Below, piece after piece: positions 1 to 64,000 of a DNA stretch of 64,000 bases; position 1 is the first letter of the stretch; the number at the start of each line of letters is the position of its first letter. Under the pieces are notes generated by a model. That model was not told the DNA's origin. It did not search any database and worked only from the letters and a program-made list of their open reading frames with translations. A program made the translations under genes and the position numbers. The stretch is from Methanomassiliicoccales archaeon. Its GTDB lineage: Archaea > Thermoplasmatota > Thermoplasmata > Methanomassiliicoccales > UBA472. The stretch lies in assembly GCA_028682895.1 (NCBI GenBank), contig JAJRAK010000025.1, forward strand, positions 1 through 64,000, written 5' to 3'.

Positions 1-881
1 ACCAATATTGTGGCCATTGTTTTTTCGACCCAGTCCCTGTTCCAGATTTTTCGAGCAATAAAGAATCCAATTGTAATCCAGATAATGCTATACAATGGAA
101 TGAGAAAAATTGAATTTTCTATCTCGTCTAATGCTTTACCGAATGAAAAAGCCAGTAGGAAAAAAATAATGGAAGCTATTATGAACGCTATTACTATTTT
201 CGATAATCTCTTTAATTCATGCAATTTTCTAGCAATTTTAAATATATGATATTTTATATAATCAAACAAACGGTTTCCGATTGATGATTTCGAAGGATGC
301 AAAATACTATAATATTTCCTTAGTCCGGTAAATGTTAAGTAAAAATGATCATGTTTTTCACTCAATGGATTATATGAAAAAATTGTTCCAGTTTTATTTT
401 CATTGGAACCTTGTTTTTTTGTTCCGGGTAAAGTGATAAAATCGCATTCTTTTAATATTTTAAAACATTTTTCAATTTCCGAACACGATGTTTCCTTGAT
501 GATTCGTTTTACCTCAAATATTACATCAAATTCATTGATTGCATGTCTCATATCATTTTTAAAAATTTTTAATAATTGTAATTGTATCTTATCATCAATA
601 TCTAATTTTTTACGTATTTTTTTATTGCTATCAACCAATCCAAACCAAATTATTGATGAACTAGATATGAAGAATATTACTAACGCATAGAAATATTCGG
701 AATAAGATCCAGCAATATAATAGCTAAGTGCCATACAACTGAAAATATAAAAATTAAAAATGGCCTGATAAATTATTATCCATATTTTTGTATAGTCATG
801 TCTAGTTAGTTCTAGAACAGAAAGATTAAAAACGAAAACGGTGAGGATTAAACAAATCACTAAAGGGAAATTGTCAGACAA
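1..881 (-). CDS. Membrane protein of unknown function, 3' end cut by the window edge
   Basis: The frame is open from a TTG codon at 881 to base 1, giving 293 residues with no stop in the window. The TTG is the first possible start after an in-frame TAA. A GAGGT Shine-Dalgarno site lies at 890-894 and a TATATATATT box at 917-927, so the start is well placed. The N-terminal 75 residues hold about three hydrophobic segments. A charged soluble stretch follows, and two more hydrophobic helices lie near residues 230-285. Base composition is strongly AT-rich with A/T-ending codons, unlike the downstream chromosome, which fits acquired DNA. I do not recognise the family. Open frames on the opposite strand here are shadows. 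Confidence 0.7.
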   Translation of the reverse strand, partial: MSDNFPLVICLILTVFVFNLSVLELTRHDYTKIWIIIYQAIFNFYIFSCMALSYYIAGSYSEYFYALVIFFISSSSIIWFGLVDSNKKIRKKLDIDDKIQLQLLKIFKNDMRHAINEFDVIFEVKRIIKETSCSEIEKCFKILKECDFITLPGTKKQGSNENKTGTIFSYNPLSEKHDHFYLTFTGLRKYYSILHPSKSSIGNRLFDYIKYHIFKIARKLHELKRLSKIVIAFIIASIIFFLLAFSFGKALDEIENSIFLIPLYSIIWITIGFFIARKIWNRDWVEKTMATIL

Positions 882-916
882 TGATTTTTACCTCATTCGA
901 ATATAAATTATCAACC

Positions 917-927
917 TATATATATTA
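917..927 (-). promoter_or_regulatory. TATA-like box for the leftward membrane protein gene
   Basis: TATATATATT sits about 27 bases upstream of the expected transcription start near 895. That would place the GAGGT site at 890-894 right at the mRNA 5' end. Confidence 0.5.
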
Positions 928-995
928 TTTAATGACATTTTCACCAACCTCCCCTCCTTTTCGCTATATACACGTAGTCGGTAGCATCAACCCTA

Positions 996-1292
996 ATGGA
1001 ATGGTTGGGGAATGACATGGAATCAGACAAACTGGATAGGGGAAAGTTGGTTGATGAGTTCGTGAAGGAGATCATGGATCGAGAGGGCAACCGAGGGAAG
1101 CAATGCGTCGCTCTTGATCTCATGAGGAAGCACTTGATCGATCCTCCCGAAGGGATGATCATAAACGATGAGGAGTTCTCCTGGTTGATCGGTGTTCTCC
1201 GCCGCCGGTATGCTGACTTCATCATACCGGAGAAGTGCAAGATCTGCGTCAAGAGGGTGAAGGCAATGAGCAGCGTACTTTCGAGGACATAA
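996..1292 (+). CDS. Small hypothetical protein with C-terminal CxxC, paralogue of the next gene
   Basis: This 98-residue acidic protein is not a family I recognise. Its middle carries KQCVALDLM, which matches KKCVALRMI in the gene at 1402-1623. Both have a helical N-terminal arm and paired cysteines near the C-terminus (CKIC here). A TATA-like CTATATAC at 964-971 lies about 28 bases before the ATG at 996, which fits a leaderless transcript. An alternative ATG at 1017 would remove seven residues. The small size, unknown function and neighbouring AT-rich DNA fit the accessory element at the left of the window. Overlapping leftward frames of similar length have no comparable promoter or paralogy. 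Confidence 0.55.
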   Translation: MEWLGNDMESDKLDRGKLVDEFVKEIMDREGNRGKQCVALDLMRKHLIDPPEGMIINDEEFSWLIGVLRRRYADFIIPEKCKICVKRVKAMSSVLSRT

Positions 1293-1401
1293 GCGGGTCA
1301 AGCAACGTATCAACATGGTTTGCACCATCTAGCCAAGGTCATTTTTAATGACCCCCGGCTTTTATAATTTTATAGTGTTGAGTGGAACACAGCTCTTCAA
1401 A

Positions 1402-1623
1402 ATGGTGGAGAAAATGATGCAGGACATACGACTGGAAAAGGAACTGGAATCAGCCTACGACCAGATAGCCGACCGAGTGCCGATCAATAAGCGGAAGAAG
1501 TGCGTCGCCTTGCGGATGATTGCATACTACATCGATGCGATGAAGAAGGAGAATAATCACACTATCGCCATCGAGATGGGCGCGATTGAAAACGTGTGCG
1601 ATGACTGTGATGGATGCGATTAA
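1402..1623 (+). CDS. Small hypothetical protein, paralogue of the preceding gene
   Basis: A 73-residue protein with the NKRKKCVALRMI block shared with its neighbour and a Cys/Asp-rich tail (CDDCDGCD). The frame is open from an ATG at 1348, but a TATA box (TTTATAATTTTATAG, about 1361-1375) lies inside that extension and predicts transcription from near 1391. I therefore place the start at 1402; 1414 and 1417 are also possible. The C-terminal cysteines suggest a metal site, which is inference only. With 996-1292 it forms a tandem pair probably made by duplication. Function unknown. Confidence 0.5.
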   Translation: MVEKMMQDIRLEKELESAYDQIADRVPINKRKKCVALRMIAYYIDAMKKENNHTIAIEMGAIENVCDDCDGCD

Positions 1624-2156
1624 CGAATGATGACGCTGGGTGGAATGGTTTTCGTTAAGGTCATTTCGACAGGAAATTCATTCATACCCTTCCTTTGAAT
1701 AACGACTATCACCTTCTTTTTATTCGTCGTAGAAAATTCATCAGTAAAATGGGTTGTAAAATTACCATACTCTTTAGAGTTTTCAGATTCATCGTCAAAC
1801 AACACTTTGACTCTGAATTTCCATCTGCCTGTCAACTCTATAGAAATAATCGATGCCCCTTCGATGTCGTTCCCCTTACGAACGACCTTCTTGTCTAGAT
1901 GTATTGTATTTACCATAGGCGGTTTAAACCGAGATGCATAACCCATTGTTTTTGGGGTTTCCTGCACTTTTTCCATTTGTTGCGTCTTTTTCAATCGATG
2001 GATCTCACCACGTTGTTCAAAGATAATTATAATTTCAAATAAAGATATAAAAATCAATGTAGCGATTAAGATATTGTCTTGCCACCATTGAAATGCTACA
2101 GCTGCTACAAAAGATATAATAAACTCGATAAAATATCTACTAAGCGGTTGATCCAA
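1620..2156 (-). CDS. Membrane-anchored protein of unknown function
   Basis: 178 residues. Two hydrophobic helices lie near residues 8-25 and 28-46, followed by a short coiled-coil-like charged stretch and a soluble C-terminal domain rich in beta strands (residues 85-178). I do not recognise the domain. The start codon follows directly after the stop of the winged-helix gene at 2157-2441 on the same strand, so the two are almost certainly co-transcribed and probably functionally linked, for example as a regulator with its membrane partner. Codon use is AT-rich compared with the core chromosome. The 3' end overlaps the stop of the convergent small gene by four bases. Confidence 0.6.
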   Translation of the reverse strand: MDQPLSRYFIEFIISFVAAVAFQWWQDNILIATLIFISLFEIIIIFEQRGEIHRLKKTQQMEKVQETPKTMGYASRFKPPMVNTIHLDKKVVRKGNDIEGASIISIELTGRWKFRVKVLFDDESENSKEYGNFTTHFTDEFSTTNKKKVIVVIQRKGMNEFPVEMTLTKTIPPSVIIR

Positions 2157-2441
2157 TTAACCACCCATTATCTTCTCAATCTCAAGTAGCTTCTGGGCAA
2201 CCTCCTTCCCTCTGGAGGTCAATTTGTAAGTGATTCTGATTCGTGGATACTCATCGATATTGATGTCAACAAGACCTTCCGTTTCCATTCGTTCCATCAA
2301 TTTTTTTAGCCTGTCATAACTTGATATAACGACCTTCATATCCGTCGCGTAAGGCTCGTGGTTTTCCAGTAAAAAGAGTAAAACTGAAACTGCATTTAGC
2401 TCGTTCAGCGACTCCAGTTTCTCGAATTTTTGATTTTGCAT
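2157..2441 (-). CDS. Winged-helix DNA-binding protein
   Basis: 94 residues that read as a compact winged helix. Helices span residues 10-28 and 33-45, a recognition-helix segment is YDRLKKLMERMETEGLV, a basic wing is RIRITYKLTSRG, and a C-terminal helix could dimerise. This layout resembles small MarR/PadR-like archaeal regulators, but I cannot name a family. It is the first gene of a two-gene leftward operon with the membrane protein at 1620-2156. A TATA-like TTTTATTT on the minus strand near 2466-2474 and the dyad at 2450-2463 lie just upstream, so autoregulation is plausible. Confidence 0.65.
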   Translation of the reverse strand: MQNQKFEKLESLNELNAVSVLLFLLENHEPYATDMKVVISSYDRLKKLMERMETEGLVDINIDEYPRIRITYKLTSRGKEVAQKLLEIEKIMGG

Positions 2442-2449
2442 TACAAATC

Positions 2450-2463
2450 TAGATTCGAGTCTA
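2450..2463. promoter_or_regulatory. Dyad overlapping the transcription start of the winged-helix operon
   Basis: TAGATTCGAGTCTA is a palindrome with one mismatched pair of positions on each side of its centre. It sits 9 bases upstream of the ATG at 2441, where transcription should begin. It could be the operator of the encoded winged-helix protein. Confidence 0.35.
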
Positions 2464-2551
2464 CAAATAAAACGTCTACATTCTTGATTTTACATTAGAA
2501 ACCTTAAATACACCTAGTACCATTTGTGATTTCAAATATAGAAGGTGAAAC

Positions 2552-2716
2552 ATGCTTGAAAGACCAGTGGCTGTGAAGATCACCATCGGTGGCCGTATCG
2601 TTCTGACCAAGCCAGTCATCGACCGGCTTGATGCAGAGATCGGTGATAGCGTGATGATCTACGAGGAAGGTGGCAAGATCTGCATAGACAAGCTGCGCTC
2701 GCCTACGGAGGCATAA
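2552..2716 (+). CDS. AbrB/MazE-like swapped-hairpin DNA-binding protein
   Basis: 54 residues. KITIGGRIVLTKPVIDRLDA followed by GDSVMIYEEGGKICI has the strand, helix, GD turn and strand order of SpoVT/AbrB-type DNA-binding domains, which act as dimers and are common as antitoxins or in plasmids and viruses. A TATA-like TTAAATAC near 2507-2514 and GAAGGTGA at 2541-2548 support the ATG at 2552. It heads a run of three or four tightly packed rightward genes (2552-3275). No obvious toxin partner follows, so a role as transcriptional regulator of the element is as likely as an antitoxin role. Confidence 0.65.
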   Translation: MLERPVAVKITIGGRIVLTKPVIDRLDAEIGDSVMIYEEGGKICIDKLRSPTEA

Positions 2717-2799
2717 CCACGATCCAGGACGCCTCCCTCTCCGACCTTCAGGACGCTCTCCGGCGCTTCAAGGCATCGCTCAGCGACAACACAGCAACG

Positions 2800-2997
2800 A
2801 TGATCAGCGAGTTCGGCACCATCCGATACGCATTGGAACGCTCCGAGGGGCACCATCACGGACGCGCATGGAGCATTTTGGCCGAGCGCGACCTGATCAA
2901 TCGTGCCATCGGCGATATCGAGTCCGAGATCGAGGACCGCCAGCTTCGGACCGAACAGCAGCGCACAGCTGCGGAGATCCCCGAGATCGAGGCCTGA
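2800..2997 (+). CDS. Small hypothetical protein, 5' end uncertain
   Basis: 65 residues from the first ATG; hydrophilic and helical, ending in a Glu/Arg-rich segment. The reading frame stays open upstream to 2650 with similar codon use but has no ATG, GTG or TTG between 2650 and 2800. The ATG at 2800 lacks a ribosome binding site. A GGAGG at 2707-2711 lies right at the end of the AbrB-like gene, so either a non-standard start is used or the true N-terminus is at 2800. The stop is two bases before the ATG of the next gene, which implies one operon. Function unknown. Confidence 0.5.
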   Translation: MISEFGTIRYALERSEGHHHGRAWSILAERDLINRAIGDIESEIEDRQLRTEQQRTAAEIPEIEA

Positions 2998-2999
2998 TC

Positions 3000-3275
3000 A
3001 TGTCCGCAGCCGAGGCGATTGAGCTTGAGATCAACCGCCTGATTGACGAGGATGACTTCTACGCCCGCCTCGACGGCGAGGCCGAGGACATAGAGATGCG
3101 TCTTAAGGACGGCACGAAGAAGTCCTCCTTGGAGTGGGAGATCGAAGCCCTGATGGACGGCGTCGCCATGCTCAAGCCGAAGGAGAGGCCGAGGTTCCAG
3201 GCATACGTCGCCAGGAAGTACCCCAGGACCGCCAAGACGATGGGCTGGATGGCGGCCGCCAAGATCGAAGCGTGA
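3000..3275 (+). CDS. Small hypothetical helical protein
   Basis: 91 residues, mostly helical and acidic in the first 60 residues, then basic (KPKERPRFQAYVARKYP) near the C-terminus. The ATG at 3000 has GAGG at 2989-2992 at good spacing. A longer frame from 2868 is a shadow because its first 44 residues run out of phase across the preceding gene. It is the last gene of the rightward cluster that begins with the AbrB-like gene. The non-coding stretch 3276-3563 separates it from the integrase. No family recognised; likely an element-specific accessory gene. Confidence 0.6.
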   Translation: MSAAEAIELEINRLIDEDDFYARLDGEAEDIEMRLKDGTKKSSLEWEIEALMDGVAMLKPKERPRFQAYVARKYPRTAKTMGWMAAAKIEA

Positions 3276-3414
3276 GATCATGAATTCCTGTACCAGTCAG
3301 GCAGCGTACCCCGAAGCCCCCCGAGGGGACCGCCTGGCCCGTACCCGGCAGGATATCGTCCAGTCTTCCATCCCTCAAAACGCCTTACCTGCCGGACCAA
3401 ACCCTAACGATGCA

Positions 3415-3442
3415 CGGTTGTGCAGGAGCTCTAGCACAACCG
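3415..3442. repeat. 28-bp near-perfect palindrome upstream of the integrase
   Basis: Arms CGGTTGTGC (3415-3423) and GCACAACCG (3434-3442) are exact inverted copies flanking a central GAGCTC. Only two inner base pairs break full symmetry. It lies in the 288-base gene-free stretch 3276-3563. It could be an operator, recombination or replication site, or fold as a hairpin in RNA. Confidence 0.6.
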
Positions 3443-3456
3443 CTTTCACAATGACC

Positions 3457-3515
3457 GCCGCCCGGATGAATCCCCCACATCCTCCTTTAGTAGTCCAGTT
3501 TGCCAGCCGGGCGGC
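3457..3515. repeat. 9-bp perfect inverted repeat upstream of the integrase
   Basis: GCCGCCCGG at 3457-3465 and CCGGGCGGC at 3507-3515 are exact reverse complements separated by 41 bases, 49 bases before the integrase start. The rest of 3276-3563 shows no convincing gene. Confidence 0.5.
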
Positions 3516-3563
3516 CTCCCTATTACCCGCGAGGTGCGGCTGAAATGAACGGAGAGGCCCGGA

Positions 3564-4562
3564 ATGTACCAGCAGAAATACTACCAGAACGACCTGATAG
3601 AGAAGCATCTGGGCCTCATGCGGCGCCGCGGACGCCTCAAGGAAACCCAAGTGAAGGAGTACAGGCGGGAGCTGCGCACCATGCTCAAGGATCTCAGCGA
3701 CGCCGGTCTGCGATGCACCCCGAAGCTGATCGGGGAGAAGGAGATCGAGTGGCTGATCAACGAGCATTGGCAAGGGCTCTCCGTCAAGACGAAGCGCTGG
3801 AAGCTCACCGTGCTCAACGGATTCCTGAAAAGGCACAGGAACCCGGTGATCGCGGAAATGCAGCTAGGCTGGCCCCGGAGCGACCGGGTGAACGTGGAAT
3901 GGCTCACCCCGGAGGAGGCGGTGACGCTCATGGATGCCGCGGTGGGCGTGGAAAGAATCGTCGTCCACCTGGAGCTGCACCTGGGGCTGAGGCGATGCGA
4001 GGTGCAGCGCATGAAGCTCTCGGACATAGGCCAGGGCTGGTTCAGGGTGATGGGCAAAGGGAAAGGGGAGGGAAAGCCCCGCACCATCGCCTGGGCCCCG
4101 GAGACGTACGCGGAGCTGCCAGCCTGGCTGGAGGAAAGGGAAAGGATCATAGAGGACGCCCGGAAGAGGAGCGGGAAGGATCTCGCGGACCCGGAGTCCC
4201 TGGTGATATACTGGCACAGCGGAAGGCTGGCCGGGTACTCGGACAGCGGCCTGGATTTGGTGATGGAGCGCGCGGTGAACCGCTCCGGGATAGACAAGCC
4301 CGGGCTGCATCACCGCAACAGGCGGACGTGGGGACGCTGCACCATGGAGGCGGCCGGGAAGGACAATCAGAAGGCGCTGCTGATCGTGTCCGAAGCGTAC
4401 GGTCACGAGGATCTCAAGCAGACGCGGCAGTACCTAGGGCTGCCGATCGACGAGCTGCAAGAGGTGCAGGAGAAGCGCGCGGAGTACCTCGAACGGATTC
4501 GGGAGCGCATGAAGAAGGGGCTCCCGCCAGAGAAGAACTTCAGCATTCGAATCAGTCAGTAA
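3564..4562 (+). CDS. Tyrosine recombinase (integrase) of an integrated element
   Basis: 332 residues. The N-terminal half looks like a SAM-like core-binding domain and the C-terminal half like a tyrosine recombinase catalytic domain. Likely catalytic residues are the Arg in HLGLRRCEV (about residue 142), a Lys in the GKGKGEGK hairpin, HHRNRR (about residues 251-256), and His and Tyr in YGHEDLKQTRQYLGL. GGAGAGG precedes the ATG. The gene ends 50 bases from the 3' end of the tRNA-Met gene and points toward it, the usual arrangement for elements inserted at a tRNA 3' end. GC-rich coding compared with the AT-rich genes further left shows the element is mosaic. Confidence 0.85.
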   Translation: MYQQKYYQNDLIEKHLGLMRRRGRLKETQVKEYRRELRTMLKDLSDAGLRCTPKLIGEKEIEWLINEHWQGLSVKTKRWKLTVLNGFLKRHRNPVIAEMQLGWPRSDRVNVEWLTPEEAVTLMDAAVGVERIVVHLELHLGLRRCEVQRMKLSDIGQGWFRVMGKGKGEGKPRTIAWAPETYAELPAWLEERERIIEDARKRSGKDLADPESLVIYWHSGRLAGYSDSGLDLVMERAVNRSGIDKPGLHHRNRRTWGRCTMEAAGKDNQKALLIVSEAYGHEDLKQTRQYLGLPIDELQEVQEKRAEYLERIRERMKKGLPPEKNFSIRISQ

Positions 4563-4587
4563 ATGGACATTTCCAACCTGATTCGAA
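4546..4587. repeat. 10-bp inverted repeat spanning the integrase stop codon
   Basis: TTCGAATCAG (4546-4555) and CTGATTCGAA (4578-4587) are exact inverted copies around a 22-base loop, ending 25 bases from the tRNA-Met 3' end. It could be a terminator-like hairpin or an integrase arm site beside the attachment site. Confidence 0.5.
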
Positions 4588-4612
4588 ATCGCTGCTTAGC
4601 CAGATGAAGATG

Positions 4613-4686
4613 TGGGCCCGGTCGGATTTGAACCGACGACCAACCGGTTATGAGCCGGTCGCTCCACCGGACTAAGCTACGGACCC
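4613..4686 (-). tRNA. tRNA-Met (CAU anticodon)
   Basis: The minus strand folds as a cloverleaf. The acceptor is GGGTCCG with CGGGCCC (one G-T wobble), the anticodon stem ACCGG/CCGGT encloses CTCATAA with anticodon CAT, the T arm is GTCGG TTCAAAT CCGAC, and the discriminator is A. No CCA is encoded. CAT could be elongator Met, or an Ile2 tRNA after modification; sequence alone does not settle this. The 3' end faces the integrase, so it is the probable attachment site. Confidence 0.9.
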
Positions 4687-4831
4687 ATTTTATGGGTTCA
4701 GGTTAAAGCAGGGTGCAATATAAAATTGTTGTTCCCCCTGTATGGCTAGAATGGCAGATTCATCCAGCGGCGATGGGTATTTGGGAAACATCTGACGTTC
4801 TTCACTCTCAGGCGATCGATTGGTAAAGAGA

Positions 4832-6064
4832 ATGTCGTTGCGCAGGGGAGTATTCACCGGTGTCTCATCGAACGTACTGGTCCTCGGTCTGGTCTCTCTG
4901 CTCAACGACATGAGCAGCGAGATGATCTACCCGATACTGCCGTTGTTCCTGGCCGGTCTCGGCGCCACCGGCACGATCATAGGTCTCATCGAAGGTGCCT
5001 CCGAGACCACGGCATCTCTGCTCAAGGTCGTCTCTGGCCGTATGTCCGATCGTTGCGGGAAAAGGAAGCCGTTCCTCAACGTCGGTTACGGACTGAGCAT
5101 GATAACAAAGCCAATCCTCTTTTTTGCCACGTCCTACTGGCACGTTCTAGGCATACGTATCACCGAACGGGTCGGCAAGGGGTTGCGAAACGCCCCCCGG
5201 GACGCGCTCATCGCCGACTCCACGGAGAAGGACAAGATGGGCAAGGCCTTTGGGTTGCACAAGTCCATGGACATGACCGGCGCGGTCATCGGTCCATTGC
5301 TCGTCCTTCCAGTGCTCCTGTTGGCCAGTACGGTCACAGAAGGGACCTATCGGCTCGTGTTCCTGCTGTCCACGATCCCTGCCATGATCTCCATCCTGAT
5401 ACTGGTGCTGTTCGTCAAGGACACGGACCGCTGCCACGCGAAGCCGACGGGGAGCATGTTCAAGGATTCAAAGCGCCTAGGCAGGGACTTCTGGTGCCTG
5501 ACCGCGGTCGTGCTCGTGTTCTTCATAGGACAGATAAGTTACGCCTTCTTCGTGCTGCGGTCCGACGGCCTGGGCATGAGCACTATCACCACCATCCTGC
5601 TGTACGTGCTATCCAATATCGTATTCGTCATCGTCTCCATCCCATCAGGGGCGCTTTCCGACCGCTTTGGACGAAGACCGGTGTTAGCCTTCTCCTTCAT
5701 CATGTTCGCCCTGACCTGTCTGGTCATGGCCCTGGCCGACGACCTTCTCTTTCTTGCGCTCGGTTTCATCCTCCTTGGTGTGTTCGAAGGGTCCAGCGAG
5801 GGTGTCTTCAAGGCGTCCGTGGTCGACATGGTGCCGGACGATCTTCGTGGCACGGCATTGGGGGTCTATCACACCGCGGTAGGGCTGGTAATGCTCCCTG
5901 GCAGCGTGATCGCCGGTCTACTTTGGGACAACGTGGGCATATGGAGCACGTTCGCCTATGGGATCGTCACCAGCATGTTGGCGTTATCTCTCATGCTGTT
6001 CCTGACCAGGAAGAAAAGGGTCACGACCCCATCTTCAATATTTGACGGACCTTCACATAAGTGA
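4832..6064 (+). CDS. MFS transporter
   Basis: 410 residues with about twelve hydrophobic segments. The MFS signature is in the loop after helix 2 (GRMSDRCGKRKP, about residues 69-80) and repeated in the second half (GALSDRFGRRP). An amphipathic loop with ERVGKGLRNAPRDALIA is typical of a drug or small-molecule exporter subfamily widespread in archaea. The substrate cannot be told. A TTG at 4820 in the same frame is an alternative start, but ATG at 4832 is preferred. It is the first gene to the right of the tRNA, outside the integrated element. Its 3' end overlaps the convergent membrane protein gene by 44 bases. Confidence 0.85.
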   Translation: MSLRRGVFTGVSSNVLVLGLVSLLNDMSSEMIYPILPLFLAGLGATGTIIGLIEGASETTASLLKVVSGRMSDRCGKRKPFLNVGYGLSMITKPILFFATSYWHVLGIRITERVGKGLRNAPRDALIADSTEKDKMGKAFGLHKSMDMTGAVIGPLLVLPVLLLASTVTEGTYRLVFLLSTIPAMISILILVLFVKDTDRCHAKPTGSMFKDSKRLGRDFWCLTAVVLVFFIGQISYAFFVLRSDGLGMSTITTILLYVLSNIVFVIVSIPSGALSDRFGRRPVLAFSFIMFALTCLVMALADDLLFLALGFILLGVFEGSSEGVFKASVVDMVPDDLRGTALGVYHTAVGLVMLPGSVIAGLLWDNVGIWSTFAYGIVTSMLALSLMLFLTRKKRVTTPSSIFDGPSHK

Positions 6065-6518
6065 TCGCGATCCAGATGGAGCCGACGGTACCGCCGAAGA
6101 TGCCGACCATGAGGATTATCCTGGCCCAGCCCTCATCGATCCAATCGACCAAGAATCTCAGGGATTCCGGAAAAGGATATGAGAACTGGGACATATCGAA
6201 ATGGAAGTTGTTCAGGAAATAGATGGCCGATAGCACGAAGAGCGCTGTGTTCAGCACGTCAAACGGTCTCGCCGGATTCTGTCGCATATAGACCATGCGT
6301 ATGAACGCAGGGAAGATGCCCAGCACTATCGGTACGAACAGCACCACCGCGTCGACATCGCTGAACTCCGATGTATAGAACCCCGGGTCACCCATCCAAA
6401 GCGCTATGAAGTACAAAAGAACGAACACGGAACCGAAGACACCGACCATCTGACCCGTCTGGTCCTCCATGTTCAGCGCGTCATCGTCCGCATCGTGTTG
6501 CCAAACCGAACCCAACAA
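6021..6518 (-). CDS. Membrane protein of unknown function
   Basis: About 165 residues with four hydrophobic segments separated by short loops; a short acidic N-terminus precedes the first. An upstream ATG at 6566 is unlikely because a minus-strand TATA-like GGTATAAAAC near 6575-6584 predicts transcription from about 6550. GGGAG followed by TTG codons at 6518 and 6515 gives the likely start; ATG at 6470 is the conservative alternative. It is divergent from the TetR gene across a short palindrome (6600-6615), so it may belong to the same regulon. Function unknown. Confidence 0.65.
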   Translation of the reverse strand: MLGSVWQHDADDDALNMEDQTGQMVGVFGSVFVLLYFIALWMGDPGFYTSEFSDVDAVVLFVPIVLGIFPAFIRMVYMRQNPARPFDVLNTALFVLSAIYFLNNFHFDMSQFSYPFPESLRFLVDWIDEGWARIILMVGIFGGTVGSIWIAITYVKVRQILKMGS

Positions 6519-6599
6519 TTTACTCCCTAAAGGAACGAGATGATACGCGCATAAGAATGTGAGCATCTAGAAGGCGTTTTATACCTGTTACGTTCATGT

Positions 6600-6615
6600 T
6601 AGTTAGTGATAACTA
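6600..6615. promoter_or_regulatory. Candidate TetR operator
   Basis: TAGTTA-GTGA-TAACTA is a perfect 6-bp inverted repeat with a 4-base centre, 8 bases upstream of the TetR-family ATG and between divergent genes. A TTTTATA box usable for the rightward gene lies at about 6577-6583. Confidence 0.5.
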
Positions 6616-6622
6616 GCAAGGT

Positions 6623-7213
6623 ATGAGCATGAACGGGAGAATGGGTTCGGACGCCAGGAAAGCGCAGGTATTGGGAACGGCGTTGAAGATAGTCCATCAG
6701 AGCGGAATTAGTGCTCTTACACTGAGGCAGATCGCCAACGATGTCGGCGTCAGCGAGGCCGCCCTGTTCAGGCATTTCAAGAGCAAGGAGGACATCGTGA
6801 ACGCGTTAGCGATCAAGGTCTTCGAGGAGAACCAGTTCGTCCCTCGGGGCGATGGGCCATGGGAGACCTTGCAGAACATGATGACCTGGCAACTGGCATT
6901 GTTCCAGGACAACCCCATGCACACGTCCGTCCTGTTCCAGGAGGACCTCTTCCGCGATTTCCCGGTGGTGAAGGAGAGGTTCGATCTGCGCCGAAGATCG
7001 CGCTCCTCTCTCATCAACCAGCTGGTTAAAGGTGGACAGAGCGATGGGACCTTCTCACCCGAGGTGGACGGTGAAGCGTTCGCCATCCTGTTCATGGGAA
7101 GCATACGCATGGCGGTGCTGGAATGGCGCCAGGCGAACTTCTCATACGACCTGAGGTCGAACGGACCGCCGCTCCTGTACCTGCTAAGAAAGGGTCTGGA
7201 AGGCCGGCAATGA
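6623..7213 (+). CDS. TetR/AcrR-family transcriptional regulator
   Basis: 196 residues. The N-terminal HTH (about residues 12-60) has the family pattern with ALTLRQIANDVGVSEAALFRHFKSKEDI, where FxHFxSKxDI ends the DNA-binding domain. The remaining helical domain would bind a ligand that cannot be predicted. AAGGT precedes the ATG. It is followed 24 and 377 bases later by two cupin genes on the same strand, forming an operon, and faces a membrane protein gene across a palindrome. It is likely to repress its own operon and perhaps the divergent gene. Confidence 0.88.
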   Translation: MSMNGRMGSDARKAQVLGTALKIVHQSGISALTLRQIANDVGVSEAALFRHFKSKEDIVNALAIKVFEENQFVPRGDGPWETLQNMMTWQLALFQDNPMHTSVLFQEDLFRDFPVVKERFDLRRRSRSSLINQLVKGGQSDGTFSPEVDGEAFAILFMGSIRMAVLEWRQANFSYDLRSNGPPLLYLLRKGLEGRQ

Positions 7214-7237
7214 GCACGAAAGAAGAGGGGTGAAAAA

Positions 7238-7576
7238 ATGAAGGCAAGCAAATATACGGATTTCCCGGAGAAGGACACGCCGCATAAGGTGAGCGTGCGC
7301 AAGATATACGACCAAGAGCACGGACAAGCGGTAGTGATAACGCTGAGGTCAGGCGAGACGCTGAAGAAGCACGTAACCCCGGTGGACGTCTTCTTCTACG
7401 TTCTGGAAGGGACGGGGAAGGTGGAGATCGGGGACGAGGTGCGCGAGGTCACCAGGGACATGATAATCGAGTCCCCGGCCAAGATACCTCACCGGCTGTT
7501 CAACGAATCCTCGTCAGACTTCCGTTTCCTGGTGGTAAAGATGCCCAGGCCATCGGAATCGACCAAGGTGCTCTGA
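7238..7576 (+). CDS. Cupin-domain protein
   Basis: 112 residues forming one small cupin barrel. The first motif is degenerate (HVTPVDVFFYVLEGTGKV): it keeps one His but lacks the second His and the Glu. PHRLFNES marks the second motif. Loss of two usual metal ligands suggests a binding rather than catalytic role, or weak metal binding. AGAGGGG upstream supports the ATG. It sits in an operon between the TetR regulator and a second cupin, which suggests both cupins act in one stress or small-molecule response. Specific function unknown. Confidence 0.82.
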   Translation: MKASKYTDFPEKDTPHKVSVRKIYDQEHGQAVVITLRSGETLKKHVTPVDVFFYVLEGTGKVEIGDEVREVTRDMIIESPAKIPHRLFNESSSDFRFLVVKMPRPSESTKVL

Positions 7577-7590
7577 AGGAGGCAAGGACG

Positions 7591-7947
7591 ATGAAGAAGG
7601 ACATGATAGGATTGGACGGAGAGAAGAGGGACGAGATGATCGGAAAGGTGCTGGTGACCAAGGACCTGGTCTCGTACCAGGACGGCGCCGTGGTCAGCCG
7701 CACGCTGATAGACAAGAGCGTGGGCACGGTGACGGTGTTCTCCTTCGATAAAGGGGAAGGGCTCAGCGAGCACACCGCCCCCTACGACGCCATGGTGGAG
7801 ATCATCGACGGCGAGGCGGAGATAACCATCGCCGGTAAGAAGAACCTGGTGAGAGCGGGGGAGATGCTGATCATGCCAGCCAACCAACCGCACGCGCTGC
7901 GCGGGGTCAAGGCCTTCAAGATGATGCTGATAATGATACGGGCCTAG
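7591..7947 (+). CDS. Cupin-domain protein
   Basis: 118 residues, a single cupin barrel related to the preceding gene but with a longer N-terminus. Motif 1 is EHTAPYDAMVEIIDGEAEI, which keeps His and Glu. Motif 2 contains MPANQPHALRGV with the expected His. A GGAGG precedes the ATG. It is the last gene of the TetR-cupin-cupin operon, 14 bases after the first cupin. The two cupins may form a heterodimer, which is inference. The substrate cannot be told from sequence. Confidence 0.83.
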   Translation: MKKDMIGLDGEKRDEMIGKVLVTKDLVSYQDGAVVSRTLIDKSVGTVTVFSFDKGEGLSEHTAPYDAMVEIIDGEAEITIAGKKNLVRAGEMLIMPANQPHALRGVKAFKMMLIMIRA

Positions 7948-7971
7948 ACCTTTTAAAAAATAACAAGAAAG

Positions 7972-8044
7972 CGCCGTCGAGCGGGATCGAACCGCTGACC
8001 TTATGATTAACAGTCATACGCTCTACCGACTGAGCTACGACGGC
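7972..8044 (-). tRNA. tRNA-Asn (GUU anticodon)
   Basis: The minus strand begins GCCGTCG and ends CGACGGC plus discriminator G, giving a perfect 7-bp acceptor stem. The anticodon loop CTGTTAA carries GTT. The T arm AGCGG TTCGATC CCGCT is perfect. No encoded CCA and no intron. Confidence 0.95.
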
Positions 8045-8078
8045 CTTGTGATGTGAGTCGTAAAATAAGGGTCGTATA

Positions 8079-8414
8079 TTAATCCTTTGTGATTTTCTTG
8101 GACTCCTCTTCCAGATGTCCCTTCAATTTGCCCACGGTCTCTTCCATGCGGTCGAGGATGAGCACTACCCTTTCATAGAACTCGTCCAACTTTTCAGTGG
8201 TGACGGCGCCCTCCGGCGAAGGGTTGATGAGGCCTTCCTGCTCCAAGATGCGCAGCGAATACCTGACCTTGTGCTGCGGGATGTCCAGCAGCTCGGACAG
8301 ACGGATTATGCCGATGGGCTCGTGCTTCTTGATGGCACCAAGCATGATGACGTGTCTCTCAAGGAGCTCGACCTCAGCCTCGATCTTGCTGGTTAGTACG
8401 CTGTGTCCCTTCAT
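8079..8414 (-). CDS. Winged-helix transcriptional regulator
   Basis: 111 residues. A winged helix is clear: LSELLDIPQHKVRYSLRILEQEGLI is the HTH, followed by a short wing and a long C-terminal helix with heptad character suited to dimerisation. The frame opens at a GTG at 8441. A minus-strand TATA-like AACTATACC near 8455-8462 and a GGAG seven bases before the ATG at 8414 support the shorter start. Divergent from the ABC transporter starting at 8543, about 130 bases away, so it may control that operon. Target genes unknown. Confidence 0.75.
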   Translation of the reverse strand: MKGHSVLTSKIEAEVELLERHVIMLGAIKKHEPIGIIRLSELLDIPQHKVRYSLRILEQEGLINPSPEGAVTTEKLDEFYERVVLILDRMEETVGKLKGHLEEESKKITKD

Positions 8415-8542
8415 CCCGGCATCTCCCGTATACCTAGACACGTGATAGCAATGGGTATAGTTAAATCAGTTTCCCTCGTTCGATATCGTCCGATGATGCC
8501 GTCCTCGCACCTGTTATATATCGAGCCCCATATCTTTTCCCG

Positions 8543-9271
8543 ATGCCCGCCATCGTCGTGGAAGGACTGACCAAGAGATACGGCGACTTCTTGGCATTGG
8601 ACCAGGCCACGTTCACCGTGAGCGAAGGCGTCTTCTTCGGTTGTTTCGGGCCCAACGGCGCCGGAAAATCGACCTTGTTGAAACTGCTCACCGGTCAGAT
8701 GCCCCCCACGAGCGGGCAGGCCCAGGTGCTCGGGCTGGACCCGGTCACCCAGGCCATGGAGATCAAGCGCCGGGTAGGCATCGTCCCCGAAGTGGAGAGC
8801 CCGCCCTCATATCTCACCGCCTCCGAGTTCCTCATGTTCGCCGGGACGCTGCACCAGGTGCAGTCGCTGGATAGCAGGATCGACCATTGGTTGAAGTTCT
8901 TCGACCTGAAGGAGGCCGAGGGCACGCTGTGCCGGGACCTGTCCAAGGGGATGAGACAGAAGGTCATGCTGGCCGCTGCGTTCATCCATGAGCCGAAGCT
9001 GCTCTTCCTGGACGAGCCGTTCATCAACCTTGACCCTATATATCAGCGCAAGCTGCGCGATCACCTCCTGGAGCTGAGGGACGACGGACGGACGGTCTTC
9101 CTGTGCTCGCACATTCTCGACATAGCGCAGAGGATGGTGCAGGAGATGATCATCCTGAACCGCGGCAAGATAGTGCTGAACGACAAGGTATCGAACGCGC
9201 TTGTCAGCGGAGAGGACCTGGAGACGCTCTTCCTTAGGATGGTCGGCGGGGGAAATGGCGTCGCTCCTTAG
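8543..9271 (+). CDS. ABC transporter ATP-binding protein
   Basis: 242 residues. Walker A is GPNGAGKSTL (about residues 37-46), the signature is a degenerate LSKGM form (DLSKGMRQK, about 134-142), and Walker B is LLFLDEPFINLDP. The D-loop and H-loop (CSH) follow. It resembles ATPases of drug or lantibiotic-type exporters. TTATATA at about 8515-8521 lies 28 bases before the ATG, consistent with leaderless transcription. The end overlaps the membrane subunit start by 17 bases, so the two are translationally coupled. Substrate unknown. Confidence 0.9.
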   Translation: MPAIVVEGLTKRYGDFLALDQATFTVSEGVFFGCFGPNGAGKSTLLKLLTGQMPPTSGQAQVLGLDPVTQAMEIKRRVGIVPEVESPPSYLTASEFLMFAGTLHQVQSLDSRIDHWLKFFDLKEAEGTLCRDLSKGMRQKVMLAAAFIHEPKLLFLDEPFINLDPIYQRKLRDHLLELRDDGRTVFLCSHILDIAQRMVQEMIILNRGKIVLNDKVSNALVSGEDLETLFLRMVGGGNGVAP

Positions 9272-10712
9272 TCTGATGCTGCGAGAAGAGTACCGCATGC
9301 ATACCAGGTACTCGTCGCGGAGGATATTCATGTCCCTCCCGATCTACATCTTCTTCTTCAGCGCGCTCTTCACCTACGGCCTGGAGACGCTCATGGGCGA
9401 CATGCGCCTGGGCGACATGATGCTCATGGTCTATGGCGGCATCTTCATCTACGGACTGAGCGTCGGCGCGTTCGGGGTCCTGGGCCAGACGTTCCTGGAA
9501 CGGCGTTATGGCAAGGATAATTACCTCTTGAGCACGCCCTTCCTGCTGCCCGTGACGTTCGCCCGCCTCTTCCTCGGCATGTACCTGAGGGACGTCGTCT
9601 TCTATTCATGCCTCATGCTGCTGCCGGCGCTGGGCGGCATGCTGCTGGGAGCGGTGATGGCGCCCTTCTCCCTTCTCTCCGTGTCGCTGGTGTTCCTCGG
9701 GCTTTTCGTCACCTTCCTGGTGAGCATGTCCCTCAGCTTCCTCATCTCCGTCCTGTTCACAATAGACCGGCGGCTGTTCCTCATCGCCGTCGGGGCGCTG
9801 ATGGCCCTCATCGTCGGGTACGGTCTCACGCAGAGCTACGAGCTGGAGGTTGTAATACCCACACTCGGATACCAGCTGAACGCCCCGCCCTTCCCTGCCA
9901 ACTGGGGGGTAGCTTCTTTCTATTTGGCGGTGAGCGCGGTCCTTAGCGTTGGCTTCCTCGCTTTGGCGTTGGTGCTGGTCCGGCCGGGGGACCACGTGAC
10001 CGTCAGCAAGCACCGCGACCTTTACGTGAAGAACTTGAAGGGCTTTTCCTTCCTCTCCTCGCCCGCCCTTTTATCCAAGGAGTTCGTGGACATAAGGCGC
10101 TCCGGACTGGTCACGAAGATGGTCTTCGCCTACATCGTGCCACTGGTCTTCCTCAGCTTCACAACTTATTACATCAATCACGGATTGAACATCCCGGTCG
10201 GTTTCAACTCCGTGTTCTACGGGGCCATGGTCGGATTCTTCGGCGTCCTCCTTTACAGCTGGCTCACCAACACCGACCTGTATGATTACCACGAGACGTT
10301 GCCGGTGCGGGTGCCTCAGATCATACGGACGAAATTGGCGGCCTTCTTCATCCTGACCACGGCGGTGTCCACGGCGTTCGTCATATCCATATCTGCGCTG
10401 AACAACGAGTGGGAACTGCTCTGGCTAGCGCTCGTCGTCCTGTACTGCACCTCCGCCTACATGATACTGGCCACGGCGTACCTCACCGGACTGAGCACCA
10501 ATTCGTTCTTCTTCAATCCCACCATATTGACCAAGTTCACAGCCATATCGCTCCTGCCCGACCTGTTGCTGACCATACTATCGTTCAGCATCCAGTCCGG
10601 GGCCTGGTGGGCCCTGGTCGGGATATTGGTCGTATGCGGGGTACTGCTGCTCCTCAGCCTCTACTTCTTCCGTGGGATCGAGAGGAAATGGGGAAAAGCC
10701 AGCTTCATCTAG
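9255..10712 (+). CDS. ABC transporter permease, multi-spanning
   Basis: 485 residues with about twelve hydrophobic segments in two halves divided by a soluble stretch near residues 255-285. That suggests an ABC-2-like permease duplication, or a single large pore subunit for the preceding ATPase. The longer frame from 9201 is an out-of-phase overlap with the ATPase. The ATG at 9255 has GGCGGGGGA just upstream and overlaps the ATPase gene. No family more precise than ABC-2-type could be recognised. It forms a two-gene exporter with 8543-9271, followed by a polyprenol-kinase-like gene. Confidence 0.82.
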   Translation: MASLLSLMLREEYRMHTRYSSRRIFMSLPIYIFFFSALFTYGLETLMGDMRLGDMMLMVYGGIFIYGLSVGAFGVLGQTFLERRYGKDNYLLSTPFLLPVTFARLFLGMYLRDVVFYSCLMLLPALGGMLLGAVMAPFSLLSVSLVFLGLFVTFLVSMSLSFLISVLFTIDRRLFLIAVGALMALIVGYGLTQSYELEVVIPTLGYQLNAPPFPANWGVASFYLAVSAVLSVGFLALALVLVRPGDHVTVSKHRDLYVKNLKGFSFLSSPALLSKEFVDIRRSGLVTKMVFAYIVPLVFLSFTTYYINHGLNIPVGFNSVFYGAMVGFFGVLLYSWLTNTDLYDYHETLPVRVPQIIRTKLAAFFILTTAVSTAFVISISALNNEWELLWLALVVLYCTSAYMILATAYLTGLSTNSFFFNPTILTKFTAISLLPDLLLTILSFSIQSGAWWALVGILVVCGVLLLLSLYFFRGIERKWGKASFI

Positions 10713-10748
10713 GCAATTGATTTATGCTGACGCTCCGATAACCGCCGC

Positions 10749-11312
10749 ATGGGCCCGCACCAGTTCAGGCGGCTGGTTCATATCTCCGCCCCGCTCTTCT
10801 GCGTCTATTATATCCTTCCAGAGGAACTGTTCCCCGGCATCGGCCGCGACCAGGGCGTCATTTTCATAATGCTATTGGCCCTGGGGTTCGAGGCGCTGCG
10901 TCTGATATTCCTGATCAAGGTGCCGGGAATGCGTCCCTACGAGTTCGAAAGGCCGTCGGCGGCGGCCTGGACCGCCGTCGGGATGACCTTCGCCCTCCTC
11001 CTCTTCCCGGTGGAACTGACGCTGCCCGTCATGATGGGGATGGGGTGGGTGGACCCCATCATAGGCGAGATGCGCAAAAGGAAAAGCGACCTCTACCCTT
11101 CCTTCCCGGTCATCATCTACGCCGCCCTGATGGTGGTGGGGCTGGGATACTTCTACGGTCTTACACCAATGGTGCTGGTCGCCTCGGCGCTGGTCGCTCC
11201 ACTGGCAGTGTTCGTGGAATCGTTGCGCGTACGCTATATCGATGACGACATAATGTTGATAGTTGTGCCCTTGCTCTTCCTGGCACTGGTGTTCGGCCAG
11301 CTTCCCCTCTGA
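10749..11312 (+). CDS. Polyprenol/phytol kinase-like membrane protein (SEC59/DGK1-type)
   Basis: 187 residues, about six hydrophobic segments. N-terminal RRLVHIS matches the R-(K/R)-x-x-H start of CTP-dependent dolichol, phytol and diacylglycerol kinases. The central MGWVDPIIGEMRKRK sits where that family has its GDP-x(2)-G nucleotide site, with V replacing the usual G before DP. The family phosphorylates isoprenoid alcohols at the membrane, which in archaea serves glycan or lipid carrier recycling. A TTTATG-like box near 10720-10727 supports a leaderless ATG. It may be co-transcribed with the ABC exporter, 36 bases upstream. Confidence 0.65.
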   Translation: MGPHQFRRLVHISAPLFCVYYILPEELFPGIGRDQGVIFIMLLALGFEALRLIFLIKVPGMRPYEFERPSAAAWTAVGMTFALLLFPVELTLPVMMGMGWVDPIIGEMRKRKSDLYPSFPVIIYAALMVVGLGYFYGLTPMVLVASALVAPLAVFVESLRVRYIDDDIMLIVVPLLFLALVFGQLPL

Positions 11313-11341
11313 CAAAAAGGATAGGGAAGCCGGGTGAGGTC

Positions 11342-11488
11342 TCAGTTACCTATGAGACCTTTGCGCTTGCTGAACTTGGTTATGCCCGTCTCAACGGTCT
11401 GGGTGGGCCCCTTGTGGCAGTTCTCGGCCGCGTCCAGGGTATTGTGCACCTTGTTGCAGACCAGGCATTGGTATATCAACTTGGACAT
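11342..11488 (-). CDS. Small zinc-ribbon-like protein (48 residues)
   Basis: A 48-residue frame with IYQCLVCNKVHNTLDAAENC then H, a CxxC plus C/H spacing that could hold one zinc, followed by a basic C-terminal tail. A minus-strand TATATG-type box at about 11511-11519 lies 25-30 bases before the ATG at 11488, a classic leaderless archaeal arrangement. It is convergent with the polyprenol-kinase-like gene. Function unknown; size and cysteines suggest a nucleic-acid or protein-binding zinc ribbon. Confidence 0.6.
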   Translation of the reverse strand: MSKLIYQCLVCNKVHNTLDAAENCHKGPTQTVETGITKFSKRKGLIGN

Positions 11489-11689
11489 GAGGCAATGGAA
11501 TCGTAAGGGGGCATATAATATTATTGACGCCTTCCTTCGCCGACGACCTTCGAAAATGCCCTTTAGAGGAAAAATACGTCATTGGACGGTATTATCTGGC
11601 ACAGCAATGCAACGACTGTCGTAGGACCTTGCTCGCATTATCGGGTGAATCCGCAGTCTTTTTATTTCGTAACGACAATTAGTGGAGGT

Positions 11690-12187
11690 ATGAACAAAAT
11701 CAAGGTCATCAATGAGCCTTCAGAGCTTGTTTCTATGCTCCGGGCCGTTGATACCCCGGTAAAAAGGGACGTCCTGAAGGAAGTCACTTTGGAGTGGCGG
11801 ACGACCAAGGATGTCAAGGACAAGTACGGGGAAGAGGGTGAGGAGGCCTTGAAGTTCTTCGAGAAGATGAAGTTGGTGGAAACTAGATGGCAGCCATCCG
11901 GCGGCAATCGCCCGGAAAAGGCCTATCACACTTACTACAACTCCTTCCACATAAACGCTTCTTGGCCTGTTTATGAGATCTCCGATGTTCTGTACGCCGC
12001 AATGATGCCCGAGGACGAGTTCGAGGAGGTCGAAGAGAACATCCTCGACCAGGTGGGCAAGGACGGCAAGTTCGCCGGAGACGTGGCCGAGAACCTGGGC
12101 CTGACTGCCACCATGCTCAAGAGCCTGGTCAAGCGCTCTGTCAAGATGGACTACCGCGGGCACCGCCTGGAACGCGTGAAGGAGTGA
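11690..12187 (+). CDS. Winged-helix regulator upstream of trm56
   Basis: 165 residues. The N-terminal winged helix (about residues 1-75) contains [25 protein letters not shown], and a second helical domain follows residue 100. It resembles the archaeal predicted regulator group COG1777, often found beside trm56, which this layout matches. A TTTTTATTT box near 11659-11667 and GGAGGT directly before the ATG at 11690 set the start; the longer frame from 11582 is not supported. The stop overlaps a GTG six bases before the trm56 start, so regulator, methylase and HD gene form an operon. Confidence 0.78.
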
Positions 12188-12189
12188 CG

Positions 12190-12711
12190 TTGCCTAATAT
12201 CACCGTCCTCCGGCTGGGTCACCGCCCGGAGAGGGACAAGCGAATAACCACTCACGTGGCGCTCACCGCTCGGGCCTTCGGAGCGAAAGGCATAGTGGTG
12301 TCCACAAAGGACCCGACCCTGGAGGAGAGCGTGAACGATGTCGTCAAACGCTTCGGCGGGGATTTCACCATCACCACAGGCGTCAACTGGCGTCGATATC
12401 TGGCAGAATACAAGGGAACGGTGGTCCACCTTACCATGTACGGCCTTCCCGTGGACGAGGTGGCAGGGAACGTCCCCGAGGGCGATGTCCTCATCGTCGT
12501 GGGAGCTGAGAAGGTGCCCCCTGAAGTATACCAGCGGGCGGACCTGAACGTGGCCGTGGGCAACCAGCCTCACTCCGAGGTGGCGGCGGTGGCGATACTT
12601 CTGGACCGCATATTCAAGGGAGGGATGCTGCAACGGGACTACGAAGGGGCGAAGATCAAGGTGCTGCCATGCGAGAGGGGGAAGAGCGTTGTCGAGCTAC
12701 CCAAGCAGTGA
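12190..12711 (+). CDS. trm56: tRNA (cytidine-56-2'-O)-methyltransferase aTrm56
   Basis: 173 residues. Near the N-terminus it reads [18 protein letters not shown], the hallmark of archaeal aTrm56 (COG1303), a SPOUT methylase that modifies C56 in the T loop using S-adenosylmethionine. [12 protein letters not shown] and [14 protein letters not shown] belong to the knotted SAM site. I place the start at TTG 12190, five bases after GGAG, because homologous proteins begin directly before ITVLRLGH; a GTG at 12184 is the alternative. It is translationally coupled to the regulator upstream and overlaps the HD gene downstream. Confidence 0.9.
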
Positions 12712-13264
12712 TGATTGCTTTCGCATGATGAAGGAGGAGAAGCTCTCCTCCGTGGTGGTCCGGCATTGCTGCGTGGTGAACGTCGTCGCCATGACCATCG
12801 CTCGCAGGTGCGGCGCCGACCTGGACCTGGTGAATGCCGCTTCTCTTTTGCACGACATCGGACGTTCCCGGACGCACGGCGTACTGCACGTCGCCGAGAG
12901 CGCCACGATAGTCAGGGACCGTCATCTGCCCGAGGACCTATGCCTCTGTATCGAGCGTCACATAGCCTCCGGTTTCACCGCCGAGGAGGCGCGCGAGCTG
13001 GGGCTCCCGGACGGCGATTACATGCCGATAACGTTGGAGGACAAGGTCGTGAGCTTCGCCGACAACCTGGTCCATGACCGTTCGATAAAGACGACGGCGC
13101 AAGCGGCGGAACGCATGCGCAACAAGGGCTTCGACCTCTCCGCCGCCCGCATGCTCCTCATCGGAAAGGAGCTGGCGGCAATGTGCGGCGAGGACGTGGA
13201 CCAGCTGCTGGAAAAGGCCAACGTCCGGGAGCTGGCCTTGGAACGCTGCGACAAGCTGGCCTGA
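12689..13264 (+). CDS. HD-domain phosphohydrolase
   Basis: 191 residues. HCCVVNVVA and [12 protein letters not shown] (about residues 49-60) give the metal-binding H...HD pattern. HIASGFT and [11 protein letters not shown] provide the remaining His and Asp. This is the small archaeal HDIG group, metal-dependent phosphohydrolases whose substrates are mostly unknown; nucleotide or tRNA-end substrates would suit its position after trm56. The start is TTG at 12689 after a G-rich stretch, overlapping trm56 by 23 bases, so it is tightly coupled. Ends just before the promoter region of ilvE. Confidence 0.82.
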
Positions 13265-13306
13265 TGGGTTCTCATCGATCGGCGCAGCATAATTCACAAA
13301 GGATTT

Positions 13307-13321
13307 AAGCGTGTCACGCTT
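13307..13321. promoter_or_regulatory. Perfect palindrome in the ilvE/oxidoreductase promoter
   Basis: AAGCGTGTCACGCTT is a 7-bp perfect inverted repeat around one base. It overlaps the end of a TATA-like GGATTTAAG (13301-13309) and lies before the predicted start near 13332. A repressor bound here would block TBP/TFB or polymerase. Confidence 0.6.
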
Positions 13322-13377
13322 TACCAAGGCGCACGCCTGCCGATCGGTATGGGCGTAATGAATTACGGAGATCTCTC

Positions 13378-14307
13378 ATGTCAGAAAAGAAAGCCATGAT
13401 GTGGATGAACGGCACACTGATCGAACAGGACAAGCCCCTGCTGCCCTTCATGACCCACGCGCTGCACTATGGCAGCGGTGTCTTTGAGGGCATACGCATC
13501 TACGACACACCGAAGGGGAAGGCCGTCTTCCGCCTCAGGGAGCACATGGTCCGGTTCCTTGACTCGGCCAAGGTGATGTGCATGAAGCACCCCTACTCCG
13601 TCGATGAGCTGGTCGAGGCGACGAGGCTCACCGTCCGCAACACCATCCCCAACGCCGATTACATACGACCGTTGGCATGGTATGGCGAGAACGACGAGAA
13701 CCGCATCGTCCTGAACCCGTTCAAGTTCAAGGTGAACGTGGCCATAGCCTGCGCCCACATGGGCGTGTACATGGGAAAGGAAAGTTTGGAGAATGGCGCC
13801 AAGCTCATCACCTCCTCATGGACCAAGCCCGCCAACACCTCGACGTCGCTGCAGGCCAAGATCTGCGGCAACTACGTCAATTCCATATTGGCCAAGATAG
13901 AGTCCAACCAGCTGGGCGCCGATGAGGCGCTCATGCTCAACACCAACGGCACCGTTGCCGAAGGCCCGGGCGAGAACATATTCATGGTCAAGAACGGCAA
14001 GCTGTTCACTCCGCCGCTGTCGTCCGGTGTGCTCGAGGGCATCACCAAGGACTCGGTCGTCGCCATCGCCAGGGACAAGGGGTATCAGGTCATCGAGAAG
14101 GAGATCACTCGTTCCGAGATCTACATGGCCGACGAGTTCTTCATGACCGGCACCGCCGCCGAGGTCACCCCGATCCGTTCATTGGACGAGCGGACCATCG
14201 GCTGCGGGAAGCGCGGCCCTGTCACCAAGGACATCCAGGAGGCGTTCTTCGAGGCCGCCCGAGGCAACGACCCGCGCTACCTGCACTGGCTGACGTTGGT
14301 GAACTGA
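13378..14307 (+). CDS. ilvE: Branched-chain amino acid aminotransferase, copy 1
   Basis: 309 residues, a fold-type IV PLP enzyme. LHYGSGVFEGIRIY near the N-terminus is the IlvE signature. The PLP lysine is in QAKICGNYVNSILAK, and EGPGENIFMV and TGTAAEVTPIRS bind the cofactor phosphate. It transfers amino groups between branched-chain or aromatic amino acids and 2-oxoglutarate. GGAG precedes the ATG. Sixty bases later begins the 2-oxoacid oxidoreductase operon, so the likely flow is amino acid to 2-oxoacid to acyl-CoA. A close paralogue at 51843-52763 precedes the second oxidoreductase operon. Confidence 0.92.
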   Translation: MSEKKAMMWMNGTLIEQDKPLLPFMTHALHYGSGVFEGIRIYDTPKGKAVFRLREHMVRFLDSAKVMCMKHPYSVDELVEATRLTVRNTIPNADYIRPLAWYGENDENRIVLNPFKFKVNVAIACAHMGVYMGKESLENGAKLITSSWTKPANTSTSLQAKICGNYVNSILAKIESNQLGADEALMLNTNGTVAEGPGENIFMVKNGKLFTPPLSSGVLEGITKDSVVAIARDKGYQVIEKEITRSEIYMADEFFMTGTAAEVTPIRSLDERTIGCGKRGPVTKDIQEAFFEAARGNDPRYLHWLTLVN

Positions 14308-14367
14308 GCCATTTCTTTCATCAAACCTTTTCATCCTTTCACATCTCTGCGTTCACAGGGGAGAGAC

Positions 14368-15270
14368 ATGTACGAGATACGGTTCCACGGACGAGGCGGG
14401 CAGGGGGCGGTCATGGCCGCCCAGACCATAGCCGAGGCGGCGATACTGGAGGGCAAGCAGGCGCAGGCGTTCCCGTTCTTCGGGGCCGAGCGCCGCGGCG
14501 CTCCCGTCATGGCCTTCGCCCGCATCGACGACAAGAAGATCTGTGACAAGACCCAGGTGTACGAACCGGACATGCTGGTCGTGATGGACGAATCGCTCCT
14601 GGACATCGAACCGGTGGCCGCCGGTCTCAAGAAGGGCGGTTGCGCCGTCGTGAACAGCAAAACGGCACCGTCCGATCTGGACCTGGGCATCAAGGTCCGT
14701 TGCATCAGCGTGGACGCCACCAGCATCGCCATCGAGCTACTGAGGGCCCCGATAGTGAACACCTCGATACTGGGGGCGATGGTCCGCGCCAATGATTTCG
14801 TCTCCCTGGAGTCCGTTCAAAGAGCAATAATGAACCGTTTCGGCGAGAAGCTGGGCGAGAAGGCCGGGCGCGTCAACTCGGACGCGGCCAAGGCCGCCTA
14901 CGACCGGGCGCGCGAGGGAACATGCCGCGGGGAGCGGAAGATCGTCAAGAAGAACGCCTGGCTACCGACCTGGCAGGAGACCCCGCCTGGCGTTGCCATC
15001 GGGAAGACCGAAAAGGCCGGCATGGCCGTCGGTCCCGGAAGCATGTCCCAGAACCTGACCGGCACCTGGGGCGGTGCCAACCCGGTGTATGATGAGCAAA
15101 AGTGCATCAAATGCCAGAGATGCTGGTTCATCTGTCCCGAGGGATGCGTCCACCGCAAGGACGACGATCATGTGGAGTTCGATCTGCGCTACTGCAAGGG
15201 CTGCGGTCTCTGCGCCAAGGTATGTGCAAAAGAGGCAATAACCATGCGCAAGAAGGGGGCGAGCGAATGA
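14368..15270 (+). CDS. 2-oxoacid:ferredoxin oxidoreductase, fused gamma-delta subunit, copy 1
   Basis: 300 residues. Residues 1-185 are the gamma domain (GRGGQGAVMAAQ near the start). A linker leads to a two-cluster ferredoxin domain at about 245-295 with CIKCQRCWFICP and CKGCGLCAKVC. In multi-subunit pyruvate, isovalerate and phenylglyoxylate-type enzymes gamma and delta are often separate; here they are one protein. It passes electrons from the TPP site to ferredoxin. A GGGGAGAG site supports the ATG. It overlaps the alpha gene by ATGA and shares a 53-base identical block with its copy at 52975-53027. Confidence 0.9.
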   Translation: MYEIRFHGRGGQGAVMAAQTIAEAAILEGKQAQAFPFFGAERRGAPVMAFARIDDKKICDKTQVYEPDMLVVMDESLLDIEPVAAGLKKGGCAVVNSKTAPSDLDLGIKVRCISVDATSIAIELLRAPIVNTSILGAMVRANDFVSLESVQRAIMNRFGEKLGEKAGRVNSDAAKAAYDRAREGTCRGERKIVKKNAWLPTWQETPPGVAIGKTEKAGMAVGPGSMSQNLTGTWGGANPVYDEQKCIKCQRCWFICPEGCVHRKDDDHVEFDLRYCKGCGLCAKVCAKEAITMRKKGASE

Positions 15271-16442
15271 GGTCCGTCAAGGCGCTCACAGGGAACCAGG
15301 CAGCGGCGTACGGCGTCAAGTTGTGCCGGGTCGAGGTCATACCGAACTATCCCATAACGCCGCAGACGATCATCATCGAGCAGATCGCCGATTTCATCAA
15401 CGACGGCGAGCTGGACGCCGACTTCATTCCCGCCGACAGCGAGCATTCCGCCATGAGCATGGCCATCGGCGCCGCCGCCACCGGTGTGCGCACGTTCACG
15501 GCCACCGCATCCCATGGGCTGGCGCTGATGCACGAGATGCTGTACGTGCCGCCGCAGGTGCGTCTGCCAATAATGCTGGTGAACGTGAACCGCAGCCTGG
15601 GCGCGGGCAGCGGGATATGGGTGGAGTACAACGACTCCATGGCCGAGCGCGATTCTGGCTGGATGCAGGTGTACGTCGAGGACAACCAGGAGGTCCTGGA
15701 CATGGTCCTCCAGGGATACCGCATAGCCGAGGACGGCCGGGTAGTGCTGCCGTTCATGCTCTGCCTGGACGGTTTCGTTCTATCCCACACCGTGGAGCGG
15801 GTGGAACTTCCGCAGCAGGAGGAGGTGGACCGTTTCCTACCCAAGTTCGTACCGCTGAACAGGCTGGACCCGAAGGTCCCGATGAGCATGAACATAGCCG
15901 TATCACCGGCGCACTCCATGGAGATGCGCTATCAGCTGGACCGTCAGATGGACAGCGCCCGCTCGGTCATCAAGGAGGTCGACGTCGAGTTCGCGAAGGC
16001 CTTCGGCCGTTCGTACGGCGGACTGATCGATACCTATCAAATGGAGGGCGCCGAGGTCGCGCTCATCACCCTTGGCACGGCAACGTCCACCGCCCGGGTG
16101 GCGGTCGACGAGCTGCGGGCCGAAGGCAAGAAGGTCGGTCTCATCAAGCTCAGGTTCATGCGCCCCTTCCCTCACGAAGAACTGCGCAAGGCCACCAAGC
16201 ACCTGAAGGCGCTGGGAGTGTTCGACCGTTCCATATCCGCCAACCGGTTCGGACCGGTGTTCACGGAAACGCGGAATTCGATGTACGGGAGCGATATCCC
16301 GATCACAGACCACATCGCCGGCATAGGCGGCAGGGACCTGACGGTGCCAGTGTTCAAGGAGATGTTCGACGTGCTGGAAAAGAGCGCCTCAGGAAAGAAG
16401 GTAAGGGAGTGCACCTGGCACGGCCTCAGGGGGGAGATGTGA
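15267..16442 (+). CDS. 2-oxoacid:ferredoxin oxidoreductase alpha subunit, copy 1
   Basis: 391 residues. YPITPQTIIIEQ near residue 30 and DSEHSAMSMAIGAAATGVRTFTATASHGLALM mark the PorA-type pyrimidine-binding domain of TPP-dependent 2-oxoacid oxidoreductases; a C-terminal transketolase-like domain follows. The start ATG overlaps the gamma-delta stop (ATGA), which removes the longer upstream frame. It is nearest in layout to POR/VOR and phenylglyoxylate enzymes. The substrate is not determined by sequence, but the adjoining IlvE favours branched-chain or aromatic 2-oxoacids. The copy at 53769-54944 has exactly the same length. Confidence 0.9.
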   Translation: MRSVKALTGNQAAAYGVKLCRVEVIPNYPITPQTIIIEQIADFINDGELDADFIPADSEHSAMSMAIGAAATGVRTFTATASHGLALMHEMLYVPPQVRLPIMLVNVNRSLGAGSGIWVEYNDSMAERDSGWMQVYVEDNQEVLDMVLQGYRIAEDGRVVLPFMLCLDGFVLSHTVERVELPQQEEVDRFLPKFVPLNRLDPKVPMSMNIAVSPAHSMEMRYQLDRQMDSARSVIKEVDVEFAKAFGRSYGGLIDTYQMEGAEVALITLGTATSTARVAVDELRAEGKKVGLIKLRFMRPFPHEELRKATKHLKALGVFDRSISANRFGPVFTETRNSMYGSDIPITDHIAGIGGRDLTVPVFKEMFDVLEKSASGKKVRECTWHGLRGEM

Positions 16443-17398
16443 TGGAGAAGAAGATGAACATCCGCACCATGCCTCAGGAGGACCATCTGCTGAACGGTCA
16501 CGGGGCCTGCGCCGGCTGCGGTGTGGCCGTGGCGGTAAAGAACGTCATGCGCATCCTAGGCGAGAACACCACCGTGTACGTGCCGGCCAGCTGCCTGCTG
16601 GTCAGCGGCGGCGGCATGTATCCCCATTCCGCTTTCGACGTACCGTTCTTCTACAGCGCCTTCGAGAACACCGGCGCGGTGATATCTGGCATCAAGGCCG
16701 GCTACCGCCGTCAGGGAAAGGACGTGACCGTGGTCGGCATCGCTGGCGACGGCGGGACGTTCGATATCGGCCTGCAGGCGCTGGCCGGGGCTGCGGAACG
16801 CAACGAGGACGTCATCTATATCTGCGTGGACAACGAGGCATACATGAACACCGGGACTCAGCGCTCCGGTTCCACCCCGTTCGGGGCCTGGACCACCACC
16901 ACGCCAGTGGGTAAGAGGGTCCAAGGGAAGCGCCAGTTCAAGAAGGACCTGATGTCCGTCGTCTCTTCGCAGGACATCGCGTACGCCGCCACGCTGTCGA
17001 TAGCTCACATGAACGACTTCGTGCAGAAGGTGGAGAAGGCCAAGAGCAAGAAGGGCTTCCGCTTCCTGCACATCATGACGCCGTGCACGTCCGGCTGGAA
17101 GAGCGATCCCTCCATGACGTACGACCTGGCGCGCATGGCCGTGGAGACGGGGATGTGGTCACTGTACGAGATCGAGGACGGGGAGACGCGCGTCACGTAC
17201 CGTCCGAATGAGATGGTCCCGATCACCGAGTACCTGAAGCTCCAGGGGCGCTTCAAGCACATGAGCAAGGAGGACATCGAGACGCTCCAAGGCTGGATAT
17301 GCCAGAAATGGAACAAGCGCTACTGTCCGGCCGTGCCTCCGCTGGAAAAGAAGGAAGAGGAGCTGGCGCTCAACGGGGACCACTGCGAAGGCGTCTGA
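16442..17398 (+). CDS. 2-oxoacid:ferredoxin oxidoreductase beta subunit, copy 1
   Basis: 318 residues. GHGACAGCGVAVAVKN carries the cysteines of the proximal 4Fe-4S cluster. GDGGTFDIGLQALAGAAERN, then CVDNEAYMNTG, form the TPP/Mg motif GDG...N. It is the catalytic beta chain that decarboxylates the 2-oxoacid on TPP. The ATG overlaps the alpha stop (TGATG), and the three subunits form one coupled operon. The C-terminal 20 residues, rich in Glu and Lys, differ most from the second copy at 54941-55912. Confidence 0.9.
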   Translation: MEKKMNIRTMPQEDHLLNGHGACAGCGVAVAVKNVMRILGENTTVYVPASCLLVSGGGMYPHSAFDVPFFYSAFENTGAVISGIKAGYRRQGKDVTVVGIAGDGGTFDIGLQALAGAAERNEDVIYICVDNEAYMNTGTQRSGSTPFGAWTTTTPVGKRVQGKRQFKKDLMSVVSSQDIAYAATLSIAHMNDFVQKVEKAKSKKGFRFLHIMTPCTSGWKSDPSMTYDLARMAVETGMWSLYEIEDGETRVTYRPNEMVPITEYLKLQGRFKHMSKEDIETLQGWICQKWNKRYCPAVPPLEKKEEELALNGDHCEGV

Positions 17399-17425
17399 GC
17401 CCCTTCTTTCTCATCTTTTTATCGC

Positions 17426-19021
17426 TCAGCCTATGGACGGCGACCTCGCACGGTCGATGTAGATGCCGATCACCAGTGCGATCACCGACGCCGGTATGGC
17501 TATGACCAAAGGGTCCACGACGGTCCAGGGGCTGCCCAGTATCGCATCGGACCCGAACACGAACTTCGAGAGGCCGATCACGCTCGACTCCTTGATATGC
17601 ACGAAGGCGGTCCACAGGAACCAGGTGCCAGTACCGACGACCAAGCTGGCCTTGGCCGCAAGGAGGGACGGCCTTTTGGAGAATATGCCCAACGTGAACA
17701 GCGGCAGGAACGCAGCGGCGCACAGTCCCATGAACATGGCGGTGGCCCGGGCGATTATTCCGTCTGGCATTAGGTAGGCGATCACCACGCTGACCAGGAT
17801 CATGATGGCCGTGCCGACCCGGTTGGCCATCAAGGTGCTTTCCGCTCCCCGTTCCTTGCGGAACTTGGATGGTATAAGCTTAGATCGACCCAAGTGCGCC
17901 CAGAGGTCATGCCCGGCCGCCGTGCCCATGGTGTGATACAGCGCGCTCAGGGTGGACATCGCTGCTGCCAGCAATGTCAATAAGAAAAGGATGATGATGA
18001 TGTCGGGCATGGCCGAATTGATGTACAACGGGATGATCTCATCGACGTTCCCTCCCACCATGGCGGTGGAGATGAGGCCGTTCTCACGGTAGAAATAGAC
18101 GTTGGTCAAAGCGCCCACGGTGAAGGCCACGCCAGTGCATAGCAGTATGAAAAGTCCGCCGACGGGGATGGCCCGGTTTAACGCCCGGTCGTCCTTGGCG
18201 GTCATATATCTGACGATGAGCTGCGGCTGCGCCAGCACACCGATCCCGACGCCCATCACGATGGTGGTGATGAGGGTGAACCATATGGGCGACCCCAGGT
18301 CAGGCATGGCCGTCCAACCGTTCATCCCGGAACTGACCAGGCCGGCAGGCACCAGCGAGGCCATGTTGGTCAGGTCCTGGTGGGCCGTCGTGACGCCTCC
18401 CAACGTAACATAGGTTATGACCAGGATGGCGACCATCCCGAAGGCCATTATCCCTCCTTGGAATGCGTCAGTGTACATGACGGCCAATATGCCACCGAAC
18501 ACCACATAGAGGGCGGTGATCAGGGCAAAGCCCAACAGCGCTGTATCGTATGAGACTGCCAGGGTGGTCTCGATGAAGTGGGCCCCACCGATCAGCACGG
18601 CCGAGGCGTACAAGGGCATGGATGCCAGCACGATGACGCTCGTACCGTATTGCATGAAATCTGAATTATATCTCTTGCCCAGCAGGTCAGGTAAGGTGAC
18701 CGCGCCCAGGCTCTGCCCGATCTTCCTTGTTCTTTTTCCGTAGACTATGAAAGCAAGAAGCACCCCGACGCCGATGCACAGGACGGTCAACCATATGATC
18801 CCCATACCCAGCTGCGCCGCCACTCCGCCGAAACCGACGATAGCGGAGGTGCTGATGAAGGTGGAACCATATGAAAGTCCGATGATGGCCGGATGCACCT
18901 TCCTCCCGGCAAGCAGGAAGTCCTCTCCTTTGCGCGTACGCCGATATGCCAAGACGGTCAGCAAGCCCAGGACCACGACGTAAAGCACGACGAAGGCGGC
19001 CAGGGTCAGAGTATCAACCAT
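17426..19021 (-). CDS. Sodium/solute symporter (SSS family), copy A
   Basis: About 531 residues, some thirteen hydrophobic helices. GLSYGSTFISTSAIVGFGG (residues 44-62) is the SSS helix-1 region that contributes sodium and substrate contacts, and ALYHTMGTAAGHDLWAHL lies in the conserved helix-8 area. SSS proteins import amino acids, acetate, sugars or similar solutes with sodium. The start is ATG 19021, six bases after GGAGGGG, overlapping the stop of the small accessory gene by 8 bases. It is very similar in layout to the symporter at 19345-20961; together they look like a tandem duplication. Confidence 0.88.
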   Translation of the reverse strand: MVDTLTLAAFVVLYVVVLGLLTVLAYRRTRKGEDFLLAGRKVHPAIIGLSYGSTFISTSAIVGFGGVAAQLGMGIIWLTVLCIGVGVLLAFIVYGKRTRKIGQSLGAVTLPDLLGKRYNSDFMQYGTSVIVLASMPLYASAVLIGGAHFIETTLAVSYDTALLGFALITALYVVFGGILAVMYTDAFQGGIMAFGMVAILVITYVTLGGVTTAHQDLTNMASLVPAGLVSSGMNGWTAMPDLGSPIWFTLITTIVMGVGIGVLAQPQLIVRYMTAKDDRALNRAIPVGGLFILLCTGVAFTVGALTNVYFYRENGLISTAMVGGNVDEIIPLYINSAMPDIIIILFLLTLLAAAMSTLSALYHTMGTAAGHDLWAHLGRSKLIPSKFRKERGAESTLMANRVGTAIMILVSVVIAYLMPDGIIARATAMFMGLCAAAFLPLFTLGIFSKRPSLLAAKASLVVGTGTWFLWTAFVHIKESSVIGLSKFVFGSDAILGSPWTVVDPLVIAIPASVIALVIGIYIDRARSPSIG

Positions 19022-19133
19022 CTGCATCCCCTCCATCATTCCATTTTAAAATTCCATATATTATACAAATGAGACCTAGCCCTAAGGCCAGTCCATATCC
19101 AATAATGATCTGAGGGTCATCGATCCCGAACAC
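19014..19133 (-). CDS. Symporter small accessory protein, copy A (39 residues)
   Basis: Reads FGIDDPQIIIGYGLALGL after the start, a single transmembrane helix, then YGILKWNDGGDADG. It has the same plan as the 38-residue protein at 20964-21080: GIDDP at the start, one helix, then a KWN and acidic tail. I chose GTG 19133 because AGGGAGAGGT precedes it and it gives the same N-terminus as the other copy; the frame extends to 19196. It is translationally coupled to the symporter by an 8-base overlap and presumably stabilises or regulates it. Confidence 0.8.
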   Translation of the reverse strand: MFGIDDPQIIIGYGLALGLGLICIIYGILKWNDGGDADG

Positions 19134-19210
19134 GCCTGTCACCTCTCCCTGGTCCATTCCGATCGGACCCTGCACGGTGGCAGGCCCGTTGCTCACCTTA
19201 TGGCCGATAT

Positions 19211-19249
19211 TTTATAAATATGTTACAAGTTAGTATGGTCCATGCTAAC
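19211..19249 (-). promoter_or_regulatory. Promoter and palindrome of symporter operon A
   Basis: A TATA box (TTTATAAA, 19211-19218) lies next to a dyad. GTTAG (19229-19233), ATGG, CCAT and CTAAC (19245-19249) make a 21-bp near-palindrome centred at 19239. TATAAAT followed by GTTA and a second GTTAG recurs upstream of symporter operon B. Confidence 0.55.
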
Positions 19250-19344
19250 ATATATCATATTAGAAAAAGAGACATCTTACCAAGATGAACTGGATATAGG
19301 TTGATCATGTAATAAAAATGAAAAAGAATGATGATTGAAAAGGT

Positions 19345-20961
19345 TTAGACCGCTTTTTCAGCATCTACGGTTTTATGTCGTTTATCGTAGAACCAGACCA
19401 CGATAAGGGTTATCGCTGAAAGCGGCAGAGCATACAGGATCGGGTCCAGTACGGCCATCGTCCCGGTCAACAAGGTGTCCTTGCCAAAGACCGTGTTGCA
19501 GATGCCCAGCACCGACCCGTCGGTCTTACAACAGAAGAGGGCGGTGAATAGCCAGACGACCGTTCCTACGATGAGGGAAGCCTCAGCGGCCTTCTTCGAT
19601 GGGTTCTTCGAGTACATCATATGCACATACAGCGGCAGGAAGGCGCTGGCGCAGATGCCGAAGAACATCGTGGTGGCGATCGGTATGAAACCTCCCGACC
19701 GGGGCATGTACCACGCGAGCAGGAACGACACAAAGATGAAACCCATCGTCGCAATGCGCGTGATGTTGAGCGATCTCTTCTGGCCGTCCTCACCGCGCCA
19801 TTTCCCTGGCAGCAGTCTTGTCTTCTTCAGCTCCGTCCAGATGTCATAGCCGGCGGACGTCCCCATGACGTGGTACAGCGATGACAGCGTGGACATCGCC
19901 GCGGCCACTAGGGTGAGCGTGAACAGCACGACCACCCAATCCGGCATGGCGGTCTCGACGAAGAACGGGATGATATTGTTCTGTGTGCCAGCGGCTAGTA
20001 TTGATGTCATCTTAAAGTCAACGCTGTTGTAGAAATAGACGTTGGACCAAGCGCCTATGATATAGGCGAAACCGACGGTCATCAATAGGAACACGCCTCC
20101 GAACGGGACCGCACGGTTCAGCGTCTTGCTGTCCTTGGCGGTCATGAACCTGACCGCCAACTGAGGCTGGGCCAGAACACCGATCCCCACCGGGATGATG
20201 ATGGTGCCTACAAGGATTATCCAGTTGTCGGAGAACATCTCCGGCATAGAGGTCCACCCGGTCATTCCGCTATATGATCCAGTGGTCGGATGGAGCGACG
20301 CCATGTTGGTGAGGTCCTGGGTCCCTGATTCTATGCCACCGATGAGCCCGATGGTGATTATGAAGATGACCAGCATGCCGAAGATCATCAAAGCCCCCTG
20401 CAGTGCATCAGTGTACATCACCGCCCGCAGGCCCCCAGTGATGACATAGAGCGCAGTGATCAACGTTAGGACGATCAACGCAGTATTGACAGTGGTCCCG
20501 AGCGTCGTGGCGATGAGCAATGACCCGCTTATCATGACGGCCCAGGTATACAATGGCATTCCAATGAGAATGACCACGGCCATGAACCAGCGGATGAACT
20601 TCGATCTGTACGCCGCTCCAAGAAGCTCTGGGAATGTCTGAGCCTTCAAGCTCTTGGTCATCCTCCGGACCCTCTTGCCGAAGAGCACGAACGCCCCGAG
20701 CAATCCGACCGCTATGTTCAACGCCGCCAGCCAGATGATGCCCATACCGTAGTTACCGGCGAACCCACCGAACCCGACGATGGCCGAGGTGCTGATGAAC
20801 GTGGCCCCATACGAAAGTCCGATGATCCAAGGACTGACGTCCTGACCTGCCAGAAGGAAGTCGTTACCGCTCTTAGTCTTTTTCCATCCGATATATCCGA
20901 GGAAGATCATGACCGCGGCATATACCGCGGTGGCCCCGATCATCAAATTCGTGTCGACCAT
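19345..20961 (-). CDS. Sodium/solute symporter (SSS family), copy B
   Basis: 538 residues, about thirteen hydrophobic helices. GLSYGATFISTSAIVGFGG matches copy A almost exactly, as does LYHVMGTSAGYDIW. The start is ATG 20961 with GAGGA six bases upstream, coupled to the small accessory gene that ends just ahead; a TTG at 20967 is less likely. The substrate is unknown. The duplicated symporters lie between an oxidoreductase operon and two CoA ligases, so carboxylate or amino-acid import is a reasonable inference. Confidence 0.88.
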   Translation of the reverse strand: MVDTNLMIGATAVYAAVMIFLGYIGWKKTKSGNDFLLAGQDVSPWIIGLSYGATFISTSAIVGFGGFAGNYGMGIIWLAALNIAVGLLGAFVLFGKRVRRMTKSLKAQTFPELLGAAYRSKFIRWFMAVVILIGMPLYTWAVMISGSLLIATTLGTTVNTALIVLTLITALYVITGGLRAVMYTDALQGALMIFGMLVIFIITIGLIGGIESGTQDLTNMASLHPTTGSYSGMTGWTSMPEMFSDNWIILVGTIIIPVGIGVLAQPQLAVRFMTAKDSKTLNRAVPFGGVFLLMTVGFAYIIGAWSNVYFYNSVDFKMTSILAAGTQNNIIPFFVETAMPDWVVVLFTLTLVAAAMSTLSSLYHVMGTSAGYDIWTELKKTRLLPGKWRGEDGQKRSLNITRIATMGFIFVSFLLAWYMPRSGGFIPIATTMFFGICASAFLPLYVHMMYSKNPSKKAAEASLIVGTVVWLFTALFCCKTDGSVLGICNTVFGKDTLLTGTMAVLDPILYALPLSAITLIVVWFYDKRHKTVDAEKAV

Positions 20962-20963
20962 CT

Positions 20964-21080
20964 TCAATCCTCCTCATCGTTCTCGTTCCATTTCCAGATA
21001 CCGTAGATCACACAGGCCGCGGCCGATCCGAACAAAAGCACATACGCTGCAATGATCCATGGGTCATCGATCCCTAACAT
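20964..21080 (-). CDS. Symporter small accessory protein, copy B (38 residues)
   Basis: A 38-residue protein that starts MLGIDDPWIIAAYVLL, spans the membrane once, and ends YGIWKWNENDEED. Its end lies 2 bases before the symporter ATG on the same strand. The matching copy A protein and its fixed position directly upstream of an SSS gene support a real accessory subunit. A minus-strand TATATATC-type box at about 21135-21143 provides the promoter. Confidence 0.8.
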   Translation of the reverse strand: MLGIDDPWIIAAYVLLFGSAAACVIYGIWKWNENDEED

Positions 21081-21134
21081 TACGTATCCTCTCCCCTATT
21101 GCCAGATAATAGATTGGACGAGATTCACCAGATG

Positions 21135-21156
21135 ATATATAAATGTTATATGTTAG
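21135..21156 (-). promoter_or_regulatory. Promoter element of symporter operon B shared with operon A
   Basis: On the plus strand TATAAATGTTATATGTTAG; operon A has TATAAAT, two extra bases, then GTTACAAGTTAG at 19214-19233. The paired GTTA repeats at fixed distance from the TATA box suggest one regulator for both operons. Confidence 0.45.
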
Positions 21157-21177
21157 CACGCCACACGTTGACACGCA

Positions 21178-22479
21178 TCAGTAAACACGTTTGTCCACGA
21201 CGCGCTTGGCCTTGCCCTCGAACCTCGGTAGCGACCCAGGCTCGACGAGCTCGACGTTGACGCCAACGTTCAACGCGCTGCGCAGCCTCTGCGTGATCCT
21301 ATCTTTGATGGCGTCCAGCTCGAACACCCTGTCCCCGAAGGCCTCGGGGCGCAGCTCAGCCCGTATCAGCATGGTGTCCAGCGCCCCTTTGCGGTCCACG
21401 ACGATCTGGAACTCGTTCCCGACCTCCGGGTTCGTCATGAGATGGAACTCCACCTGCGAGGGGAAGACGTTGATGCCGCGGATGATGATCATATCGTCCA
21501 CACGTCCGGATATGCGACCGATTCGCGGGTGCGTGCGTCCGCAGGCGCAGACCTCCTCATGCAGCGTGGCGATGTCACCAACGCGGTAACGGATTATCGG
21601 GAACGCCTCCTTCTGCAGCATGGTGAAGACCAGCTCTCCCTTCTCACCAGGCGCCACATGCTCCCCGGTGGCTGGATCGATGACCTCTACCAATGCCATG
21701 TCGCTCCACACATGAACGCCGCATTGCTCGCTGCATTCGCTGTATAGCGGTCCGGAGAGCTCGCTGGTGCCGTAGATGTCTATTGCCCTGATCCCAAGCC
21801 AGTTCTCGATGCGGTCGCGCATGCGCGGCGACCACGGTTCAGCACCGAGGATGCCGATGCGCAGTTTGGTATCGTCCTTGATGGATATGCCCATCTTCTC
21901 GGCCACCTCGCCCAGGTGGAGCAGGTATGAAGGTGTCGCTGCTATTGCTGTTACTCCAAGGTCCCGTATGAGGTCTATCTGCCTCTCGGTGTTGCCAGTA
22001 GACGCCGGGACCACGGCGGCGCCGATGCGCTCAGCGGCGTAGTGAAGTCCCAATCCTCCGGAGAAGAGGCCATATGTATAGGCGACCTGCAGCACGTCGT
22101 TATGACCTAGGCCGGCGGAAACTAGCCCGCGGGCCACCGACTCCGCCCAGTTGTCTATATCGTTCTGGGTGTAACCTACGATGGTCGGCTTGCCGGTCGT
22201 CCCGGATGATGCGTGATATCTTACTATCTCTTTGGGGCTGGCGGTGAACAGCTTGTCCGGATACCCGTCGCGCAGGTCGGACTTGGTCATGAACGGTAAT
22301 TTTACGATGTCGTCAAGGGTCTGGATGTCCTCAGGCGTGACGCCCTTTGCCTTCATCTTGGTCCTGTAGAAGGAGGAGAACGTGTACAGCTTATAGACCA
22401 GCATCTTCAGTTGCTTGAGCTGCATGGCCTTCAGCTCGCTCACCGGCATGTCCTCGATCCTAGGATTCCAGTAGACCAT
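21178..22479 (-). CDS. paaK: Phenylacetate-CoA ligase family protein, copy 1
   Basis: 433 residues. YHASSGTTGKPTIVGYT is the P-loop/adenylation motif of PaaK-type ANL enzymes. DIYGTSELSGP and a metal site around CSEQCG to CACGRTHPRIG follow, then GRVDDMIIIRGINVFPSQ and a C-terminal domain ending AKRVVDKR. It activates an aryl or branched-chain acid with ATP and forms the CoA thioester. The ATG at 22479 has GGGGGAAA upstream. Same length and layout as copy 2 at 23058-24359, with an ACT-domain gene between. Preferred substrate unknown; phenylacetate or indoleacetate is likely. Confidence 0.9.
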   Translation of the reverse strand: MVYWNPRIEDMPVSELKAMQLKQLKMLVYKLYTFSSFYRTKMKAKGVTPEDIQTLDDIVKLPFMTKSDLRDGYPDKLFTASPKEIVRYHASSGTTGKPTIVGYTQNDIDNWAESVARGLVSAGLGHNDVLQVAYTYGLFSGGLGLHYAAERIGAAVVPASTGNTERQIDLIRDLGVTAIAATPSYLLHLGEVAEKMGISIKDDTKLRIGILGAEPWSPRMRDRIENWLGIRAIDIYGTSELSGPLYSECSEQCGVHVWSDMALVEVIDPATGEHVAPGEKGELVFTMLQKEAFPIIRYRVGDIATLHEEVCACGRTHPRIGRISGRVDDMIIIRGINVFPSQVEFHLMTNPEVGNEFQIVVDRKGALDTMLIRAELRPEAFGDRVFELDAIKDRITQRLRSALNVGVNVELVEPGSLPRFEGKAKRVVDKRVY

Positions 22480-22626
22480 ACTTTTTCCCCCGTTCAGAAC
22501 AGAAATGACAACGCCTTGCCCGGGCGGGACCATCCGCTAATGCACGATATCGATCGCGGAAAGTACCTGTCTGGCATGGCGTGTGTGGTGATAGCATGCC
22601 GCATATATTACATTTCTGCGATGCCA

Positions 22627-23058
22627 TCAGTGGAAGGTGGCGTTGTCCAGAAGGTGCAGTCCGCCTTCCAATAGCGAGCGGATGCCCTTATCTATGTCCT
22701 CGACCCGAACGATGAGCACAGCGTACGGCGGGTTGCGGTAACCATAACCGTACTCGATGTTGATGTCCTTCATCTGGTCGGTGAGGTCGAAGAGGCCGCC
22801 GGGCGTGTCCTGCATCTGGATGGCCAGCACTTCGGTGAACTTGACCACGAACCCTTCCTTGGTGAGCAGCTCCTTGGCGGCGTCCGGATCGTCCACGAGG
22901 ACGCGTATTACCCCATAGCCAGCGCCCTCGGCGATGCTGAATCCCAGTATGTTTATCTTCCCCTCTTTGAGCACCTTGGCCACCGCTCCCAGACGATTGG
23001 GCCGGTTCTCGGAGAAGATGGATAGCTGCTTGATCTTGTACTTGCCGATATCGCTCAT
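22627..23058 (-). CDS. Tandem ACT-domain protein associated with CoA ligase
   Basis: 143 residues with two ACT folds: KIKQLSIFSENRPNRLGAVAKVL starts the first, and YAVLIVRVEDIDKGIRSL ends the second. ACT domains bind amino acids allosterically, so this protein probably senses an amino acid and adjusts the pathway. The ATG at 23058 overlaps the ligase stop (TGATG) with AGGAGGG seven bases upstream, so it is coupled to copy 2 of the ligase. Similar ACT proteins accompany PaaK and indolepyruvate oxidoreductase genes in archaea, which is family knowledge. Confidence 0.85.
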   Translation of the reverse strand: MSDIGKYKIKQLSIFSENRPNRLGAVAKVLKEGKINILGFSIAEGAGYGVIRVLVDDPDAAKELLTKEGFVVKFTEVLAIQMQDTPGGLFDLTDQMKDINIEYGYGYRNPPYAVLIVRVEDIDKGIRSLLEGGLHLLDNATFH

Positions 23059-24359
23059 CAATATTCCCTCCTGTCCACCACACGTTTGGCCTTGCCCTCG
23101 AACCTGGGGAGCGTTCCTGGCTGCACCAGCTCCACATTGGCCGAGATGCTGAGCACTCCCTTTAGCCTGTTGGATATGTGCTCGCGCAGGGCGTTGAGCT
23201 CGATGATGTTGTCGGTGAAGGCCTCCGGTTTAAGCTCGACGCGCACCAGCATAGAGTCCAGATGGCCTTTCCGGTCCACAACGAGCTGGAACTCGTTGCC
23301 CAGCTCGGAATGCTGCATCAGGGTGTGCTCCACCTGCGAGGGGAATACATTGATGCCGCGAATAATAATCATATCGTCCACACGACCGGTTATCCTGGCG
23401 ATGCGCGGGTGCGGTCGACCGCAGGGGCAGTCCTCCTCGTACATCGATGTGATATCGCCCATGCGGTAGCGCACCATCGGGAACGCCTCCTTCTGCAGCA
23501 TGGTGATGACCATCTCCCCCTTCTCCCCCGGCCCGAGCGTCTCTCCTGTGTCCGGGTCCACGATCTCCAGCAATGCCAGGTCCCTCCAGAAGTGGATACC
23601 GTCCTGCTCGGCGCATTCCATGAACAGCGGCCCGGAAAGCTCGCTGGCCCCGAAGCAGTTCATCCCCTTGATCCCCATGCTCTCGTAGATGCGGTCGCGC
23701 ATCCGGTCGCTCCACGGCTCCCCTCCCAGCAGTCCGTAGCGCAGGTTGGTGTCCTTCTTGATGCTGATGCCCTTCTTCTCCGCCACCTCTCCTAGGTACA
23801 TGAGGTAAGAGGGCGTGCATGCCATGGCCGTCACGCCCAGGTCGCATATGAGATCGATCTGCCGGTCAGTGTTACCGGTGGATGCGGGAATGACCGTTGC
23901 GCCGAGCTTCTCCGTGGCGTAATGGAAACCTAACCCCCCGGAGAACAGACCGTAGGTGTTGCTCACCTGGATGATGTCCTTGCTGCCAAGTCCGAACGAG
24001 GCCATCGCCCTTGCCAGGGATTCGGACCAGTTCTCCAGGTCGTTCTTGGTGTAGCCCACTATGGTCGCCTTACCGGTGGTCCCGGATGAGGCGTGGTATC
24101 TGAGCAGGCCGCCGCGGTCGGTCATCATCAGCTTGTTCGGATACCCTTCCCGCAGGTCCTTCTTGGTCATGAACGGCAACTTGCTCACGTCGTCCAACGT
24201 TCTGATGTCGTCAGGGATGATGCCGGCCATCCTCATCTTGCTGTGGTAGAATGGAGAATTCTCGTACAGCCTTCGTACCTGGATCTTCAGCAACTTTAGC
24301 TGCAGTTTTTCCAGCTCCTTCTTTGGCATCATCTCGATCGTAGGGTTCCAAACCGTCAA
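23058..24359 (-). CDS. paaK: Phenylacetate-CoA ligase family protein, copy 2
   Basis: 433 residues. YHASSGTTGKATIVGYT, GASELSGP, DCPCGRPHPRIA and GRVDDMIIIRGINVFPSQ mark it as PaaK type. I set the start at TTG 24359, which follows AGGAGG by seven bases and makes the protein begin VWNPTIEMMP, matching copy 1. The frame is open to 24446 but the extension has no match. It forms an operon with the ACT protein. The two ligases have diverged mostly in the N-terminal 100 residues, so they may favour different acids. Confidence 0.9.
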   Translation of the reverse strand: MTVWNPTIEMMPKKELEKLQLKLLKIQVRRLYENSPFYHSKMRMAGIIPDDIRTLDDVSKLPFMTKKDLREGYPNKLMMTDRGGLLRYHASSGTTGKATIVGYTKNDLENWSESLARAMASFGLGSKDIIQVSNTYGLFSGGLGFHYATEKLGATVIPASTGNTDRQIDLICDLGVTAMACTPSYLMYLGEVAEKKGISIKKDTNLRYGLLGGEPWSDRMRDRIYESMGIKGMNCFGASELSGPLFMECAEQDGIHFWRDLALLEIVDPDTGETLGPGEKGEMVITMLQKEAFPMVRYRMGDITSMYEEDCPCGRPHPRIARITGRVDDMIIIRGINVFPSQVEHTLMQHSELGNEFQLVVDRKGHLDSMLVRVELKPEAFTDNIIELNALREHISNRLKGVLSISANVELVQPGTLPRFEGKAKRVVDRREY

Positions 24360-24528
24360 TGCAAATCCTCCTGGCATGAGATCAAAGATCGTCAGGACGT
24401 TCCACGCACCATCTATGGTATCGCGAAGCGTGTAGGGTGATAGCATGGCTCATATAAATCACATTCAGCCACGCTTCCATCTATGACAAACGGATCCGCC
24501 ATTCCGTCTTCAGGACCTTGATCGTATA

Positions 24529-25026
24529 TCAGAACGTCCTCTTTGGATATCGACCTTGGATATGGCGGTCCTTGAGCTCTTCATAGCTTCGGGCGCTCTT
24601 TTCCGCCCTTTCCCTTATGGTCAGGTCGTTGTGCCTGGCGACCTTTCCCGGAACGCCCATGACCACCGAGCGGGGCGCTACCTCGGTCATGCTGGTGACC
24701 AAGGCATTGGCGCCGATGATGCATTCGTCACCGATCACGGCCCCATCAAGGATGGTGGAGTTGATACCGATTATGCACAGGTCACCGATACGGGCACCGT
24801 TGATCACCGCACCGTGACCGATGGTCACCCGCTTACCTATGATGGTCGGAAAATCATGACCTACGTGCAATACAGCGCCTTCCTGGACGTTGCTACCCGC
24901 ACCAATACGGATATAGTTCGCATCCCCCCGCAGCACCGCAGTGGGCCAGATGGATACGCCCTCTCCCAGTTCCACGTCGCCAATTATGACGGCGGCGGGG
25001 TCCACATAGACCTTGCGCTCGATCAC
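24529..25026 (-). CDS. Gamma-carbonic anhydrase-like hexapeptide-repeat protein
   Basis: 165 residues of left-handed beta helix, with the hexapeptide pattern running from about residue 10 to 130 and a C-terminal helix with repeated Arg and Lys. His54, His57 and His71 (in AVLHVGHD and IGHGAVIN) occupy the area of the zinc ligands of Cam/PaaY proteins. Members include gamma-carbonic anhydrases and PaaY thioesterase-like proteins; nearness to two PaaK genes makes a PaaY-like role possible. Enzyme activity cannot be inferred from sequence. The ATG at 25026 is the only clear start. Confidence 0.85.
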   Translation of the reverse strand: MIERKVYVDPAAVIIGDVELGEGVSIWPTAVLRGDANYIRIGAGSNVQEGAVLHVGHDFPTIIGKRVTIGHGAVINGARIGDLCIIGINSTILDGAVIGDECIIGANALVTSMTEVAPRSVVMGVPGKVARHNDLTIRERAEKSARSYEELKDRHIQGRYPKRTF

Positions 25027-25063
25027 GAATAAGGATGTGACTAAGAAGAATATAATGGTGGCC

Positions 25064-25339
25064 TTACTCGGCCACGGGCTTCGCTGCAGTGGGGCGGCGG
25101 GCCGTCACTCTCTTGGGGAAATACTTCAAGATTATGACATCGCCGATGCACTGGATCCAGCGGAATGGAACGTTCACGGCCTTCGAGTCCTCGACCAGCA
25201 ATGGGTTGGACTCGCTGACGAAGAGACCGTCCACCTTTCGGTTCTCCACATCGATGACCAAGTTGTTCACGTTGCCCAGGAACACTCCATTGGGCGTGTA
25301 CACCTGCATCCCTACGAGCTCAGAAGCCTCCTCTAACAT
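25064..25339 (-). CDS. PRC-barrel domain protein
   Basis: 91 residues. Residues 5-70 have the PRC-barrel pattern LVGMQVYTPNGVFLGNVNNLVID followed by KVDGLFVSE and VPFRWIQCIGDVIIL. A basic, Pro/Ala tail follows. Archaeal PRC-barrel proteins occur near RNA-processing and cell-division genes (the CdpB group) and may act as adaptors. It lies 37 bases upstream of the gamma-carbonic-anhydrase-like gene on the same strand and has a relative at 36586-36828. Confidence 0.8.
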   Translation of the reverse strand: MLEEASELVGMQVYTPNGVFLGNVNNLVIDVENRKVDGLFVSESNPLLVEDSKAVNVPFRWIQCIGDVIILKYFPKRVTARRPTAAKPVAE

Positions 25340-25566
25340 CGTACTCCCTGGACAGATATGTCCATCCTCTATTAAAAAGATTATCAGCGTTGAATACTAT
25401 GTGGTGGAAGACCGACCGATATGGAGGGGATCCCGATAGCTATCACGCCCCTGACCCATCAAAACCGATTCGAATAATAGGAAGGATTCTGCCAAGTGTT
25501 ATATACCGATGAACTGCAATACGGTTTTACATCGTCAATGCACAACCGTATCAAGGAGCCATCCAG

Positions 25567-25971
25567 ATGAACGATGATGAGTTGGCAGAGATCCGTAAGA
25601 GGAAATTGGAAGCGTTGATGAATCATACTAACGATACAGGAGTGAATAAAATGTCCGGAGTCACAGAGGTCAAAGACAGCAACTTCGATGAGTTCGTAAA
25701 GAGCGCGCCCCTGGTCATAGTGGACTGCTGGGCTCCCTGGTGCGGCCCCTGCCGCATGTTGGGTCCGATCATCGAACAGCTGGCAGAGGAGTTCAGCGGC
25801 AAGATCACCTTCGGAAAGATGAACACCGATGAGAACGAGACCACGCCCATGAAGTTCAATATCACGGCCATCCCCACCATGCTCGTGTTCAAGAACGGCG
25901 CACAGGTAGACCGTATCGTCGGCGCTGGCAACAAGGACTTCATGAAGCAGAAGTTCGCCAAGCATCTCTGA
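25567..25971 (+). CDS. trxA: Thioredoxin with N-terminal extension
   Basis: 134 residues. The thioredoxin fold starts near residue 30, with the active site WAPWCGPCRM (about residues 56-65) and cis-Pro in TAIPTMLVF. The first 28 residues are a charged helix (ELAEIRKRKLEALMN) absent from bacterial TrxA. An AAGGAG eight bases before the ATG at 25567 supports the full length. It reduces disulfides in target proteins and is probably served by the reductase 63 bases downstream. A TATA-like TTATATAC lies at about 25499-25506. Confidence 0.9.
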   Translation: MNDDELAEIRKRKLEALMNHTNDTGVNKMSGVTEVKDSNFDEFVKSAPLVIVDCWAPWCGPCRMLGPIIEQLAEEFSGKITFGKMNTDENETTPMKFNITAIPTMLVFKNGAQVDRIVGAGNKDFMKQKFAKHL

Positions 25972-26034
25972 GCCCGATGCAAACCCTTTCAGCAAACCGT
26001 TTATCCTTTCACTCTTATTTTGACGGGGATACCA

Positions 26035-26922
26035 ATGAATTTTGATGTCATCATCATCGGCGCCGGCCCAGCCGGACTTCAGGCGGCCATGCACGCGTCA
26101 CGAAAGAAGGTCAAGGTATGCGTGCTCGGCAAACCGTCCAACAGCGCCCTGGAACGTGCAGAGATCGAGAACTACTTCGGCGTGGGCATGATGAAGGGGA
26201 AGGACCTGATAGAGACGAGCCTCAAGGCGGCCAAGGAGTTCGGCGCCCAGGTGCTGGAGGAGGACCTCCTGACCATCGAGATGGCGGAGGGCGGTTTCAA
26301 GCTGAAGACGGAATCGCTCCGGGAACTGACCTCTAAAGCGCTGATACTCGCCCCGGGGATATCCCGCAAGAAGCTGAACGTGGAAGGGGAAAAGGAATTC
26401 CATGGGCTGGGCGTCAGCTACTGCGCCACCTGCGATTGCAACTTCTTCAAGAAGAAGACAGTGGCCGTTCTCGGGGATGCTAGCATGGCCGCTTCGGCCG
26501 CCCTTCTGCTGAGGGAGTATGCCTCCAAGGTCTACTGGGTGGCGAAGGAGTTCACCGCCTCCCCGCAACTGATGGAGAAGGTCAAGGCCACGGACATAGA
26601 GATGGTGAAGGCCTGGCCGACCAAGATATACGGTGAGCAGACCGTGAAAGGTATGCTGCTTGACAACGGAAGGGACCTGACCTTGAACGGCGTCTTCATA
26701 GAGCTCGGCGCCAAAGGCGTCGCCGACCTGGCGATGGAAGTGAACATCTTTCCGGACGAGAACGGCTACATCGCCGTGGACCGCAGCTGCGCCACCGGAA
26801 CACCGGGCGTCTTCGCCTGCGGTGACGTGACCGGTCAGCCCTGGCAACTGGCCAAGGCCGTCGGGGAAGGGTGCGTCGCCGGTCTGGCCGCGGCCAACTA
26901 CGTCAAGAAGGAAGGCGAGTGA
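26035..26922 (+). CDS. trxB: Thioredoxin reductase-like flavoprotein
   Basis: 295 residues. GAGPAGLQAA near the N-terminus binds FAD, the redox centre is CATCDC, and GVFACGDVTGQPWQLAKAVGEG closes the FAD site. The NADPH domain is unusual: the usual second GxGxxA/S loop is AVLGDASMAAS and the HRRxxxR signature is missing (YWVAKEFTAS). Thermoplasma and F420-dependent methanogen reductases are known to lack NADPH use, so another donor is likely here. GGGGAT precedes the ATG at 26035. It lies between trxA and a regulator. Confidence 0.85.
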   Translation: MNFDVIIIGAGPAGLQAAMHASRKKVKVCVLGKPSNSALERAEIENYFGVGMMKGKDLIETSLKAAKEFGAQVLEEDLLTIEMAEGGFKLKTESLRELTSKALILAPGISRKKLNVEGEKEFHGLGVSYCATCDCNFFKKKTVAVLGDASMAASAALLLREYASKVYWVAKEFTASPQLMEKVKATDIEMVKAWPTKIYGEQTVKGMLLDNGRDLTLNGVFIELGAKGVADLAMEVNIFPDENGYIAVDRSCATGTPGVFACGDVTGQPWQLAKAVGEGCVAGLAAANYVKKEGE

Positions 26923-26926
26923 CAGC

Positions 26927-27448
26927 ATGAGCATGGTCGAGGAGCTGATGTCCGGGATACTTCGCAGCGAGGAAGGGTTCCGTGAGGCGTTGCGCAAGAT
27001 ACTGGAAGAGGAGCTCAAGATGTCAGTTCCCGAGTTCTGCGAGAAGACCGATCTCTCCTCCAGCACCATCTACAAGATATTGCAGGAGCGGCGTGAGCCG
27101 AATCTGCGCACCGTACGCGCGGTCATAAAGGGCGTACGCAAGCTGGACATGAACCCTGGTGGAGAGTTCATCGCGGTCATCGCCTCGCGTCCCGTACTGA
27201 ACAGGATCGAGGAGCGAATGATGAAGGTGGGCGAGCGAAACGTCCTGGTGAAGGAATACCCGGCCAACACCATGGAGGACGCCATCATAGCCGCGGTCAA
27301 GGCGGAGAGGGACGGCGCTCTGGCGCTGGTCTGCGCGCCAATAGTCGCACCTACCGTTGAACAAATAGTTAGGATACCCGTGTCCGTCGTTGTGCCCAAG
27401 GACAGCATGGTCCGTGCCATCGAGATGGCGGCGCAGAAGGTGCTGTGA
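26927..27448 (+). CDS. XRE-type HTH regulator with C-terminal sensory domain
   Basis: 173 residues. The HTH (about residues 29-70) reads MSVPEFCEKTDLSSSTIYKILQERREPNL. The C-terminal domain (residues 80-173) has beta/alpha strands with VLVKEYPANTMEDAIIAAVKAE, matching the archaeal predicted regulator group COG1709. It begins four bases after the thioredoxin reductase stop and is probably co-transcribed, so it may respond to redox state. It ends one base before the convergent ABC transporter gene. Confidence 0.8.
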   Translation: MSMVEELMSGILRSEEGFREALRKILEEELKMSVPEFCEKTDLSSSTIYKILQERREPNLRTVRAVIKGVRKLDMNPGGEFIAVIASRPVLNRIEERMMKVGERNVLVKEYPANTMEDAIIAAVKAERDGALALVCAPIVAPTVEQIVRIPVSVVVPKDSMVRAIEMAAQKVL

Positions 27449-28210
27449 TCAACCGTCAACTCTAACATTATCTTCTAATTGGGTCAATATCTGCTTTCTC
27501 AGAGCTGCAAACTCCGGATTAGCTCGATCTCGCGGCCTCTCCCATTTAATATTATAGATCTGACCAACACTGCCAGGTCTGGTTGTCATCACTACTATAC
27601 GATCCGCCAAGAACACAGCTTCATCTACGGAATGGGTGATAAAGATGACCGTTTTCTTTGTCTCACTCCAGATGCGTAAAAGCTCTTTCTGCATTAAATT
27701 ACGTGTCTGAGCGTCCAAAGCTCCAAACGGTTCATCCATAAGCAAAATCGCCGGTTCGTTAGCCAGGGCCCGAGCGATTCCTACGCGCTGTTTCATGCCA
27801 CCCGATAATTGATTTGGAAGATAATCTTCGAAACCTCTCAAACCGACAAGATCGATATATCTATCAGATATGAGCCTCTTTTCTTTCGGTGGTGTTTTTT
27901 TAATCTCTAGGCCGAACTCAATATTTCTTCTTACAGATCTCCAAGGGAACAATGCGAACTCCTGGAATACCATCCCCCTATCTGAGCCGGGTTTTAATGT
28001 AGGTGCGCCATTGAGTAAAAGCGCTCCGTATGTCGGTGTTTCCAGGCCAGCTATTATCCTCAATAACGTTGTTTTTCCACAACCAGATGGACCAAGGATG
28101 CAAACGAACTCACCTTCTTCAACATCAAGATTAAAATCTTCGATGGCAATCATATTGCTGCCATCCTCTTTTGGAAAGGACTTATTCAGGTGCTGTATGC
28201 TCAATATCAT
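27449..28210 (-). CDS. ABC transporter ATPase, taurine/sulfonate/nitrate type
   Basis: 253 residues. Walker A is [17 protein letters not shown], the signature [14 protein letters not shown], Walker [12 protein letters not shown], and the H-loop is in FITHSVDEA. It groups with SsuB/TauB/NrtD ATPases that energise uptake of organosulfonates, nitrate, or pyrimidine or riboflavin precursors. The ATG overlaps the permease stop by one base. It is the last gene of a leftward three-gene operon (29093-30184, 28210-29031, 27449-28210). Codon use is AT-richer than in its neighbours, suggesting recent transfer. Confidence 0.92.
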
Positions 28211-29031
28211 TAAAATCCCATCCTCTGGTTCAACTTCTTCTCTATTTGGCCCATTACTCCGGTTGTTAGTATTCCTAGGATCGCTATTACAGCAATGCCA
28301 GCGAACATCCCCGGATAATTACCGATCTGTCCTTGGATGCTGATATAATAACCTACACCTCCGCCGCGTGCACCTATCATCTCAGCAGCGACGATGCACA
28401 TCCATCCAATACCCAGGCCTATTCGTATGCCTGTCATTATGAATGGGACAGTTGACGGCAGGATCACTTTCCCAAAAATGTCAAACCGGCCAGCTCCCTG
28501 GGTCCTTGCTGCATCCAATAATACTGGATCGACGCTCTTGACACCAAAATAGACATTCGAAAGTAAAGGAAAGAAAACTCCTATGAATATGACGACGATC
28601 GGACCCCAGAATATTCCTAGTGCTAAAAGAAAGATGGGAACCCATGCGATCGGAGGTATCGGTCTGAAAACCTCGACAACGGGCTTTATTAGCATGTCTA
28701 GGAGCTTTGAAAATCCCATCAACAATCCCGCTGGTACAGCAATAATAAACGCTAGTAAGAAGCCATATGCAAATCTCTGTAACGACGAAGAGATGTTTTG
28801 CCACATATCGATACCCATCACTGGGTCGCGGTGAGTGAAGGAATTGATGAAAGCATCCCAAACCAGAAGCGGCGTTGGTAAGTATTCGGATATATAGATA
28901 TATTCAGCAATCAGCCACCATACGCCGATAAATCCCGCAAGCGATATTATTATAAATATAATCATTTTTATATTATCTAGACCAGTCGCCTTTCTTATCC
29001 ATCCATATATCAATTTATTGTCCCTGGTCAT
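28210..29031 (-). CDS. ABC transporter permease, taurine/sulfonate/nitrate type
   Basis: 273 residues, six hydrophobic segments. The EAA-like loop is in [20 protein letters not shown], followed by [33 protein letters not shown] in the cytoplasmic coupling region. It is a member of the SsuC/TauC permease family and forms the pore for substrate delivered by the binding protein. AAGGGATCA precedes the ATG at 29031. Couples to the ATPase gene through a one-base overlap. Confidence 0.92.
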
Positions 29032-29092
29032 TTGATCCCTTCATGATAAGTTTTGATGAATAAAAAAGGTTTGTTGGAAGAGGTTTTAGAGG

Positions 29093-30184
29093 TTACGCTG
29101 CTACGACATTGTATCCCTGTTGGTCTGCATAATACAATAGAAGTAGGTACTGAATCGAGCTTGGTCCTGGTACACCAACGGTCTTTCCAGCGAGATCTTC
29201 GAAGCTGGAAATCCCATCACCGACCACGATAGCAGACCCCTCTGTATTCACCAAGGCAACGATGGTCACATCAACGTTTGCGTTGATCGCCTTAAGGAGG
29301 GTTGGCGGGGCACCAAGATATCCAATGTCAATATAGTTACCCGCAAAAGCATCCATGACATCTCCTCCGCTAGGATAACCAGCTAGGTTAGGGCTTGTGA
29401 CAGTTATACCGAACTGTTCGAATATGGTGGTACCATTCCCTACGGTAGCGTTCGAAGCGACGACCCTGGCGAATTGGTGCAGATCTCCTGCAAGATATCC
29501 TACCCTGATGTTATAGGTCTCGGTCGGGTTGGATTCCAATAGCTCAATGGCCATTTCGTAATATGTCTGATTTACCAGCTGGTCGACAAAATCCGTGGCG
29601 TTGTCATATCCGCGGGCGGATAAACTGGTTGTAAACAGGTCAAGTTCCTGGTAGCTTTCAGTGTAGTTAACGAACCACGAGAGGGTTGCTTCATCGATTA
29701 AGGTGTCATATTTAATATGTGCCAATGATGCGTTCACTACCTCCTCACTTCTTCCACTGAACTGCGCTCCGATCTCTAGTAATAATGAATAATTCTCACT
29801 CTCGGGATTTTCAATGGTGTCCGTCAGCCATTCAGTCGCTACAATGAGGGCAGCGATATAGGTGGCGACAGCCTCTGGGTTATCTTCAGCATAATCCGTG
29901 TCAACAGCAAGCACACAGCATGGATGCCCCGACCAAATATCACCAGACCATATTAGTGCACTGCCAGATCCTGCCAGTATTGAGTCGGATACATATGGTT
30001 CCCAACTCACTCCTGCTGAGATAGTGCCATTTGCAATGGCCGCCTTCTGATTAACTGGTGCTACAGTTGACCAGTATATGGTCTTCGAGTCATCGTCCCC
30101 GCCCGGCATCACCGTTATGGCGACAGCCCCCACAACGACGATTGCGACAACAATTACTGCGATTATCGCTAATTTTTTCTCCAA
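29093..30184 (-). CDS. ABC transporter substrate-binding protein with permuted lobe order
   Basis: 363 residues. A membrane anchor spans residues 5-26 (signal-anchor, no clear cleavage site), then a short Gly/Asp linker. Residues 35-215 match the second half of SsuA/NMT1-type binding proteins (AGVSWEPY, HPCCVLAVD, then C-terminal helices). Residues 224-363 match their first half (NIRVGYLAGDLHQFA, DVMDAFAGNYIDIGYLGAPP, GSAIVV, DLAGKTVGVPGPSSIQYLLL) and end at the helix that normally precedes the WEPY half. It heads the transporter operon. The ligand is unknown; homologues bind sulfonates or nitrate-like anions. Confidence 0.85.
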   Translation of the reverse strand: MEKKLAIIAVIVVAIVVVGAVAITVMPGGDDDSKTIYWSTVAPVNQKAAIANGTISAGVSWEPYVSDSILAGSGSALIWSGDIWSGHPCCVLAVDTDYAEDNPEAVATYIAALIVATEWLTDTIENPESENYSLLLEIGAQFSGRSEEVVNASLAHIKYDTLIDEATLSWFVNYTESYQELDLFTTSLSARGYDNATDFVDQLVNQTYYEMAIELLESNPTETYNIRVGYLAGDLHQFARVVASNATVGNGTTIFEQFGITVTSPNLAGYPSGGDVMDAFAGNYIDIGYLGAPPTLLKAINANVDVTIVALVNTEGSAIVVGDGISSFEDLAGKTVGVPGPSSIQYLLLLYYADQQGYNVVAA

Positions 30185-30398
30185 GAGAAATTCACCTTTA
30201 TGATTAAAATCAGAGCATAATATTTAGCGTTTGTGCCCAATGAGGAAAAATTAATCCTCTTTGTCCATTTTTTTGGCCATATTACCTATCTGTACCCCGT
30301 TAACACGCATCATGCTACCCTGCGTTACTACAATTATTAAAGCCCATTCGTTAAAAAATCCTTAATAGTCCGTACATCTTAACGGTAACCTCGATATT

Positions 30399-30848
30399 AT
30401 GTTCGAACTGAATGTTGTTAGCAACACACCGCTTACGCCGGTGGAGGACCTCAGGGACGCCTCATTGCAGTTCCTCAAGCAAATAGGATACATATCCAAG
30501 GGCTACGACCCGAAGACCGACGTGGACGATATTCAGGAGAGCATACCATACCGTCTGTTCACCGAATGCTTCCTGGGCAACCTGAACCGGGTATGGGCCG
30601 TGGAGGAGCTTTCCGCCTACCTCAGCACCACCAAGCCGACGGTGTACAGGCACCTGAACAAGTTGAAGGCCATTGACGTCCTGGAGGACGTCTCCATCGA
30701 GATAGACGGTCAGAAGAAGAAAGGGTACCGCGTAAGGTACGGGGACATGGGCAAGGCATGGAGCTTCACCGAGGCCAACGTCGAGCTGGCCATGCAGTCC
30801 TATAGAAAGACGGTCGAGCACCTGCAGCGCCTGGCCAAGGAGGGCTGA
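30399..30848 (+). CDS. HTH regulator
   Basis: 149 residues. The HTH core is VWAVEELSAYLSTTKPTVYRHLNKLKAIDVLED, with a basic wing at KKKGYRV and a C-terminal helix. It resembles ArsR/MarR-type archaeal winged helices. A TTAATAG box near 30360-30367 lies about 30 bases before the ATG, consistent with a leaderless start. It is divergent from the permuted binding-protein operon, so it may regulate it. Couples with a small gene two bases downstream. Confidence 0.8.
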   Translation: MFELNVVSNTPLTPVEDLRDASLQFLKQIGYISKGYDPKTDVDDIQESIPYRLFTECFLGNLNRVWAVEELSAYLSTTKPTVYRHLNKLKAIDVLEDVSIEIDGQKKKGYRVRYGDMGKAWSFTEANVELAMQSYRKTVEHLQRLAKEG

Positions 30849-30850
30849 AC

Positions 30851-31111
30851 ATGGACGAAAAGTTGCCTACCAAGCTGACCAAGGGGTCACACTACCGTCT
30901 GGCCATTTTGCTCGGTGACGGCAAGCTGCAGACCATGGATGGGGAGTTCGTAGGATACCTGCAATATGGTAGCGATGTCGCGATCACTCTGCGCATGAAG
31001 GATGACGTACTGAGGGTCGTACCATCCCGCTCCGTGCTCTATCTGGACATCCTGTCCACCATGGATGAGAAGGACGAACGCCCCAAGGAGAACGGCGTCT
31101 ACTTCGGGTGA
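30851..31111 (+). CDS. Small conserved-looking protein of unknown function
   Basis: 86 residues, mostly beta strands in the first 60 (RLAILLGDGKLQTMDGEFVGYLQY, then VAITLRMKDDVLRVVPS), followed by an acidic tail. The pattern resembles a small barrel of Sm or SH3 type, but I cannot assign it. It begins two bases after the HTH gene stop, so the two are one operon. A promoter for elp3 follows at once. Confidence 0.65.
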   Translation: MDEKLPTKLTKGSHYRLAILLGDGKLQTMDGEFVGYLQYGSDVAITLRMKDDVLRVVPSRSVLYLDILSTMDEKDERPKENGVYFG

Positions 31112-31146
31112 GCAGGGTTTAATAACCGCTCGGTCTAGAGGTGTCC

Positions 31147-32694
31147 ATGGACCGCCGCCAGGAATACCACCAGCACCTGATCCGTCTCCTTCTTTATGGG
31201 GAGATCGGGGACAAGGACGAGCTGCAGCGGCGGAAGGTCAAGATGAGCGGCGAGTACGGACTGCCAGAGGTCCCGCGCAACTCAGAGACGCTGGCGCTTG
31301 TGCGCCCGGAGGACCTGCCGAAGGTGCGCGAGATACTGCGACGCAAACCGGTGAGGACGCTGAGCGGTGTGGCGGTCGTGGCGGTCATGACCTCCCCGGC
31401 GCCATGTCCTCACGGAAAATGCACCTACTGCCCCGGGGGCGTGGAGAACAATTCCCCGCAGTCGTACACTGGGAAGGAACCGGCGGCGCGCCGGGCGGCC
31501 GACAATGAGTTCGACCCGTTCCGACAGGCCAGGTCCCGCATGGAACAGCTGTCGGCCATCGGGCATCATACCGACAAGATCGACCTCATCATCATGGGCG
31601 GGACGTTCACCTCCCGACCGTTGGAGTACCAGGAGTGGTTCGTGAAGCGGTGCTTCGACGCCTTCAACGGACGCGACTCCGACGTATTGGAGGAAGCACA
31701 GCTTCTGAACGAGGCCGCGGAGCATCGGGTCATCGGCATGACGGTGGAGACCAGGCCCGATTCCCTGACGCCCGACGTGGCCAAGGGCTGCATGCGGCTG
31801 GGCACCACCCGGGTGGAGATGGGAGTGCAGATACTAGACGATGATATTCTAACCGCGGTCAACCGCGGTCACGGGGTGAAGGAGGTGGCCGAGGCGACGC
31901 GAACGGCCAGGGACCTCGGGCTGAAGGTCTGCTATCATATCATGCCCGGACTTCCCGGCTCCGGCCCGGTGAAGGACCTAGCGTCCTTCGCCCAGATGTT
32001 CAGCGATCCGCGCTTCCGGCCGGACATGATCAAGATATATCCCACCCTGGTGGTCAAGGGTACGAAGCTCTACGATTCCTGGCTGAGGGGCGAGTACCGT
32101 CCCTACGACACCGACCAAGCGGTGCACGTCATATCGGAGATGAAGAAGCTGGTGCCCGAGTACGTACGTATACAGCGGATACAGCGCGATATCCCGGTGC
32201 CGCTGATAGAGGCCGGTGTGGACAAAGGCCACCTGCGGGAACTGGCCAAGGAGCGATTACGGACGCAAGGGACAGGATGTAAGTGCATCCGTTGCCGCGA
32301 GGTCGGTTTGCTCGGATTGAACGACTTCTCAATGGACGACCTTGTTCCTAAGGTTATATCGTACGAGGCCGCCGGCGGCCGGGAGGAGTTCATCTCACTG
32401 GTACTGGATAAGAACGCCCTGGCCGGTTACGCCCGATTGAGGCTTCCGCCGTCGGGGGACGCTCTGGTTCGTGAGCTGAAGGTCTTCGGCCGCATGGCCC
32501 GGCTGAGCGAGAAGGAGGGTGAGTGGCAGCACCGTGGCATCGGAAGAAGGCTCCTGGCCATGGCCGAGTCCTCGGCGATCGATGATGGCCGTCGCGGAAT
32601 AAAGGTCACCAGCGGCGTCGGTGTCCGCGGATATTATTCATCCCTAGGTTACGAAAAAGAGCTGCCATACATGAGAAAGGTACTCAAAGGATGA
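31147..32694 (+). CDS. elp3: tRNA uridine-34 carboxymethyltransferase/acetyltransferase Elp3
   Basis: 515 residues. The radical SAM cysteines lie in CPHGKCTYCPGG (about residues 88-99). A SAM-binding region and the substrate loop around HIMPGLPGSGP follow, and a GNAT acetyltransferase domain ends the protein, with the acetyl-CoA motif HRGIGRRLLAMAE. Elp3 makes the cm5U-type modification of wobble uridines from acetyl-CoA. A TTTAATAAC box at 31117-31125 lies 26 bases before the ATG at 31147, suggesting leaderless translation; GTG 31141 is the alternative. Full length. Confidence 0.93.
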   Translation: MDRRQEYHQHLIRLLLYGEIGDKDELQRRKVKMSGEYGLPEVPRNSETLALVRPEDLPKVREILRRKPVRTLSGVAVVAVMTSPAPCPHGKCTYCPGGVENNSPQSYTGKEPAARRAADNEFDPFRQARSRMEQLSAIGHHTDKIDLIIMGGTFTSRPLEYQEWFVKRCFDAFNGRDSDVLEEAQLLNEAAEHRVIGMTVETRPDSLTPDVAKGCMRLGTTRVEMGVQILDDDILTAVNRGHGVKEVAEATRTARDLGLKVCYHIMPGLPGSGPVKDLASFAQMFSDPRFRPDMIKIYPTLVVKGTKLYDSWLRGEYRPYDTDQAVHVISEMKKLVPEYVRIQRIQRDIPVPLIEAGVDKGHLRELAKERLRTQGTGCKCIRCREVGLLGLNDFSMDDLVPKVISYEAAGGREEFISLVLDKNALAGYARLRLPPSGDALVRELKVFGRMARLSEKEGEWQHRGIGRRLLAMAESSAIDDGRRGIKVTSGVGVRGYYSSLGYEKELPYMRKVLKG

Positions 32695-32821
32695 AAAGGC
32701 AGGCGACCACCAACAGCACCGCGCCCGCCCCGACCAGTTCCATCAAGCTCACATCATCCTTCTCCGGCCCGATCTCCTCCTCTCTGAACGTCGCCGTGCA
32801 TCTCACCTCGATCACACGCAT
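32684..32821 (-). CDS. Small tail-anchored membrane protein (45 residues)
   Basis: 45 residues. A short polar N-terminus (VIEVRCTATFREEEIGPEKD) is followed by one hydrophobic helix (ELVGAGAVLLVVACLFIL) at the C-terminus. AGAAGGT lies just before the ATG at 32821. It overlaps the zinc-ribbon gene at 32812-32982 by ten bases, which implies translational coupling. The longer frame to 32875 lacks support. A single C-terminal helix recalls small Sec-type or membrane-anchor proteins; no family recognised. Confidence 0.6.
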   Translation of the reverse strand: MRVIEVRCTATFREEEIGPEKDDVSLMELVGAGAVLLVVACLFIL

Positions 32822-32982
32822 ACCTTCTTGACATACCGGCACCGCGGGCACCTCAGCGTCAATACCTCGGCGCACGAGTCCTCATCGGTGATGAGGCTCA
32901 CGAACTCCAGCTCCATCCCGCAGTTGATGCATATACGCTCCATATCAAGCGGTGGACCATAGGGAACGGCTTGCTCTACCAT
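32812..32982 (-). CDS. Zinc-ribbon protein (56 residues)
   Basis: 56 residues. ICINCGMELEFV and LRCPRCRYVKKV supply two CxxC knuckles about 23 residues apart, typical of a rubredoxin-type zinc ribbon. GGAGAGCGAG precedes the ATG at 32982. It is followed by an overlapping small membrane-protein gene on the same strand. Many archaeal zinc ribbons of this kind act in transcription, translation or redox; nothing here tells which. Confidence 0.7.
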   Translation of the reverse strand: MVEQAVPYGPPLDMERICINCGMELEFVSLITDEDSCAEVLTLRCPRCRYVKKVCV

Positions 32983-33112
32983 CTCGCTCTCCGTCGCTAC
33001 CTATGCAGGAACACATACATCCCCTCTGTGAACGTATCATGCAGACGCTTCGTCCAGAGGTCCGAGGCCAAATGATTAATCTTTAAGCGACAATTACCTC
33101 ACTGGGGATGTT

Positions 33113-33886
33113 ATGGTCTGTACGTTCTGCGGGGCGCCGTCCTTGGAAGGCGCAATGGTGTGCTCAGGATGCCTGGGTAAGATCGAAGGGGAGATATTTC
33201 TTAAGAATTGGGCGATAGACCCCCGTTCCGACCAACGGTCCCTCGGATGTCGCAGCGCATGCCTGAGGACCAGGCCCACCTCCAAGGGTGAGGTGATCGT
33301 CAGCAAAGGGTCCGATACATATCTTCTGTTGCAGAGGACGATGCAGGCCGAGGACCGTTCGCACCTGCCGACGGTCCTCGACCAATATTTGGACGGGCTC
33401 GGGCTAGGATTGTTCCTCATGGGCGACGAGATGCTCCCGACCCGTCCGGTGCTCAAGGACCTGATGTCCATCCCGGACCAGGTCGATTACCAAGGTGAGA
33501 AATGGGGCAGGGCGCTGCTGCGTCTGGGCAACCTGATGGCACTGAGCGCCCGGGACACGTCCAACCTTCCGTTGGGCGACGAGGGCCGTAAGCACGCGTT
33601 CGCCCAAAGGGCCGCCGTGGCCATGGGCCTGTACCAGAGGGCGGAGGCCATCAAGGAGACCGAGGCCATCGCCAAGGGCAACCTGGCCATGCTGAGGAAC
33701 TGGGGCGGGGAGCGCGAGGCGGCCCTGCAGGATCTTAAGGCCTTATCCTCCACCTCCGAAGGGGCGGCGCTGCAGTTGGCCAAAGCATATCACGACCTGG
33801 GCATGGAGGACGAGGCCGCCGAGGCCGTGACCGGCACAGTGGACATCGAAGCGGCCATCCTTCGCCTGCGGAGGGGGTATCAATGA
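33113..33886 (+). CDS. Zinc-ribbon/helical-repeat protein upstream of a TPR protein
   Basis: 257 residues. CTFCGAPSLEGAMVCSGC at the start is a clear zinc ribbon, and the remainder is mainly helical with TPR-like segments toward the C-terminus (LGNLMALS..., AKAYHDLGMEDEAAEAV). A TATA-like TTAATCTTTAAG near 33076-33087 suggests a leaderless ATG. The stop overlaps the next gene by four bases, so the pair is translationally coupled and probably makes one complex. No named family. Confidence 0.75.
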   Translation: MVCTFCGAPSLEGAMVCSGCLGKIEGEIFLKNWAIDPRSDQRSLGCRSACLRTRPTSKGEVIVSKGSDTYLLLQRTMQAEDRSHLPTVLDQYLDGLGLGLFLMGDEMLPTRPVLKDLMSIPDQVDYQGEKWGRALLRLGNLMALSARDTSNLPLGDEGRKHAFAQRAAVAMGLYQRAEAIKETEAIAKGNLAMLRNWGGEREAALQDLKALSSTSEGAALQLAKAYHDLGMEDEAAEAVTGTVDIEAAILRLRRGYQ

Positions 33887-36531
33887 CCGACCTGGCCGAA
33901 AAGTTGGACCAGTCCGAGAGGCAGCGCCTCGTCGCGGCCATAAGGGCGCTGAACGATGCTGATTACCGCGACCTGATGATATCGCTGCTGGGCGGCATCG
34001 GTGTACGGGTGCAATCGGCAAAAGAGCAGCAGGGCATTCTCATCATCTATGGCCAGGGCGAGGAAGGATACCTTGTTCTAGCGTCCCGCATGGAGTTCAG
34101 CGACCCGGAGCTCATCGTCCGCTCCCTGATAGAGGACGCCGCGAACATGGGCCGGACGCCCGTGTTCATGGCCCTGCAGCAGCTGGACCCCGGCACGCTC
34201 AACCTGCTGGAGAAGGAGGAGATTTCCTATGCTGACATGGACAAGTTCCTGGTCCTGCTGCAGAAGTACGGCCTTGACCAGCAGCTGCAGGCCAAGGAGG
34301 ACCTGAAGGTGCTGGAGGACCGCGGGGAGTCATGCCTCCCGTCCGTGGGCAAGCTCGAGGCCCTGGTGGAGGAGGCCGACGAGCGGAAGGCAAAGGGAGA
34401 CCTGGCCGGGGCAGTGAAGGCCCTCGGCCTGGCGCTGGAGATCAAACCGCTTTACGATACTCTCTGGCAGAAAAAGGCCAGCATCCTGTTGGAGATGGGA
34501 CGGGCCTCCGATGCTTTGGCATCGGCGACGCGCGCCGCCGAGCTGCGTCCCGGCGACGCTGGCACATGGTTCGTCATCGCCCTGATACAGAACAGGCTGG
34601 ACGACAAGGAAAAGGAGTTGACCGCCTACGACAACGTGCTGCGCATTAACCCCGCTCACTCGCCCGCCTTGCTGAACAAGGGGGCGACGCTGTACGAGAT
34701 GGGGCGCTACGAATGGGCGCTCAAAGTGTTCAACGACATGGTCCAGCGCTATCCCAAGGAACCGCGCGGATGGAACAACCGCGGTCTGGTTCTGAAGTCG
34801 ATGAATCGTCAATCGGAGGCGCAGGCATCGTTCGAGAAATCGAGCGTCCTGGACCGTAACTTCGCCGACCCTCTCATCAATATCGCCCTGCTGCTGGAGG
34901 ACAAAGGCGCTCTGGCAGAGGCCGTGGACGTATGGAAGGACGTGCTCCGCCTGGTCGACTCGCGCGCTGACATATGGGCGCACCTGGGCAGCTGCCTCAG
35001 GGACCTGGGGGAGAACGAGGATGCGCTGACCGCGCTGGACCGCTCCCTCTATCTCGACCCGTCCCAGGAGATGGTCAGACAGGAAAGGGCGGCCCTGGCC
35101 GAGCTGATGCACATAGACTCGCTAGAGGAAACGTCCGCTGACGGCCGAACCCTGAGCGAGGCCGTTCAGCAGGGATGCGTCGAGGAGGCCGAGGCACCGA
35201 CGTCCGAAGAGGGCCCCGATGGAACGATGGAGGAGGCCGCCGTCCTGCCCGCGACCGTTCCTGAAGAGGTCGCCCTGCAGGAGATCGAGGAACCTGGCGA
35301 GCTGCAGACCGTGCCCGAGCCTTCCCTTCCGGTCGAGGTGAAGGAGGGGACGACATCATTGGTGGTCCCGGACGAACCAGGTGAGCTGCAGAACATTCCC
35401 GGGCCGTCCCTTCCGGTCGAAGTGAAGGAAGAGGCCAAGGCGCTGGAGGTGCTGAGCGCTCCCGGCAAGCTACAGGTGACGGAGGAGGCCATCACGCCGC
35501 CGGTCGTTCCCATGCCGGCCGAGGTCTTCGAAGATGCACCGCGGAAGAGGCATGTTTGGCCGTTCGAGATCGCTTTGCCCGCCCTCCCCTCGGAGCGCGA
35601 GGACCGGGCGCTGCAGGAGGCCAGCCTGCTGCTGGCAGGCGGCGAGAGGGAGAAGGCGGTCCATCTTATCGAATTAGCGCTCAAGGAGCTGCCCCATCCC
35701 GAGCTGCTCCGGCTCAAGGCCAGGGCGCTGATCGTCATGGGCCGCAACGAGGAAGCGGCCGATTCATTGAAGGAGGCGCTGCGGCACGCCCCGCAGGACG
35801 TCAGGACCATTCTGGACCTGGAGGCGCTGTTCCACCGCTACGGCGGCGAAGGGTCGCGCCTTCTGAAAAGCGCAATGGATTGCGACGAGGCCCGCTCCCG
35901 TCAGGCGCTGGAGATGCTGGAGGACCGCGAGTACTCCGAGCTCTCCCGTCTCGACATCAAAGGGGCGCCGGTCACGGTCAGGCACGCCAAGGCGCTGGCG
36001 CTCATGCGCATGTCCCGTTACCGTGACGCATCAAAGCTGCTGAAGCTGATCCTCACCGAGTTCCCGGCGTTCCCGGAGGCGCTGAACAGCATGGGCGTCT
36101 GCATGCGCTTCATGGGCGAGTACGATTACGACCAGGCGATACACATGATGGAGCTGGCCATGGAGGTCGACCCCCATTACTCGGACGCCATGAACAACAT
36201 TGGCTGCACCTTGATGGCCTCGGGCGACTACGTGCGCTCCAAGGAGGTGTTCAAGGCGGCGGTGGACGAGGACAAGCGGCCGGAGTACCTGCTCAACCTG
36301 AGCAACCTGTACATGGTCATGGGCGATGTGGAGGCGGCCAAGGGATGCCTCACCTCAGCATTGAAGATCGAGGAGGAGGCGGACGTGCTGTACATGCTCG
36401 GCGTCATCGCCGAGGGTGAGAAGCAGTACAGGTGGGCCTTCTCCCTCTACCAGGACGCACTTGAGAGGTCCCCAGGCTTCCGTGAGGCGCAGGGCGGCCT
36501 GGACAGGACCAGGGTGCCGGCGAAGAAATGA
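33883..36531 (+). CDS. Large TPR-repeat protein
   Basis: 882 residues. Residues 1-130 form a globular domain with the strand pattern of restriction-endonuclease-like (Mrr type) folds (GILIIYG, EGYLVLASRME, TPVFMALQQ) but no clear catalytic DxExK. Residues 145-420 are about eight TPRs, an acidic Pro/Glu linker with internal repeats covers about 430-555, and residues 565-880 carry another set of TPRs. TPRs bind proteins, so this is likely a scaffold, working with the overlapping upstream zinc-ribbon protein. A hairpin and T-run close the operon at 36539-36566. Confidence 0.82.
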   Translation: MTDLAEKLDQSERQRLVAAIRALNDADYRDLMISLLGGIGVRVQSAKEQQGILIIYGQGEEGYLVLASRMEFSDPELIVRSLIEDAANMGRTPVFMALQQLDPGTLNLLEKEEISYADMDKFLVLLQKYGLDQQLQAKEDLKVLEDRGESCLPSVGKLEALVEEADERKAKGDLAGAVKALGLALEIKPLYDTLWQKKASILLEMGRASDALASATRAAELRPGDAGTWFVIALIQNRLDDKEKELTAYDNVLRINPAHSPALLNKGATLYEMGRYEWALKVFNDMVQRYPKEPRGWNNRGLVLKSMNRQSEAQASFEKSSVLDRNFADPLINIALLLEDKGALAEAVDVWKDVLRLVDSRADIWAHLGSCLRDLGENEDALTALDRSLYLDPSQEMVRQERAALAELMHIDSLEETSADGRTLSEAVQQGCVEEAEAPTSEEGPDGTMEEAAVLPATVPEEVALQEIEEPGELQTVPEPSLPVEVKEGTTSLVVPDEPGELQNIPGPSLPVEVKEEAKALEVLSAPGKLQVTEEAITPPVVPMPAEVFEDAPRKRHVWPFEIALPALPSEREDRALQEASLLLAGGEREKAVHLIELALKELPHPELLRLKARALIVMGRNEEAADSLKEALRHAPQDVRTILDLEALFHRYGGEGSRLLKSAMDCDEARSRQALEMLEDREYSELSRLDIKGAPVTVRHAKALALMRMSRYRDASKLLKLILTEFPAFPEALNSMGVCMRFMGEYDYDQAIHMMELAMEVDPHYSDAMNNIGCTLMASGDYVRSKEVFKAAVDEDKRPEYLLNLSNLYMVMGDVEAAKGCLTSALKIEEEADVLYMLGVIAEGEKQYRWAFSLYQDALERSPGFREAQGGLDRTRVPAKK
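35290..35540 (+). repeat. 84-base tandem repeats in the TPR-protein linker
   Basis: Units start at 35290, 35374 and 35458. The first two are highly similar (GAGCTGCAG, CCTTCCGGTCGA, GTGAAGGA in step) and the third is degraded. They encode PGELQ...PSLPVEVKE, an elastic-looking Pro/Glu linker. Spacing of exactly 84 bases keeps the frame. Confidence 0.75.
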
Positions 36532-36538
36532 GAACGAT

Positions 36539-36566
36539 GGCGCCGCGAACCCGGCGCCTTTTTTTT
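36539..36566 (+). terminator. Hairpin plus T-run after the TPR operon
   Basis: A 7-bp GC-rich stem (GGCGCCG with CGGCGCC, loop of six) is followed by eight T residues, directly after the TPR gene stop. It looks like an intrinsic terminator and separates the convergent PRC-barrel gene. Confidence 0.6.
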
Positions 36567-36585
36567 AAAAAAATGGGGTTTCAGA

Positions 36586-36828
36586 TCAGCGGGAGATGCT
36601 CATGACGACCACGTCACGAACGTCCTTCATCTCGCTGAACGGGAGCACCAGACGCCCGTGGCTGTCGGTGCGGAACAGCCGGCTGTCTATCTCCTCGGCC
36701 GGGACCACCAGAACGTGGTTTATCTCGCCGGTGACGGTGTCCACTACGAAATTGTCTATCATGCCCAAAATCTGACCGTCGTTGGTCATGACCGTCTTCC
36801 CTTTCAGCTCGGTTATGAACTTCCTCAT
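36586..36828 (-). CDS. PRC-barrel domain protein
   Basis: 80 residues, one PRC barrel: ELKGKTVMTNDGQILGMIDNFVVDTVTGEINHVLVVP, then a strand pair ending VVMSIS. It is related to the 91-residue protein at 25064-25339 but lacks its basic tail. It is transcribed leftward, convergent with the TPR operon, and sits beyond that operon's terminator. Archaeal PRC-barrel proteins may bind RNA or cell-division partners. The start at 36828 is the only ATG that keeps the domain whole. Confidence 0.82.
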   Translation of the reverse strand: MRKFITELKGKTVMTNDGQILGMIDNFVVDTVTGEINHVLVVPAEEIDSRLFRTDSHGRLVLPFSEMKDVRDVVVMSISR

Positions 36829-36912
36829 TTGCGCACCCCAAACAGATGGCCTAATTGACTATCGCATGAGATTGAGCGTATTTATAGATTTATGGAAATC
36901 TGACCTGGACGC

Positions 36913-37470
36913 TCAGAACACGGCGAAATAGCGGCAGCGGCAGTAGCCCTGGACCTCGTCCTTCTTGGTGCTGCACTCTTTGCAGGGCAGGGGCATCGTG
37001 TTCGTCGCCTCCTCTATCGTCATCTTCTTTCCCGCCATCTTGCGGCAGGCCGGGCATGCGCCATCGTCGCACTCGATCTCCACACGCTCGAACCCCATCT
37101 CCTTGAACCCCTTCAGGTTGATGCGGGCGATTATCTCCTGGATGACCTGCAGGTCCTCCTTCTGTCCCAGCGAGGCCAGCAGCTCCACCATGGCCTGATA
37201 CATCTTCAACCTCAGGTCAGGGTCCTCCGTCTTGATGACCCGGTCCTTCAGCAGCTCCAGGGCGGCCATCCAGACCGGCCCTTCCTTGCCCTGGGCTATG
37301 AGCATCTGCTTCTCCTTCATCTTGAGGTCCATCTCCCCCATGTAGAACTTGGCCAGCATGCGCATGCTTTCCGTCCGGGGGTCCAACGGCTCCTTCTTCT
37401 CCACCTTCACTGGTACCTTCTTCGTCTGGACCTTCTTATCGTCCGCCCTGGGCTTAATGACCTTGACCAT
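36913..37470 (-). CDS. Hypothetical protein with C-terminal Cys-rich motif
   Basis: 185 residues. A basic tail of Lys/Val (KVQTKKVPVKVEKKE) is followed by a helical region and then C...ACPACRKMAGKKMTIEEATNTMP, CKEC and CRCRYF near the end. The CPxC ... C ... CRCR arrangement recalls the C-terminal motif of phage head-morphogenesis (Mu F-like) proteins, though this may be chance. The ATG at 37470 has AGGTG five bases upstream and lies 10 bases after the CDC48 stop on the same strand, so the two form an operon. Confidence 0.65.
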   Translation of the reverse strand: MVKVIKPRADDKKVQTKKVPVKVEKKEPLDPRTESMRMLAKFYMGEMDLKMKEKQMLIAQGKEGPVWMAALELLKDRVIKTEDPDLRLKMYQAMVELLASLGQKEDLQVIQEIIARINLKGFKEMGFERVEIECDDGACPACRKMAGKKMTIEEATNTMPLPCKECSTKKDEVQGYCRCRYFAVF

Positions 37471-37480
37471 CACGACACCT

Positions 37481-39679
37481 TTACCTGAATATGCCCAGGT
37501 CGTCCCTGCCGGCCCAGGCCTTGTGCAAGTTCTTGCTCATAGCATCATACTGCTTGACCGACTCCTTGTCCACAGACGGTTTCACCGTCTTGAACGCGGC
37601 GTCGAAATGCCTCATCTCCACCACGATACAGTTCTTGTCCAGGCGCAGAGCTATCATGGCCGCTTCCCGGCACAGGTTCTCCAGGTCCGCGCCCACGAAA
37701 CCCTCGCTGCGAGACACCAGATCGTCCAGGTTCACATCCTTGAGAGGCATGCTCTTCGTATGCACCTGCAGTATCGCCTTCCGGCTTGGGGCGTCCGGGA
37801 CCGGTACGAGTATCAATCGGTCGAAACGACCCGGGCGAAGCAGCGCCGGATCGATTATGTCCGGACGGTTGGTGGCGGCGATGACCGTCACCCCTCCCCT
37901 GGAGGCAAGGCCGTCCATGGAGGTGAGCAATTGATTTACGACGGTCTCGGTGGCGCGCGACCCCTCGCTCCATCCGCGCTTCGGCGCTATGGAATCTATC
38001 TCGTCCAAGAATATTATGGCCGGGGCGACCTGCCTCGCCTTCTTGAAAATATCACGGACGGCCCTTTCGCTCTCGCCCAGCCATTTGGACATGATCTCCG
38101 GGCCCTTTATCGATATGAAGTTCGCCTTCGATTCGTTAGCGACGGCCTTGGCCAGCATCGTTTTTCCAGTTCCAGGCGGTCCATACAGGAGCACGCCCTG
38201 CGACGGACGTACGCCCAGGCGCTTGAACGCGTCCGGGTCCTCGATGGGCATCTCCACCACCTCGCGCAGCTGCTGCTTTACCTCGTCCAGACCGCCCACG
38301 TCGGTCCAGGCGACGGTGGGGATCTCCACCAGCACCTCTCGCATGGCGGAGGGCTCAATCTCTTTTAACGCGTTGTCGAAATCGGAGGCAGTCACCTTCA
38401 TCTGGGAGAGGATCTCCACCGGTATCGCCCTGTCCAGCTCAAGATTGGGCATGAACCTGGCCAGGCACTTCATGGCCGCCTCGCGCGCCAGGGCCGCCAG
38501 GTCCGCCCCGGCGAAACCGTGGGTCACCTGGGCGTAACGGTCCAGGCTGACATCATCGCCCAGCGGCATGCCGCGGGTGTGTATCTGCAGTATCTCCTTC
38601 CTTCCCAGGAAGGACGGGACGCCCACCTCTATCTCCCTGTCAAAACGTCCAGGGCGGCGCAGGGCCGGGTCCATGGCCTGCTGCCGGTTGGTGGCACCGA
38701 TCACAATTACCTGTCCCCGGTCGGACATGCCGTCCATGAGCGTGAGGAGCTGGGCGACCACGCGGCGCTCCACCTCTCCGGTCACGTTCTCCCGCTTGGG
38801 AGCTATCGAATCTATCTCATCGATGAATATGATGGAGGGGGCGTTCTTATGCGCCTCCTCGAACTTCTCGCGCAACTTCTCCTCGCTCTGCCCGTAGTAC
38901 TTGGACATGATCTCCGGGCCTTGGATGGAATAGAACGATGCGCCCGATTCGTTCGCCACCGCCTTGGCCAAAAGGGTCTTTCCCGTTCCCGGTGGCCCGT
39001 AGAGGAGCACGCCCTTGGGCGGGTCGATGCCCAGACGGTCGAAGAGCTCCGGATGCTTCAACGGCAGCTCGATCATCTCCCGGATGCGCTGCAGGACGTC
39101 CTCCAGCCCGCCTATGTCATCGTAGGTCACGGACGGGGAGAACGTGTCCTTCATCTGCGTGGCCTCGGTCTTGACCACCATCTCCGTGTGGTCCGCCACG
39201 ACGACGACCCCTGACGGCTGCGTCGAGAACACCTTGAACGGGGTGATGCTCCCGCCCAGGGCGAAGTTGGGCACGATGAACTCGTCCCCCTTCACCATCG
39301 GCCTTCCGATCAGTCCCTTTCGGAAAAGGTCGTCAACGCCCGCGCCGAAGGTGATGCGCTTTCCTCCCGGGATCTTGGGCACCAGCACGACCTTGCTGGC
39401 CGGCTGAGGGTCTGCCCGTGACACGGTCACACGCTCTCCGATGGAGACACCGGCATTGGACCGGATCATCCCGTCTATGCGGATGATGTCCTTGCCCTCG
39501 TCCTCCTGGTGGGCCCGGAACACCCTGGCCGCGGTTAGTTTCTTGCCGGTGATCTCAACAGCATCGCCGACCTCCACTCCAAGCTCCTTCCTGGTCTTCA
39601 TATCCAGGCGCGCCCTTCCCAGTCCGACCTCGGATTGTGCCTGGGCCTTCGCCACTCGGAGTAATACTGAATCGGCCAT
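37481..39679 (-). CDS. cdc48: CDC48/VCP-type AAA+ ATPase
   Basis: 732 residues. An N-terminal substrate-binding domain (about 1-185) is followed by two AAA modules. Each has Walker A YGPPGTGKT (about residues 225 and 498), Walker B FIDEID or FLDEID, and arginine fingers in RRPGRFDR and LRPGRFDR. The archaeal homologue unfolds proteins for the proteasome and remodels complexes. The start ATG 39679 is preferred over TTG 39697 because a TATA-like TTAATATC near 39711-39718 predicts transcription close to 39690. The C-terminus DDLGIFR lacks the HbYX motif. Confidence 0.95.
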   Translation of the reverse strand: MADSVLLRVAKAQAQSEVGLGRARLDMKTRKELGVEVGDAVEITGKKLTAARVFRAHQEDEGKDIIRIDGMIRSNAGVSIGERVTVSRADPQPASKVVLVPKIPGGKRITFGAGVDDLFRKGLIGRPMVKGDEFIVPNFALGGSITPFKVFSTQPSGVVVVADHTEMVVKTEATQMKDTFSPSVTYDDIGGLEDVLQRIREMIELPLKHPELFDRLGIDPPKGVLLYGPPGTGKTLLAKAVANESGASFYSIQGPEIMSKYYGQSEEKLREKFEEAHKNAPSIIFIDEIDSIAPKRENVTGEVERRVVAQLLTLMDGMSDRGQVIVIGATNRQQAMDPALRRPGRFDREIEVGVPSFLGRKEILQIHTRGMPLGDDVSLDRYAQVTHGFAGADLAALAREAAMKCLARFMPNLELDRAIPVEILSQMKVTASDFDNALKEIEPSAMREVLVEIPTVAWTDVGGLDEVKQQLREVVEMPIEDPDAFKRLGVRPSQGVLLYGPPGTGKTMLAKAVANESKANFISIKGPEIMSKWLGESERAVRDIFKKARQVAPAIIFLDEIDSIAPKRGWSEGSRATETVVNQLLTSMDGLASRGGVTVIAATNRPDIIDPALLRPGRFDRLILVPVPDAPSRKAILQVHTKSMPLKDVNLDDLVSRSEGFVGADLENLCREAAMIALRLDKNCIVVEMRHFDAAFKTVKPSVDKESVKQYDAMSKNLHKAWAGRDDLGIFR

Positions 39680-39767
39680 GAGTATCGGTACCACCAATCG
39701 ATTCTCTTGATATTAACTTTGCATCGGCGAACGAAAGGAATAATAGCGCCACCTCTCTTTTCCGCTC

Positions 39768-40628
39768 ATGGATTTCTCTGCCGAGTGCGCCCCATGCCTG
39801 CTGCGCCGCATATTGTTCCAGACCAGGCTGGTCGACCCATCGAAAGAGGTCCAGGTCATGTCGTCCTGCGTGCGCATGGTCGGGGAGGGCTGGGAGCCAG
39901 GCATAAGCTCGGCAAAGCTGGCCACCAAGGTGCACCGATTGTGCTACGACATTCTGGGGGCCGACCCATATGCTGACCTGAAATCACAGGCCAACGATGT
40001 GGCCGCCTCATTGCTGCCAAGGGCGCAGGAGATCGTCGACGCGTCCCAGGACCGTCTGCTGGCAGCATGCTTGGTCAGCATCGCTGGCAACGTCATGGAC
40101 TTTGGCGTGGGCGACCTAAAGGACCCCAACGAACTGCGCCATACGTTCGACGTTCTTATTAAGGAGGTTCCAGAGCCGAACGACATCGAAAGGATGAGGG
40201 CGCTGCTGCTCAGCTCGAAGGAGGTCGTATACCTCTTCGACAACTGCGGCGAGATCGTACTGGACCTTCCGCTGTTGAAGGAACTGAAGGCCATGGGCCT
40301 GCGCGTCGTGGGCGTTGTGAAAGGGGAGCCAATAATAACCGACGCGACGTGGAACGATCTAGCAATATCCGGCGTCGACAAGGTGCTGGACGAATGCCTG
40401 ACCACCGGGGTGTTCGCCGTGGGCATGGACCTGGACCTCGCACCACGGGAACTAAAAGAAGCGTTGGACCGGGCGGACCTAGTCATAGCCAAGGGAATGG
40501 CGAACTTCGAGGCGCTGTCCGGGGAGGACGTGCGGCCTATCGTCCATATGCTGCGCAGCAAGTGCCAGCCAGTGTCCGATGCCATCGGGGCGAGGAAGGA
40601 CCGCAACGTCATCAAGTTGTTCGAGTGA
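39768..40628 (+). CDS. DUF89 metal-dependent damage-control phosphatase-like protein
   Basis: 286 residues. CAPCLLRR near the N-terminus and YLFDNCGEIVLDLPLL, VVGVVKGEPIITDAT and DLVIAKGMANFE are DUF89 (ARMT1-like) motifs, with Asp and Asn residues that hold the metal. Relatives dephosphorylate damaged or side-product metabolites such as phosphorylated sugars or pantetheine. An AATAATA box at 39739-39745 lies 26 bases before the ATG, suggesting leaderless translation. Divergent from cdc48 and possibly co-transcribed with the nucleotidyltransferase ten bases downstream. Confidence 0.87.
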   Translation: MDFSAECAPCLLRRILFQTRLVDPSKEVQVMSSCVRMVGEGWEPGISSAKLATKVHRLCYDILGADPYADLKSQANDVAASLLPRAQEIVDASQDRLLAACLVSIAGNVMDFGVGDLKDPNELRHTFDVLIKEVPEPNDIERMRALLLSSKEVVYLFDNCGEIVLDLPLLKELKAMGLRVVGVVKGEPIITDATWNDLAISGVDKVLDECLTTGVFAVGMDLDLAPRELKEALDRADLVIAKGMANFEALSGEDVRPIVHMLRSKCQPVSDAIGARKDRNVIKLFE

Positions 40629-40637
40629 GGTGCTGTG

Positions 40638-41705
40638 ATGAGAGGGAAGGTAAAGCAAGCAGTGATACTGGCCGGGGGAGAGGGGACCAGGCTGCGCCCG
40701 TTGACGACCACGAGGCCGAAGCCGCTGCTACCGGTCCTGGGAGTGCCGTGCATCGAGTATGTGATAACCTCCCTGGCCCAGGCGGGCGTGGAGCAGATAT
40801 TCCTGGCCTGCGGATACCGTTCCGAGGACGTGTCGCGCGTGCTCGGGAATGGCGAACGCTTCGGCGTGGACATCGAGCTCGCTTACGAAAAGGAGCCTAT
40901 GGGCACCGCCGGGGCGGTGAAGCTGTTGCAGGACCGCCTGAAAGGCACGTTCGTCGTAGGGAGCGGCGACACACTGACGGACGCGGACCTGGGGGCACTG
41001 ATCGATTTCCACGTCCGGAAAGGGGCGGAGGCCACCATGGGGCTGACCGAGGTCGATCGCCCGGAGCAGTTCGGCATCGTCGGGGTGGCGGCGGACGGTC
41101 GCATCGAACGGTTCAAGGAGAAGCCCCGTACCGAGGAGGTGTTCTCCCACGTGATCAATGCCGGCACGTACGTGCTCGAGCGGGAGGTGCTGGACCTCAT
41201 TCCGGCCGGGCAGAAGTACGACTTCTCCAAGAACCTGTACATGGATATGCTGCAGAGAGGCCGCGGTCTCTACGCGGAACCGCTCCGCGGATACTGGAAG
41301 GACATAGGGCGGCCGTCCGACCTGTTACAGGCCAATATCGACATGGCCGCGCGGCGCGGCGTCCGGACGGAGCGCGGTCCGGTGGCAGGCGACGTACCGG
41401 CGGGAGCGTCCGTCGAAGGCCCCGTCTTCTTTGGAAAAGGTGTGATAGCGTCCGGCAGCAACGTCCGGAAGAGCGTGATCGGTCCCGGCTGCGTCATCGG
41501 TAAATGCACGTCCCTGGAAGGATGTCTGTTGCTCAGCGACGTCATCATCGGCGAAGGGGCAGCGATGCGAGATTGCGTGATCGGTGAAGGATGCCAGAGC
41601 GGCTCCGGGGTCGTGCTCTCCAACTGCGTCCTCGGGGACGGCGCCAAGGTCGCTCCAGGCACTATCGCCGATAGCCTCAGTGTGGAAGCGGGAACATCCG
41701 TTTAA
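40638..41705 (+). CDS. Sugar-phosphate nucleotidyltransferase with hexapeptide repeats
   Basis: 355 residues. AVILAGGEGTRLRPLTTTRPKPLLPV is the nucleotide-sugar pyrophosphorylase signature. The substrate region includes GSGDTLTDADLG and INAGTYVLE, and the C-terminal 110 residues are left-handed beta-helix repeats ending GPGCVIG...VIGEG. It probably makes NDP-glucose, mannose or N-acetylglucosamine for the glycosyltransferases nearby (43110-46137). The ATG at 40638 follows GAGGTG. A GTG at 40635 is the other candidate. Confidence 0.88.
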   Translation: MRGKVKQAVILAGGEGTRLRPLTTTRPKPLLPVLGVPCIEYVITSLAQAGVEQIFLACGYRSEDVSRVLGNGERFGVDIELAYEKEPMGTAGAVKLLQDRLKGTFVVGSGDTLTDADLGALIDFHVRKGAEATMGLTEVDRPEQFGIVGVAADGRIERFKEKPRTEEVFSHVINAGTYVLEREVLDLIPAGQKYDFSKNLYMDMLQRGRGLYAEPLRGYWKDIGRPSDLLQANIDMAARRGVRTERGPVAGDVPAGASVEGPVFFGKGVIASGSNVRKSVIGPGCVIGKCTSLEGCLLLSDVIIGEGAAMRDCVIGEGCQSGSGVVLSNCVLGDGAKVAPGTIADSLSVEAGTSV

Positions 41706-41737
41706 GATAAATCGACGGGGACACATTCTCTCCTGAC

Positions 41738-42637
41738 ATGACCGAGACCCCATCCCGCACAAAGGCCCTGCTGATACTGGCAGGAATGATATGGGGCACC
41801 TCGTTCGTCACCGGGAAGCTGGGCGTGGAGGGAATGGACCCCTACCTGTTCACCATACTGAGGTCCGCCTTCTCCGCCCTGTCCGTGGTGCCTTTCCTTC
41901 TTATGAAGGACTTCGACAGCTCCCTGTTCAAGAACAAATGGCTGTGGTTCGTGGCCCTCATGAACGCTGCCGGATTGATACTTCAGAACGTAGGTCTCAC
42001 CACGACGACGGCCACCAATACCGTTCTGTTGGTGGACATCAACGTCGTCATCGTGGCCTTCATGGCGGCCTTCATACTCAAGGAGAGATTGAACCGCCGC
42101 ATAGTCGCCGGACTGGTGCTGGGCATGGTCGGGGTCACGTTCGTGGCCACCAAGGGAAGCCTGGGCAACCTGGGCGGAGGCTCGTTCATAGGAAACCTTC
42201 TGGTGTTCATCGCCGGGGTCGCCTGGGCCTTCTACATAGTCTTCACCACCCGGGAGCTGAAGAAGGGTTATTCCCTGCTGCACCTGACCTGCGCCATGAT
42301 CATGATGACCGCCATACTGGCCATCCCCATGAGCATGCCACTGGTCGCTGACTTTTCCATGAACACCAGCGGAGTGGCGCTGGGGGCCTATTCCGGCATC
42401 TTCTGTACGACCATAGCCTTCCTGCTGTACAACATGGGGCTCAAGTCCCTGGGGGCGACCACCACCTCGATAATCCTTCTGGTGGAGATGGTGTTCGGCC
42501 TGCTGTTCTCCTTCCTTTTGTTAGGGGAGAGGCCGGACAGCTATACCATCGCAGGGGGCGGCCTGATACTGCTGGCGATAGTGGTGATATCCCTCAAAGG
42601 GTTCGAGAGGGGATGGGCCAGCCGCCACCGTTCCTAG
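41738..42637 (+). CDS. EamA/DMT-family transporter
   Basis: 299 residues with ten hydrophobic helices in two EamA repeats (about residues 8-145 and 155-290). Each repeat carries the family's Trp-Gly/Ala-Thr pattern (GMIWGTSFVTGKLG, GVAWAFYIVFTTREL). DMT transporters export amino acids or metabolites; the substrate cannot be told. A TTTAAGATAA box near 41701-41710 lies about 30 bases before the ATG. The end overlaps the convergent ACT gene by four bases. Confidence 0.9.
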   Translation: MTETPSRTKALLILAGMIWGTSFVTGKLGVEGMDPYLFTILRSAFSALSVVPFLLMKDFDSSLFKNKWLWFVALMNAAGLILQNVGLTTTTATNTVLLVDINVVIVAFMAAFILKERLNRRIVAGLVLGMVGVTFVATKGSLGNLGGGSFIGNLLVFIAGVAWAFYIVFTTRELKKGYSLLHLTCAMIMMTAILAIPMSMPLVADFSMNTSGVALGAYSGIFCTTIAFLLYNMGLKSLGATTTSIILLVEMVFGLLFSFLLLGERPDSYTIAGGGLILLAIVVISLKGFERGWASRHRS

Positions 42638-43020
42638 GAAAAGTCAAGTAGCTTCTTGGCTTCCTCTATGCAGTCGACTGTGATCGCCACCTCTTCCAGT
42701 TGTGTCCTGGCCCCGAGCATGAACAGCGAGTTGATGTTCACACCTCCCCGGGACAATCTCTTGGTCAGCTTGGCCAGCTCCCCGGGGCGGTCCGGCATGG
42801 AGACGATCAGGACGTCTTCCTCGGTGAACTCCAGCTGCGCCCCGTTCAAAGCTGCACGGGCGCTGCTGTCGTCATCGGTGATTATGCGCACACCAGCCTT
42901 CCCGCCGACGCCCGTGGCGATACCGCGGATGTTCACGGCGTGATGGGCCAAGGCCTCTGCCACCCGGTGGACCTCCCCTGGGCGGTCCTGCACGTAGACA
43001 TCGAATTGCTTGTAGGACAT
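42634..43020 (-). CDS. Tandem ACT-domain protein
   Basis: 128 residues. Two ACT domains: FDVYVQDRPGEVHRVAEAL (1-65) and VLIVSMPDRPGELAKLTKRL (66-128). Stand-alone ACT proteins sense amino acids. A TATTAACTG box near 43044-43052 lies 25-30 bases before the ATG at 43020, which fits leaderless translation; the frame to 43098 would run across that promoter. It is distinct from the ACT protein at 22627-23058 and lies between a transporter and a glycosyltransferase gene that points away from it. Confidence 0.8.
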   Translation of the reverse strand: MSYKQFDVYVQDRPGEVHRVAEALAHHAVNIRGIATGVGGKAGVRIITDDDSSARAALNGAQLEFTEEDVLIVSMPDRPGELAKLTKRLSRGGVNINSLFMLGARTQLEEVAITVDCIEEAKKLLDFS

Positions 43021-43109
43021 CGCTTTTCTATTGATGGTGTGGGCAGTTAATACTTTGTAGGAAAGGCATCGAGGATTAGATTTATAGCAGGTTTCCATAT
43101 CGACAGCCG

Positions 43110-44024
43110 ATGTCGTCCGGTCCCAAGGTCATAGCTGTCACCGTCAATTGGAACCGGGGACAGGACACCTTGGAATGTATCTCATCTATATTGGAGGGAA
43201 ATCCGGGCACTGGAATCATCGTGGTGGACAACGGCTCTCATGACGGTTCCGTAGCGCTTTTTCGAGAAAAGTATCCTGATCTCGATATAATTGAGAACAG
43301 TGAGAACCTAGGCTACGTAAAAGGGGTCAACGCCGGCATCACTCTGGCCTTGAATAAGGGGGCGGAGTATGTGATGACGATCAACAATGATGCCATCGCC
43401 CACCCTGGCATGGTCTCTGGACTTCTCTATGGGATGGAACGTCACTCCGACGCTGGTATCGTCGGTCCGAAAATATTTTACTACGGCAGTGGCGACATCG
43501 TCTGGTTCAAAGGAGGCCACTTCAATCGGTTCCTGGGCTATCCCAGCCATCCGTATATGGACAAACACGATGACGGCAAGAATGATGATAAGAAGGTCGA
43601 GTTCATCACTGGCTGCATCATGATGGTCAGGACCGAGGTGTTTAGAAAGCTCGGTCTCTTCGATCCGGACTATGAAATATACTCGGAGGACCTGGACTTC
43701 TGTCTCAAGGCAATGGACGAAGGATGGGCCTCCTGGGTCATCCCGAGCGTCGCCGCGGAGCATAAGGTATCAACATCAACAGGTGTGGCTGGTTCCAATA
43801 CCATGACGCCGTACCGTTCTTACTTCTGCGGCAGGAACATGATGATATTATTGGGCAAGCGTTTCAAAGGAGCGCGCCTAGTCACCTGCCTGATAGGGCA
43901 AGTTACCATAAGGATGCCCTACTTCTTCTTGCTGATAATCATGCAAGGGGAGAAGGGTGCACTGAAGTTTTTTATAAAGGGGTTCGTGAGTTCATTGAAA
44001 TACTGGGCAACCCAAAGGTCCTGA
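43110..44024 (+). CDS. Family 2 glycosyltransferase
   Basis: 304 residues. A GT-A fold: VTVNWNRGQDTLECISSI, VDNGSHDGS, the DxD-like INNDA, and FDPDYEIYSEDLDFCLKAM (the ED motif of rhamnosyl-type transferases). One C-terminal hydrophobic segment anchors it at the membrane. Likely adds a sugar to a lipid-linked or surface glycan. A TTTATAGC box at 43077-43085 lies 28 bases before the ATG, supporting a leaderless start. It belongs with the sugar-nucleotide gene upstream and two more glycosyltransferases downstream. Confidence 0.88.
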   Translation: MSSGPKVIAVTVNWNRGQDTLECISSILEGNPGTGIIVVDNGSHDGSVALFREKYPDLDIIENSENLGYVKGVNAGITLALNKGAEYVMTINNDAIAHPGMVSGLLYGMERHSDAGIVGPKIFYYGSGDIVWFKGGHFNRFLGYPSHPYMDKHDDGKNDDKKVEFITGCIMMVRTEVFRKLGLFDPDYEIYSEDLDFCLKAMDEGWASWVIPSVAAEHKVSTSTGVAGSNTMTPYRSYFCGRNMMILLGKRFKGARLVTCLIGQVTIRMPYFFLLIIMQGEKGALKFFIKGFVSSLKYWATQRS

Positions 44025-44027
44025 ACG

Positions 44028-45125
44028 TCATTTCTCAGGCAGGGCGCTGCTCACAGCGTTCCAGAGATAGGCGATGCCAAAGCCAAGGAACATGGGCCAG
44101 GTCTGCACCGATATCGGCGAGGAGAATGCCATATAGAATATGTACAGATTGACCAGGTATCCTGAGAAAGCCGTGAAGACCAGCTTTACGCCCAGCACCA
44201 TTCCCTCACGCCTTCCATGGGTGAGCAGATATTTGTTCGCCACGACCAGATAGGCCATGGCCAGGACGAACGCCAATACCGTCGATGTGACCAGCTCGTC
44301 GCCATAACCGACGTCGAGCGGGCCCATGACCCAGAAGGTGAACGCCAATCCAAGTCCTAACGCGGACAGGAACCTGCCCAGCATGTTGATCAGCAGGAAG
44401 TTCACGGCCAGTGCAGCGAACTTACCCGCTACGCCGCATTGCCTCAATATTGAAAGGATGACGCGCGATGACAGCTTAGATACCCCGCTGCGGCGGGTAT
44501 TGAAATCGAAGCTCACCTCGACCACATTGATGTCCCTCGGTAGGAACTTGAGCAGGTCGAATAGGACCTTGAAACCGGCCCGCTCGAACCTCTGCCCGTT
44601 CTTTGCTATAACGTCCTGGCACATATCGGTACGGCCGCCGAAGAACCCGCTCATGGTATCATGGGAGCATGACCGTCTCATAACGGTCAGATATGTCCTG
44701 GCAAGAGTATGGGCACCCCAAGAGGCGAGCATGCGTCCGAAGCTCAGCTCGTCCTTGTCCTTCCTGACCCCGACGACCATCTGTGTCCCTGAGCGCAACT
44801 GGGCGTAGAGGTCGCCAACGGACTCCGGCGGATGCTGGAAATCTGCGTCCATGACCACGAAGTGCTCCGTGCGGACGTTCATAATGCCTTCCATGATGCT
44901 CGCCGTGAGCCCGCGGTCGGCCGGGTCGCGGGTCAATAGCTTGACGCGCGGGTCCTTGGATGAAAATTCCTGAACGATCTCAGGGGTCCCGTCGTTCGAG
45001 TTGTCGTCGGCAACAATGACAGAGACCCCAGGATACTGTGATGTGAGGGCATCCAGCATGCACTGTATGTTCCCTCCCTCGTTGAAGGTGGGCAAAATGA
45101 CCGTCAGACCTTCATACGTGCCCAT
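44028..45125 (-). CDS. Dolichyl-phosphate mannosyltransferase-like GT2 with GtrA-type membrane domain
   Basis: 365 residues. The GT2 domain (1-230) has ILPTFNEGGNIQ, VADDNSNDGT and VMDADFQHPPE (DxD). The C-terminal 130 residues form four helices of GtrA type, for flipping or anchoring the lipid-linked sugar. It would make polyprenyl-phosphate-mannose or -glucose on the inner face. The frame extends to 45161, but a TTATATATG box at 45160-45168 predicts transcription downstream and GGTGGG precedes ATG 45125. Convergent with the GT2 at 43110. Confidence 0.87.
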   Translation of the reverse strand: MGTYEGLTVILPTFNEGGNIQCMLDALTSQYPGVSVIVADDNSNDGTPEIVQEFSSKDPRVKLLTRDPADRGLTASIMEGIMNVRTEHFVVMDADFQHPPESVGDLYAQLRSGTQMVVGVRKDKDELSFGRMLASWGAHTLARTYLTVMRRSCSHDTMSGFFGGRTDMCQDVIAKNGQRFERAGFKVLFDLLKFLPRDINVVEVSFDFNTRRSGVSKLSSRVILSILRQCGVAGKFAALAVNFLLINMLGRFLSALGLGLAFTFWVMGPLDVGYGDELVTSTVLAFVLAMAYLVVANKYLLTHGRREGMVLGVKLVFTAFSGYLVNLYIFYMAFSSPISVQTWPMFLGFGIAYLWNAVSSALPEK

Positions 45126-45246
45126 CAGGCATCCCACCCTTAAGTCAAATTTGTGGGACATATATAACCTTTGGCCAAAAAAAGGGACGATGTGGGTCGA
45201 TCCTCATGAAATATGAAATAATTGAACGGGGTTCCATTCCCATCCG

Positions 45247-46137
45247 ATGCTGACCATCTCCGCAGGGGTCTGCGCCTACAACGAAGAGAAGAACGTATTG
45301 AAGTGCCTCCAGTCCCTAACATCACAGTCCTTGCACGGTAAGGAGCTCATCGAGATGCTGGTGGTGTCCAGCGGTAGCACCGACCGCACGGACGAGATCG
45401 TGCTCGAATACTCCCGGAACGCGGACCCAAGGGTGCGCCTCATCCGTCAGGAGAAGAGGGAGGGCAAGAACTCCGCGGTGAACGCCTTCATCAACGAGGC
45501 CAAGGGCGATGTGCTGTTCCTGGCGAACGCTGACAACGTCATGAAGGATGATACGTTCGACCTCATGGCCGAGCATTTCAAAGACCCGACCACGGGCATG
45601 GTCGGCGGGCATCCAGTGCCGGTGAACTACAAGGGGACGTTCATGGGCTTCGCCGTGCACATGCTGTGGGACATGCATCACCGTCTATCGCTCATCCATC
45701 CCAAAGTGGGGGAGATCGTTGCTTTCAGGAATATGAAGCAAGGCATACCCACCGGCATGGGAAGCGATGAGGACCTCATCCGCCGGGACCTGGAGAAGAA
45801 AGGTTATAAGATCAGGTACGAGCCGAACGCCATGATATACAACCGCGGCCCGACCACGGTGCGCGACTTCTTCATTCAGCGTACCAGGGTCAACATCGGT
45901 GAACGGTACATGAAGCGCTGGTTCGATTACGACATACCGACCTGGGACAAGCGCTTCCTCATCAACGCATATCTCAGCTTCCTGAAGGACAACGCCTCCC
46001 ATCCTATCAAAATGGCATGGGCCATGTCCTTGGAAGCCTTCGCCCGCGTCTATGCCGCTCTCCACGTCCGCCTGGACAAGGGAGATAGGGCGGTATGGCA
46101 GGTGGTGGAGAGCACCAAGGAGATCGAGAAACGGTAA
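45247..46137 (+). CDS. Family 2 glycosyltransferase
   Basis: 296 residues. VCAYNEEKNVLKCLQSL, VSSGSTDRTDEIV and LFLANADNVMKDDTF (DxD-type) define a GT-A domain, with TGMGSDEDLIRRDLEKKG in place of the QxxRW region. No C-terminal membrane helix is clear. Likely a cytoplasmic or peripheral sugar transferase acting in the same glycan pathway as 43110-45125. A GAAATAATTG box near 45215-45224 lies upstream of the ATG. It ends before the surface protein gene, which is a possible target of the glycan. Confidence 0.87.
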   Translation: MLTISAGVCAYNEEKNVLKCLQSLTSQSLHGKELIEMLVVSSGSTDRTDEIVLEYSRNADPRVRLIRQEKREGKNSAVNAFINEAKGDVLFLANADNVMKDDTFDLMAEHFKDPTTGMVGGHPVPVNYKGTFMGFAVHMLWDMHHRLSLIHPKVGEIVAFRNMKQGIPTGMGSDEDLIRRDLEKKGYKIRYEPNAMIYNRGPTTVRDFFIQRTRVNIGERYMKRWFDYDIPTWDKRFLINAYLSFLKDNASHPIKMAWAMSLEAFARVYAALHVRLDKGDRAVWQVVESTKEIEKR

Positions 46138-46181
46138 AGAGGTATTTTAAAAGGTTTGGAAGGGGTTTTGAGAGGGGCTCA

Positions 46182-47393
46182 TCATCGTTTCCTGAACACC
46201 ACTATGCCGGCGACAGCTACTAGTCCGACCGCGCCGATCATCATGGCCAGACCGATGGGGCTGAACAGATCGGAGAGCTCATCCACTCCCTCTACGGTGA
46301 TGGCACCGACGGTGTCCGCCGGCAGATACACAAGCATCTGCTGGACCCCCTCGTCCTCCACTATGACGTAGCAGGCCTCGTCCGGCTGCCCATACATCAG
46401 TTCCAATGCATCATCGGCCTCTGAGATCTCGGTGCCGTCGATGCAGACCCGAAGCCTGTCCTGGGTCATGTCCATGGTACCTGAGTCGGTGTTGATCAGC
46501 AGCAGGCAGCCCTGTTGGTTCTGGCCGCCGATGCTCATCTGCAGCTTGTTCTGCGTCACCTGCTGGACCTGCACCTGCAGTTCGTTCCGGTAGCACATGA
46601 CATCATAGACGCTCTCTTCATCGTCGGCCATCACGGTGACCTCAGCTCCCACGGAACCGTTCTGCACCGCATACATCAACGCCGTCTCCAGCCATTGGTG
46701 GCGATGAGCCGTCTGGGGCAGGAAGCGCACCATCAGGTCCTCGGTCACGGTGCATTCGATGACGGTACCGTTCTCCGTGACCATGAACGGGTCCTCCGAA
46801 GCGATCATACCGGTGACATTGCCGTCAGAGATGACCAACTGGTACGTCATATCGCAGGATTCGTTCAATACCTTCTGCTCAGTCACGACTATGTCCCCGG
46901 CCAGGACGATGGTGACGTTAGTGCTGTCGTTCACGAACAGATGGTACATACCGGTCGGATTATCATGGACCATGACCACGGTATCGCCATCGACGATCTT
47001 GGCCACGGAGCCAGTGGTCCTGACGCTTTCAGGAACGAACCCGTCCACGGTTATGTTCGAAATGAGCACCTTCTCGCCGTAAGAGGTGTTCAGGCCGTAA
47101 TCGGTGATGATGCCCGTATCCTCGTCCAGGTCGTAGAACACGAACCCTCCTTGCCCATGTCCGTAACTGTAGCCCATCTTACCTAAGAGTGAGTTGCCCG
47201 AGGCCTTCTGATAGGTCTCAGCGTTCACACCGTTACCGGAATCGGAGCTCTGTTCTCCGCTACCCTCCGATCCGTTCCCGTTGCCGTTCCCTGCGCCATT
47301 GCCATCTGCCAGCACTGGGGAGGCTACCATGGCCAAGGCCGAGAGCAGGAGCATCCCGCCTAGGATCAGACCGAAGATCTTACTCGTTCTCAT
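46182..47393 (-). CDS. Secreted, membrane-anchored surface protein
   Basis: 403 residues. A signal peptide (SALAMVASPVLADG, cleavage near residue 29) precedes a Gly/Asn/Ser-rich linker. A large mostly beta ectodomain follows, with many N-glycosylation sequons such as NDST, NVTI and NESC. One C-terminal hydrophobic helix ends with a basic tail (VVFRKR), a typical archaeal cell-surface anchor. Function unknown; it could be an S-layer-associated or binding protein. Upstream lies an array of GTTCG/CGAAC boxes at 47451-47510, so it is probably tightly regulated. Confidence 0.8.
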   Translation of the reverse strand: MRTSKIFGLILGGMLLLSALAMVASPVLADGNGAGNGNGNGSEGSGEQSSDSGNGVNAETYQKASGNSLLGKMGYSYGHGQGGFVFYDLDEDTGIITDYGLNTSYGEKVLISNITVDGFVPESVRTTGSVAKIVDGDTVVMVHDNPTGMYHLFVNDSTNVTIVLAGDIVVTEQKVLNESCDMTYQLVISDGNVTGMIASEDPFMVTENGTVIECTVTEDLMVRFLPQTAHRHQWLETALMYAVQNGSVGAEVTVMADDEESVYDVMCYRNELQVQVQQVTQNKLQMSIGGQNQQGCLLLINTDSGTMDMTQDRLRVCIDGTEISEADDALELMYGQPDEACYVIVEDEGVQQMLVYLPADTVGAITVEGVDELSDLFSPIGLAMMIGAVGLVAVAGIVVFRKR

Positions 47394-47450
47394 TTTTTCA
47401 CCTATATGCTCGATCTCAGGGCGAAGGTCATTATCGTTTTGGTACGCTCA

Positions 47451-47510
47451 TCGAACTGACTGGTTCGTTCGTCGAACAGTCCGCCCATCAAGGTCGAACG
47501 TCATGTTCGA
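47451..47510. repeat. Array of GTTCG/CGAAC boxes in a divergent promoter region
   Basis: TCGAAC at 47451 and GTTCG at 47463; TTCGTCGAA at 47468-47476; TCGAAC at 47494 and GTTCGA at 47505. The last pair is a perfect 6-bp inverted repeat with a 5-base centre, and all lie within 60 bases between the surface-protein gene and the two genes to the right. This looks like a multi-site binding region. Confidence 0.6.
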
Positions 47511-47557
47511 TGATTGTACCGTAACCGACTTATCCCCACGGATGGAATGAGCTAAGC

Positions 47558-47821
47558 ATGGATTCTTTGGACATGGCCTTGAGGATGGTCCTTCTCGGCC
47601 TCAGCATCATCATGACCTTGGTGAGCGTGCAGGCATGTAGGAAGGCTGGCGGCAGGAGAATGGTCTGGGTGTTCATATCGTTCCTCGGCTTCACCGCCCT
47701 ATCTGCACTGGCGCTCACTGGGGAGTTCATCGATGATATGATGTGGCAGATACCCAACACGGTCGTGCTTCTCCTTCTTCTCATCATCGGTGCGAACTAC
47801 CTGGCGCTCCTCAAGGGATGA
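47558..47821 (+). CDS. Small membrane protein next to a wHTH regulator
   Basis: 87 residues with three hydrophobic segments (about 7-26, 34-54, 64-84), linked by short basic loops (RKAGGRRM). It stops six bases before the wHTH gene in the same frame, so the two form an operon. A membrane protein paired with a double-wHTH regulator suggests a regulator anchored or controlled at the membrane. No known family. Confidence 0.7.
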   Translation: MDSLDMALRMVLLGLSIIMTLVSVQACRKAGGRRMVWVFISFLGFTALSALALTGEFIDDMMWQIPNTVVLLLLLIIGANYLALLKG

Positions 47822-47827
47822 TGCTTT

Positions 47828-48352
47828 TTGGACGGGATCCTCGACCTGGAGAACCGCCGAAGGATATTCGACATCATCCGTTCCAGGCCAGGGACGTTCA
47901 TGAGGGAGATAGAGAGGGAATCGGGTCTGCAGGTAGGGGTCCTCACCTATCATCTGAGGCTCCTCACCGAAGCGGGGCTGGTACACAAGGAGGACGAGGG
48001 CAATCATGAACGTTACTTCCCTTCGGACGGGTTCGTTCTCACCGATCGTCGGATGATCTCCCATCTGCGAAATCGTTCCACACGGGCGCTGCTAATGTAC
48101 GTTCTGGACAAGGGAATGATAAGCTTCAAGAACCTCCAATCCGCCCTGGGCATCTCCAAGTCTACGCTGTCCTATCATCTGAAGCGCCTGTCCGCGGCCG
48201 GCATGGTGCTCATAGTAAAGGATGCTGGAATGACGGTCACCATCGCTGACCCCAAGAAGATGGCGGACATGCTGATATGGGTGGCCGAGGATGTGGAGAG
48301 GGATTCCGCGGACGCTCTCATAGATGTCTGGAACCGTCTGCGGGATAGGTAA
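47828..48352 (+). CDS. Double winged-helix regulator
   Basis: 174 residues. Two winged helices are visible: LENRRRIFDIIRSRPGTFMREIERESG with LQVGVLTYHLRLLTEAGLV, and a second at LMYVLDKGMISFKNLQSALGISKSTLSYHLKRLSAAGMV. This is the archaeal tandem wHTH group often found with surface-protein or membrane genes. TTG 47828 is the only usable start after the in-frame TGA of the preceding gene. It probably binds the GTTCG boxes about 320 bases upstream and controls the surface protein gene; this is inference. Confidence 0.8.
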   Translation: MDGILDLENRRRIFDIIRSRPGTFMREIERESGLQVGVLTYHLRLLTEAGLVHKEDEGNHERYFPSDGFVLTDRRMISHLRNRSTRALLMYVLDKGMISFKNLQSALGISKSTLSYHLKRLSAAGMVLIVKDAGMTVTIADPKKMADMLIWVAEDVERDSADALIDVWNRLRDR

Positions 48353-48411
48353 GATATCCATTTTAACGGTCGATACTGACCCGGTCTTATACTGATGTTT
48401 TATGATAAGGA

Positions 48412-48786
48412 AAGATCAAGAAGATGAAGAGGTCGGAGGCCGACGAGATCGCGCTCAAGACCCTGGACAAGGTCGGTCTCAGGGACAAGGCCGATTCCTA
48501 TCCCGGAGAACTGTCCGGAGGGCAGCAGCAACGCGTGGCCATCGCTCGTGCGCTGGCCATGGACCCCAAGGGCATTCTTTTCGACGAACCGACGTTAGCG
48601 CTGGACCCCGAGCTCATCGGGGAGGTCCTGGAGGTCATGAAAAAGTTGGCTGTGTCAGGCATGACCATGGTCGTGGTGACACATGAGATGGGGTTCGCCA
48701 GGGAGATGGCCGATAAGGTCATATTCTTGGACCCGGGCATACCTTCGGACTTCATTCCTACGGTGACACGCCTTAGTCACCACTAG
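48412..48786 (+). pseudogene. Remnant of a GlnQ-type amino-acid ABC transporter ATPase
   Basis: From 48412 the frame reads like the second half of polar amino-acid ATPases: [21 protein letters not shown], then [19 protein letters not shown], Walker [15 protein letters not shown] (Ser replaced by Leu), and [19 protein letters not shown]. The first half with Walker A is absent, an in-frame TAA stands at 48406, and after VIFLD the C-terminus turns into unrelated residues (about 17). No binding protein or permease is nearby. Without Walker A it cannot be an active ATPase, so I call it a decayed, truncated gene. Confidence 0.8.
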
Positions 48787-48976
48787 GAATAGGTCATATC
48801 CAGATCGAGTCGTCTCCATAACTTCATCGATCGCCTTTCTTATCAGAGAAGGCGCTCGCCAACGATTATCAAATTTAGACCAGCTCCGAATAGCTTAATA
48901 TCTCAGAATATAACAACGTCGAGCAATCGTACAAGCGTACGTAAGGATAAATGAAAAAAGGGGAGGTCAAGAACAA

Positions 48977-50935
48977 ATGGATCTATTTCTGATCATGATT
49001 TTGGTACTATTGGTACTGGGTGCCTTCGCCTTGCTCGGTTTCCGTCTCATCGGCGATGATGAGGTCGGAATACTGTACAAGAAGATGCTGGGCAGAACGA
49101 TGCCGCAAGGCCAGGTAGTGGCCAGGAACGGCGAGGTCGGTGTCCAGGCCAACATATTGATGCCCGGTCTCTACTGGAGGATCCCTATCATATGGAAGAT
49201 AGCGAAAGAGTCGGTCACCGAGATCACCCCGACCGAGGTGGGGATAGTCGAGTCCATCGATGGTATCTCCATCCCCAGCGGGAGGTTGCTCGGTGATGAG
49301 GTGCCGTGCAATCACTTCCAGGACGCCAAGATGTTCCTGGACAACGGGGGCATGAAAGGCCCTCAGGTGAGCATCCTTAGACCAGGTACGTACAGGATAA
49401 ACACCTACGCCTTCAAGATAGTCAAGGCCAAGATAACCGAGATACCGCCGGAGAAGATAGGTGTGGTCATTGCCAACGACGGTCTGCCCCTTCAGTCCGG
49501 CTACATAGTGTCCCCGAGGCCGCTGGACGCGCCGACCGCGTATTATACCAAGGCAAGGGACAACCAGTACTTCCAGGACGGGCAGGCCTTCCTGGACAGC
49601 TGTGGCCACAGGGGCCCCCAGCTGGACACCCTGCAGCCCGGGCGCTATTACATCAACCCGCTGCTGTTCAAGGTGGGCATATACGACGTGGCCGAGGTCC
49701 CGCCTGGATACGTCGCCATCCTCCGTTCCAACGTCGGTCTCGACCTGGAGATCAAGGAAGGATCACCCATCCCCAACGTAGGAGCTCCCGGGCCCGCTGG
49801 GCCTGTGGCCATAAACCAGCCGGTGCACGAGGAGGCGGAGTCGCTTCTGATACTCGACAAGAACATGAGAGGCATCTGGAAGGAGCCGATCGCCCCGGGT
49901 AAGTACAACCTGAACCCATTGGCCTTCACCGCATACCTCGTTCCGACGTCCGCGGTCACCATCGACTGGGCGTCCGGTGTGAACTCCAGGGCGCAGCACG
50001 AGACGCCCATGGTCATCGACGGGAAGCAGACACTAATAGCCCCGCCGGAGCCCGACGATGAAGCGGACAACGACAAGGCGACCGAGTTCTTCCGGTTCTC
50101 GCAATTGCGCGTGACATCGGTCGACGGTTTCCAGCTGGACGTGGATGTCAGGATGATCATCCGCATTCGACCACAGAACGCTGCCTTCATAATCGCCAGG
50201 TTCGGTTCCGTCAAGAACCTGATCGAACAGATAGTCCATCCGCTCATCGACTCCTCCTTCCGCAACAAGGCCGGAGAGGAGAAGGCCATCCGCTTCATCC
50301 AGGGAAGGACGGAGCTGCAGCGCATGGCCCTCGACAAGGCCCAGGCGGAGTTCGCCATCTACCACGTCGAGGCGCAGAACTTGCTCATCGCCTACATCAA
50401 GGTGGACCAGGCACTGCTAGACACACAGACCAAGAGGGAAATAGCGCTCCAGCAGCAACAGCAGTACGAGCAGGAGGCAATGGCCCAGGAGAAGAGGATC
50501 GAGGTCACGTCCAAGGCTGCCAACGCCGACAAGCAGCCTGAGGTCGTGGCCGCGGCTCTGTCAATCCAGATAGAGGAGTCCAAAGCCAACGCCAAGCGTC
50601 AGCAGGCCGCCGGTGACAGGGACTACAACAAGATCACCGCCGATGGTGAGAGCTACAAGATCAAGACCGTGGCCGATGGTAACGCCTACGCCCAGCGCGA
50701 GGTAGGTAAAGGTGTCGCCGACGCCTACGCCGCCCAGGCGGAAGTGCTAGGCGCAAACGCCACCGCCACCATCAAGATGATGGAGGAGGTGGCCACAGGC
50801 AAGGTCAAGATCGTGCCCGACATCGTCGTGCAAAGTGGCGATGGAGATCAGGGTGGCGCCATGGGACTTTTCACCACCTGGATGGCCCAGATGGTCAAGG
50901 AGAAGTCGCAGACGAAGCAAACAACGGACAAGTGA
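48977..50935 (+). CDS. SPFH (flotillin/band 7)-type membrane protein
   Basis: 652 residues. One N-terminal hydrophobic helix (4-25), then band-7-type repeats: GPQVSILRPGTYRINTYAFK and GPQLDTLQPGRYYINPLLFK are repeated units, each followed by an EVPP or EIPP turn. Residues 350-440 contain a further SPFH-like segment, and a long Glu/Ala coiled-coil with Gln-rich stretch (QQQQQYEQEAMAQEK) covers 460-600. SPFH proteins assemble membrane microdomains. An AGGTC or GGGGAGG just ahead supports the start. A hairpin follows at 50968. Confidence 0.85.
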   Translation: MDLFLIMILVLLVLGAFALLGFRLIGDDEVGILYKKMLGRTMPQGQVVARNGEVGVQANILMPGLYWRIPIIWKIAKESVTEITPTEVGIVESIDGISIPSGRLLGDEVPCNHFQDAKMFLDNGGMKGPQVSILRPGTYRINTYAFKIVKAKITEIPPEKIGVVIANDGLPLQSGYIVSPRPLDAPTAYYTKARDNQYFQDGQAFLDSCGHRGPQLDTLQPGRYYINPLLFKVGIYDVAEVPPGYVAILRSNVGLDLEIKEGSPIPNVGAPGPAGPVAINQPVHEEAESLLILDKNMRGIWKEPIAPGKYNLNPLAFTAYLVPTSAVTIDWASGVNSRAQHETPMVIDGKQTLIAPPEPDDEADNDKATEFFRFSQLRVTSVDGFQLDVDVRMIIRIRPQNAAFIIARFGSVKNLIEQIVHPLIDSSFRNKAGEEKAIRFIQGRTELQRMALDKAQAEFAIYHVEAQNLLIAYIKVDQALLDTQTKREIALQQQQQYEQEAMAQEKRIEVTSKAANADKQPEVVAAALSIQIEESKANAKRQQAAGDRDYNKITADGESYKIKTVADGNAYAQREVGKGVADAYAAQAEVLGANATATIKMMEEVATGKVKIVPDIVVQSGDGDQGGAMGLFTTWMAQMVKEKSQTKQTTDK

Positions 50936-50967
50936 TGTCCCCGCCCGGTCCAACCTTTTCCGCAACA

Positions 50968-50988
50968 GGTGCGGCCTTAGGCCGCACC
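50968..50988 (+). terminator. Hairpin terminator after the SPFH gene
   Basis: GGTGCGGCC-TTA-GGCCGCACC is a 9-bp perfect stem with a 3-base loop, followed by a pyrimidine-rich CTTCTTTTTTATT run to about 51003. It separates the SPFH gene from the amino-acid operon that starts near 51110. Confidence 0.6.
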
Positions 50989-51080
50989 CATCTTCTTTTT
51001 TATTACCAGAAACAGTTTAAAATTATGGAACGGCGCGCCAAATATGCCAAGTGGTATGACAAGCACTATCACGACAACCC

Positions 51081-51088
51081 TTAAATAC
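51081..51088 (+). promoter_or_regulatory. TATA-like box of the IlvN-like/ilvE operon
   Basis: TTAAATAC at 51081-51088 predicts transcription from about 51112, three bases before a 35-codon ORF starting at 51115. Confidence 0.5.
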
Positions 51089-51114
51089 GAACTCAGAAAT
51101 ACAAACGGTTGTGT

Positions 51115-51222
51115 ATGCGCTCGGAAATTCAACCGACATTGTTCTGGTCCAGCGCGTCTTGGGTGTCTGAAAGGAAGAGCTACCTGGCTTTTCCGGTCAT
51201 TGTATGTAGGTGTGATGAATGA
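51115..51222 (+). CDS. Possible leader peptide (35 residues) overlapping the next gene
   Basis: The frame begins ATG 51115, only a few bases after the predicted transcription start, so it would be leaderless. It encodes 35 residues with two Trp, a Tyr and three Cys/Arg near the end, and its stop overlaps the ATG of the following 78-codon frame (ATGA at 51219-51222). Size, position and coupling suggest a leader peptide or small coupled protein for the amino-acid operon. It could be chance, since no conservation can be tested here. Confidence 0.35.
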   Translation: MRSEIQPTLFWSSASWVSERKSYLAFPVIVCRCDE

Positions 51223-51455
51223 GAGTAAATGCGGTCCTTGGTCTGATGGTCCTCGGTCTGGCGCAGGGAGAAGTGCGCCGCCCGAAGAAAGTGATCACCG
51301 GTAGCGAATGCCATGAGCTGCCATGGCTCTCGACCCCAAAGTATCCTGGCACACAAAAGGACAACGGAAGGGACGACGAGGGTTATTATACTCCGATAAA
51401 GAAGGAGCACACCGTGCGCAATTACCAGATGCCCATAAAAGGCAAGAAGAAATGA
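51219..51455 (+). CDS. Hypothetical protein (78 residues)
   Basis: A 78-residue basic protein without clear domains: a short hydrophobic start (VLGLMVLGLA), a middle with ECHELPWLS and a Lys-rich end (MPIKGKKK). GTAGGTGTG precedes the ATG. It lies in the operon that begins near 51112, 14 bases before the IlvN-like gene, and its start overlaps the stop of the 35-codon leader frame. The leftward frame on the other strand here is hydrophobic but has no promoter. Reality not certain. Confidence 0.45.
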   Translation: MRVNAVLGLMVLGLAQGEVRRPKKVITGSECHELPWLSTPKYPGTQKDNGRDDEGYYTPIKKEHTVRNYQMPIKGKKK

Positions 51456-51469
51456 GACAGGTGAATTGA

Positions 51470-51832
51470 ATGGAAGTCATATCGATGGTCGTTAACGACG
51501 AGTTCGGGGTCATGCAGAGGATCATGGGTGAGTTCACCCGACGGAAGATCAACGTTGACACCATCGTTGTTGGTAAGTGCGAGATACCTGGCAAGTCCCG
51601 CGTGGTACTTAGCGTGTCCGATCGCAAACAGGCGGAGTGGGCCGTGGACAGCCTGCAGCGTCTGCAGGACATAATCCAGGTCGAACTGGTCGATGAGACC
51701 CGGCAGGAAGCTTATGCCCTGGTCAGCAATTCCTTTGGAAAGGCAAGGCTCATAGGCTCCATCAACGAGGTGGAGAAGATGTTGCTGGACACGAAACCCG
51801 AGAAGTTCATAAGGGCGGTAAACGCCATTTGA
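51470..51832 (+). CDS. IlvN-like ACT-domain regulatory protein
   Basis: 120 residues. The first 75 match the ACT domain of acetolactate synthase small subunits (MVVNDEFGVMQRIMGEFTRRKINVDTIVVG). The rest is a shortened second domain with RLIGSINEVEKMLL. Typical IlvN has about 160 residues. No IlvB large subunit lies nearby, and the gene is followed ten bases later by ilvE, so it more likely senses branched-chain amino acids and modulates the ilvE/oxidoreductase pathway than activates acetolactate synthase. GGTG precedes the ATG. Confidence 0.75.
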   Translation: MEVISMVVNDEFGVMQRIMGEFTRRKINVDTIVVGKCEIPGKSRVVLSVSDRKQAEWAVDSLQRLQDIIQVELVDETRQEAYALVSNSFGKARLIGSINEVEKMLLDTKPEKFIRAVNAI

Positions 51833-51842
51833 GGTTGATACC

Positions 51843-52763
51843 ATGAAGAACAAGATTTGGATGGATGGAAAGCTGGTGAATTGGGATGACGCCAAGGTGC
51901 ACGTGCTGGCCCATGGTTTCCATTATGGGACCGGGGTGTTCGAGGGCATAAGGGTATACCACACATCCCAGGGGAAGAACATATTCCGTTTGCGGGACCA
52001 CATGGTGCGGTTCCTGAACTCGTCGAAGGTATTGCAGATGAAGATGCCATACACCTTGGACGAGCTGTGCGAGGCCTGCCGCGACGTGGTACGCCACGCT
52101 GGACCTGACGGTGATTACCTGAGGCCGATAGCATTCTACGGCGTACACCCAGAATACAAGATCGGGCTGAACCCGAGCAAGCTCGGCACCAACGTCAGCA
52201 TCATCTGCACTCACATGGGGGTGTACATGGGCAAGGACCAGGTAGAGCAGGGCGCGAACATCGTGACGTCATCGTGGGAGAAGTACTCCAACGGCGCAGC
52301 GGCCCTCAACGCAAAAGTGTGCGGTCATTATGTGAACTCGGTGCTGGCGAAGCTGGAAGCGATCCAGCGTGGTGCGGACGAGGCGCTAATGCTCAACGGC
52401 CAGGGAAATGTGGCCGAAGGCACCGGGGAGAACGTGTTCATGGTGAAGAACGGGAAGATATTCACACCACCGGTGTCCGCCGGGATACTGGAGGGAATAA
52501 CCCGGGACTGCATCATGACCATCGGGCGCGACCTCGGATACGAGGTGATGGAGAAGGACATGACCCGCTCCGAGCTGTACATGGCCGACGAGGTGTTCAT
52601 GACCGGGACCGCAGCGGAGATATCTCCGATACGCTCGATCGACAACCGGTTGGTAGGCAACGGCTCCATCGGGCCGATCACCGGGCGCATCGGACAGTCC
52701 TTCCACAAGGCGGCGGTGGGCGATGACCCCAAGTACGCCAGCTGGCTAGACATGGTCAAGTGA
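51843..52763 (+). CDS. ilvE: Branched-chain amino acid aminotransferase, copy 2
   Basis: 306 residues, similar across its whole length to 13378-14307. FHYGTGVFEGIRVYHTSQGKN, NAKVCGHYVNSVLAKLEA (PLP lysine), EGTGENVFMV and TGTAAEISPIRSID are in order. It starts ten bases after the IlvN-like gene with GAGG seven or eight bases before the ATG. It is followed by the second oxidoreductase operon, which has its own TATA box. Substrate preference may differ from copy 1, but sequence cannot say. Confidence 0.92.
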   Translation: MKNKIWMDGKLVNWDDAKVHVLAHGFHYGTGVFEGIRVYHTSQGKNIFRLRDHMVRFLNSSKVLQMKMPYTLDELCEACRDVVRHAGPDGDYLRPIAFYGVHPEYKIGLNPSKLGTNVSIICTHMGVYMGKDQVEQGANIVTSSWEKYSNGAAALNAKVCGHYVNSVLAKLEAIQRGADEALMLNGQGNVAEGTGENVFMVKNGKIFTPPVSAGILEGITRDCIMTIGRDLGYEVMEKDMTRSELYMADEVFMTGTAAEISPIRSIDNRLVGNGSIGPITGRIGQSFHKAAVGDDPKYASWLDMVK

Positions 52764-52811
52764 TGCCCAAACACCTTATTTCAACCCTTTTCTTTTATTT
52801 TCTCTACCCTC

Positions 52812-52854
52812 CGATCATACGATCGCATGGCGAGCGTTAAATAGGGCTGGCTCG
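52812..52854 (+). promoter_or_regulatory. Promoter region of the second oxidoreductase operon
   Basis: A TATA-like GTTAAATAG at 52836-52844 is flanked by CGAGC (52831-52835) and GCTCG (52850-52854). CGATC-ATAC-GATCG (52812-52825) is a second small perfect dyad. The ATG at 52873 lies about 30 bases after the TATA box. Confidence 0.45.
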
Positions 52855-52872
52855 AATCATTTCGTGGTGCAT

Positions 52873-53772
52873 ATGTTCGAGGTCAGGTTCCACGGTCGCG
52901 GAGGGCAGGGAGCGGTCATGGCGGCGCAGACGCTGGCCGAGGCGGCGGTCATCGAGGGATATCATGCCCACGCATTCCCGTTCTTCGGGGCCGAGCGCCG
53001 CGGCGCTCCCGTCATGGCCTTCGCCCGTATCGATGATAAAAAGATCAGCATAAAGTCGCAGGTCTACGAACCGGACCTGCTCATCGTTCTCGACGAATCA
53101 CTGCTGGACATCGAACCGGTGGCCCGCGGGATGAAGAAGGACGGAAAGGCGGTCATCAACACCAGAAAGCTGCCCATGGAACTGGACCTGGGCATCGAGG
53201 TGGATTGCGCCACGGTGAACGCCACGTCCATCGCCCTGGAATTTCTCAAGGCGCCCATCGTGAACACGGCGATATTAGGTGCTGTGGCCAAGGCCACTGG
53301 CATCGTTTCGATGGACTCCATGAACAAGGCCATCCGCAACCGCTTCGGGGAAAAGTTCGGCGAGGCCGCCGCAAATGCCAATATCGGAGCGGCCGCGGCG
53401 GCGTACGAGCAGACGGTCATCGGCCGATGCAAAGGAAAACGACCGTTGAAGGCCAAACGGGAATGGCTGCCGGATTGGGACCAGCTGCCCATGGGCACCG
53501 CGCTGTCCGAAGGCAGCATCGACGCTGTCATGGTAGGGCCGGGGGGTGCCAGGCAGAACCTTACCGGGACATGGAGGGTGCAGACGCCCCGTTATGACAA
53601 GGAGAAGTGCGTTCGCTGCCTGCGCTGCTGGTTCTCCTGCCCCGAAGGATGTATCAAACGCGATGAGGACGACCATGTGCATTGGGACCTCAACTACTGC
53701 AAAGGCTGCGGTATATGCGCCCAAGTGTGTCCAGTGAAGGCCATAGATATGATAAAGGGGGGACAGAAATGA
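52873..53772 (+). CDS. 2-oxoacid:ferredoxin oxidoreductase, fused gamma-delta subunit, copy 2
   Basis: 299 residues. Gamma domain with GRGGQGAVMAAQ at the start; two 4Fe-4S motifs CVRCLRCWFSCP and CKGCGICAQVCP near the C-terminus. Unlike copy 1 the second cluster ends in the usual CP. I use ATG 52873; GTG 52864 in the same frame would add three residues. The alpha gene starts within the stop (ATGA). A 53-base block (52975-53027) is identical to copy 1 at 14470-14522, while flanking codons differ. Confidence 0.9.
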   Translation: MFEVRFHGRGGQGAVMAAQTLAEAAVIEGYHAHAFPFFGAERRGAPVMAFARIDDKKISIKSQVYEPDLLIVLDESLLDIEPVARGMKKDGKAVINTRKLPMELDLGIEVDCATVNATSIALEFLKAPIVNTAILGAVAKATGIVSMDSMNKAIRNRFGEKFGEAAANANIGAAAAAYEQTVIGRCKGKRPLKAKREWLPDWDQLPMGTALSEGSIDAVMVGPGGARQNLTGTWRVQTPRYDKEKCVRCLRCWFSCPEGCIKRDEDDHVHWDLNYCKGCGICAQVCPVKAIDMIKGGQK

Positions 53773-54944
53773 AGGTCAAGGTCATCAGCGCCGATCACGC
53801 CGTGGCGTACGGGGCGAAACTGGCGCGGACCGAGGTCGTTCCCGCCTTCCCCATCACCCCGCAGACGCTCATCGTGGAGCAGCTGGCGGAGTTCATCAAC
53901 GATGGAGAGATGGACGCGGACTTCATCACCGCGGAGAGCGAGCACTCGGCCATGAGCATAGGGATCGGTGCCAGCGCGGGCGGGGTGCGCGTCTTCACCG
54001 CCACTTCGTCGCAGGGGTTGGCGCTCATGCACGAGATGATCTATGCCGTGCCGCAGAACCGCCTGCCGATCGTCATGGTCAACGTCAACCGTAGCCTCGG
54101 CGCCGGAGCCGGTATCTGGGTGGAGTACAACGACTCGATGGCCGAGCGCGATTCGGGCTGGCTGCAGATGTACGTCGAGGACAACCAGGAGGCGCTGGAC
54201 GCTATTTTGATGGCGTTCCGACTGGCCGAGGACAGGCGGGTGATGCTGCCGGTCATGGTATGTCTGGACGGTTTCATCCTGTCCCATACGGTGGAAAAGG
54301 TAGAGATCATGGAGCAGGAGGAGGTGGACCGCTTCCTGCCAAAGTACGAGCCTCTTCATAAGCTGGACCCGGCGGAACCGATGCTCATCAACCCCATCGT
54401 CCCACCGGAATACGCCATGGAGATGAGATATCAGCTGGACAGGGCGGTGGACCATTCACGTGACGTGATCAAGGAGGTCGACGCCGAGTTCGCCAAGGCG
54501 TTCGGCCGTTCGTACGGCGGACTGATCGATACCTATCAAATGGAGGACGCCGAGTTCGCCATGCTGACATTGGGGACGGCCACCGGGCTGGCCCGAGGCA
54601 TCGTCGACGAGCTGAGGAAGGACGGCAAGAAGGCCGGTCTGATCAAACTGCGCTTCATGCGGCCGTTCCCGTTCAAGGAGCTTTGTCAGGCGACGAAGGG
54701 ATTGAAGGCGCTGGGTGTGTTCGATCGCTCCGCGTCGTTCAACGGCGGCGGTCCAGTGCACACAGAGGTGGCGGCGGCCCTGTGCAACGTACCTGTGATG
54801 GTCACCGGGCATATCGCCGGCATCGGGGGCAGGGACGTGACCCCGGACCACATGCGCCAGATGTATGATGTCGTGGAGAGGGCGTCCAAGGGCGAGAAGG
54901 TGCGTCAGGTCACCTGGCACGGGCTGAGGGGGAAGATGGAATGA
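53769..54944 (+). CDS. 2-oxoacid:ferredoxin oxidoreductase alpha subunit, copy 2
   Basis: 391 residues, the same length as copy 1. YPITPQ is FPITPQTLIVEQ here; ESEHSAMSIGIGASAGGVRVFTATSSQGLALM and the C-terminal GIGGRDVTPDHM are intact. The ATG at 53769 overlaps the gamma-delta stop, so the longer upstream frame is not used. A 46-base block (54501-54546) is identical to 16002-16047 in copy 1. Differences cluster in the substrate half, so the two enzymes may prefer different oxoacids. Confidence 0.9.
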   Translation: MKVKVISADHAVAYGAKLARTEVVPAFPITPQTLIVEQLAEFINDGEMDADFITAESEHSAMSIGIGASAGGVRVFTATSSQGLALMHEMIYAVPQNRLPIVMVNVNRSLGAGAGIWVEYNDSMAERDSGWLQMYVEDNQEALDAILMAFRLAEDRRVMLPVMVCLDGFILSHTVEKVEIMEQEEVDRFLPKYEPLHKLDPAEPMLINPIVPPEYAMEMRYQLDRAVDHSRDVIKEVDAEFAKAFGRSYGGLIDTYQMEDAEFAMLTLGTATGLARGIVDELRKDGKKAGLIKLRFMRPFPFKELCQATKGLKALGVFDRSASFNGGGPVHTEVAAALCNVPVMVTGHIAGIGGRDVTPDHMRQMYDVVERASKGEKVRQVTWHGLRGKME

Positions 54945-55912
54945 ACGAGGAGATGAGCACGATCAAGGACATGCCGACCAATGATATGTTCACCAGCGGG
55001 CACGGTGCCTGCGCCGGCTGCGGCATGGCCATCGCGGTCAAGAACATCATGCGCATACTGGGCGAGAACACCACCGTGTATGTTCCGGCCAGCTGTCTCA
55101 TTGTCATCAGCGCCATGTACCCTACGTCCAACTTCCGCACTCCCTATCTCTACACAGCGTTCGAGAACACCGGCGCGGTGATATCGGGAATGAAGGCGGC
55201 GCAGAGGAGGCGCGGCATCAGCTCAACGGTCGTAGGGCTGGCCGGTGATGGCGGAACGTTCGATATCGGTCTCCAAGCGCTGTCCGGTGCCGCCGAGCGC
55301 AACGAGGACGTGCTGTACGTCTGCCTGGACAACGAAGGCTACATGAACACCGGGATACAGAGGAGCGGGGCCACGCCCTTCGGGGCTTGGACCACCACAT
55401 CTCCCGTGGGTAAGGTCGTAGCGGGCAAGAGGGAGTTCAAGAAGGACCTCATGGCCATTGTCGCCGCTCACGACCCGGTATATGCAGCGTCCCTGTCGAT
55501 CGCCCACTTCAATGACTTCGTCAAGAAGGTGGAGAAGGCCAAGAACAAGAAGGGCTTCCGCTTCCTGCACGTTATGACGCCCTGCGTACCAGGATGGAGG
55601 AGCGATACCTCCATGACGGTGGAGATATCCCGTTTGGCCGTGGAAACTGGCATGTGGACGCTGTACGAGCTGGAGGATGGGGAGGCCCGTACCACGTACA
55701 GGCCGAGGACGATGCTCCCGGTGACCGACTATCTGAAGCTGCAAGGCCGCTTCCGTCATATGGGCAATGACGACATAGCGAAGTTGCAGGAGTGGCTATG
55801 CCGCAAATGGTACCTTCACTACGGTTCCGAGGTGGAGCAGCCAGTATGCGCAGTGTTCGAGAAGCCAAGGCCGATGCGGCAATCGGAGGAGGACCATCTG
55901 CACTTCGTCTGA
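54941..55912 (+). CDS. 2-oxoacid:ferredoxin oxidoreductase beta subunit, copy 2
   Basis: 323 residues. GHGACAGCGMAIAVKN holds the proximal cluster cysteines, and GDGGTFDIGLQALSGAAERN with CLDNEGYMNTG makes the TPP site. It overlaps the alpha stop by ATGA. The C-terminal 30 residues, with a Gly-Ser-Glu stretch and KPRPMRQSEEDH, differ from copy 1. It ends four bases before the convergent DUF1638 gene. Confidence 0.9.
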   Translation: MNEEMSTIKDMPTNDMFTSGHGACAGCGMAIAVKNIMRILGENTTVYVPASCLIVISAMYPTSNFRTPYLYTAFENTGAVISGMKAAQRRRGISSTVVGLAGDGGTFDIGLQALSGAAERNEDVLYVCLDNEGYMNTGIQRSGATPFGAWTTTSPVGKVVAGKREFKKDLMAIVAAHDPVYAASLSIAHFNDFVKKVEKAKNKKGFRFLHVMTPCVPGWRSDTSMTVEISRLAVETGMWTLYELEDGEARTTYRPRTMLPVTDYLKLQGRFRHMGNDDIAKLQEWLCRKWYLHYGSEVEQPVCAVFEKPRPMRQSEEDHLHFV

Positions 55913-55915
55913 GGA

Positions 55916-56545
55916 TCAGGAGGAACGGGAGGCGAGCTCCTTCGTCTCCTTCAGGCAGTCACGCAGCATCTTTAGCGTGCCTTCCCTCGACTCGTGCCTC
56001 AGGTTGAGCTGCCGGGCGAACTCCTTCGATCTCCCCTCGTACAGTTCCCTGTCCCCAATGCCAGTGTCGATGAAGAGGCATCTGGAATAGCCGTCGAACA
56101 TTATGCCCATGAACCAATCCAGGTCCACTCCCAGCTCCTGGTAGTTGGGCATCTTGACCTTCAGGTCCTTCTCGAAGTATTCCACGCCCATCTTGGACAT
56201 GAACGGTATGTGGAACATGGTCCCCGCGCAGATCTTGCGCTCCTTCGCGTACTCCTCCGGAGTGAGCATTATGCCGATGCAGTCATCGGCAGGAATGGTC
56301 ACCGTGGGCACGTCCACCTCCTTCACGATGCCGGAGAGCGAGTTGCATATGCCATATCCGAGAAAAACGGCATCGACCTTTCCTTTCAGCGAGTTCACGG
56401 TCTTGATCAATTCCTTCTTCAGTTCCTGGGGATAGGCGTGAAGCCCGAACTCCATGTACTGCTTGTAGATGATGTCCTCGTCCCCTTCTAGGACGATATC
56501 GAGCTCTTTCTCGAAGCACTCGCAGGCGACGACACCGATTCTCAT
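55916..56545 (-). CDS. DUF1638 family protein
   Basis: 209 residues. IGVVACECFEKELDIVL at the start, VDAVFLGYGICNSLSGI and ADDCIGIMLTPEEYAK are DUF1638 features. The family is found with corrinoid and methylamine genes in methanogens and is unassigned in function; several Cys and His residues could bind a metal or cofactor. The frame extends to 56566, but a TATTAAAATATT box near 56577-56588 predicts transcription near 56558, so ATG 56545 is preferred. It is divergent from a wHTH regulator across a perfect palindrome (56573-56590). Confidence 0.82.
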   Translation of the reverse strand: MRIGVVACECFEKELDIVLEGDEDIIYKQYMEFGLHAYPQELKKELIKTVNSLKGKVDAVFLGYGICNSLSGIVKEVDVPTVTIPADDCIGIMLTPEEYAKERKICAGTMFHIPFMSKMGVEYFEKDLKVKMPNYQELGVDLDWFMGIMFDGYSRCLFIDTGIGDRELYEGRSKEFARQLNLRHESREGTLKMLRDCLKETKELASRSS

Positions 56546-56572
56546 CTTATCTCGTATGAGGAACATCAGTTG

Positions 56573-56590
56573 GTAATATTTTAATATTAC
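56573..56590. promoter_or_regulatory. Perfect 18-bp palindrome between DUF1638 and its divergent regulator
   Basis: GTAATATT-TT-AATATTAC is perfectly symmetrical and overlaps the TATA-like sequence of the leftward gene. It lies 25 bases before the regulator ATG. AATATTCTATTAC at 56600-56612 is a degenerate second half. It is very likely an operator for the adjacent wHTH protein. Confidence 0.7.
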
Positions 56591-56614
56591 ATAGTACTAA
56601 TATTCTATTACTTT

Positions 56615-57355
56615 ATGACGGAAAGCAATGAGTATCTGATAAGAAAGATCGAGAACATGCGCAAGGAGATGGATTCCATCCACAGGTCCGTCAGCTCCCT
56701 TCGTTATGACAGCATGTCCGCGGCATTCCGCGAGCAGATCGCCGGGTCTTTCCTTGACATCAACCGAGAGGCGTTCCACAACGCCATGGAGCCGCGCGAG
56801 GACCTTTCGTCCCAATCCCTGGAGATGTTATCTCAGCTTTCCACAATCTATGACGATGCTATCAGAAGTTACGAGAACGAGGACCCGAACGGGGGGATGG
56901 CGCGTCTGGAGGAGCTCAGTGAATTGATATCCAAAACGTCCGTCACCGTGATAGGCAAAGTAACTGTCAACTCCTTGATGAACGTGGTGAACAAGGCGAA
57001 GGAGCAGATGGCCCTCATGGAGACGCTGCGCTTCCAGGTCGGGCGCCCGATGCTGAGGCGTTCCTGTGAGAGCGTCTTCGGGAGCATCGAACCGGAGGAT
57101 ATCGAGGCAAAGCTGACACCGCTCTCCAGTGCCATACGATTGAAGATCATGGCGCTATTATACACCAATGCGCGCAGCTTCACTGAGATCGGAAAGGAGC
57201 TGGACATGCAGAAGGGGCATCTCCAGTTCCACATGAGGAAGCTCACCGAGGCCGGTTATGTCAAGGTGGACCCCCGGACACACCTGTATTCCATCGAAGA
57301 GAAAGGTTTCCTCCTCATAGAAGGGCTGGGGCGGCTGTTCGCCCGGCTGGAATGA
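56615..57355 (+). CDS. wHTH regulator with N-terminal coiled coil
   Basis: 246 residues. The first 130 are helical with coiled-coil heptads (NEYLIRKIENMRKEMDSIHRSV). The C-terminal third is an ArsR-like winged helix: AIRLKIMALLYTNARSFTEIGKELDMQKGHLQFHMRKLTEAGYV. It is divergent from the DUF1638 gene, with a perfect palindrome between them, so it probably controls that gene and itself. The coiled coil would give a dimer able to bind the 18-bp dyad. A TATA-like element overlaps the palindrome. Confidence 0.82.
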   Translation: MTESNEYLIRKIENMRKEMDSIHRSVSSLRYDSMSAAFREQIAGSFLDINREAFHNAMEPREDLSSQSLEMLSQLSTIYDDAIRSYENEDPNGGMARLEELSELISKTSVTVIGKVTVNSLMNVVNKAKEQMALMETLRFQVGRPMLRRSCESVFGSIEPEDIEAKLTPLSSAIRLKIMALLYTNARSFTEIGKELDMQKGHLQFHMRKLTEAGYVKVDPRTHLYSIEEKGFLLIEGLGRLFARLE

Positions 57356-57369
57356 CCTGAACGGTCATC

Positions 57370-57588
57370 TCAATCCTTGCTAAGTGCTGCGGCCAGGAGA
57401 ACGACGACGCCGATTATGGCCAGGGCGATGGCCCCGGTGACATAGTCCGATCCATAGGTCAATACCTCATAGGTGAAAATTCCGGAGCCCTCGGTGTGTG
57501 TCGCGGTGTTGAAGTAGTAGGCCAATACGTTGCCGATGACGGCAATGGCCGCTCCGATGATGCAGATCCTCGTCCTCGCTTTGCCCAT
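57370..57588 (-). CDS. Small membrane protein, YYFxTAT type, copy 1
   Basis: 72 residues with two hydrophobic helices: residues 7-25 and 47-68. Between them lies YYFNTATHTEGSGIFTYEVL, matching YYFHTATYEAQGEVLGIPFTYQ in the next gene at 57759-57989. ATG 57588 is the first start. It is convergent with the wHTH gene. No known family; the duplicated pair suggests a hetero- or homo-oligomeric membrane protein. Confidence 0.7.
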   Translation of the reverse strand: MGKARTRICIIGAAIAVIGNVLAYYFNTATHTEGSGIFTYEVLTYGSDYVTGAIALAIIGVVVLLAAALSKD

Positions 57589-57758
57589 TCTAATTACCCG
57601 CCCGGCGTATCGCTCGCACGATTTATTACATTTGCTCGTTCAACGCATCGCGAAGATCGAGGGATACCAGCCGTTCGTAAAAGATCTCACAAGGTGCCCA
57701 TAAAAGGGCGGACAGCACCTGAATTACGAGATCAGGTGCGTCTGCGTTCCGTTTACTT

Positions 57759-57989
57759 TCAGCTGCTTGCCCTTGTCTCGGACAAAGCTCCGTAGGCCAG
57801 AATGGCCATTCCAAGTATGGCGATACCGATCGAGACAGCGACCCACATGGGGTCGAACGTCTCCTGATACGTGAACGGTATTCCAAGCACTTCCCCCTGC
57901 GCTTCGTAGGTGGCAGTATGGAAATAATACGCCGCTGCTGCACCGGCAGCAGCAAAGATGCCTCCAAAACCGACTAATCCTTTTTTCAT
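57759..57989 (-). CDS. Small membrane protein, YYFxTAT type, copy 2
   Basis: 76 residues: a first helix (about 4-22), the extracytoplasmic YYFHTATYEAQGE..GIPFTYQ loop, and a second helix (about 51-70). It is a paralogue of 57370-57588 with the same order, 170 bases upstream on the same strand. The intervening 57589-57758 has a separate TATA-like TTACATTT and no other gene. Function unknown. It lies just left of the ribosomal-protein cluster but on the opposite strand. Confidence 0.7.
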   Translation of the reverse strand: MKKGLVGFGGIFAAAGAAAAYYFHTATYEAQGEVLGIPFTYQETFDPMWVAVSIGIAILGMAILAYGALSETRASS

Positions 57990-58208
57990 ATAGCTTTCAC
58001 AGTGTTAAGACTATGAGCGTTATATATAAGGCTATCTAATTGTCAGCACATCTCGAAGATATTGACCAGCCAGTATGACAATGGCGCAAGCAAGGTCCTC
58101 GTCCGCGGAAGTGGATAACCCTTTTATATGACCATACCTTTGAGCGTTCCTGCTCTTATGAGCCCGTGAATAATGAGGATGTTTAAAACATCGGAAGGAG
58201 GTATAAGT

Positions 58209-58580
58209 TTGGCAAAAGCAGTGTTCGTTAGATTTGAGTTGCCCAAGGAATTGAAGGACAAGGCCTATGAGGCCGTCGAGCTGGCCAGGGACACCGGCAA
58301 GCTGAAGAAGGGCACCAACGAGGTCACCAAGATAGTCGAGCGCGGCGAGGCCGTCTTGGTCGTTCTGGCCGAGGATGTCCAGCCCCCGGAGATACTGGCC
58401 CATATGCCTATGCTCTGCGAGGAGAGGAACATACCCTACGTGTATGTTGACAGCAAGGCCCAGCTGGGTAACTCCTGTGGTCTGGAGAAGCCCACCGCAT
58501 CCATCGCCATCATCGACGCTGGGAAGGGCAAGCCCATCCTAGAGAACCTGATCGACCAGGTCAAGAAGATAAAGGGCTAA
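58209..58580 (+). CDS. rpl7ae: Ribosomal protein L7Ae
   Basis: 123 residues. FELPKELKDKAYEAVELARDTGKLKKGTNEVTK and VLAEDVQPPEILAHMPMLCEERNIPYVYV are L7Ae hallmarks. It binds kink-turns in rRNA, box C/D sRNA and RNase P. GGAGGT at about 58195-58200 places the start at TTG 58209, so the protein begins AKAVFVRFELP like its homologues; an upstream ATG at 58173 is not used. It is the first gene of the conserved archaeal cluster L7Ae-S28e-L24e-Ndk-aIF5B. Confidence 0.96.
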   Translation: MAKAVFVRFELPKELKDKAYEAVELARDTGKLKKGTNEVTKIVERGEAVLVVLAEDVQPPEILAHMPMLCEERNIPYVYVDSKAQLGNSCGLEKPTASIAIIDAGKGKPILENLIDQVKKIKG

Positions 58581-58592
58581 AGGGTGTAGTAA

Positions 58593-58805
58593 ATGGCTGA
58601 CGAAGATAGCATTCCTTCAGAGGTCGTTGAGGTCATCGGCAGGACTGGTATGACCGGTGAGGCCACCCAGGTCAAGGTCCGTGTGCTAGATGGTCGCGAC
58701 AAGGGAAGGATCATCACCAGGAACATCATGGGACCGGTCCGAATGGGCGACATTCTGATGCTCAGAGAGACGTCCAGAGAGGCTAGGAAGCTCTCCCTCA
58801 GGTAA
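58593..58805 (+). CDS. rps28e: Ribosomal protein S28e
   Basis: 70 residues with [27 protein letters not shown] and a C-terminal [18 protein letters not shown]28e binds the small subunit near the E site. It begins 12 bases after the L7Ae stop and is followed 13 bases later by L24e, all in one operon. Full length for archaeal S28e. Confidence 0.95.
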
Positions 58806-58818
58806 GGAGGTCATCAAC

Positions 58819-59148
58819 ATGGTCGAGCAACACTTATGCTCCTTCTGCGGTGAGCAGATCGAGCCTGGAACCGGTAAGATGTACTGCAGGAAGGACGGCA
58901 CGGTCCTCCTCTTCTGCACCAACAAGTGCTACAAGAACATGGTCGAGCTTAAGCGCGTGCCCAGGAACATCACCTGGACCAAGGCTTACGCTGTAAAGAA
59001 GGGCATCTCCAAGGCGGCCAAGGAAAAGGCCGAACAGAAGGCTGAGACCAAGGTCGAGGAAAAGGCCGAGGTCAAGGTCGAGAAGAAGCCTAAGGCCAAG
59101 GCCAAGACCAAGGCGAAGGCTGAGCCCAAGACCGAAGCGAAGGAGTGA
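58819..59148 (+). CDS. rpl24e: Ribosomal protein L24e with long Lys/Ala tail
   Basis: 109 residues. [21 protein letters not shown] with FCTNKCYKN forms the zinc finger (four cysteines), and residues 1-62 are the L24e core. The next 47 residues repeat Lys-Ala-Glu units ([21 protein letters not shown]), an extension beyond the usual 60-70 residues. It may make rRNA contacts or be a low-complexity expansion. GGAGGT precedes the ATG. The next gene, ndk, starts five bases later. Confidence 0.95.
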
Positions 59149-59153
59149 GCCCG

Positions 59154-59606
59154 ATGATCGAGCGCACCTTCGTAATGCTCAAGCCCGACGCTGTACAGCG
59201 CGGCCTGATGGGTCAGATAGTCGCTCGCCTGGAGGCCAAGGGCTTCCAGCCCGTGGCCATGAAGTTCATGCGCATACCGCGTGAGCTGGCCGAGAGGCAC
59301 TACGGCGAGCACAAGGGCAAGGGTTTCTTCCCCAAGCTCATCGACTACATGACCTCCGGCCCAGTGCTGGTCATGGTATGGGAAGGGGACAACATCATCT
59401 CCGTATGCAGGGGAATGATGGGCAAGACCAACCCGGTGGAGGCCCTACCAGGCACCATCCGTGGGGACTTCGCCCAGCAGACCGGTCGCAACATAATACA
59501 CGGCTCCGACTCCCCCGAGTCGGCCAAGCGCGAGATAGCTTTGTTCTTCAACGACTACGAGCTCCTGAGCTACGAAGCCTGCAACAAGGTCTGGCTGTTC
59601 GAGTAG
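59154..59606 (+). CDS. ndk: Nucleoside diphosphate kinase
   Basis: 150 residues. [20 protein letters not shown] at the start and [20 protein letters not shown] with the catalytic His are diagnostic. It transfers the gamma-phosphate between nucleoside triphosphates and diphosphates. GGAG eight bases before ATG 59154 decides against the GTG at 59145. Its place after L24e and before aIF5B is a conserved archaeal order. Confidence 0.96.
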
Positions 59607-59701
59607 ACGTAAATCTTTTTAACAAACCCTATTTTTCATCTTTTATTTCTGCTAGAGCGCTCGCCGCCCTGAAAAGATACTAATATACATTTTCAAATCC
59701 A

Positions 59702-61459
<1,758 letters not shown>

Positions 61460-61687
61460 AATACTCCGGGCCAGACGGTCAGGTTTTCGCTCGATCCGCG
61501 GTAATTTAAAGTCATAGGTCGGACTCCAACGAACCTAAATAAATGCCTGCAACGGCACTATTTGTCCATTACGAGGCTTTCGGGTAATCGGCCAGTAGAA
61601 TAATGAGTAATTGATTCAGTAAACAAAGATATTAAATATATTTACAATTAATACAATTTTCACCAATTGGTAAAAATAGGAGTAATC

Positions 61688-62713
61688 GTGAAAATTATGG
61701 ATGAGATGGAGTGCAAGAACATAGTGCTGACATTATTGTCCCAAGTTGGGAAGGTGGAATGGAACAGCTACCAACTTAAGGTCAGTGCAAACGATTGCAC
61801 CGATGCGACGGTCATCCTGAATTATGGCAATAGCAAGAAAACGATCTTACTCGAGTTCAAATCAACCGGGGAGCCCAGGGCCATCGCTGAGTATGTCGGC
61901 CGCATGAATAGCAGGTCAAGGGACGAGTGCTACCCCATCTTGGTCGCTCCGTTCATCAGCGATCGCGGTAGGGAGCTATGTGAAAGGTCCAACATCGGAT
62001 GCATCGATCTCTCAGGGAACGCTTTTATAAAATTTGATACAATATATATTAATAAATGGGGGAACAGCAACAAATACAAGGTTAAGAGAAAGCAAAAGAA
62101 CCTGCTGTCTAGTAAGAGCAGCTGGGTAATAAGAGCGATGCTCAACGCCCCAAAAAATGAGTGGACGATGCAGGAGCTGTCTACTTGCTCCTCGGTCAGC
62201 CTGGCTCAGGTATATAAGGTCTTAGATGGTCTGGAGGCCGAGAACTATCTCCAGAAGACAAGAGGATCGACGAAGCTATCGGACCCATCCGGCCTGCTGG
62301 ATATGTGGGTGAAGGATTATAGGTTGAACGATCAGAAAATTGTCGGGTATTATTCACCTCTAAAGGGTTATGATCAGATCTTTCCAAGGTTAAGGCAGCT
62401 CCCAGGGTCCGATTATGCCCTTACGCTAGGTGCAGCGGCTCAGCTGGTCCTTCCAGTAGTGCGATCGACCGACGTCTACATGTACGTTCAAAATTGTGAA
62501 GCGGTAAAGATCGCTCTGGAACTGGAATCTGTTGAGTTCGGTGGCAATGTTTATTTGATAACACCAAAGGATGAAATGGTCCTAAAAAATGCTCAGGTCA
62601 TCGACGGAATAAGGACGGTGTCCAACCTCCAGCTCTATCTGGACCTGTATAATTATCCGCAACGCGGCAGAGAACAGGCCGATGCCATACGGGAGAAAAT
62701 ATTGGGGGTCTGA
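61688..62713 (+). CDS. AbiEi-type antitoxin (type IV toxin-antitoxin family)
   Basis: 341 residues. An N-terminal nuclease-like region includes LLEFKSTGEPRAIAEYV, YPILVAPFISDRGRELC and IGCIDLSGNAFIKFD. A winged helix follows (WTMQELSTCSSVSLAQVYKVLDGLE), then the AbiEi-like C-terminal domain ending LQLYLDLYNYPQRGREQAD. The family regulates and neutralises a nucleotidyltransferase toxin. The start GTG 61688 follows GGAG by five bases; a TTG at 61667 is weaker. The toxin-like gene follows within 66 bases. The upstream 228 bases are AT-rich with TATA-like boxes. Confidence 0.82.
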   Translation: MKIMDEMECKNIVLTLLSQVGKVEWNSYQLKVSANDCTDATVILNYGNSKKTILLEFKSTGEPRAIAEYVGRMNSRSRDECYPILVAPFISDRGRELCERSNIGCIDLSGNAFIKFDTIYINKWGNSNKYKVKRKQKNLLSSKSSWVIRAMLNAPKNEWTMQELSTCSSVSLAQVYKVLDGLEAENYLQKTRGSTKLSDPSGLLDMWVKDYRLNDQKIVGYYSPLKGYDQIFPRLRQLPGSDYALTLGAAAQLVLPVVRSTDVYMYVQNCEAVKIALELESVEFGGNVYLITPKDEMVLKNAQVIDGIRTVSNLQLYLDLYNYPQRGREQADAIREKILGV

Positions 62714-62778
62714 GCATATCACCAAGATTATCGGGTGAATATGGTGGCGCGGTCACTGACGCCTCTCTATCTGCATTA

Positions 62779-63578
62779 TTGGAACTATCATTGACATTGG
62801 GTTCATACCGAGATGCCTTGGTGCTTGTGGGGGGCTGGGCACCGTTCTTCCTGATCGATGAGTTTGGGCGGGGTGGTTTTTCCCATGTAGGCTCTATCGA
62901 CATAGATATCGCAGTGAACCCGGAATTGGTGAGGAATGATGAATACTCAACCATCGTCGATTTGATCCAGGAACGTGGATATTCAATGCGCAGCGGGAAG
63001 GATAATCAACCTATCGCATTTAGTTTTCAAAAGGAGATCAGGTCGAAATGGGATGGACGGAGCTACATGATCTCCATAGATTTCCTCACCAGTGCAACGA
63101 ACGACTCAGGTGATCATAGGCACCGGAAGGTCCAATCGTCCCTCCCGGCGAGAATAGCAAAGGCTGCGACATCGCGTTCGATCACAACTTCGATAAGGAA
63201 ATTCATGGGGCCCTGCCTGAAAACGGGAATTCTATCGCCCGTATCAAGATGCTGGATATAGTTGGCTGCATCGGGATGAAGGGTGTGGTCCTTGGGGAGA
63301 GGTACAAGGAGAAGGATGCATACGATATTTTTTCGGTGATCTCGCAATGTCTGGATAACCCAGGTGCCGTAGCCCAGGTAGTGAGACCTTTCCAGACCGA
63401 AGAAAGCATGGTGTTGGGCATAAAAAACATCAGGGACAAATTTAGGGCGATCGATGCTGAAGGGCCATCGTGGGTCGGGGCTTTCTTGTCCAGCGGGGAC
63501 GAAGAGCAGAGAAAGAGGGACCAAGCCGAAAGCTATGCTCTGGTCAGGCGTTTCCTAAGGGAACTTGATGCGCCCTGA
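62779..63578 (+). pseudogene. AbiEii-type nucleotidyltransferase toxin, frameshifted
   Basis: From TTG 62779 the frame encodes LVLVGGWAPFFLIDEF and HVGSIDIDIAV, with the GS..DxD nucleotidyltransferase motif, through SIDFLTSATNDSGDH. After about 63117 the match continues in another frame as APEGPIVPPGENSKGCDIAF up to DIFSVISQCLDN and ends at 63578. A missing G in AGGCACC (63118-63124) would restore one continuous protein of about 267 residues. It follows the AbiEi-like gene as a toxin normally follows its antitoxin. A real loss of function or an assembly error are both possible. Confidence 0.75.
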
Positions 63579-63628
63579 TTGATCAGAACAGATCGAAAAC
63601 GAACAGATTCGATATCTGGGGAATGTAA

Positions 63629-64000
63629 TCATTTTTCCTTTCCGCAGTGAGGGCAGAACTTTCCATAGTCGGGAAGGGTGCCCTTGCAGTTCGGGCATCT
63701 TTGCGAAATTTCCTCCAGCTTCTTCTTCAAACGGTAGTTCAAGGCGATATTGAGGACCACCAGGAACAGTACGCCGATCACGCAGATGAAGACCATCAGC
63801 AGGATGAACGGCAACCACTGCGTCTCACTCTGCACATCGACGTTCTCGACGACGATCTCGAAGTTGACCATGAGCTCTGCAGAAGCATTTTGCACGCTTC
63901 CCGCATCGGAGTTGTCGACGAGCAGCACATAGCTACCCTCCTCGATGAACGCGTGGTAGACGCTGGCAGGTGTCGCTCCCGCACCTAGGGACGATGCGTT
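63629..64000 (-). CDS. Membrane protein with C-terminal zinc ribbon, 5' end cut
   Basis: The frame is open from the window end (64000), giving at least 123 residues. The visible N-terminal part (YHAFIEEGSYVLLVDNSD) has beta strands like a small jelly-roll or GOLD-type ectodomain. A hydrophobic helix (LPFILLMVFICVIGVLFLVVL) follows, then a cytoplasmic zinc ribbon, CPNCKGTLPDYGKFCPHCG. Zinc ribbon plus a single helix is common in archaeal membrane proteins of unknown role. The start lies beyond the window; a GTG at 63928 is only an internal codon. Confidence 0.72.
   Translation of the reverse strand, partial: NASSLGAGATPASVYHAFIEEGSYVLLVDNSDAGSVQNASAELMVNFEIVVENVDVQSETQWLPFILLMVFICVIGVLFLVVLNIALNYRLKKKLEEISQRCPNCKGTLPDYGKFCPHCGKEK

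Follow-up and report, generated by a model that had tools for sequence, protein, structure and literature searches.

The first 4.6 kb of the window very probably form the right part of a Methanomassiliicoccales mobile element at tRNA-Met, in which an intact Xer-like recombinase joined a circular attP to the tRNA 3′ end and whose far end lies on a second contig, C54. Elements integrated at tRNA genes are of an ordinary kind; the new part is an order-wide att signature of inverted arms, whose function we infer from sequence. Direct evidence comes from two att copies that lie in the order and orientation to be expected, integrase-free sites in relatives, and an integrase that is intact and keeps its conserved catalytic residues.

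The two ends of the element

The window is the whole 64,000-nucleotide stretch analysed here, bases 1-64000 of contig C46. Its source genome, labelled G000, has an assembly of 1.66 Mb in 63 contigs at 91% completeness and is one of the 61 genomes of the order in our survey set. Window position 1 coincides with the beginning of contig C46, so an assembly break truncates the element; no other contig overlaps the first 200 nt of C46.

Features of the right part of the element and its tRNA-Met target (window positions)
Feature	Position	Strand	Basis or remark
Right part of integrated element, cut on the left by the start of the contig before the element end is reached	1..4612		ends at attR; far end on C54
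AT-rich gene for a membrane protein, incomplete at the contig start, 293 aa visible	3..881	-	ORF list, composition
Small ORF, 98 aa, no family	996..1292	+	family searches
Small protein, 91 aa, Cys-rich C-terminus (CDDCDGCD)	1348..1623	+	homologue beside winged helix in UBA6 element
178-aa protein, N-terminal membrane helices	1620..2156	-	helices read from sequence
Winged-helix protein, 94 aa	2157..2441	-	HxlR/HTH_45 below Pfam cut-off; phrog_12817 3e-5
AbrB/MazE-like DNA-binding protein, 54 aa	2552..2716	+	TIGR01439 E 2e-4, 20.9 bits, below 28.3 cut-off
Small ORF, 91 aa, in GC-rich block	3000..3275	+	ORF list
Tyrosine recombinase (integrase)	3564..4562	+	PF00589; catalytic R143/R144, K165, H250, R253, H281, Y290 invariant in family
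Right arm TTAGCCAGA (TCTGGCTAA in tRNA sense)	4596..4604	+	inverted copy at C54:45786-45794
tRNA-Met (CAT), target gene	4612..4686	-	3′ end faces integrase
attR core, 16 nt in common with attL	4613..4628		sequence comparison with C54:45754-45769

An earlier note on this DNA had read a tyrosine recombinase pointing at the nearby tRNA-Met 3′ end, and the product does match PF00589 above the cut-off (E 4e-9). The gene is unsplit and encodes an intact protein of 332 aa, with its stop 49 nt from the tRNA-Met 3′ end. The note's broader reading, an integrated element at this tRNA, gains support from a second att copy and from integrase-free sites in congeners.

The same note had seen no copy of the tRNA 3′ sequence in positions 1-3500 and had placed the other attachment site left of the window, and both statements hold. 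The window contains no second tRNA 3′ copy, since the best other match scores 24 vs 120, at the random level of about 22-27 obtained from shuffles of the 18 kb C54 locus L018. A whole-genome search with the tRNA-Met 3′ region returned, besides ordinary tRNAs, a C54 match that extends past the tRNA end, which answers the question of where the other element end is located. The 16-nt core TGGGCCCGGTCGGATT at attR is present in the same orientation at C54:45754-45769, and C54 itself has the orientation expected of the far end. This is the single clear repeat of the core found in G000, and it is short, with only 16 nt at attL. No tRNA gene is called at the C54 attL site; the target tRNA-Met is intact, and its displaced 3′ fragment is present at the far end. 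Furthermore, CTTAGCCAGATG sits 6-7 nt past the core at both C46 and C54, and this 12-mer has three copies in the genome, the third lying in the trailer of a tRNA-Ala(CGC) on contig C10.

The sequenced element ends comprise 2.4 kb on C54 and 4.6 kb on C46, in contigs that are not joined in the assembly. Right of attL, the last 2.4 kb of C54 has a GC content of 0.59-0.66 and carries small genes, while on the C46 side GC climbs from 0.28 (1-1000) to 0.63 (3501-4500). We infer that the C54 tail and the C46 head are parts of one element. GT-rich low-complexity stretches were also seen in ORF translations of the tail near the far end (C54 ~46270-46700).

The integrase family and inverted CTGGCT motifs

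The integrase is a two-domain, Xer-like protein from an order-wide family that abuts tRNA-Met, Ile, Val, Trp, Ala, Gln, and Pro genes. Family matches occur in 38 of the 61 genomes (G000 included), and named relatives come almost entirely from Methanomassiliicoccales and other Thermoplasmata. The catalytic residues listed in the table, R143 and R144 both among them, are invariant in 15 aligned members, with an HxxR signature (H250-xx-R253). The predicted structure (mean pLDDT 82, pTM 0.61) consists of a four-helix N-terminal domain from residue 2 and a catalytic domain, with no further arm-binding domain. The nearest solved sequences are those of the integron integrase IntI4 (2a3v), XerA (5hxy), and an archaeal XerC-like protein (4a8e). 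XerA also led the fold search, with low TM-scores (<=0.44 by query length) and an rmsd near 11, which are probably due to a different placement of the two domains.

We compared 22 distinct junctions, each with a family integrase adjoining the 3′ end of a tRNA gene (Met, Ile, Val, Trp, Ala, Gln, Pro, and one Ser from a distant member) with 53 distinct other trailers. The motif CTGGC[TC] lies within 30 nt of the tRNA at 15 of the 22 junctions vs 2 of the 53 other trailers, with a Fisher p of 8e-9 that is indicative and overstates independence because the junctions are related to each other. Its offset past the tRNA 3′ end is mostly 8-9 nt across seven tRNA types, and the exact motif is missing from 7 of the 22 junctions. 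The scarcity of CTGGC[TC] in other trailers rules out a general tRNA feature. One of the two motif-bearing other trailers belongs to the tRNA-Ala on C10, and genes of this type are targeted elsewhere. This gene (C10:1586-1665, L020) has a low covariance score of 30.8 bits and an insertion, with CATCTGGCTAAG in its trailer and no integrase match there; it is a possible relic of an element.

At the far end of the G000 element, TCTGGCTAA on the inner side of attL is an exact 9-nt inverted copy of the right arm. Nine further elements were taken for a far-end scan, of which G014 (no called tRNA) was dropped. In five of the eight scanned, a core copy scored above shuffled sequence (34-42 vs at most 26); far copies were not found in three (G025 Ile, G046 Pro, and G024 Ile). 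All five far ends carry CTGGC[ACT] 7-20 nt inside the far core and inverted with respect to the trailer motif, seen as CTGGC[TC] by script in three and as CTGGCA by eye in the printed sequence of two, which brings the elements with an inverted far-end CTGGC to six when the C46/C54 element is counted. The presence of the motif at both ends in inverted orientation implies an attP made up of an arm, a tRNA-derived core, and an inverted arm. A CTGGCT that follows the 3′ end of a tRNA gene by 8-9 nt and has an inverted counterpart at the other element end provides a short signature for finding element ends across an archaeal order.

In the mechanism we propose, the integrase would recombine the circular attP with the tRNA-Met 3′ end (T-arm to position 73), a copy carried by the element would make the 3′ end of the tRNA gene complete again, and the 16-nt tRNA fragment displaced by the insertion would mark the far end on C54. 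The inverted arms around the core would make attP different from attB, and they would serve as recognition sites for the integrase or for an accessory protein such as the winged helix.

The motif could instead be an operator for an element regulator, or a promoter or terminator part of the integrase or tRNA gene, rather than a recombination arm. AbrB-like and winged-helix regulators beside the integrase, together with a predicted integrase without a lambda-type arm-binding domain, give this explanation some weight, but we consider it unlikely given that the motif occurs at both element ends, inverted and within ~20 nt of the core, in six elements, that it mostly keeps its offset from the tRNA end over seven tRNA types, and that it is absent at tRNA-Met sites without an integrase.

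Recombination arms would set these elements somewhat apart from known systems. Archaeal tyrosine integrases are described as targeting tRNA 3′ ends through short att sites, tandem integration included, in the accessible part of a review of archaeal recombinases (PMC8371274); arm sites are discussed there for lambda, and no archaeal att arm pair is described in that part. A literature search over partly available texts, in which subscription journals were thinly covered, likewise returned no paired-arm att site from archaea. Should the arms be integrase sites, they would have no archaeal parallel in the accessible text of that review (PMC8371274). Like the classical (type II, non-suicidal) archaeal integrases as described there, the C46 integrase gene stays intact after integration, the tRNA 3′ end is the target, the tRNA is restored, and att sites are direct repeats, with tandem insertions known; unlike them, the C46 element combines a short 16-nt core with inverted CTGGCT arms outside it. 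The pNOB8-type signature R...YxxR...Y given in the same portion of the review (PMC8371274) differs from the HxxR of the 15 aligned members. SSV-type suicidal integrases differ as well, with att inside the gene and KxxR, whereas the C46 core lies outside an HxxR-encoding gene. By its description in the accessible text (PMC8371274), the SNJ2 family of a haloarchaeal pleolipovirus is similar in being classical and in using, at the 3′ end of a tRNA gene, an att of only 13-14 nt; it is restricted to Halobacteria, and helper proteins can raise its activity. XerA and integron integrases share the two-domain architecture and are nearest among solved sequences and structures, but the C46 integrase belongs to tRNA-adjacent elements and is not a dif-site resolvase. 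The arrangement resembles a lambda-type attP in that element-borne motifs flank a short target-shared core and are absent from the target site. Unlike the heterobivalent lambda integrase, the predicted C46 integrase has no separate N-terminal arm-binding domain, and the arms are close to the core; lambda-type arm binding by the integrase N-domain was dropped on the basis of this model.

We tentatively suggest that Methanomassiliicoccales elements may use one order-wide module, comprising a two-domain Xer-like integrase, an attP of AGCCAG-arm, tRNA T-arm-acceptor core, and CTGGCT-arm, and a winged helix that sets direction, with the arms constant and the core switching among tRNA genes. If true, archaea would have an att system that bears arms although its integrase has no arm-binding domain of the lambda type, and constant arms with a switching core would offer a simple route for tRNA target switching.

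The tRNA-Met site in congeners

Relatives with an integrase-free tRNA-Met site, for which the earlier note had proposed to look, are G002 and G009, where the search found neither an integrase match nor the motif in the trailer. In both, genes for PaaI, flavodoxin, and AMP ligase (names assigned by reading the sequences) begin 0.6-1.1 kb downstream of tRNA-Met, and their G000 homologues lie on C54, with identities of 77% and 68% for flavodoxin, 74% and 79% for the ligase, and 39-40% for PaaI. Because this gene set stands beside tRNA-Met in G002 and G009 and on C54 in G000, C54 and C46 flank the insertion. Older insertions keep the old site from being reconstructed base-exactly, with ~10.5 kb of other genes between PaaI and attL in G000.

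Within this stretch, C54:40695-40961 (L018:10696-10962) holds an integrase C-terminal remnant (60%) and after it a decayed att-like sequence (L018:10925-10962) whose score of 36, with the next best there at 34 on the other strand, is weak alone. The two together are probably what is left of an earlier element at tRNA-Met. Between the decayed att and attL, C54:41095-44801 holds two genes labelled surface-protein-like from their sequences, with similar C-termini, which are perhaps cargo of an older insertion. In other congeners, tRNA-Met of G006 adjoins an integrase C-terminal remnant and the motif, and in G005 two remnants of att lie on the far side, where flavodoxin is. These integrase and att remnants in series indicate that tRNA-Met is probably a hotspot of the genus with serial insertions, so that a methanogen genus now provides an example of such a site. 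Under the proposed mechanism, CTTAGCCAGATG outside attL would be an arm left from an earlier element that serial insertion at the one hotspot has moved outward. Two further congener contigs, L071 (G003:C1) and L072 (G008:C2), start <=8 nt from the tRNA-Met 3′ end, as if assemblies broke at a site that only some cells of the population have occupied. Elsewhere in the order, the sequence outside the far att of an 11.9 kb element at tRNA-Ala in G058 (L186/L187) repeats the near att trailer, which suggests a tandem insertion.

Serial insertion also raises the prospect of two elements or remnants, in which the C54 repeat would be the far boundary of an earlier insertion at tRNA-Met and the far end of the newer C46 element would be missing from the assembly. 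We regard this as rather improbable. The C54 remnant with its decayed att, the arm outside attL, the 91% completeness, and the unclosed gap between C54 and C46 would all accommodate it, but the inner inverted arm on C54 matches the right arm on C46 at all 9 nt, both contigs break inside the element, and the genome holds a single clear core repeat. We therefore retain one element spanning C54 and C46.

Genes in the right part of the element

The AbrB-like gene, small ORFs, winged-helix/membrane pair, and AT-rich membrane gene that the earlier note had listed were all located left of the integrase. The TIGR01439 match of the AbrB-like gene and the HxlR/HTH_45 matches of the winged helix fell below the cut-offs. 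The 293-aa gene is found in G000 and in none of the 60 relatives, and the winged helix is patchy (28/61 genomes; among congeners only G005 besides G000); conserved synteny of 1-3500 in integrase-free relatives, which the note had named as evidence against an element, was not seen. Composition and patchy distribution make its remark that the element is a mosaic plausible. The winged helix recurs near family integrases: among the matches listed outside G000, 13 of 49 have an integrase match no more than 5 kb away, a raw count with no null. From this context, it is a candidate regulator or directionality factor. In the UBA6 element, homologues of the 91-aa Cys-rich gene and of the winged helix sit next to each other, and three other loci (L106, L108, and L118/L124) carry AbrB-like homologues near integrases. 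Variable regions adjoining tRNA genes are common, but that the genes in 1-3500 are ordinary chromosome with only a stray integrase by the tRNA is very hard to credit alongside the att repeats, the integrase-free sites, a 293-aa gene in no relative, and the recurrence of AbrB-like and winged-helix genes beside family integrases.

Methanomassiliicoccales proviruses with pleolipovirus VP4-like fusogens are mentioned in the accessible part of one report (PMC10919331). Family searches of the 10 end genes of the G000 element, whose middle lies outside the assembly, recognised no VP4-like spike gene and no other viral hallmark. Viral contigs contained no relatives of the 293-aa protein or of a small C54-tail protein, and integrase relatives at one locus, which ends at a contig end. 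When used as a probe for the element middle, a large protein of the G043 element matched 10 of the 61 genomes, G000 not among them. That element, ~13.7 kb and complete, lies at tRNA-Val (L110, G043:C19), and no viral hallmark was recognised in it beyond weak matches. It encodes a 427-aa protein without a family match, which we take to be a P-loop ATPase, two large secreted/membrane proteins (one with a weak glycine-zipper match), a winged helix, and a small Cys-rich protein, and it is possibly a virus.

Follow-up and report, generated by a model that had tools for sequence, protein, structure and literature searches.

Introduction

The closest described relatives of the protein examined here, which is encoded in a 64,000-nucleotide stretch of DNA from a methane-producing archaeon of the order Methanomassiliicoccales (the window, meaning the whole stretch that was analysed), are the substrate-binding proteins (SBPs) of the SsuA/TauA/NrtA type (cluster F, type II). 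It shares with them the WEP motif and homology in both halves, and its operon, like their systems, pairs the SBP with a TauC/NtrB-type permease and an NtrCD-type ATPase. In contrast to these SBPs, it has its halves swapped, does not reach the SsuA and TauA cut-offs of NCBIfam and carries an HPCC pair. By score, the nearest named models for the SBP and its partners are SaoX (NF040735) and the taurine ABC systems (TIGR01729), but all scores fall well below the cut-offs and the chain order differs.

Permuted SBPs are already known elsewhere, and most natural circular permutations are, to our knowledge, described as one-off, ancient events that separate distantly related proteins. OpuAC, the glycine-betaine SBP of Bacillus and Lactococcus, and ProX have been reported to be circular permutants of one another (PMC2395249). 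Like the window SBP, OpuAC is a natural permutation within the type II fold, and it gives the best Foldseek matches to our model, but it belongs to another ligand family, has one reported cut and contributes no profile to the Pfam matches of the window SBP at E values up to 1. Its cut presumably lies near the hinge point called P3 below and not at that of the window protein (P1), and we know of no series of cuts for OpuAC. TpMglB-2 (Tp0684) of Treponema pallidum is a naturally permuted, tethered and working SBP, for which the authors discuss tethering as a reason (PMC4990184). The window SBP, whose function is predicted, is likewise permuted and tethered, whereas TpMglB-2 has a type I (cluster B) fold, binds glucose and occurs in a single permuted order. 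For the family of the window SBP, no report of permutation was found in the open-access literature. What is new here is the number of orders within one orthologous family, together with repeats, apparent reversals and intermediates at the same locus.

The binding protein and its chain order

The SBP gene occupies 29093..30184 on the minus strand and encodes 363 amino acids; the plus strand holds no long frame over these positions. A TTG start codon at 30184 is preceded, 7 bases ahead, by a Shine-Dalgarno-like AGGTGA read directly from the same strand (30192..30197). Residues 2-24 (30113..30181) form a hydrophobic helix, seen in the sequence and in the model, which is a putative membrane or signal anchor and is followed by an acidic stretch; an anchor-like N-terminal stretch of this kind is present in all chain orders inspected. 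As delimited by profiles, segment N (residues 34-215; 29540..30085) corresponds to the canonical C-terminal half and stands in first place. It contains the WEPY motif (residues 61-64; 29993..30004) and the adjacent cysteines of the HPCC motif (residues 87-90; 29915..29926); WEP and HPCC are invariant in 38 permuted homologues. A linker of residues 216-223 (29516..29539), lying between helix 207-215 and strand 224-229 of the model, joins the canonical C and N termini. It leads into segment C1 (residues 224-303; 29276..29515), the canonical N-terminal lobe I, which runs from IRVGYLAGDLHQ to PPTLLKAIN. Segment C2 (residues 304-363; 29096..29275), with the hinge and the first part of lobe II, comes last and contains NTEGSAIVV, LAGKTV and PGPSSIQ. 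All of these features are on the minus strand.

The first-pass annotation had proposed a circularly permuted SsuA/NMT1-type protein from the positions of WEPY (61-64), PCCVL (88-92), IRVGY (226-230) and LAGKTV (331-336), all of which we find where it placed them. Aligned separately to SBP profiles, the two halves come out in swapped order, and matches to Pfam, NCBIfam and solved structures all run in the exchanged sense. Protein residues 31-123 match positions 149-241 of 252 in NMT1_2 (PF13379, E 3.9e-23), residues 271-357 match positions 29-116 of 216 in NMT1 (PF09084), and residues 38-125 match positions 134-221 of 290 in TIGR01728 (E 3.5e-26). TauA (6ssy) aligns in two pieces of opposite order, and none of the solved structures matched by sequence has the permuted order (TauA compared in full, the others by the listed stretches). 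Scores for NMT1_2 (83 bits against a curated cut-off of 24.7) and NMT1 (24.4 against 20.5) place the protein in these families. The SsuA and taurine equivalog cut-offs are not reached (TIGR01728, 92.1 against 163.5 bits; TIGR01729, 60.2 against 304.25). Of the features expected of SsuA/TauA/NMT1-like SBPs, the operon with permease and ATPase is present and the canonical chain order is not. With its halves exchanged within one chain, and this conserved over homologues, reading the protein as a circular permutation of an SsuA/NMT1-type SBP is supported at the level of sequence.

A model of the full chain built with AlphaFold2 from 38 permuted sequences reached a pLDDT of 94.4 and a pTM of 0.87. 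Foldseek, which aligns in sequence order, ranked OpuAC first (TM about 0.45 by target, 11-13% identity), with TauA and SsuA missing from the 50 matches listed; such a ranking is expected of a permuted chain, because OpuAC is itself a reported permutant of other betaine-binding proteins. A viral fold library gave no relevant match. The halves of different chains could instead associate, giving a domain-swapped dimer or polymer, and swapped dimers do exist among type II SBPs of other families, while tandem and fused forms occur in this one (L034, L038-L041). We consider this improbable, since the confident prediction is that of a monomer, with the canonical termini joined by a linker of 12-14 residues (median 14 among P1 linkers).

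The reading that we prefer, to which we give a probability of roughly 0.86, is that of a working, anchored, permuted type II cluster F SBP of an ABC importer, whose chain order has moved repeatedly at one locus. In such a protein the canonical termini would be joined by the short linker, and the new termini would lie in lobe II between the helix that follows PGPSSIQ and the strand ahead of WEPY, which agrees with the break first proposed. Both lobes would still close on the ligand in the same cleft and pass it on to the neighbouring permease and ATPase, and lobe II would now be the one that bears the membrane tether.

Homologues and other chain orders

Matches were found in 134 of the 150 relatives searched. 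In about 35 other genomes the homologues, 42-55% identical, align without a break in order along almost all of the permuted chain, and more than 60 homologues share the order, so that it is neither a chance product nor an accident of assembly. A profile scan of public genomes, which used GDLHQFAR and HPCCV-like motifs as seeds and does not measure the whole distribution, recovered the same order from records named as Methanomassiliicoccales, Archaeoglobus, Geoglobus, Methanoperedens, Thermincola and other Bacillota, and from an Undinarchaeales metagenome-assembled genome. The family is present in almost all sampled Methanomassiliicoccales genomes and rare in the rest of the phylum; the permuted form, expected at first to be unusual, is the common one in this order.

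A mis-assembly or chimera at the junction of N and C1, which the first-pass annotation had kept as a rival, might be suspected in a source genome assembled in 63 contigs. It is ruled out by the colinear full-length homologues, which come from dozens of independent assemblies and include those in records named Methanoperedens nitroreducens Mnv1 and Thermoplasmata bin33 chromosome, and contradicted further by a further permuted form (P4, below) in a one-contig genome (G058).

To read the order at each locus, the window protein was cut into segments N (34-215), C1 (222-303) and C2 (304-360), and segment profiles were applied. Five chain orders were found in the wider family: canonical (C1-C2-N), P1 (N-C1-C2, as in the window), P2 (C2-N-C1), which is family f2 of gut-type lineages, P3, with a hinge cut inside C2 (Theionarchaea, L102 and L107), and P4, cut after the WEPY helix (L162, L165 and L142). 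The census gave 67 P1, 35 P2, 22 canonical, four tandem P2, one tandem P1, two P3 and two P4, counts which include near-copies from the same genomes. L142 was counted as P1 by the program and is read by us as P4, as its chain opens with the HTCC strand and closes with IIWEAQYSVGLA. Expressed in window numbering, the cut points are 363/34 (P1), 302-305 (P2), 322-327 (P3) and 72-74 (P4), with the canonical termini at 216-223; against the predicted secondary structure all five lie in loops, four of them between a helix and the following strand. Sixteen gut genomes, mostly with one or two copies of the family each, revealed no new cut points when read from the listed match ranges. Whatever the order, most units retain WEP, HxCC, DxHQ and NxEGS; HPCC occurs in each of the 22 canonical-order units and in the majority of the permuted ones. 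One P1 SBP (L049:2587-3682, G035) is split over two overlapping frames, by a frameshift or a sequencing error.

Conserved locus and history of the order

The cassette has the same address across Methanomassiliicoccales. In the window it reads: a thioredoxin-reductase-like flavoprotein (26020..26922, plus strand), a helix-turn-helix (HTH) protein (26927..27448, plus), the ATPase (27449..28210, minus), the permease (28210..29031, minus), the SBP, a divergent winged-HTH-like regulator (30399..30848, plus) and an Elp3-like protein (31141..32694, plus). The flavoprotein, the regulator and the Elp3-like protein were recognised by sequence and synteny and flank the shared address; the Elp3 gene also served as neighbour marker in a tree. 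At this address most genomes have a P1 SBP, three have a canonical one (G015, G018 and G038) and one has a tandem P1 (G002). In G054 a P2 gene adjoins the ATPase, HTH and thioredoxin-reductase genes, the other flank being off the contig.

An SBP tree was built from 95 units, all rotated to canonical order, with the root assumed on Asgard-type canonical sequences. In it P2 and P4 form one group (98/90, starred) within P1 (100/97 and 100/99, both starred), and the starred branches indicate that P2 and P4 arose inside P1 with the nesting P1 > P2 > P4. With tandem units scored as P1 or P2 and L142 as P4, at least nine order changes are needed. AU tests rejected a single origin of P1 (p 2e-53), of the canonical order (p 7.6e-6) and of P4 (p 4.5e-7), p values which are optimistic because the groups were named after part of the data had been seen. 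From the last of these it follows that P4 arose twice.

As to reversals, the SBP tree leaves the matter unsettled, since canonical L031 and L033 branch immediately outside the Methanomassiliicoccales P1 group, at weakly supported nodes (94/59 and 91/45). In the quick Elp3 tree, canonical G015 and G018 join their congener G021, which has P1, and canonical G038 falls inside the P1 genus g18 (99, starred, in each case); such placements suggest that the old order was regained. In the permease/ATPase tree, canonical L031 and L032 group with the P1 cassettes L176 and L189 (97, starred). The junction of canonical L032, where C2 meets N, reads NVKLDGT-DGDDDT-VFYVQ and looks like a P1 C-terminus (KLxGT) joined to a P1 post-anchor linker; the protein starts with ENKTYDVRVGYL, similar to the internal TETYNIRVGYL of the window protein. 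Such junction scars are few and short, and canonical L126 also has a junction of 10 residues. Most simply, the canonical order would apparently have been restored twice.

Alternatively, the canonical genes of G015, G018 and G038 could represent the ancestral order or have been transferred, with P1 arising repeatedly and no reversal. The position of L031 and L033 in the SBP tree would fit, and cassette exchange occurs: within genus g1, the permease/ATPase cassettes of G003 and G008 and of the window fall in different parts of the tree, although the Elp3 genes remain grouped, a pattern that suggests exchange between strains at a fixed address. This account is rather unlikely in view of the Elp3 nesting, the permease/ATPase grouping and the scars resembling P1 termini. 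We hold it to be probable that an orthologous SBP at one address has repeatedly changed its order by tandem fusion and trimming, giving at least five orders in the family, independent reuse of one cut and apparent returns.

A probable route: tandem fusion and trimming

One gene of G002, a genome of the window's genus, is a tandem P1 of 709 amino acids (L027/L034/L060; L027/L034:4297-6426). Its first unit has lost WEP, HPCC, DxHQ and NxEGS and sits on a long branch, and its second unit is intact, so that it looks like the expected intermediate of permutation by duplication. In genus g21 (L038-L041), two full P2 units are fused into one anchored chain of 750 residues, with most motifs kept in both units and a single permease and a single ATPase downstream.

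Tandem duplication followed by loss of the outer halves had been offered as an alternative to permutation; we retain it as the likely route and not as a true rival, in view of the decaying tandem in a congener. The permuted order would have originated by in-frame tandem fusion of two copies, each then losing one outer part, and an in-frame P1 tandem would include all other orders as internal stretches. The decayed G002 tandem, at the same locus, fits such duplication and trimming. Repeated rounds, in each of which the N-terminal anchor was retained, may have shifted the cut from P1 to P2 and, on two occasions, from there to P4, and the canonical order would have been regained at least twice, all at one conserved locus. 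That the window gene is instead what is left of a tandem duplication and is now decaying is a possibility raised by the degenerate copies, namely the first G002 unit and two fused proteins that have lost HPCC (L035 and L036). We give it very little weight, as the window copy keeps all invariant residues, a ribosome-binding site and an intact operon, in a family present in most Methanomassiliicoccales genomes.

With several cut points, repeated and apparently reversed changes, and tandem intermediates at the same locus in congeners, the model of permutation by duplication becomes testable step by step. If our reading is right, the family amounts to a natural circular-permutation scan in which segment order is a changeable trait, a natural test of tether position in binding proteins and a source of cut points for sensor design. 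On the practical side, profile searches and annotation will misread permuted SBPs as two partial domains.

Operon partners and putative function

As first noted, the partners of the SBP are normal. The permease, next gene of the operon, and the ATPase match PF00528 and PF00005, respectively, in ordinary canonical fashion; TauC, SaoP and NtrB models match the permease only below cut-off, as do SaoA and NtrCD models the ATPase. Among 63 loci, the permease is present in 57 and the ATPase in 56. The HTH protein is without a Pfam match; its family adjoins the cassette in 19 of the 63 loci, and it is probably the regulator of the cassette. Linkage of this HTH family to the cassette extends from Methanomassiliicoccales to Archaeoglobus and Methanoperedens.

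Fold and operon point to ABC import of a small solute. In Geoglobus the permuted cassette lies beside genes for MtrH, URO-D, B12-binding and RACo-type proteins, in Thermincola beside those for MtrH and URO-D, and in the gut P2 genomes beside cobW and RACo-type genes; corrinoid-methyltransferase or cobW neighbours were seen at L084, L091, L077, L093, L043, L044, L104 and L109. The corrinoid-methyltransferase genes next to the cassette in some lineages are a hint of one-carbon metabolism. We tentatively favour a solute from one-carbon or corrinoid metabolism, and after it anions that resemble sulfonate or nitrate. The invariant adjacent cysteines of HPCC lie close to the WEP strand and might contact the ligand, which is a guess. 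Coenzyme M import was considered for this sulfonate-like family and found no support here, coenzyme M synthesis having been inferred in the three genomes studied (PMC4153887). Methoxyaromatic uptake, considered for the Mto-like neighbours in Geoglobus, was set aside, as this role is assigned to named MFS carriers (PMC8359953).

Finally, in L035:4668-7379 (G014) and L036 (G017) a P1-type SBP domain is fused to several fibronectin-III-like repeats, in L035 with a C-terminal membrane helix as well. These would be surface proteins derived from a transporter component.
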